Shown here piece after piece: positions 1 through 23,573 of a stretch of 23,573 nucleotides of DNA. Numbering within the stretch: the first letter of the stretch is position 1; each line of letters starts with the position of its first letter. The translations under genes and the position numbers were made by a program. The notes under the pieces are model-generated. The model did not search any database. It was not told where the DNA came from and saw nothing but the letters and a program-made list of their open reading frames with translations. Origin of the DNA: a virus; IMG/VR virus record IMGVR_UViG_3300020452_000242, positions 1 to 23,573 of that record; one strand, given 5' to 3'.

Positions 1-507
1 TTCCCCTTTTTTTATAAGGTCTGCTAAGTATTTATTTGCTTTTTCTTTATCGCCACGAAACTGTTCGGCTTTATAAAGTTTTTCTAAAAAACCTTTTGAT
101 CTCTCAGGAACATTAAATTTGTTTTCTACATCAAGATCCCATTCAAAATCTCTTGAGGTTTTAATATCTGCTACTTCTTCTTTTCTTAATCTTATTTTTT
201 CTTGGTTAGCAGCGTTTATTTCATCTTGTTCTTTTTTAGCAAGTTCATATTGCTTACGAAGCTTTGCTCTATTTTGATTTTCTACTTCAATAATAGAACT
301 TATATTTTGAGGGTCCACGCGTTTAGTTATATATAAACGTTGATCAAATGTAGGTTTTTTACCAGCATATTTTTCATATATGGTATCTATAGCTGCTTGT
401 TGATCTGGTGCAGAAGAAGCGTATTTTACTTTTTCAGCTCTTTCTTCATCTGTTAAATCTGTAGCGTATTTTTTATACAATTCAGTATATAAAGCTTCTC
501 TACTCAT
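1..507 (-). CDS. Putative internal virion / cargo protein, 3' end missing
   Basis: An open frame starts at ATG 507 and runs off the left edge of the window without a stop, giving the first 169 residues. The protein begins MSREALYTELYKKYATDLT and is highly charged (Lys/Glu/Asp/Gln-rich) and predicted to be almost wholly helical. A strongly coiled-coil-like stretch runs from about residue 75 to 125. There is no signal peptide or membrane segment. It starts 10 nt after the stop of the preceding gene (stop at 518-520), so it belongs to the same transcription unit. Its place after two other helical, non-enzymatic proteins at the end of the tail block suggests an internal virion protein that is packaged and ejected, as in T7, P22 and crAss-like particles. 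That role is inferred from position and composition. I see no catalytic motif in the visible part; the missing part could carry one, such as a peptidoglycan hydrolase or polymerase-type domain. Confidence 0.75.
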   Translation of the reverse strand, partial: MSREALYTELYKKYATDLTDEERAEKVKYASSAPDQQAAIDTIYEKYAGKKPTFDQRLYITKRVDPQNISSIIEVENQNRAKLRKQYELAKKEQDEINAANQEKIRLRKEEVADIKTSRDFEWDLDVENKFNVPERSKGFLEKLYKAEQFRGDKEKANKYLADLIKKGE

Positions 508-517
508 TATTTAATTT

Positions 518-1918
518 TTATAATTTCCCTGGATCATTTTTATCAGTTTCATCACCACTTCCTCTTACTACTTTGTTATATTTTCTTTGTGATTTATAAG
601 CCTCGTTATTCATTAATGAATAAACTTCATCAACAGCATAATCTCCATATAAATGTTCAAATAGTGCTATTTGTCTATCACTTAAACCATTAGGATTGTC
701 ATAAGTCCATGTTTTTAAATCTTCTTCTGTTGGAGCAAATCCTATAGCTTTCTCCACTTCTTCAACATTTATATCACTTAAATCTTTTTTAGATAAAACT
801 TTATTCCAAAGAGCAATAGCTTCACCTTGATTTCTAGGATCTTTATAATGGTTAAATCTAGTATTAAGCTCAGTTGTCATCTTTTTCTTGATTTCATTTT
901 TGTCAATTAAATTATACTTAATATTAAGATCCATTGCAGCATCTCCTTCACCTACAGTTCCTTCTGTTATTTGTTCCCACTGACTAAGACCTTGGTCATC
1001 AACTAGCATAAAATCTTCAATTGCAAAAGTTCCAGTTCCAGGAATTATATTTCCATTTTTATCTGTTTCTACATCTTTCATAAAACCAGACTTAGAAACT
1101 ATATCAGCCATTTCATTAGACATTTTAGGTGTTCTAACAAATACACTGCCAGGTGGATTACCTCCTGTTTGTTGTTTAAGACCCGCGCTATTTATTTTAA
1201 AATTATCTCCTTCATATTTCATTTTACTAATAAGACTATCAATATCATCACATCCATCTTGAGTCGGCATCTTTTCACAATCAGCTTCAATTTGTTTTCT
1301 AGCTTTTTTTTCATCAAATTTAAAAACCCAATTATAACTACCATCATAAGACATTTCCCCATCTTCACCTTCAACTTCGTTTTCTTCTATATCATAAGAA
1401 TAACCATATGCTGGAGTAAATCTCCCTTTACCTCCTAATACATTAGCTGCTAATATAAAATTACCACCTTGATTTTCATCAAAGTTTTCATAATCATCAT
1501 AATTTACTTGAGCTAACATTGTTTCAGTAAACTCTTTTATTTGTTCTGGTGCTTTATTCAAAGTAGCTAGTCTAGCATTTAACTCAGCACAGTTTCCTGT
1601 TTTATTACAAGGAGCATCAGGACCAGTTGTTTGCATGGTTAAATCACCTACTAACCCTCCACTGCCAGTAAAGAAATTACCAATAGCACCTTTCGTCACT
1701 TCATTACCATAAGTGTTACTTTGAACACCAGTAGTTACATGAGTTTGATTAGCACCTCTACCTGCTTCAACTCTTGCGGCATTAACTTTTTGGTTTTTTT
1801 CTCGTATATCTTTTTCTTGATCTGCTATATCAGCACCGGCTTTTACCCCAGCGTTTATCAAGTTTTGATAATAAGACGCGTGCGATTGATATGTATATTT
1901 AGGATTTCTATATGACAT
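518..1918 (-). CDS. Putative internal virion / cargo protein
   Basis: This 466-residue acidic, hydrophilic protein has no membrane segment. The N-terminal 50 residues are helical and charged (around AGADIADQEKDIREKNQK). The middle holds low-complexity acidic runs (for example EENEVEGEDGE near residue 180) and five cysteines, two as CNKTGNC near residue 105 and others near residues 215-225. The C-terminal third is helical and ends in a charged tail, GSGDETDKNDPGKL. The gene lies 16 nt after the 261-residue ejection-like protein and 10 nt before another helical protein, forming a three-gene block after the tail stabilization genes. In podoviruses and crAss-like phages this position is used for internal core, cargo or ejection proteins, which is the assignment preferred here. 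I do not recognise a family from the sequence. It could also be a minor tail or head protein. Confidence 0.7.
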   Translation of the reverse strand: MSYRNPKYTYQSHASYYQNLINAGVKAGADIADQEKDIREKNQKVNAARVEAGRGANQTHVTTGVQSNTYGNEVTKGAIGNFFTGSGGLVGDLTMQTTGPDAPCNKTGNCAELNARLATLNKAPEQIKEFTETMLAQVNYDDYENFDENQGGNFILAANVLGGKGRFTPAYGYSYDIEENEVEGEDGEMSYDGSYNWVFKFDEKKARKQIEADCEKMPTQDGCDDIDSLISKMKYEGDNFKINSAGLKQQTGGNPPGSVFVRTPKMSNEMADIVSKSGFMKDVETDKNGNIIPGTGTFAIEDFMLVDDQGLSQWEQITEGTVGEGDAAMDLNIKYNLIDKNEIKKKMTTELNTRFNHYKDPRNQGEAIALWNKVLSKKDLSDINVEEVEKAIGFAPTEEDLKTWTYDNPNGLSDRQIALFEHLYGDYAVDEVYSLMNNEAYKSQRKYNKVVRGSGDETDKNDPGKL

Positions 1919-1934
1919 TTTATATTATTTTTTG

Positions 1935-2720
1935 TTATTCTGATGAATTCTCATTCCCAGTATCTGTTACAAGATCATCATCACCGCTTCCAGTATCAGA
2001 ATCTCCACTTAACTCTATATTGGATAAAGAACTAGTTATACCACCAATCATTCCTGTAAGAGCCGCTGTTCTATCAGCACCAGCCTGTGCGATCTGCATT
2101 CTAGCATTGTCTAACATAGAGGCTGTTCTATCTATTTGCATTTGCTCTCTAGCTTCTCTCTGTTGATACATAAATTGCTCACCTTGAGCCTCAGCTTGCT
2201 GAACTCTTTGAGCTTGACTCATTTGTATTCCTTCAATTCTTTGTTTTTCTCCAATTATTCTAGATTCTAATTGTTGTTCTCCTTGAGCTCTTAGTTTTTC
2301 ATTTTGTGCTTCTTGCTGTTCTATACTAGCAGCTACTTGTTTTTTACTAGCAGCAGCAGCTTTTGCTAATGCTGTGGCGCCACCAGCACCACTACCAGTT
2401 TGAGCTAAAGTATCTAATGTATTAGCTAAAGCTATATCTGTTTGTTCTATTTGCATTTCAGCAGCTTGAGTAGCTACTGATAAATTAGCATAAGGGTTGC
2501 TAAATTGATTAGAGTAATCTGTAGCCATAGAAGAAAGATCTGTTATACCATCATAAGGATTTATAATAGGTTGTCTATTTGCTTCTAATGATGCTAATCT
2601 TGATTGAAGTCTAGCAGCCTCTTGTTTAGCTTGAGCTTCTGCTCTTTTAGCTCTACTCCCTCCTAGTATTCCACCAAGGACACTGCTTGCTACTCCTAAT
2701 GCTACTCCTAATCCACTCAT
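1935..2720 (-). CDS. DNA ejection / internal virion protein (T7 gp14 or P22 ejection-protein type)
   Basis: This 261-residue protein has a Gly/Ala/Val-rich hydrophobic N-terminus (residues about 3-21, GLGVALGVASSVLGGILGG) followed by RAKRAEAQAKQEAARLQSRL. The centre contains TLAQTGSGAGGATALAKAA (near residues 105-125). A long Gln/Glu/Ala-rich amphipathic helix follows (about 125-205), then a second small hydrophobic patch (ALTGMIGGITSSL, near 220-235) and an acidic Ser/Asp tail. A glycine-zipper-like membrane segment plus long coiled coils is typical of short-tailed phage proteins ejected to form a channel across the cell envelope. The Ala/Gly-rich GAGGATALA core is also common in this class. 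It begins 2 nt after the stop of the 492-residue tail protein and is followed by two more helical proteins, consistent with an ejection-protein block. Function is inferred from architecture and position. Confidence 0.7.
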   Translation of the reverse strand: MSGLGVALGVASSVLGGILGGSRAKRAEAQAKQEAARLQSRLASLEANRQPIINPYDGITDLSSMATDYSNQFSNPYANLSVATQAAEMQIEQTDIALANTLDTLAQTGSGAGGATALAKAAAASKKQVAASIEQQEAQNEKLRAQGEQQLESRIIGEKQRIEGIQMSQAQRVQQAEAQGEQFMYQQREAREQMQIDRTASMLDNARMQIAQAGADRTAALTGMIGGITSSLSNIELSGDSDTGSGDDDLVTDTGNENSSE

Positions 2721-2722
2721 AA

Positions 2723-4201
2723 TTATTTATTTATAAATTCACTACTGGCGGCAAATAATGCTTTTGTTCCGCCTAAATTTGTTGTTTGATCTGTGCTCAT
2801 TGTTACAGTTGTATAATATCCTTTTATTCCCATAGTTTGATTACCCCATACAACTTCTCCAGGCATTGGATCTACCGTATTGTTAGGTATAACTGCGTAA
2901 TATTTATTTTGTTTTCTATCAAATCCAGCTCTGTACTCTATGTTATTTTCAGTATAAAGACCTTCATCATAGCTCCATATTTTATCATATGCAATACCTG
3001 AATTCGCCCCATCTAATTCTCTTACATCTCCAGTTGCCTCATCATCGTAGTTGTAATACAGACCAGAAAGTGTAGGAAATTCTGTTTCACCTGTTTGATC
3101 TGAAACTATATTTGTAACTTCCCATCCATTACTACCTTCATAGTTTATAGTTTTAAATGTTTTTATAAAGTTAGGTTGAGGGTTAAAAACAAATTGTATT
3201 ACTGACGCAGATGTTGAACCATAAAATTGATTTCTTAATGCCGTTGAATCATAGTGTTGATATAATTCATTTCCTTTACATGAATAAAATTTACCAATAG
3301 AACTAAAAATTTGATCTGGTGAGTAAGTAAAAAAGCTAGTCCAACCAGCACTTCTTTCGTCCCATGTTAGAGTTTTAAATGATCCTTCTTTAAATCTACC
3401 TGATGGTTGTAAAGATAAAACATAGTTTTTATTATATATATCGTATCCACCAACAATAGCTCCAGAATCATCCATTTGATTAAATTCATTTCTAAAAAAG
3501 TTAGTCATACCAGCTATAGATATTTCTTGTATACTAGTTCCTTGCATTTTTAAAACTGCATTTTGTTCTTTATCTACAAAATATTTTGTATAACCATAAG
3601 TTGCAAAAGACTCTGGGTTGTTTCCAATACCCCAATTTCCTGCTACTGGAGTTATTTGACCTATAACTTGTTTACCTGTTGTGCTTAAACCTAAACCTTC
3701 TGCTGTAAATATAGCGTCTTTATCTATTAAAGCTACATTTACTTTTCTTTGTTGGAAAACTATTAGATTTGTATCCTCCGCATATAATCTCTGTATAGTT
3801 CCACCAACTGGATCAACTCCTCTTGTAATTTCTTCACCAACACTAAATTGATTAGTATTGTTTATACCTGTTCTCGCATTAAATATACCTGAATAAATCA
3901 ATGTATTAGAAAGTAACTGTTGGTTTGGATTATCTTCTACTATATAAGCTTTAACTCCAAAATCAACACTTGTATTATTAAATCCACATCGTATTCTCGC
4001 AGCTTCTATACACCAATCATAAGTTGTATTACCTAATATAGGATTATACCATGTACATGTATCACAAGCAACCTCTCCTTGTTCATATGCGTAGGGTATA
4101 TTACCAGGTGCTACAACTCCAGTATCATCAACGTCACCTGTGCCATAAAGTCTCTTTGCATAAAAGGAGTTAAAATAGTTTACGTTTATACTTATTGCCA
4201 T
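2723..4201 (-). CDS. Tail stabilization / muzzle protein, C-terminal half
   Basis: This 492-residue beta-rich protein has the core motifs I associate with phage tail stabilization proteins (T7 gp12 / crAss-like muzzle role): RIRCGFNNTSVDFGVKAYI (about 70-88), DTNLIVFQQRKVNVALIDKDAI (about 146-167), NPESFATYGYTKYFVDKEQNAVL (about 196-218), ISIAGMTNFFRNEF (about 228-241) and GWTSFFTYSPDQIFSS. In related phages these appear, from memory, in the second half of one long polypeptide whose first half resembles the upstream 1581-residue protein. Here they are encoded separately, with their own ATG 31 nt after the stop of that protein and in a different frame. The N-terminus carries four cysteines at about residues 46, 49, 64 and 72. 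It would sit in the tail barrel below the connectors, with the 1581-residue partner. It is confidently a structural tail protein; the exact ring position is unknown. Confidence 0.85.
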   Translation of the reverse strand: MAISINVNYFNSFYAKRLYGTGDVDDTGVVAPGNIPYAYEQGEVACDTCTWYNPILGNTTYDWCIEAARIRCGFNNTSVDFGVKAYIVEDNPNQQLLSNTLIYSGIFNARTGINNTNQFSVGEEITRGVDPVGGTIQRLYAEDTNLIVFQQRKVNVALIDKDAIFTAEGLGLSTTGKQVIGQITPVAGNWGIGNNPESFATYGYTKYFVDKEQNAVLKMQGTSIQEISIAGMTNFFRNEFNQMDDSGAIVGGYDIYNKNYVLSLQPSGRFKEGSFKTLTWDERSAGWTSFFTYSPDQIFSSIGKFYSCKGNELYQHYDSTALRNQFYGSTSASVIQFVFNPQPNFIKTFKTINYEGSNGWEVTNIVSDQTGETEFPTLSGLYYNYDDEATGDVRELDGANSGIAYDKIWSYDEGLYTENNIEYRAGFDRKQNKYYAVIPNNTVDPMPGEVVWGNQTMGIKGYYTTVTMSTDQTTNLGGTKALFAASSEFINK

Positions 4202-4232
4202 TTATATATATAGTTACTTGTTTTTTAATAAA

Positions 4233-7200
4233 TTAAGGTATACATGGTGCTCCGGATGTTCCAACATAAGTTCCATCACTATAAGTTATATACCAACCCC
4301 AATCAGGACCGTTAGTTCCACTAGTCTTACAAAGAATTCTATATTCACCTATTTGATCAAATTTATATCTATAACCGTATTGATCACCTACCAAATCCCC
4401 AGGGTTGGCGGGTACAGAAACCACACTTTGTGTAGCTAACCATAAAGTATCTAAAGCTGGATCTGGTGCTTTAGTAACTGCAACACTATCAATATTAGTC
4501 CATGCTGAACTAGAATTAGCTCTATACTGTATATTAAATTCTCCTATTAACGATCCTACAACACCTATAGCGCTAGTTACTTTTTGGAAATAAACTGTAA
4601 ACTGAACTGTACCTTGGAATAAATCTCCTCTTTGTTTTTCACCCGGAGGACATCCTGGTGGAGAAGCAAGTGGATCAAATTCATCTGCTAAATTCCAACA
4701 ATAATAATTTAAACTACCACAACCGCTTGGTGTAGAAGCATTGTATCCATCGCATAAATAAGGTGTAAAACTTCCAAATTGATTTGTAAATGCAAACTCA
4801 CCACATCTTGATCCAGAAAAAGCTGGATAAGGACTAGTGCTTAAATATCTATTAGGAAAAGTAGAAGGTGTAAATACAGCATCTGGTCCAGTAGCTATAG
4901 GTTTTGGAGCTGGTTGAGTTCCAAATGTGACAAGTATATCTACTTCAGTAAATAAAGAACCAGTACCTTGGTCTGCGTCTTCTACTTTTATTTTTATACC
5001 ATATGGAGTTTCTGCTACAACTTCAACTGTATTTCTTAATATTACAGATCCTTCTACTGGTCCAGTAATTAATTCAAAGTCTGAAACAGAACCACCTAAC
5101 ACACTTTCAATACTCCATATTAATTGTTTTTTGTTATTACTAGAATCATCAGAACCATTAAGACCATATAAAGTAATTATATCACTAGGTGTTACAGGTG
5201 GAGTATCTGGATAATCTGGTAAACTAGGTATAGTTACGCTTGAACCAGAAACATCACTAGTATATCCCGCATCATCATATATAGATGGTGTTATATTATC
5301 TAAGGTAAGAGTTAAAGCATCTGTAAGAGTATCAGTAAATGTTTCAGCACCACTTGTAGATTCTACTTCAAGTGATAAAACATATACATCATCTCCTGGA
5401 TTTAAGGATCTTTCTCTAAACCAATATTCTTTAGCAAGTTCTATTTGAGCTTGATTAACACCTGGTAAGTTAACTGTAAAATAATCACTAATATTTGCTA
5501 TTGGTGATGACGGATCAGCTAATGTATACATGCTTGAAATGCTTACAGCAGTTATTGTAGCTGTTGCACCGCTTCCGTTTATAAAGTTAAAAGGTGAACC
5601 AACTCCACTTCCAGAAGCTAAGTCTTCTTCAAATGATTGATTACTAACACTAGCTGCAATAACACCGTTATAATTAGAAGCAATAGAGCTATTAAGAGTT
5701 TCTAGGTCTCCACTTAATGTTGATTCCCAATATATATCTAATAAAGAAAAAACAGGTTTTGTTTCTACTATAGATAATATAGGTTGCATTGTTCTAATAC
5801 CATCAGCATAATTAGTATCATGTGGTATAGCAGCTGGAGAAGCTAATAAAGGTTCTCCACACACAATAGCTCCAATAGGATTTTCAAAGTTATTAACTTG
5901 ACCTATTTTCATTATAAAAGGATTTTGATCAGAACCATAAAACGATTGTTTATCTGCAACATCTCCATATGGTATAGATCCTGTAGGAACTCTTTTTATA
6001 TTACCTAATATATTACCAGAAGTATCCGTTAAACACCCACCAGCCTCTTCTGTTGTACTACCATATTCACCTCTATATCCTTTTGCAGCTCCACCTGATA
6101 ATTCAATACATGGTACATGGCTTCCAGTTGTATAATTAAATGAAGCGAAATTTGCATCCATTTGAAATGCTTCAAAAGGAATAGCTGCTAATTCTGTTTC
6201 TCTAGCAGTACCAATGTTTAATACTGTTTGCTGTATTTGTCCTGGGTAGTATTGTAAATTTCTTACACCTGTATTTGTTTGTTCTGTAGCGTTTGGATTA
6301 TTAACTCTAGTAAACAATATTTCTTCACTATTAAATTCTCTATCTGTAGGACCAACTTCATTTAAACTTCTAGGTATTTTATTTACATTTTCACTAAGCA
6401 GTGTAGCAAATGCTATTTTTCCTCTCTGAGTTTCTATAGATTCAACACTTGGATTAGTTGAAGCTCCTGAGGTTTGTCTAGAAACACCATCCCAAACTTG
6501 ATTTTGTATAGGTAAACCATTAACAAATCCTGGTAAAAATACATTATAATATTCTTGTTCTTGTTGTTTAACTACAACCTTATATGTATACCAACCTAAA
6601 GGATTAGCTTCACCTATTTCTGTTATTTCTAACACAGCATCAGAAGTAGTACCAGTTAAATTAACTGTATCTCCTACTTGATAACCATGACCAGCTGTAG
6701 CTACTATATAATCTTGTATTTCAGTAGGGACGCCTGTTACCTCAGTAACCCTTATAGTTAATCCTTCACCAGAACCACCAATAGCTTTATAAGTTTTATT
6801 AGCGGTAAGTCCCTCGCCGGGATCATTTAAGCTGGTTGCTTTTACCCAACCCTCTCTTCTATATAAACCAGGTTTACCTTGAGAAGGATTATACTCTGTA
6901 CCTATTTGTTCGCTAATACTTAAAGTTAAATTTCTTCCTACCCAGTCTATAACAGGAGCATCTATCGCGTCTCCTTCAGTTCGATAAGGAACATAAACTG
7001 TTGACCCTTCAAATTCATTAGCTGAATCTAAAGATGATAATATTACATCAGATTGTCTACCATAATAATCTGCTAATACAAAACCTACTTGATAAGTTCT
7101 ATTTTGTTTAACATTAGAAAAAGGATATTCTGTAGAATAATCCGATGTTTGATAATTTCTTTCTGTCCAATTAGCTGTGTATTCAATTGACTCAGGTGGA

Positions 7201-8978
7201 GTCATACCTTGAACATAGTTTCCATAAACCACTCTATTTGATATAAGTTCTTGACTTAAAGCTTTAATAGGTACTTTATCATATACTCTTACTGTTTGAT
7301 CTTCTGGTAAAGTTTTATAAGGTTTGTTAGAAGTATATTGATAATTATAAAATATTTTATCTATTAATCCATTTATATCATCATCATAATTTACTATATC
7401 TAATTGAGAATCTTGTATATCAGATACATTAATAGTGTCTAAAACTTTTATAGATTCAGCATCAGATTCTTTATATAATATATCTATTTCCTTTACTTTA
7501 AATTGAGATAGTAAATTGTTTGTTGCGCTAGATTTAACTACAACACCATCAGTCTTAGGCAATGGAATATTTAAAGCTATACTATCAATATCGTTTTCAA
7601 ACCATTCTAATATAGTACTTGTATACGCATCATTTTCATCTTGATAATAATTGTTTCTAACACTTCCTGATTCAACAGGAGTGTTCATTTGACCTAATCC
7701 AAACTGCCCTTGTTGTTTAGGTATAAACATTATTTGACTAAAAGGTGCTATTAAAGAATATTCATTATTAATAAATCTAAACCTATAACTAAACCTTACA
7801 AATCTATCATCTAAATAATTAGTATCACCATCAAAACTAGAATCATAATTAGGATTTACACCAAAAGCTATTTGGTCTCCATTAGTAAAACCATGAGCTT
7901 GATCAAATTCAATATAAAATTGATTATCTGGTGGTGGTGCGCCTTGACCTACCACTCTAACAGCTGATTTTTTTATCCTTAAACTTGCTGGAGACGCGGC
8001 AGGATTTGTTAAATTTTCAACTAAATCTCCATTTCTAGGAAAACCACCAAAATTCCAATCATCAAATCTAGCTTGAGTAGTTACATCTGCTGGAAGAAAA
8101 GGCACGTTAGTGTTTCCACCCCATGTTTGTACAGAGTAATTAGAAACATATCTGTCTGATCTATTTTCCATAGATGTTCTACTAAAATCTATCAAAATAC
8201 CAGCTGCTAACGCTCCGGGTAATATAGCTGGACTTACTTCAAACTCTGTATTACTTATAACTTTAGTAACTCGAACAGGTGGTAGTACGTTTTGAATAGG
8301 AAAATTAAGAACTTCTGTTTTATCATTAGGTGTTACTATATCACCTACTTTAATATTGTCATTACCAACTGTTATTTCAATTAATGTATCACTACCTGTA
8401 GAAACTGTAGTTACGGTTTGTCTTTCTAAAGGTATTATAGGATCAAAAGGATAATACTGTGCTACTGATATTTGATTTTCTTCTTGATAAAAAGTATTAT
8501 CATTAGCAGCTAAACTAACATCTATTCTTCTAGGTTGATTAAAGTTATCAGTAAAAAATAATAATGTATCTACTAAATTAGTTTGATGTATAGGAAATTC
8601 TTTGTTAAAATTTAAAAAATGACCACTTACTAATGTTTGTGGACCTGTCGCGGTTGTTAAATTAAAGGAAGCAATTAGACATGTGTTAGCATTAGTTGCT
8701 CTAGATGAAGTATCTGTATCGCTAAAATTAGTAGCAAAAACATATAGAGTATTTGTTATCTCATCTACAAACTTACCTATAATACTCATATTAGAACCTG
8801 TTACTCCAGTTCCAACAATTATATTTCCTTCTACATTTTCAAATTCACCAACAGTTGAACCTGCTGATCTACTTATTAATAGATTAATAGCTTCTCTGTA
8901 TTCACCTTCTGGTAAAATACGGGCATCAATGTCTTGGTTCATTCTACCTTTTAAAAAGGTATTTTTAACTTCTGCCAT
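4233..8978 (-). CDS. Tail stabilization / muzzle protein, N-terminal half with C-terminal adhesin-like domains
   Basis: At 1581 residues this is the largest gene. The start KNTFLKGRMNQDIDARILPE and the following EYREAINLLISRSAGSTVGEFENVEGN (to about residue 53) match the N-terminal signature of phage stabilization/muzzle proteins. Family-like segments continue through RFVRFSYRFRFINNEYSLIA (about 390), the RLVYGNYVQGM-like stretch (here NRVVYGNYVQGM), FVLADYYGRQSDVIL and NPLGWYTYKVVVKQQEQEYYNVFLPG (about 790-815). It then passes through VETKPVFSLLDIYWES (about 1075). A Gly-rich module with GSGEGL and GHGYQVGDTV is inserted at about 712-790. The last ~320 residues differ: an Ig/cadherin-like unit (about 1262-1353, with DFELITG and KIKVEDAD), then a Cys-rich terminal region with seven cysteines (about 1380-1581). 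It starts 3 nt after the connector gene. The N-terminal part probably builds the tail barrel; the C-terminal part is a candidate surface or receptor-contacting domain, by inference. Confidence 0.85.
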   Translation of the reverse strand: MAEVKNTFLKGRMNQDIDARILPEGEYREAINLLISRSAGSTVGEFENVEGNIIVGTGVTGSNMSIIGKFVDEITNTLYVFATNFSDTDTSSRATNANTCLIASFNLTTATGPQTLVSGHFLNFNKEFPIHQTNLVDTLLFFTDNFNQPRRIDVSLAANDNTFYQEENQISVAQYYPFDPIIPLERQTVTTVSTGSDTLIEITVGNDNIKVGDIVTPNDKTEVLNFPIQNVLPPVRVTKVISNTEFEVSPAILPGALAAGILIDFSRTSMENRSDRYVSNYSVQTWGGNTNVPFLPADVTTQARFDDWNFGGFPRNGDLVENLTNPAASPASLRIKKSAVRVVGQGAPPPDNQFYIEFDQAHGFTNGDQIAFGVNPNYDSSFDGDTNYLDDRFVRFSYRFRFINNEYSLIAPFSQIMFIPKQQGQFGLGQMNTPVESGSVRNNYYQDENDAYTSTILEWFENDIDSIALNIPLPKTDGVVVKSSATNNLLSQFKVKEIDILYKESDAESIKVLDTINVSDIQDSQLDIVNYDDDINGLIDKIFYNYQYTSNKPYKTLPEDQTVRVYDKVPIKALSQELISNRVVYGNYVQGMTPPESIEYTANWTERNYQTSDYSTEYPFSNVKQNRTYQVGFVLADYYGRQSDVILSSLDSANEFEGSTVYVPYRTEGDAIDAPVIDWVGRNLTLSISEQIGTEYNPSQGKPGLYRREGWVKATSLNDPGEGLTANKTYKAIGGSGEGLTIRVTEVTGVPTEIQDYIVATAGHGYQVGDTVNLTGTTSDAVLEITEIGEANPLGWYTYKVVVKQQEQEYYNVFLPGFVNGLPIQNQVWDGVSRQTSGASTNPSVESIETQRGKIAFATLLSENVNKIPRSLNEVGPTDREFNSEEILFTRVNNPNATEQTNTGVRNLQYYPGQIQQTVLNIGTARETELAAIPFEAFQMDANFASFNYTTGSHVPCIELSGGAAKGYRGEYGSTTEEAGGCLTDTSGNILGNIKRVPTGSIPYGDVADKQSFYGSDQNPFIMKIGQVNNFENPIGAIVCGEPLLASPAAIPHDTNYADGIRTMQPILSIVETKPVFSLLDIYWESTLSGDLETLNSSIASNYNGVIAASVSNQSFEEDLASGSGVGSPFNFINGSGATATITAVSISSMYTLADPSSPIANISDYFTVNLPGVNQAQIELAKEYWFRERSLNPGDDVYVLSLEVESTSGAETFTDTLTDALTLTLDNITPSIYDDAGYTSDVSGSSVTIPSLPDYPDTPPVTPSDIITLYGLNGSDDSSNNKKQLIWSIESVLGGSVSDFELITGPVEGSVILRNTVEVVAETPYGIKIKVEDADQGTGSLFTEVDILVTFGTQPAPKPIATGPDAVFTPSTFPNRYLSTSPYPAFSGSRCGEFAFTNQFGSFTPYLCDGYNASTPSGCGSLNYYCWNLADEFDPLASPPGCPPGEKQRGDLFQGTVQFTVYFQKVTSAIGVVGSLIGEFNIQYRANSSSAWTNIDSVAVTKAPDPALDTLWLATQSVVSVPANPGDLVGDQYGYRYKFDQIGEYRILCKTSGTNGPDWGWYITYSDGTYVGTSGAPCIP

Positions 8979-8981
8979 GTA

Positions 8982-10217
8982 TTAACGTTTTATCCATTTA
9001 GATTTACCTCTCATTACTTGAGCTATTTCATCTAACTTAATATTAGATAATCTTATTTTAGCGTTACGCAATGCAGCGTATCTTTGTTTTTTATATTGCG
9101 GTGCAATTGCTACCGTACTAGTTCTTGTAGATAGTATAGAATATAGCAAATGTTGATACATAGCTTCTTCAGCTAACTTAGGTATTCTACTATCTAAATC
9201 ATAAGCTAAACCATCTGATATATATTCTATTATCACTAGTTGTCCTTTTAAATTACTGGAAAAAGATATTTTACCTTCTCGCTCATTCATATTAAACCAT
9301 CCGTTAGTTTGAGCGTATTGTGGTTCCATACCATATAATTCACCATAGTTATAATACCAAAATCCTCCATAACCCCAGTCATATCCCCACCAATCAGCAC
9401 CTTGATTAAATAAAGAATTATTAAAGTTTTGGTTTATTAAATTAGTATTAGCTCTTTTCCATCTTTCTTCTGTAATGGAAGTACCTTCTGTATTTTCACC
9501 AAAGTTATCTTGAGTTGGTTGTCCAAGATTATCTTGTAAAGGCATTTCATAAGGTGAGTCAGTCAAGTTGTTTGTAGGATATAATATATGTTGTACTCCT
9601 AAAGCATCTATCCTAGATATTCTAACATAGTTGACATAATCTTGTGGTAAAGCTAAACTTAAATTATGTGGAACTGTTAACTCTTGAGATTTAATACTTT
9701 TCAATGTATCATAACTAAATTCTTGCAAACCTCTTTTAGTATGAAATATTACATCAGTTCTATCTACTCTAGGTATTATTTTATCCTGACCTACATAAGC
9801 AACCATAAAGTTATTAACTAAATCTTTAACTGTTATATAAGCGTATCCTCCATAGTTTTGCTCTACGGTCATACCGTAAGCATCTTTATTTCCATAGTTA
9901 CCACCTGTCAATGTTTTTAATTGACAAACTAATGTTTCTCCTTGTGGTAAAGCAGCATTTAATTTAACAATGTTATCTTCTACCGTGTATTGTAAAACGT
10001 ATTCTGTATAAGTTAAACCAGTTGGACTACTGTAAAGTTTAAAATTGTTTTTAGCATAATCTATACCCGCTGGATCATAATCACCAAATACTAAATCAGT
10101 GTCAAATGTAAATGTAAAATCACTTTGACCGGCTGGATCAGATACTGTAAAACCCTGCGCGCCCGCGTAATATTGTTGATTAGTCTCGGTTATTAAACCA
10201 CCATTTGGTTGTGCCAT
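8982..10217 (-). CDS. Tail tubular protein A-like connector / ring protein
   Basis: This 411-residue protein has an N-terminal beta-rich domain (about 20-125, with SDFTFTFDTDLVFGDYDP and VKLNAALPQGETLVCQL) ahead of a conserved helical body. The body has KDLVNNFMVAYVG (131-143), TDVIFHTKRGLQEFSYDTL (154-172), KSIKSQEL and LPQDYVNYVRISRID. A Trp/Tyr/Gly-rich loop (around 263-293) follows, then EYISDGLAYDLDSRIPKLAEEAMYQH and a basic C-terminus ending MRGKSKWIKR. The helical part resembles the T7 gp11-type tail tubular or head-tail gatekeeper fold, which forms a dodecameric ring under the portal. It lies 3 nt after the 230-residue connector and 3 nt before the large stabilization gene, exactly where a second ring protein is expected. 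The N-terminal beta domain may project sideways for fibre attachment; that is inference. Confidence 0.8.
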   Translation of the reverse strand: MAQPNGGLITETNQQYYAGAQGFTVSDPAGQSDFTFTFDTDLVFGDYDPAGIDYAKNNFKLYSSPTGLTYTEYVLQYTVEDNIVKLNAALPQGETLVCQLKTLTGGNYGNKDAYGMTVEQNYGGYAYITVKDLVNNFMVAYVGQDKIIPRVDRTDVIFHTKRGLQEFSYDTLKSIKSQELTVPHNLSLALPQDYVNYVRISRIDALGVQHILYPTNNLTDSPYEMPLQDNLGQPTQDNFGENTEGTSITEERWKRANTNLINQNFNNSLFNQGADWWGYDWGYGGFWYYNYGELYGMEPQYAQTNGWFNMNEREGKISFSSNLKGQLVIIEYISDGLAYDLDSRIPKLAEEAMYQHLLYSILSTRTSTVAIAPQYKKQRYAALRNAKIRLSNIKLDEIAQVMRGKSKWIKR

Positions 10218-10220
10218 GTT

Positions 10221-10913
10221 TTATGATTTTGCGTTTTGTTCTTCTGTAGCTACCGCTTGGCCAGCTACTTGTATTATTGTAGGATCATTAATTATAACAC
10301 CAGCATAAGCTAATATTCTCATTATTATATTAGTTTGTTCTGAAGGTGCTAATTCAAAAGCTGTAGACGCAGGAGGTGCTTGATATTCAAATTGACCTAA
10401 AGAACCCACACCATATTGCCAAACAACATCTGAAGGTGTTTTTAAATATGATACAGTTATATTATCATTTATATTTGTAGGGTAAATGTATAACTTGTCA
10501 TCTTCATATAAGTATATGGGAAAGTGCTCAGTTGGTTGAGTTAACGGGGAAAGTAATATTTGTGTTAACTCATTTCTTTGTGAGTATTGAGTAAGCTCTG
10601 TACCTTTATAAAATACGCTACCTAATCTATAAATATCAGTAGGTACCAAAGTAAATTCAGGTCCTACAAATGCTGTAGTTCCTGTTCTTTGAAAAAACTG
10701 TAGTTTTTGTTGTATATTTTTTACTCTGTTTGAGTATTCAGTATCGTTTTGAGGAACACGATATTGTTGATTCAAGCTTTCAAAGTAAGTTTCAAATATA
10801 TCTAGTTGCACTTGAGTAGCCACTTTATTGAACTCATCAGGTGTCATATATCCTCTTTGTTGTTGATTTAATATTAACAACACAGTTTTATATACAGTGT
10901 TTACGTTTACCAT
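10221..10913 (-). CDS. Head-tail connector / ring protein
   Basis: This 230-residue protein starts VNVNTVYKTVLLILNQQQRG and continues YMTPDEFNKVATQVQLDIFE (about 22-41). A central segment follows with PTDIYRLGSVFYKG (about 91-104) and LLSPLTQPTEHFPIYLYEDD (about 120-139). A helical C-terminus has FELAPSEQTNIIMRILAYAG (about 186-205). This pattern is one I associate with connector/ring proteins directly downstream of the capsid genes in crAss-like and marine podoviruses: helical N-terminus contacting the portal, beta-hairpin core and helical C-terminus. It would link the portal ring to the tail barrel. The gene has a 51-nt leader containing a G+C-rich hairpin, and its stop is 3 nt before the next ring protein. 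The family assignment is from memory of conserved motifs, not from a search. It could alternatively be called a head completion protein. Confidence 0.8.
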   Translation of the reverse strand: MVNVNTVYKTVLLILNQQQRGYMTPDEFNKVATQVQLDIFETYFESLNQQYRVPQNDTEYSNRVKNIQQKLQFFQRTGTTAFVGPEFTLVPTDIYRLGSVFYKGTELTQYSQRNELTQILLSPLTQPTEHFPIYLYEDDKLYIYPTNINDNITVSYLKTPSDVVWQYGVGSLGQFEYQAPPASTAFELAPSEQTNIIMRILAYAGVIINDPTIIQVAGQAVATEEQNAKS

Positions 10914-10937
10914 TATATTTTTATTGTTTAATATAGA

Positions 10938-10953
10938 GGCGGACGAATCCGCC
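10938..10953 (-). promoter_or_regulatory. Intergenic hairpin with UUCG loop, copy 3 of an ATAAGGG-hairpin element
   Basis: On the minus strand the sequence GGCGGATTCGTCCGCC forms a perfect 6-bp stem with a UUCG tetraloop. TATAAGGGG overlaps its 5' edge, and it lies 12 nt after the stop of the 271-residue gene. The 3' flank is CTCTATATTAAAC, not a U-tract, so it does not look like a standard intrinsic terminator. It could be an RNA-stabilising or attenuating element that sets expression between head and connector genes. Confidence 0.7.
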
Positions 10954-10964
10954 CCTTATATTTA

Positions 10965-11780
10965 TTATAGTCTTTTTTCAATAGACTTATACACTTCAAC
11001 TCCTTCATCGGTTTTAAACCATGATGCTAAAGCTGAATATGGATTTTCATCAAATGGAACAGCCATTAATTTTCTGTCATTACTTCCCCAATGGAAAGAT
11101 CTTTGATCAGAAGATAATTTAATAATATCAAGCTCTACAGCGTTAATACCAAAATTTCTAAGCTGAACATTATCATCTTTTGCAAGAGCTAAAAATAATT
11201 GAGGATTTTTCTTAGCAAGTAATAATAAATCTCTTTTTAATTCTTTAGATGATAAAGATGAAACCTTAGAACCAATCTCTACTCTTACTATAGCTTCTGC
11301 ATGATCAATATCCATATTTTTAGCAGCATTTAATGCTTCTATTTCAAACTCTATGTCTTGTAATTGATCTTGAGCTACTCTTTGAGGGACATGCTCTATA
11401 TACTTCTTATCACGCATTGGGTGATATAAAGAAAGCAACTGTTGTAAACCAATATTTTCTTTAGGCACGGATAATATTCCATCTCTAAAAATAATATGAC
11501 CCATTGTTACTTCTCCTTTTTGTTCATCAACAAACGGTGAACTCATATTCGTAGCATATCTAAGCTCTCTTTGAGTATTTTTATTTGTATCAAACCATAG
11601 TAAAGGATGTCTTCTCGTGTGTTTACTAGGTATAGTAAATGTAAGCGGTTCTTTATTTCCTCTTAATAGATAAGTTCTATCTTTTATTTCCCAGCTATTT
11701 TTTTTAACTGGTTTTTCTTTGACAGGAGCAGGAGCTGTTACAACTTCTTCAACCTGTTCTTCTTTTTTCTTTTTTGTCAT
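10965..11780 (-). CDS. Conserved head-region protein of unknown function
   Basis: This 271-residue protein has a Lys/Glu/Pro/Val-rich disordered N-terminus (MTKKKKEEQ, then APAPVKEKPVKK to about residue 27). A compact domain follows with NSWEIKDRTYLLRGNKEPL (28-46), HTRRHPLLWFD, QRELRYATNMSSPFVDEQKG and GHIIFRDGILSVP. After it comes a mostly helical C-terminal half with KELKRDLLLLAKKNPQLFLALA and LRNFGINAVELDIIKLS. It lies between the major capsid gene (82-nt gap with a hairpin) and the first connector (51-nt gap with a hairpin). Position suggests a capsid-associated, head completion or assembly protein, probably abundant given the neighbouring RNA elements. I recognise the WEIKDR and RELRYATN blocks as the kind seen in uncultured marine phages, but know no function. 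No enzyme motif is visible. Confidence 0.75.
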   Translation of the reverse strand: MTKKKKEEQVEEVVTAPAPVKEKPVKKNSWEIKDRTYLLRGNKEPLTFTIPSKHTRRHPLLWFDTNKNTQRELRYATNMSSPFVDEQKGEVTMGHIIFRDGILSVPKENIGLQQLLSLYHPMRDKKYIEHVPQRVAQDQLQDIEFEIEALNAAKNMDIDHAEAIVRVEIGSKVSSLSSKELKRDLLLLAKKNPQLFLALAKDDNVQLRNFGINAVELDIIKLSSDQRSFHWGSNDRKLMAVPFDENPYSALASWFKTDEGVEVYKSIEKRL

Positions 11781-11813
11781 AATATAATATAATTAAATAA
11801 GTTAAAGGTAGTT

Positions 11814-11847
11814 GGGCGTCTTTTTGAGCGTTTGCTTTTTGACGCCC
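11814..11847 (-). promoter_or_regulatory. Intergenic hairpin after the capsid gene, copy 2 of an ATAAGGG-hairpin element
   Basis: On the minus strand GGGCGTC (11847-11841) pairs with GACGCCC (11820-11814). Inside is a second short stem, AGC/GCT, around an AAAC loop, flanked by A-rich internal loops that contain TCAAAAAG twice. ATTATAAGGGAAA precedes it, and it begins 16 nt after the major capsid stop. The 3' side (AACTACC) has no U-tract. This sits in the longest gap of the window (82 nt). It probably protects or processes the 3' end of capsid mRNA, or partially attenuates transcription. Confidence 0.7.
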
Positions 11848-11862
11848 TTTCCCTTATAATAG

Positions 11863-13320
11863 TTATACTCCTTGGAATAAAACAAAGTTGTTAGCAGCTT
11901 GAGTTACTAAACATCTTTCTGATAGGAAGTTAACCTCCATAGCATCAAGATCTGAAGTATATGCTCCACCTGCAGAACCTGTTAACCAAGACTTCATTCT
12001 TCGGTCATCACTTTGAGAAGCTCTATATCTTACGTGTAAGAAAGGTCTTCTAATGTTTGTACCTAAAGTTTGATCGTAAACTGTTGTAGTACCTGCTGGT
12101 ATTAATACACCTTCGATAGAAGCAGGACCAGTCATACCACCACGCGTAGAAGCGTCGTTTAAGTATTTCCAGTCTGTTTTATAGAAGTCGTATGAACCTC
12201 TTCTGAAACCACTAAAACCTAAGTTTAAAGCCATTTCTTCTGAGTTTTCAAATAATCCATAAGCAGTACCACCTGCAGCACCTGAAGAAATGTTAGCTAA
12301 CATATCATCAAATTCTAAAGCAGTTTCTCTATTTAAGAAAAGCATGTTCTCTTCAATAGCACCTTGAGTATCTAAGTTTCTAAGAATCTCGTCAAAATCT
12401 CCAATACCTGTAGCTGTAGAGAAACCAACTTGTACATTACCTCTATCTTGGATAGCAGCAAATAAACCTTGAGAACCAATAGCTCCTGATGCACCAGCAG
12501 CAACCGCAGAACCTCCTGCAGTTAATTCTGATTCAACGCACATCATTTCTAAATAGTCTTCAAATCTAAGTCTAGTTTCTGATTCAGCTTTTAGATACCA
12601 TAAGTATCCTCCTGTTCCATCTTCTGTAGCAACTTCTACCCAACCAATTTGAGCCATATCAGAACCATTAACAACATATTTGTTTCTAATGATGATAGGG
12701 TTATTTTGGAATTGAGTAAATGCAGGGTCAACACTAATGTATTGTCCGTTTGCAAGAGTTGAAGTAGCACCAGCTCCTGGTACAAAGTTAGGAGTAACTG
12801 ATCCTTTTCCATATTCAGCACCGTAAACAAATACTTTTACATTACCTACTAAACCAGCAGCTGCAATTGTAGCAGCAGTATAAGGTTCAACAGTAATAGT
12901 ATTAGCACCTGGATCAGATACAGATACTAACGCTTTTACTTCTGCACCAAAGTCGTCCATAATTACTACGGTCGCTCTAGCAGAAACAACGTTGTTAATA
13001 TCAGCAGCAGCAGTAGGGTTAACGTTAATTACGTTACCAGCTACAGTACAGCCATCATATGCAATATGTAATCTATTTTGTTCAGACCAGATTACTTGGT
13101 CACTTGTCATAGGAAGTTCAGCACCAACCATTCTTAAGAATCCAGATAGAGTTCTGTTACCATATCTCTCAACTTCTTGTTCGTAGATTTCCGGTAAATA
13201 CTGCTGTGCAAAATCCGCAAAGTTAGCAGCTCCAGCGTCTGTCCACTGTAAATAGTTAGACTGTAAAACCTCCTGTCTTTGTGATGGTACAATAGTACCA
13301 AATTGTGGGGTTAAAGCCAT
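11863..13320 (-). CDS. Major capsid protein
   Basis: This 485-residue protein is the right size and position for a major capsid protein of crAss-like or marine podovirus type. It follows portal and scaffold genes and precedes the connectors. It starts MALTPQFGTIVPSQRQEVLQ, with a helical N-arm (FADFAQQYLPEIYEQEVERYG, about 34-54). An Ala/Gly/Val-rich beta region follows, then a central segment with ETRLRFEDYLEMMCVESEL (about 247-265), a Gly/Ala-rich loop and LFLNRETALEFDDMLANIS. Near the C-terminus is RPFLHVRYRASQSDDRRMKSWL. The alternation of a long alpha segment and beta-rich axial region is compatible with an HK97 fold, inferred from size and context. Gene spacing is 11 nt after the scaffold-like gene. 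The 82-nt downstream gap with a stable hairpin is consistent with differential, high-level expression. No SD is seen; the leader is AATTAATAAAAATG. Confidence 0.85.
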   Translation of the reverse strand: MALTPQFGTIVPSQRQEVLQSNYLQWTDAGAANFADFAQQYLPEIYEQEVERYGNRTLSGFLRMVGAELPMTSDQVIWSEQNRLHIAYDGCTVAGNVINVNPTAAADINNVVSARATVVIMDDFGAEVKALVSVSDPGANTITVEPYTAATIAAAGLVGNVKVFVYGAEYGKGSVTPNFVPGAGATSTLANGQYISVDPAFTQFQNNPIIIRNKYVVNGSDMAQIGWVEVATEDGTGGYLWYLKAESETRLRFEDYLEMMCVESELTAGGSAVAAGASGAIGSQGLFAAIQDRGNVQVGFSTATGIGDFDEILRNLDTQGAIEENMLFLNRETALEFDDMLANISSGAAGGTAYGLFENSEEMALNLGFSGFRRGSYDFYKTDWKYLNDASTRGGMTGPASIEGVLIPAGTTTVYDQTLGTNIRRPFLHVRYRASQSDDRRMKSWLTGSAGGAYTSDLDAMEVNFLSERCLVTQAANNFVLFQGV

Positions 13321-13331
13321 TTTTATTAATT

Positions 13332-14534
13332 TTAATTGTTAAAACTTTTCTTTTTAATTCTAAGTTTAGACGAATCCGTTCCACTGACAGCTTTGACTTT
13401 AAAACCTTTTACAAATACGTCCCCACCGGCAACTTGCCTCGGCGCATTTATAGTTGGGTTCTTAGAGCCGTCCACAACCTGTTTAATACCATCAGCTTTA
13501 CCTTGCTCATAAAAATGAGTGGCAAGTTGATCTGCATTCATAGCTGTGTACATAGCTTTATGATAACCACTAGTATCAACCATGTTACCCTTTTCATCAA
13601 GATAAGGATTAACAAAGTTATTAATATTAGATTGTTTATCACTAACAGCGTTTGGATTCTTAACATTATATCTAAATTTTTGGTCTCCTACTTTAAAATC
13701 AAAACCTTTGAAATCTTCAGAAAACAATTTTTTAGTATTGTCTTTAAATCTTTTGTGCTGTTCTTCAACGACTTGTTGTTCGTCTTTATATCTATTGAAA
13801 AATTCCGTAGCTTTAGCTTGATCATCATTAACTACATTGCGGGTCTTAATAGACTCATAATATTGTTCTTTTAATTTATCTAAATGGCTACGAGCTTCTG
13901 CAATAGCTTCTTTTTTAGCGAGTTGTTTTTTCTTGATGTCTCGCTCTTCATCAACCTCCTCATCATAATCAAAAGTGTCTTCCAGCATGAAAGATACTTC
14001 ATCGTTATTAAGATGAGGTTTAGTATTTTTATAGTACTCCCTTAGCAATACATTTTCATCTATATTTGTATAATCTCTATTTAACCTAACATAGTCTTCC
14101 AATGTTCCACCAGTTTCATTCATAAAATCAACTAGTTTATTTAAATTTTCGGGAACCTTTATTTCTTCTTTTAATTGTTTAACAGGTGTTTCTTCTTTAT
14201 TAACTTCTTCAACACGCTCAATGATTGATTCTGGTTGTTCATCTGTATTGATGACCCGTATTTGTTCGTCCATTTCTGGGCTATCTCCGGGTGATTTTTC
14301 CACAGGAACATCCTCTGTTTTTCGCTCTTGAAGGGCATCTTGTTCTTTTTTATCTGTTAAATCAACTTTTACAACTGAAGGTATAACTTCTCCTTGAGCT
14401 TCCGGTTTAGTTAAATCTACTTTAACTGGTTCGCTCTGGTTCATACCTAAGTTTTTAGTTTTTTGTTTAGGTTTAGACTTCATTTTAAAGTCACCTTCTT
14501 GTTTGACCTCTACGGCCGCTTTTTTTTCTGCCAT
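13332..14534 (-). CDS. Scaffold-like acidic head assembly protein
   Basis: This 400-residue hydrophilic protein is rich in Lys, Glu and Asp. The first ~125 residues are low-complexity and predicted disordered, and contain VKVDLT twice (about 37-42 and 54-59), each followed by a charged Lys/Glu segment. The centre (about 125-275) is helical and coiled-coil-like (ERDIKKKQLAKKEAIAEARS, then HLDKLKEQYYESIK). The C-terminal part has a more ordered section (GFDFKVGDQKFRYNV, near 275-290) and a basic tail, SKLRIKKKSFNN. Length, charge, helicity, basic C-terminal tail and placement between portal and major capsid genes fit a scaffolding protein, whose C-terminal basic segment usually contacts the capsid. 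The gene is 17 nt after the portal stop and 11 nt before the capsid start. No protease motif is visible, so whether it is cleaved or exits intact cannot be told. Confidence 0.75.
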   Translation of the reverse strand: MAEKKAAVEVKQEGDFKMKSKPKQKTKNLGMNQSEPVKVDLTKPEAQGEVIPSVVKVDLTDKKEQDALQERKTEDVPVEKSPGDSPEMDEQIRVINTDEQPESIIERVEEVNKEETPVKQLKEEIKVPENLNKLVDFMNETGGTLEDYVRLNRDYTNIDENVLLREYYKNTKPHLNNDEVSFMLEDTFDYDEEVDEERDIKKKQLAKKEAIAEARSHLDKLKEQYYESIKTRNVVNDDQAKATEFFNRYKDEQQVVEEQHKRFKDNTKKLFSEDFKGFDFKVGDQKFRYNVKNPNAVSDKQSNINNFVNPYLDEKGNMVDTSGYHKAMYTAMNADQLATHFYEQGKADGIKQVVDGSKNPTINAPRQVAGGDVFVKGFKVKAVSGTDSSKLRIKKKSFNN

Positions 14535-14551
14535 AATAAAATATTATATAA

Positions 14552-16945
14552 TTAATTAATATCCGCGGTACCAGTATACTGACCCGGGCTTTCTAGTTCA
14601 AAATTTACAGGTAATCCATTAGAATTTCTTTGTTCAATCATTCTGCTTTGTTGAGTACCCTCTATTTTTGTTCTTTTGTCTTTGCGATCTTCTATCGCAG
14701 CTTCTTTAGCTTTCATTGCTTCAACTTCCATTTTCTTTAATTCTAAATCAAATTGATGTTGAACCTGCATTTCTTGTTGTTTAATTTGAGAAGCAGTTTG
14801 TAATCTTTGTATTTCCATTTGATTCTTAGCTTGTTCAAACTGTACATTAGAAGCGGTTAAAGCTTGTTGTTTTTGCATTTCAGCTTGAGCTTGTCTTTCA
14901 CTAGCTTCTGCGTTTGCATTAGCTTGTGCTTGTATATTAGCTTGCTGAGCTTCTTGCATTTGTTTTTGCTTCTGCTTTCTTTTTTGCTTAAGCATTTGAT
15001 TAGCAAGTTTTAAATTTTTAACCTGCCTAATATCAATAGCATCTTCTAAATCTACACCACCTTGTTGAAGAGACATTTGTATGTTTTGTTCTAACATAGC
15101 TTTTTCTTCTTCTTCTGGTTCTAATTCTAAAAATATACCAAAATCATGTAATGAAAGATTTTGTATTTCACTTAACGTTCCTACATTATAGGTGGATATA
15201 GAATTTTTAAGAGAATTTAATGTTAAAGGATCCTGTAAAGAATCTGCAATTTTAAGAGAAATATTCTCACATGTTCTTAATGTTAACCATAAACTAGCAG
15301 TTAAAATATGTCTTGTTGCAGTATTAGAAGCATTAGCAGCCATTTTTTGTAAACCTACTAATGTGTCTTTTTCAGGCAAACTACCATCTCTAGCTTCATT
15401 TAATCCGGTCACATCTCTTATTAACTGTAAATAGTATTGATAAGTTTGTATTAAACTTTGTATTTTAGCTCCACCACTACCGGTTTGTAATTCTTGTATA
15501 GGTACTTTACCAGGATTCATGTCACCTTCTTGGGTTAAAGATCTACCTACAATACTACCAGTTTGGAAATACATGTTTAACGCTTCTGCTGGATTATAAT
15601 TAGTACCATTACCTAAGTCAACCTCAGCAAGTCCATCCATATCTAAAAATACACCATCAGGTACCATTCTAGCAATAACTTGTTGTAATTTTAAATGAGT
15701 TATTTGAATCATATCAGCAAAACCAGTTACTCTACTTACTAAGCTTTCAATTCTTCCTTTGTACATTCGAGGCGCGCATATAGTATAACTCATTTCTACT
15801 TTAGTAGTATCCGAAAAAGGTCTTGTCATGTTTTCAGACATTTTCCATTCTATAAGTTGGTTGTTACCTATAATTTTCGCTCCTTGATATAGTACTTCTA
15901 TTTTTCTAGAAACAGTTTCAAAATTATCGCTGTCTGGTGGGTTAAACTGATCATCTTTAACTAACGCTTTTTGCAAGCCTTGATCTGTTTGTTTTATTTT
16001 AAACACCTGTGTGTTATATGTTTTATATTCAAAAAATAAAACCTGAACAGTGTTAGGATCGTAAGTTTGCCAACCATACATGGTTTGAGAACTATATCCT
16101 TGAGTGTCTTGTATTTTGCTTAATTCTGCTTCTGCTAAACCAGGGAATCTTTTTGCAATTTCAGGAATAGTCATCGCTTTTACTTCACCTACATAATAAA
16201 TATCTTCAAAGTTTGGATCTTCTGTGTATGAATATATTAAATAAGCTGGATCTACATAATCTACTGTTACTCCATTTGCTTTATTCCAACTAGTTTTCAC
16301 AGCACCAATACCTAATGTAACTAAATCTTGATTAAATCTTTTCTTTATATTATCAAATCTGTTTTTACTAAGCTCATTGTTTATAACTTCTTCTTCAGCT
16401 ATTTCTATAGACTGTTTATAAGAGAGTTGCATATGCAAGTCTAGCTCTTCTTCTGATTCAGGAAGTTTTGTTTTATCAGTTTGGTATTCATCAAGACCTA
16501 GTGTGTTCTGTAAATTATCAAGATAAGGTTTAGCTGCCATATCTTGTAGTATAGCTGTAGCGTAATCAGTTCGTTTTTTTAAAGCAACTGGATCTTGAGC
16601 AAAAGCTTTTATTTCATAATCTTTATTAGATAATCCATTAACCACAATGTCAACAAACTTTGCTATAATAGGAACTGGTTTCCAGTCTAAATTAAGATAG
16701 GACAAATCACCATTAATAGATAATTCATCTTTATATTTTTGAACTGGTTGTTCTCCTTTAGCATATAGTCTTCTTTGGTGAAACAAATTATAAGATAATG
16801 CAAAACGTGTGCCATTACCTCCTTGTCTCCACCATTCTGTTTCAATAGCTTGAGCAACTTTTCTACCGTATTCCGGAGTAGCTTTTTCCGCATCAGGAAC
16901 TGTCTGACTAGGAAAAGTACTAGAGTAGTTTGTTGTAATATTCAT
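14552..16945 (-). CDS. Portal protein
   Basis: This 797-residue protein follows TerL directly (TAA then ATG, no gap), the usual place for the portal. Supporting segments are GDLSYLNLDWKPVPIIAKFV (about 83-102) and VDIVVNGLSNKDYEIKAFA early on, and VTGLNEARDGSLPEKDTLVG (about 512-531) before the Ala-rich helix MAANASNTATRHILTASLWL. The latter matches the stem/wing region of long podovirus portals. From about 640 to 750 the C-terminus is an extremely Gln/Ala/Lys-rich coiled coil, expected to form a barrel projecting into the capsid as in P22-type portals. The length is close to the 750-800 residues I know for crAss-like portals. It forms the dodecameric DNA channel and docks the terminase. The start is supported by abutment with the TerL stop. 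Confidence 0.9.
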   Translation of the reverse strand: MNITTNYSSTFPSQTVPDAEKATPEYGRKVAQAIETEWWRQGGNGTRFALSYNLFHQRRLYAKGEQPVQKYKDELSINGDLSYLNLDWKPVPIIAKFVDIVVNGLSNKDYEIKAFAQDPVALKKRTDYATAILQDMAAKPYLDNLQNTLGLDEYQTDKTKLPESEEELDLHMQLSYKQSIEIAEEEVINNELSKNRFDNIKKRFNQDLVTLGIGAVKTSWNKANGVTVDYVDPAYLIYSYTEDPNFEDIYYVGEVKAMTIPEIAKRFPGLAEAELSKIQDTQGYSSQTMYGWQTYDPNTVQVLFFEYKTYNTQVFKIKQTDQGLQKALVKDDQFNPPDSDNFETVSRKIEVLYQGAKIIGNNQLIEWKMSENMTRPFSDTTKVEMSYTICAPRMYKGRIESLVSRVTGFADMIQITHLKLQQVIARMVPDGVFLDMDGLAEVDLGNGTNYNPAEALNMYFQTGSIVGRSLTQEGDMNPGKVPIQELQTGSGGAKIQSLIQTYQYYLQLIRDVTGLNEARDGSLPEKDTLVGLQKMAANASNTATRHILTASLWLTLRTCENISLKIADSLQDPLTLNSLKNSISTYNVGTLSEIQNLSLHDFGIFLELEPEEEEKAMLEQNIQMSLQQGGVDLEDAIDIRQVKNLKLANQMLKQKRKQKQKQMQEAQQANIQAQANANAEASERQAQAEMQKQQALTASNVQFEQAKNQMEIQRLQTASQIKQQEMQVQHQFDLELKKMEVEAMKAKEAAIEDRKDKRTKIEGTQQSRMIEQRNSNGLPVNFELESPGQYTGTADIN

Positions 16946-19156
16946 TTATTTAATTATTTTTGAAACTATACCGCTGTTGTTATATTTCTTTATACCTAAC
17001 TCTATAGGTTCTCTTTTTCTTCTACTTACTGGTGCGTATCTATTTTTATTGCAAGCCATTAAAGCTAGTCCAGAACTAATAGATGCATCATGAGTAGTTC
17101 TATTATTTATATCAAATTTTGCCCAATCTTCTAATGTTCTTTGAAAATAAACATCTCCATAAGAATCTCCATTAAAACCAACCATAGTTTCTATGTAAGA
17201 TTCTATAGCCGCAGCGTGAGCTTGTTTTATGTCTTCACTTGAATTAGGTATTCCACCTATTTCTTTTTCTGTAACAGATAATTTATTCCAAATTTTATCT
17301 GGTCTATTCATAGCAAAACCTCTATATCCTCTTCTTTTAAAATGATATAAAAGTCTTGGTTTATTGTTTTCCGCTAGTATTGGCATTCCATAAAATACAC
17401 ACGCCATTAAAACATCTTCAAAAAATATCTCTGCTGTTTGAGGTCTAGCTATATATTCTAGAAAAAAATGATTTGCTGGAGCATCTTCCATGCTAAACTT
17501 TGTAAGTCCATGAAGAGAACCATTAGAACCTCTTTTATCTACTGTTCCTGATATATCATATGGGTCACATCCAAATGCTCCAATATGTTCATTTCCAGGA
17601 TATTTAACACCGTTTTTTTCAATATATCTATTTTGTATAATAGAATTAGGAACCCAAGTAATAAAAAACCTGCCTTGATTGCTGGGGTAAAACATAACCC
17701 TACTATCTTTAATCCCACTTTCCCATTGAAAATTACCCTGTGTTACTAATTTTTTACCATTTATATCTTCATTATAATCAATTTGTTGATATATTTTTGT
17801 TAAATTAAACAAAGAAGATTTAGATTCATCTCTAAACGCGTGCTTAGTTGTTCTTGGAAATTGTCTATAAAATTCATTTAACGCATCGGCATCATCTTTT
17901 AAACCATCTACTTCATTTTGCCAATAATCAATTACACCTAAATATATTTCTTCTCCTTGTGGTCCTTGAACAGTTTGTTTTGGTGTGTCGAATACAGGTA
18001 TGCCATAAGAATCGATGTATCCTTCGTAGTTCCATTCCATAGGTATGAACAAACTATATAGTCCCGAACGAGTCTGTCCGTTGGCGTTTCTTTTCGTGAT
18101 GTCTGAATCATCATATAATTTTTTAAAATTTCTACCTCCTTTATCTAAAGCATTTGAAGTAGAACCCATCATACATTTACCAATAATTCTACTACCTAAT
18201 CTTAATGTTGTTTTAGTAACTCGCCAATTATTTAAAATATTATTAGGTCTTTCCCATTTTCCAGATTCATCATGAACTAATAACTTTAATTTTTCACCAT
18301 CATAACTATTGTCCCCTGTATTTTTCCAATCAATAGTTGTATCAAGACCTTGTAGTTCTGTAGAAGCTTCATTAGTTATAAGTTTACGTCTAGTTAATTT
18401 AGTAGCGGGAACTCTATAAGCTAATTCCGTTTTAGGTCTATCCATACCGTCTTGAATAGGTTTAAAAAAGAAAGGATAGTTGACTGAAATAGGAACAACT
18501 TTATCTGTAAACATTGTTTTAGCGTCAGGTCCTGATTTAGATAATATACCATATCTTGAATCTGAATTTAATGTAGCTAAATTAACTGTTTCACCTGAAG
18601 CCATAAATGAAAAACCAGAACGTCTGTTTTTTAAATAACACATCCCATAGGATCTAACATCTGCTTTACAAGCTTCCCAAAATATAAAAAATAATCTATT
18701 TGCTTCTCTAAAATCAGGTTTACCTACATCAATTTTACTCCACTGTAAATACATATAATGACTACCGGTTAAGTACGTAGGTTCATCTTTGTTGTAAAAC
18801 CAAAACCCGTTTTCTCTACGATTAAACTCTATATCTATATAATCATACCATGTTTCTTTAAAGTCTAAAGGATAATCTTCCCAATCAAATATAGTTTTTA
18901 TACGTTTTAACTCTTTTGGTAACGGTGTATATTCCCATTTATTTTCTTTAAAACTAACTACATCTTCTTTTAAAGGTAATGCTATTTTTAAACCTTGTAT
19001 TTCATATATTTCACCTATTTTTCCTGTTTTACTTATAACAACTACATCGTGTTCTTTATTGTAACCGTACTTCCACTTGTTGTATCGGTTTTGTTGTTTA
19101 AGTACTTTAGGTTTTATATGATCTTTTAATACTTTATATAACTCTTGCTTATACAT
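16946..19156 (-). CDS. terL: Terminase large subunit
   Basis: This 736-residue DNA-packaging motor has an N-terminal ATPase and a C-terminal RNase H-like nuclease. The Walker A region is KNRRSGFSFMASGE (176-189), where the expected GKS/GKT is GFS. Walker B is KLKLLVHDESGKW (289-301; Asp296, Glu297). The coupling motif is GKCMMGSTSN (326-335). Nuclease acidic residues are visible as AFGCDPYDISG (Asp531), MPILAENNKPRLL (Glu596) and NRTTHDASISSGLALM (Asp690), with spacing typical of headful-type TerL. The start codon overlaps the stop of the upstream 92-residue gene by one base (TAATG), suggesting translational coupling. The portal gene follows with no gap. The protein acts at the portal vertex, cutting and translocating the genome. 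The enzyme class is certain; packaging mode cannot be told from the window. Confidence 0.95.
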   Translation of the reverse strand: MYKQELYKVLKDHIKPKVLKQQNRYNKWKYGYNKEHDVVVISKTGKIGEIYEIQGLKIALPLKEDVVSFKENKWEYTPLPKELKRIKTIFDWEDYPLDFKETWYDYIDIEFNRRENGFWFYNKDEPTYLTGSHYMYLQWSKIDVGKPDFREANRLFFIFWEACKADVRSYGMCYLKNRRSGFSFMASGETVNLATLNSDSRYGILSKSGPDAKTMFTDKVVPISVNYPFFFKPIQDGMDRPKTELAYRVPATKLTRRKLITNEASTELQGLDTTIDWKNTGDNSYDGEKLKLLVHDESGKWERPNNILNNWRVTKTTLRLGSRIIGKCMMGSTSNALDKGGRNFKKLYDDSDITKRNANGQTRSGLYSLFIPMEWNYEGYIDSYGIPVFDTPKQTVQGPQGEEIYLGVIDYWQNEVDGLKDDADALNEFYRQFPRTTKHAFRDESKSSLFNLTKIYQQIDYNEDINGKKLVTQGNFQWESGIKDSRVMFYPSNQGRFFITWVPNSIIQNRYIEKNGVKYPGNEHIGAFGCDPYDISGTVDKRGSNGSLHGLTKFSMEDAPANHFFLEYIARPQTAEIFFEDVLMACVFYGMPILAENNKPRLLYHFKRRGYRGFAMNRPDKIWNKLSVTEKEIGGIPNSSEDIKQAHAAAIESYIETMVGFNGDSYGDVYFQRTLEDWAKFDINNRTTHDASISSGLALMACNKNRYAPVSRRKREPIELGIKKYNNSGIVSKIIK

Positions 19157-19434
19157 TACTTAGATCTTCCTTCTGCAAAACCTTTAAATTCTTTAGGTTT
19201 TTTTGTTTCTTCTTCTACCTTTCCTTCTATAATGTTTTCTTCTTCGTTTATTTTTGAAAGGATTTCAAACGCGTCAAATATAGCTAATTTTTTAGTGGCA
19301 GCTGCATTTTTTAATCTATCAGCTGAAATGTCTGGTCCAAAATCTATTATTGGTTCTTTAGCTACTTTTATTAATTCATCAACAGCTACGTGTCCAGCTT
19401 GGATTATATTCCTTTTGATTTTTTTTACTTCCAT
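19156..19434 (-). CDS. Candidate terminase small subunit
   Basis: This 92-residue helical protein has a basic N-terminus (MEVKKIKRNIIQAGHVAVDE, then LIKVAKEPI), a central ISADRLKNAAATKKLAIFDAFEIL (about 41-64), and an acidic then basic low-complexity tail (NEEENIIEGKVEEETKKPKE). Small size, helical DNA-binding-like N-terminal region and location directly upstream of TerL with a TAATG stop-start overlap make it the best terminase small subunit candidate. This is inferred by position, as TerS proteins are too variable for recognition by eye. Its first 56 nt overlap the end of the GroES-like gene in another frame. No internal Met would allow a later start, so the long overlap seems real. It is alternatively a hypothetical packaging accessory protein. 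Confidence 0.6.
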   Translation of the reverse strand: MEVKKIKRNIIQAGHVAVDELIKVAKEPIIDFGPDISADRLKNAAATKKLAIFDAFEILSKINEEENIIEGKVEEETKKPKEFKGFAEGRSK

Positions 19435-19984
19435 ATTTAATTACAATATCATTAGATTTCATGCAGTAAAGCAGTTCATTATCTACAACAAACTCCCATT
19501 CAGCTCCTGGTTTAAAACCTACTACATCATTTAAAGCAATATTATGTGCTTCTAATGAGTTATTAGTATATTTTAGTATACCAATATAAGGAACTGTTTT
19601 TTTATGCTTTAAAACATCATTATTTTCTATAGGTTTTATAAAACATCTATCACCAAAAGTATGCCATTTGTTATTTTTTTTATATAAATATATTTGATCT
19701 AAAGATACAAAATATAAATTATCTTTAAAATAACTTCTACTGTTTTTCTTCTCACCCTGCATATCATAAAAGTTTCTAAAAATGTTTTGATGAACTATAA
19801 TTGTATCACCTATTTTTATACTTGTTTTAAAAGCTGCAGGTAAAGAAACAACTTTAGCTTTTCTATTCACAAATTTCCAAGATTCAATTTTATTATTTAA
19901 AATCAAATCTTTATCACCTACTTTAGTTTTATTATTATATGTTCCACCTATTGGTTGTACAATAAAATCATATAAACTTTTCAT
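19379..19984 (-). CDS. Tandem GroES-like (co-chaperonin-like) protein
   Basis: This 201-residue protein appears to contain two cpn10/GroES-like beta-barrels. Domain 2 (about 109-185) is clearest: FGDRCFIKPI resembles the GroES start LGDRVLVKP. A loop segment (about 119-134) and IGILKYTNN follow, then LNDVVGFKPGAEWEFVVDNE and LLYCMKSNDIVI, paralleling the GroES core GDxVxF...E...DGExYLI...SDI. Domain 1 (about 4-101) has YDFIVQPIGG, a loop with the hydrophobic triplet LIL (27-29) in the place of the GroES mobile-loop IVL, then KIGDTIIVHQNIFR and, after an insertion, LYFVSLDQIYLY. It could be a phage co-chaperonin for host GroEL folding capsid proteins, analogous to T4 gp31, but fused like plastid Cpn20. 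It is cotranscribed with terminase and capsid genes and overlaps its upstream neighbour by one base (TAATG). Structural similarity is inferred by eye. Confidence 0.6.
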   Translation of the reverse strand: MKSLYDFIVQPIGGTYNNKTKVGDKDLILNNKIESWKFVNRKAKVVSLPAAFKTSIKIGDTIIVHQNIFRNFYDMQGEKKNSRSYFKDNLYFVSLDQIYLYKKNNKWHTFGDRCFIKPIENNDVLKHKKTVPYIGILKYTNNSLEAHNIALNDVVGFKPGAEWEFVVDNELLYCMKSNDIVIKYGSKKNQKEYNPSWTRSC

Positions 19985-20211
19985 TAATACTCAAGATCGT
20001 ATTCTACTGCTATTGCCATTTGTGAATTAAATTTTTTCCATGGCAAAACCTCACTTCTCTTTTTAATATGTATATTATAAGAGTTGTCAATAGGCTCAAA
20101 TAAAATATGAGAAATTATATGACCTCCATAAACCTCTTGACCTACTGAATAATGCATTGCATCGTTTTTATAATCCGATCCAATACTAATCTTACGTATT
20201 ACATTATTCAT
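19984..20211 (-). CDS. Small conserved hypothetical protein
   Basis: This 75-residue protein begins MNNVIRKISIGSDYKNDAMH, then YSVGQEVYGGHIISHILF, and ends EVLPWKKFNSQMAIAVEYDL. It looks like a compact beta-rich single domain without cysteines, membrane segments or signal peptide. The start overlaps the end of the 81-residue gene by 8 nt, and its stop shares a base with the GroES-like start (TAATG), so the three are translationally linked. The KISIGxDYKxDAMHYxVGQ block seems of the conserved type found in uncultured marine phages. No function can be assigned. A DNA-binding or assembly-helper role is only suggested by its neighbours. Confidence 0.7.
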   Translation of the reverse strand: MNNVIRKISIGSDYKNDAMHYSVGQEVYGGHIISHILFEPIDNSYNIHIKKRSEVLPWKKFNSQMAIAVEYDLEY

Positions 20212-20449
20212 TTGTGTCAGGCTTATGTTCAGTATAAGTACCGTCTTCTAGATTAATATCTATAGCACCATACTTATCTTCTAAATCATTTTTTAATTTC
20301 CCTTGATCTTGATTTACACCCGCTAACTCATGAAGCAACGCGTGTTTTTCTGTTTCTGCAACTCCTACTTTGTGTAATAATTGCGCTATTGTGTTTTGCA
20401 GAGTTAATATATTGTCTAACTCTTCTTTGGTTATTGCTTTTTTACTCAT
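20204..20449 (-). CDS. Small coiled-coil protein
   Basis: This 81-residue protein is nearly all helical from about residue 7 to 58 (KEELDNILTLQNTIAQLL, then HELAGVNQDQGKLKNDLEDK). It ends in a short extended segment, YGAIDINLEDGTYTEHK. The heptad-like leucines suggest a dimeric or trimeric coiled coil. It lies 54 nt after the 115-residue gene, a gap that holds a G+C-rich hairpin, and overlaps the next gene by 8 nt. It therefore seems to begin a subcluster of small assembly genes (81, 75, 201, 92 residues) that leads into TerL. Function is unknown; the C-terminal EDKYGAIDINL pattern looks conserved in phages of this type from memory. Confidence 0.75.
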   Translation of the reverse strand: MSKKAITKEELDNILTLQNTIAQLLHKVGVAETEKHALLHELAGVNQDQGKLKNDLEDKYGAIDINLEDGTYTEHKPDTNE

Positions 20450-20474
20450 TATATTAAATTTAATTTAACATTTT

Positions 20475-20495
20475 GGGGTACCATAAAGATACCCC
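20475..20495 (-). promoter_or_regulatory. Intergenic hairpin with alternative fold, copy 1 of an ATAAGGG-hairpin element
   Basis: On the minus strand GGGGTA (20495-20490) pairs with TACCCC (20480-20475) around a 9-nt loop, preceded by CATAAGGGG and beginning 9 nt after the stop of the 115-residue gene. A competing stem is possible: CATAA (20500-20496) with TTATG (20486-20482), which would break the main hairpin. The 3' flank AAAATGTTAAATT lacks a U-tract, so simple termination is unlikely. Confidence 0.65.
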
Positions 20496-20503
20496 TTATG
20501 TTG

Positions 20504-20851
20504 TTATATTCCAAATAATCCTCCGCTTATATATATCGGATCATTATTATTGTCTCTACTAAATCCCACATTGGTTTTTACACCTCCTGGATTAGCAGTC
20601 ATTAATCTTGCCCACCTGTCATTTAACGTTTTGTTAGAAATTGTCGGGGCTGTTCCACTTCCATCAACTGTAGTGTCTAATGATAAATTTACATTAGTAC
20701 CGCTTGTTCCAAACGTATCATTCATTACTAATCGATACGTGGTGTTATCCACTGCGTAAGCAAACTTTATATCATCTTTGTCTATAACAAATTTTCCTTC
20801 TTCAGATGGCTGTGAACTATTTACAACTTCAAATTCTAAATATTGTGCCAT
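20504..20851 (-). CDS. Small virion-accessory candidate, NPG-domain paralog
   Basis: This 115-residue beta-rich protein starts AQYLEFEVVNSSQPSEEGKF and continues VIDKDDIKFAYAVDNTTYRL. Near the C-terminus, DRWARLMTANPGGVKTNVGF (78-97) shares the W/L...L..NPG...T motif with the two preceding, larger genes. It ends NDPIYISGGLFGI. Small size, beta content and lack of charge bias are compatible with a decoration or minor structural protein. A hairpin follows 9 nt after the stop, the same arrangement as after the capsid gene, which may mean an abundant product. No known family is recognised with certainty. Confidence 0.7.
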   Translation of the reverse strand: MAQYLEFEVVNSSQPSEEGKFVIDKDDIKFAYAVDNTTYRLVMNDTFGTSGTNVNLSLDTTVDGSGTAPTISNKTLNDRWARLMTANPGGVKTNVGFSRDNNNDPIYISGGLFGI

Positions 20852-20869
20852 GTTTTAAAGTATTAATTG

Positions 20870-21742
20870 TTATGCTTCTGGTTCACCACCACCACCGGCT
20901 GATGTTTCAACTGCGTGTATATCACTCCATCTAAATGGATAGGTAGTCGTGTCATTTTTTTGGAAAACAGCTGTGCTTTCATCAAATGAGCTAATAATAG
21001 GAGAAGGTACTCCAATACCACCAAATCTTAATTTAAAACCTCCATAAGTTACAGGTCCACTTCCATCATCATAAGTAAAGTCTTTTACTTCACCTAGAAC
21101 AACATCTGTTATTGGTGCTCCTGGATTAGCTACTAAATAATCACTTACTTTTGCTTCTAACCATCTACTTATTAATTCAGTTACAGAAGTAACAGTTCCA
21201 ATATTAGAATTAAATACACCAAAATAAGCTCTAATTGCTTCATCAGTCCATTCATATTGAATTCCATTTATTGGTTCAACAGGAGTTGTAATATTATTTG
21301 CGCCATTACCCTCACCAAGTTGACAGTTATAACCATTAGTGTTATTTAATACCCATGATTTAAAAGGAATTGTTAATGCTCTAATACCTGCTGCCGTTGA
21401 TTCTGTAATAAATGGTTCACCAGAACCACCTAAATTGTTAACAGGTACGTCGGATACTACGTTTAACTCTAAATATCCTTGATTTTTTACTCCTAATACT
21501 ACTCTGTAGCTTAAGCACATGTTACAGTTTTCGCATTCACCTCCTCCAAGATTTACTACTTCAGGAATATAAGAGTATATAGACATTACATCATCCTTAT
21601 TAACCGTTAGTGTTCTTGTGTTTTCTATACCGTAGTACATTTCAGTAGATTCTAGTATCTCACCTTTTCCTGTATCTAGGAAGACTTCTTTTGCTTGAGA
21701 AGTTGTGTTAAAACCTCTAAAATTTAAATATTCTATGTTCAT
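20870..21742 (-). CDS. Virion-accessory candidate, NPG-domain paralog
   Basis: This 290-residue protein starts MNIEYLNFRGFNTTSQAKEV, followed by NTRTLTVNKDDVMSIYSYIP (41-60). A tight cysteine cluster CENCNMC lies at residues 70-76. The C-terminal half contains ISRWLEAKVSDYLVANPGAP (191-210), similar to the segment at the same position in the adjacent 374-residue protein. A Gly/Glu-rich tail, GGGGEPEA, closes it. There is no membrane segment. It is 21 nt after the 374-residue gene and 18 nt before the 115-residue one. The three look like a locally duplicated and diverged family, perhaps of head or decoration proteins; function is not established. CxxCxxC could bind a metal but matches no signature I can name. 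Confidence 0.7.
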   Translation of the reverse strand: MNIEYLNFRGFNTTSQAKEVFLDTGKGEILESTEMYYGIENTRTLTVNKDDVMSIYSYIPEVVNLGGGECENCNMCLSYRVVLGVKNQGYLELNVVSDVPVNNLGGSGEPFITESTAAGIRALTIPFKSWVLNNTNGYNCQLGEGNGANNITTPVEPINGIQYEWTDEAIRAYFGVFNSNIGTVTSVTELISRWLEAKVSDYLVANPGAPITDVVLGEVKDFTYDDGSGPVTYGGFKLRFGGIGVPSPIISSFDESTAVFQKNDTTTYPFRWSDIHAVETSAGGGGEPEA

Positions 21743-21763
21743 TGTTTTATGTTATTATGTTGT

Positions 21764-22888
21764 TTATTTACCTTTTATTGGTCCCGATGAAAAACCTTCA
21801 CAGCATTTACTATCTATAGTGCTACTTGTAAAAGCAGGGCGTCCGTTAAATTGTTCTAAAATATTAACTCCATCACTAAAAAGTTGTGCTGGATTAAGAT
21901 TTATTTCTTGAGCAAGATAACCATCTTGATTAAGTGCATCCGCAGCATTATGTGATTTATCATATAATGCACTAGAAAGTCCCCATGTCTCCGCAAGAGT
22001 AGGATACGATTGTATAGCATCTACTGTGTCTGCGTCTGAAACACCTTGTCCTCTGTTAGTTATTACAGCGCATGTAACTACTAGTTTATTTTTACCATTT
22101 ACAAATTCTTGACCTAATTCTGGATATAACTGAGTTTCTAATACTATATCATTTGGATCTAATCCTTCAGCAGCAAGAGTTGCAGCATCTTTACACTGCC
22201 ATTTCCCAGCATTTAAATTTTCTTTAGTTTTTCCAAAATCTAATAAAGTTTCTTTAGCTCCAGGATTTGAAACTAAAGCTTTTTGTAATTTATCTTGTAA
22301 AAATTTTTGTACTTGATTATATCCTTGGTCTCCTACGATAGCCACGCCGTCGTTAATTTTCATTTCATATGCTGAATTGTTTTCTTTAAAAAGATCTGAT
22401 AGAAAAGGATATGTATACCAAACTCTAGCAGGTGTTGCGCCTCCTTTTGCATCAGCATTTTCCCACACTACTTCTTGAGAAATTCTTAACCATAAAGACC
22501 CGTTGTATTCTAAATAGTTATCCGCGTCGTCTCCGCCTGGGGCACTAGCAACAGTTGATTGCCATAATGTTTTACTTACATTTAAAGGAATTTGCATCCA
22601 AAAACCAGCGTCGTCCTGCGATGTAGGTGCTATACCAAAATATAAATCTAACCATTTACTCAGTTGATTTTCTACTATGTTTTCTAATTTAATTGGAATC
22701 CCGGTGACGGGACTGGATGAATCCTCATTGCTAAAATATAAAGAACCTGTTGAAGTTCCTAAAAACTCTTGAGGAATTCTTAAAGTTTTCATAATTTTAC
22801 TATAAGAACCTACTTGGTTACCTTCAGGAGATTCAATTTCTGTGACTACTCTTTGTACCACAGGAATTTTTAAATATCTACTTGCCAT
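21764..22888 (-). CDS. Virion-accessory candidate, NPG-domain paralog
   Basis: This 374-residue mixed alpha/beta protein has no membrane segment. It begins ASRYLKIPVVQRVVTEIESP. A first helical block NIVENQLSKWLDLYFGI (70-86) and a second QVQKFLQDKLQKALVSNPGA (192-211) have comparable W/FL-x-K helix patterns. The second matches the 290- and 115-residue neighbours. The C-terminus contains CCEGFSSGPIKG. It lies 23 nt after the holin-like gene. The leader is a low-complexity run of AAC/AAT/AAA triplets on the coding strand, with no SD. I do not recognise a family. Shared motifs and adjacency suggest that this and the next two genes arose by duplication and encode related structural proteins. Confidence 0.7.
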   Translation of the reverse strand: MASRYLKIPVVQRVVTEIESPEGNQVGSYSKIMKTLRIPQEFLGTSTGSLYFSNEDSSSPVTGIPIKLENIVENQLSKWLDLYFGIAPTSQDDAGFWMQIPLNVSKTLWQSTVASAPGGDDADNYLEYNGSLWLRISQEVVWENADAKGGATPARVWYTYPFLSDLFKENNSAYEMKINDGVAIVGDQGYNQVQKFLQDKLQKALVSNPGAKETLLDFGKTKENLNAGKWQCKDAATLAAEGLDPNDIVLETQLYPELGQEFVNGKNKLVVTCAVITNRGQGVSDADTVDAIQSYPTLAETWGLSSALYDKSHNAADALNQDGYLAQEINLNPAQLFSDGVNILEQFNGRPAFTSSTIDSKCCEGFSSGPIKGK

Positions 22889-22911
22889 AATTATTGTTAT
22901 TGTTGTTGTTA

Positions 22912-23382
22912 TTATTTATTATTACTTATACTTTTAAATTTTTCCGCACCTCGTGAGCCAAAATAGGCTACATAAACAGTGACTAATAAAGTTTTCAATA
23001 ATTCTACCCAGCCAGTATCTACTGTGAAGGTCCATTGAAAACTATCTAATATTATTAAAATTACCATAGAAATTGTAAGAAATATTAAAGATATTGGGCG
23101 TGTATTTTTACTTAACCATGAATCTGATTTCATGTCGCTTTCCCATCTTTTTGATACTTCTTGCATTTCTATTATGTCCATTTCTAAAAGCTTCATAGCT
23201 TTTTCTTTATCTTCTGGTTGTAATACAGTATCAGGTTCTTTTTGTATTAAGTTTTTAACCATACCTAAAACACCTTGATCTGGTAATACATCACCAACAG
23301 TACCTAAAATTCCAGGTGCTGCTTTTGATAAAAAAGCTCCTACTTTAGTTTCAGAAAATTTTTTTTTATTTTTTGTTGCCAT
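22912..23382 (-). CDS. Holin-like protein (GTA-type holin family)
   Basis: This 156-residue protein has a soluble N-terminal part (1-78), then RWESDMKSDSWLSKNTRP (79-96). That motif is the hallmark I know from the phage/gene-transfer-agent 3-TM holin family (GTA_holin_3TM). Two hydrophobic segments follow at about 97-114 and 126-143, and a charged C-terminus. The family is thought to form the inner-membrane lesion that releases endolysin. No endolysin gene is in the window. The N-terminus (MATKNKKKF) spans a nine-A homopolymer on the coding strand. The start overlaps the preceding 58-residue gene by 17 nt, pointing to coupled translation. The start is preferred because the lysine-rich N-terminus has no better Met. 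Confidence 0.8.
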   Translation of the reverse strand: MATKNKKKFSETKVGAFLSKAAPGILGTVGDVLPDQGVLGMVKNLIQKEPDTVLQPEDKEKAMKLLEMDIIEMQEVSKRWESDMKSDSWLSKNTRPISLIFLTISMVILIILDSFQWTFTVDTGWVELLKTLLVTVYVAYFGSRGAEKFKSISNNK

Positions 23383-23542
23383 AGGGAAACATTTTATTTA
23401 AAGCGTTTCTTCTTTCATTACAACCACAAGGTTTGTCTACTTTTTCAGATATTACATCTACTACCTTTTTAATTCCAGTAGCAGTTGTAAATTTATGTAT
23501 TGTATCTCCCAAGCCTTTAGATTCATTACTTTTATTATTCAT
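23366..23542 (-). CDS. Small CGC-motif protein upstream of the holin
   Basis: This 58-residue protein is encoded from ATG 23542 to a TAA at 23366-23368. It begins MNNKSNESKGLGDTIHKFTT and carries KPCGCNERRNALNKMFPYG (37-55). The Cys-Gly-Cys plus Arg-rich and LNxMFPY block is well defined and resembles small proteins I have seen beside holins in marine phages, so it is probably a real gene despite its size. The coding end overlaps the holin start by 17 nt in a different frame. It may be a lysis regulator or simply co-expressed; there is no membrane segment. The leader holds four tandem TAAAT pentamers immediately before the ATG. Confidence 0.75.
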   Translation of the reverse strand: MNNKSNESKGLGDTIHKFTTATGIKKVVDVISEKVDKPCGCNERRNALNKMFPYGNKK

Positions 23543-23560
23543 TTAATTTAATTTAATTTA
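23541..23560. repeat. Four tandem ATTTA / TAAAT pentamers at a start codon
   Basis: Four perfect, uninterrupted 5-bp units. Read on the minus strand they are TAAAT copies whose last two bases (AT) form the beginning of the ATG of the 58-residue gene. A-rich start contexts replace SD sequences in Bacteroidota, so the repeat may strengthen initiation, or it may be chance in A+T-rich DNA. Confidence 0.6.
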
Positions 23561-23573
23561 TTTTGATTTACTA

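What the first reader, a model, noticed from the sequence alone, without database searches (positions are those of the whole stretch)
2723..8978. Tail stabilization/muzzle protein split into two genes
The 1581-residue protein carries the family's N-terminal signature (LKGRMNQDIDARILPEGEYR) and the ETKPVFSLLDIYWES segment. The next gene starts with FNSFYAKRLY and RIRCGFNNTSVDFGVKAYI and continues with DTNLIVFQ...ALIDKDA, which I remember as the following part of the same long protein in related phages. The two ORFs are in different frames, 31 nt apart, each with its own A-rich leader, so this looks like true gene fission rather than a simple sequencing error. The fission point coincides with an added adhesin-like region.
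Basis: partly seen in the sequence, partly recalled or inferred. Interest (0 to 1): 0.55.

Follow-up and report, generated by a model that had tools for sequence, protein, structure and literature searches.

The report
Phage tail-gate gene split in two
In a group of crAss-like phages the gene for the protein that closes the tip of the tail is split into two genes, and the first half has gained an extra adhesion-like arm at the cut, so the gate is probably built from two proteins.

Summary
Window 4233-8978 (-) encodes the N-terminal part and 2723-4201 (-) the C-terminal part of one crAss-like muzzle (tail stabilization) protein. They hit opposite ends of one PHROG profile; phi38:1, elemo and crAss001 have the whole as one gene. 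It is no sequencing error and not special to this phage: 104 rows (84 distinct junctions) from many contigs are two genes, in all three relative frames, so programmed frameshifting is also excluded; they form one branch, without a fused form inside, in both trees. The cut lies in the IG2 G-H loop at the tail tip. Chain 1 runs on there for 1-1178 residues; in the window this extension folds as two cadherin-like repeats plus another beta domain. Chain 2 matches the C-terminal part of gp44, but its first 185 residues, rich in invariant columns, do not fold alone. Chain 1 and chain 2 divergence correlates like two parts of one protein. New here: a neighbouring group is cut elsewhere, inside the propeller, also with extensions on chain 1 (some with BACON, Ig-like or thrombospondin-3 domains), often with another gene between the halves. 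Best reading: the gate is a two-chain composite, and fission gave a free end for exchangeable adhesins. Assembly and adhesion are inferred.

The parts
4233..8978 (-). muzzle chain 1 (P0001, 1581 aa): N-terminal part of the crAss-like muzzle plus C-terminal extension
8445..8978 (-). chain 1 residues 1-178: conserved N-terminal segment, aligned to crAss001 gp44 8-152
6999..7802 (-). chain 1 residues 393-660: second conserved segment, aligned to phi38:1 gp97
5721..5765 (-). chain 1 residues 1072-1086, ETKPVFSLLDIYWES: last conserved segment of the body before the fission point; motif found in 104 of 104 two-gene rows
4236..5681 (-). chain 1 residues 1100-1581: added region at the fission point
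4917..5678 (-). chain 1 residues 1101-1354: two tandem cadherin-like beta-sandwich repeats (predicted)
   Evidence: Pfam Cadherin in 10 of 53 family rows but not in the window's own
4202..4232 (-). 31-nt gap between the two genes
4213..4223 (-). AAACAAGTAAC leader element before the chain 2 start; conserved at this place in the clade
2723..4201 (-). muzzle chain 2 (P0002, 492 aa): C-terminal part of the muzzle
4142..4201 (-). chain 2 residues 1-20, conserved start (consensus about MA.TLEV.YFNSFYLKR)
3086..3907 (-). chain 2 residues 99-372: conserved core used as profile C; from residue 115 on aligned to gp44 1034-1293
2882..3235 (-). Pfam crAss_MUZ_C in chain 2 (residues 323-440)

Best explanation
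The two genes together encode the muzzle, the hexameric gate at the tail tip of a crAss-like phage. SHOWN: what is one gene in relatives is here two genes, cut in the stretch that corresponds to the IG2 G-H insertion of crAss001 gp44; the whole clade has the cut; chain 1 carries an extension at the cut in nearly all members. INFERRED: chain 1 (ring-joining part, first propeller strands, IG1, most of IG2, crass domain) and chain 2 (last IG2 segment, rest of the propeller) fold together into one composite subunit, six of each per virion; chain 2 is translated from its own start, so no fused product is made; the extension is an exposed, exchangeable cadherin-like arm that touches the cell surface, and that contact is passed to the gate through the adjoining IG2 and crass domains. 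The cut turned a loop into a free end, which makes swapping of the arm easy.
For: Opposite ends of one PHROG and of single-gene homologues. 104 two-gene rows = 84 distinct junctions. In the two scans that used one chain as query, 84 loci show both ends and 84 are split, two of them with further breaks. Among 80 loci chosen by capsid protein, 22 show both ends and 22 are split, one with a broken chain 2. 6 of 6 with both ends among 10 loci from MAG contigs are split. Clade on one branch: MCP tree 29 rows 100/99, muzzle tree 67 rows 100/100. Relative frames 33/32/19. Chain 2 model residues 187-491 match gp44 1117-1371, Z 15.1, rmsd 2.9 A over 237; best Foldseek hit is the crAss001 muzzle, E 2.9e-11. 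Residues 1-185 of chain 2 hold 42 of 81 invariant columns yet have pLDDT under 50 alone, as expected if they need chain 1. Distance correlation chain 1-chain 2 is 0.83-0.84, as within chain 1 (0.81), above R2-chain 1 (0.57-0.58), R1-chain 1 (0.61-0.67) and MCP-chain 1 (0.39). Extension: mean pLDDT 82.9 for residues 1060-1581; the top 50 Foldseek hits are all cadherins. Where extensions are alike (58 loci), they diverge more than body or chain 2: mean distance 0.714 against 0.429 and 0.383.
Against: No complex was predicted or seen; the low pLDDT of chain 2's start may reflect only the thin alignment (36 rows). Chain 2 against its downstream neighbour correlates at 0.75, and MCP against R2, different proteins, at 0.85, so linkage or shared history can give such values. 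Adhesion is inferred from fold; Pfam finds no cadherin in the window's own extension. L019 and L108 have practically no extension, so it is dispensable at least there.
Confidence: 0.76

Rival explanations
1. Sequencing or assembly indel that breaks a single gene.
For: A frame break does occur in a relative: Panino's muzzle frame is broken inside a conserved motif.
Against: 84 distinct junctions are two genes with a stop, a gap of 3-55 nt (one of 382) and a conserved new start; the near relatives L006 and L007, from other metagenomes, agree.
Confidence: 0.01
2. Programmed frameshifting or stop read-through makes one long protein after all.
For: An A6-C stretch lies near the window's junction.
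Against: Chain 2 lies in frames 0, 1 and 2 relative to chain 1 in 33, 32 and 19 of 84 junctions. In the window the A-run comes after chain 1's stop (read). Extensions of up to 1178 aa would sit in the middle.
Confidence: 0.02
3. Two genes are the old state and the single gene of other phages is a fusion.
For: The MCP tree is rooted on phi38:1 by choice and the muzzle tree at its midpoint.
Against: Single genes are found in phi38:1, elemo and distant crAss001-type phages; two different cut places would need fusions at different joints.
Confidence: 0.06
4. Chain 2 is no longer part of the muzzle and has another role.
For: It is a free protein with its own leader.
Against: It holds the part of the propeller that chain 1 lacks, no second copy was found in the window (the record is a fragment), and it co-varies with chain 1.
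Confidence: 0.07
5. The extension is structural decoration or an assembly aid and does not bind the host.
For: Beta-sandwich repeats are common decoration; host binding was not tested.
Against: It lies at the tail tip, varies fastest, and is replaced in relatives by unrelated sequence, some with surface- or sugar-binding-type domains.
Confidence: 0.3

Closest known systems
crAss001 gp44, muzzle (stabilization) protein
   Same: N- and C-terminal parts align; predicted fold of chain 2 matches gp44 1117-1371; same place downstream of a ring-type (tail tubular) gene
   Different: One chain of 1371 aa there, two chains here; about 480 added residues at the cut
Cellulophaga phage phi38:1 gp97 and the Flavobacterium phage elemo homologue
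   Same: Similar gene order; both parts found in one protein of 1324 and 1493 aa
   Different: Unsplit; in phi38:1 (and in Panino) a linker of about 25 aa, read by eye, stands where the window has extension, stop and new start
ctfjg026-like group (class II, described here)
   Same: Muzzle in two genes, extension on chain 1 at the cut
   Different: Cut at another place, near P0002 residue 272, inside the propeller; often one further gene between the halves
T7-type nozzle proteins
   Same: Similar ring-joining and propeller domains, as told for gp44 (PMC10172136, passages)
   Different: No crass domain (PMC10172136); single chain (recalled)

Membership tests
Crassvirus muzzle (PF25729/PF25731, phrog_14478) | C-terminal domain crAss_MUZ_C | tested here: met
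   P0002 323-440, 45.2 bits, cut-off 27
Crassvirus muzzle (PF25729/PF25731, phrog_14478) | N-terminal part of the family | tested here: met
   P0001 4-178 on phrog_14478 1-174, whole-protein E 3.4e-43; gp44 8-152, probability 89.5. PF25731 itself was not listed for P0001 up to E 1
Crassvirus muzzle (PF25729/PF25731, phrog_14478) | Fold of the C-terminal part | tested here: met
   Predicted model
Crassvirus muzzle (PF25729/PF25731, phrog_14478) | Single polypeptide | tested here: not met
   Two genes; hence I call it a split variant of the family
Crassvirus muzzle (PF25729/PF25731, phrog_14478) | Hexamer at the tail tip with gate | not testable with these tools
   needs a virion structure
Cadherin (extension) | Cadherin beta-sandwich repeats | tested here: met
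   Predicted model: top 50 Foldseek hits are cadherins, best E 2.0e-9; best Z 10.4, rmsd 8.3 A over 204 residues, so the pair as a whole superposes loosely
Cadherin (extension) | Pfam Cadherin in the window's own sequence | tested here: not met
   0 families for the window row; 10 of 53 rows match, best E 1.1e-5. Described as cadherin-like only
Cadherin (extension) | Calcium-binding motifs between repeats | not tested
   -
Order Crassvirales | Formal placement by marker genes | not tested
   Portal, TerL and MCP hit PHROGs; phi38:1 is listed under Pervagoviridae without Crassvirales, so I say crAss-like

The most novel reading that the evidence does not exclude
Fission of the tail-gate gene has happened at least twice at different loops, each time giving chain 1 a free end at the tail surface on which unrelated domains (cadherin-like, BACON, Ig-like, thrombospondin-3) are mounted and swapped: splitting the gate protein is a repeated way for these phages to make a receptor-binding arm interchangeable without touching the gate.
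Probability: 0.5. Interest if true: 0.7.

Novelty: new variant of a known kind. Interest (0 to 1): 0.55.

Why it matters
The muzzle is thought to gate the release of DNA and proteins in crAss-like phages (PMC10172136). A gate made of two chains, cut inside an intertwined fold, gives a natural split for testing assembly and gating, and a ready place to look for host-range determinants in these mostly uncultured phages. It also shows that annotation can miss half of the protein: class II C-terminal pieces hit PHROGs of 'unknown function' (phrog_18548, phrog_38031).

Tried and rejected
Homology between the extensions of the two classes: none found by profile, hhalign or BLASTP. PDB by sequence with P0001, P0002, A1, A2: nothing useful; A6 gave weak cadherins and a weak cytochrome-oxidase CuA match at profile positions 423-458, not followed. 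PHROGs for the extension: 0 of 53 rows. Pfam for ten class I extensions: one sub-threshold Cadherin (L182) and one sub-threshold PAP_central (L161); the ten were picked from the 17 unlike ones. Pfam for the gene between class II halves: nothing above cut-off in 4 proteins. A tree with crAss001 MCP as outgroup: its branch is far too long, so one search was rooted on phi38:1. MAFFT of the cut region seems to misplace the YFNSF start (by eye); I therefore give the cut only as within the G-H insertion, gp44 about 940-1012. One search failed on a script error and was rerun. Panino: nests among class II in the muzzle tree (100/99 with L298) but beside elemo in the MCP tree (96/93); so class II may hold more than one fission or a reversal; unresolved. 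Fewest changes of state: 2 on the MCP tree, 4 on the muzzle tree. Class II plus elemo and Panino has 91/83 and class II alone only 93/51 in the MCP tree, and elemo is a long branch. Rows dropped before counts: 59 'N only' rows, 55 open at the contig end and 4 closed with at most 296 nt left; 100 loci without a muzzle in view; 3 rows with a broken C part (L031, L042, L147), 2 'C only' and 1 with a broken N part; six 'open end' rows kept out of the state counts. Papers: searches listed no paper that I could see to describe a split muzzle; the library holds open-licence papers only, and I looked at passages of two papers (PMC10172136, with its abstract and outline; PMC10136315) and at listings of the rest.
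Full report
What is there. The window is a 23,573-base virus record. On the minus strand it has TerL, portal, capsid, two further virion structural proteins in the place of ring proteins, and then two genes: 4233-8978 (1581 aa, P0001) and 2723-4201 (492 aa, P0002), 31 nt apart in different frames. P0001 hits phrog_14478 on 1-174 and P0002 on 923-1231 of 1474. P0002 carries Pfam crAss_MUZ_C.

Same protein elsewhere. In phi38:1 one gene of 1324 aa aligns with P0001 at its start and with P0002 towards its end; the same holds for elemoC, 1493 aa. In crAss001 gp44, P0001 aligns at 8-152 and P0002 at 1034-1293. Three gut crassviruses that I looked at have one gene of 1503, 1553 and 2031 aa. crAss001 gp44 is the muzzle, a hexameric gate with a ring-joining domain, a seven-bladed propeller, two Ig-like domains and the crass domain (PMC10172136, abstract and passages).

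A clade-wide trait. Six scans of IMG/VR gave 328 loci, some contigs more than once. With the window, its own piece L005 and five loci from phage records, 335 sequences were sorted by three profiles: 104 two-gene rows of the window's type (class I, window included), 22 'single' (7 of them span the whole C profile, the rest are cut short), 44 'single plus a further C-terminal piece', 59 N-terminal only, 100 without a muzzle in view, 6 broken or partial. The 104 are 84 distinct junctions. The gap is 3-55 nt in 83 and 382 in one. In the scans with one chain as query, 84 loci show both ends and 84 are split; in the capsid-based scan, 22 of 80 show both ends and 22 are split. Three rows within these counts have further breaks (L031, L042, L147). 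Of ten loci from MAG contigs, six labelled Bacteroidetes or Flavobacteria-type and four otherwise, six show both ends and six are split. Chain 2 lies in frames 0, 1, 2 in 33, 32, 19 junctions, so no frameshift rule can join the chains.

Where the cut is. In 104 of 104 rows chain 1's body ends with an ETxPVxSLLDIFWETS-type motif. In phi38:1 and Panino the like segment (FETIP...) is followed by about 25 residues and then by what is chain 2's start here (by eye). In gp44 this falls in the IG2 G-H insertion, 940-1012 by the paper's numbering. AlphaFold of chain 2 alone gives residues 1-185 below 50 and 186-492 mostly at 55-84. The ordered part matches gp44 1117-1371 at Z 15.1. The disordered part holds 42 of the 81 invariant columns, which fits a segment that folds on chain 1; this is inference.

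The added region. After the motif chain 1 runs on for 1 residue (L019, L108) to 1178 (L028, L029). An iterated profile of the window's extension finds 85 of 102 extensions of 300 aa or more; 17 show no likeness. Its model is good (mean pLDDT 82.9); two repeats (1101-1354) resemble cadherins; the rest, from about 1386, is another beta domain that the searches barely tested. Sequence support for cadherin is at family level only. In 58 loci with like extensions the mean distance is 0.714 for the extension, 0.429 for the body and 0.383 for chain 2.

Co-evolution and exchange. Over 64 class I loci, pairwise distances of chain 1 and chain 2 correlate at 0.83-0.84, as two parts of chain 1 do (0.81). 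Controls: R2-chain 1 (adjacent) 0.57-0.58, R1-chain 1 0.61-0.67, chain 2-downstream (adjacent) 0.75, MCP against either chain 0.39-0.41; but MCP-R2 is 0.85. So the pair behaves like one unit, while linkage and shared history can also give high values. L019 and L020 share 98.8% capsid identity and 92-97% in four other upstream genes, but 61% in chain 1 and 69% in chain 2; one has no extension, the other 491 aa. The window and L008 show the same: 97.8% capsid, 67% and 75% muzzle. The muzzle pair is thus exchanged, or evolves fast, as a unit.

A second fission. In the ctfjg026-like group (class II) the muzzle is cut elsewhere, about P0002 residue 272, between two strands of the propeller. The C-terminal piece is its own frame in 43 rows, 37 distinct; where the frame is closed it has 245-292 aa, once 626 (37 rows). 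The 44th row of that sort is Panino, a frame break. For nine rows whose piece was not in the locus I searched the whole record: eight have it kilobases downstream; the ninth, L304, whose record ends soon after, has none (L290 and two positives were run along and matched). Chain 1 again carries an extension: 254-484 aa in 40 of 43 rows, 662-1273 in three, but only about 110 in L304, L306 and L333. Of ten such extensions scanned, three pass a Pfam cut-off (Ig-like in L289, thrombospondin-3 in L290, BACON in L316), two are below it (BACON in L302, GLEYA in L328), five have nothing. In 28 of 28 rows with more than 150 nt between the halves, members of one BLAST-linked protein family sit there; some contigs count twice. 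The extensions of the two classes show no homology.

Trees. Class I is one side of a branch in the MCP tree (29 rows, 100/99; 66 rows in a quick tree) and in the muzzle tree (67 rows, 100/100). Intact phi38:1 and elemo lie outside it, as does class II. Two fissions are the fewest on the MCP tree; the muzzle tree asks for four changes, because Panino nests in class II. Support for class II as a group is weak in the MCP tree (93/51).

A leader element. AAA[CT]AAGT[AG]A[TC] stands 17-25 nt before chain 2's start in 68 of 84 junctions, against 28 other hits in 1,636,703 bases on both strands of the class I loci; the window has no other copy. Its role is unknown; a binding or initiation site that keeps chain 2 in step with chain 1 is one guess.

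Verdict. Real, clade-wide fission of the muzzle gene, a new variant of a known protein family. Composite assembly is likely, adhesion plausible, neither shown. Seven paper searches in an open-licence library showed me no account of it.

Noticed in passing
window 4213-4223 (-) and 68 of 84 class I junctions: Conserved AAACAAGTAA-type element 17-25 nt before the chain 2 start; no other copy in the window. Function unknown.
   Followed up: partly
L004 and class II loci among L195-L332: Second, different fission of the muzzle inside the propeller, with one further gene family often lying between the halves.
   Followed up: yes
L003 8985-9140 (Maribacter phage Panino): Muzzle reading frame broken inside a conserved motif; intact homologues exist. 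Annotated as two genes.
   Followed up: partly
L019 against L020; window against L008: Nearly identical capsid genes but strongly diverged muzzle pairs: a recombination or fast-evolution boundary at the muzzle start.
   Followed up: partly
window 19379-19984 (-): GroES-like co-chaperonin two genes upstream of TerL (phrog_13932, E 6.1e-25).
   Followed up: no
window 22912-23382 (-): Holin-like protein (phrog_3427, E 6.5e-20).
   Followed up: no
L061, between the muzzle genes: The only class I junction seen with a long gap (382 nt).
   Followed up: no
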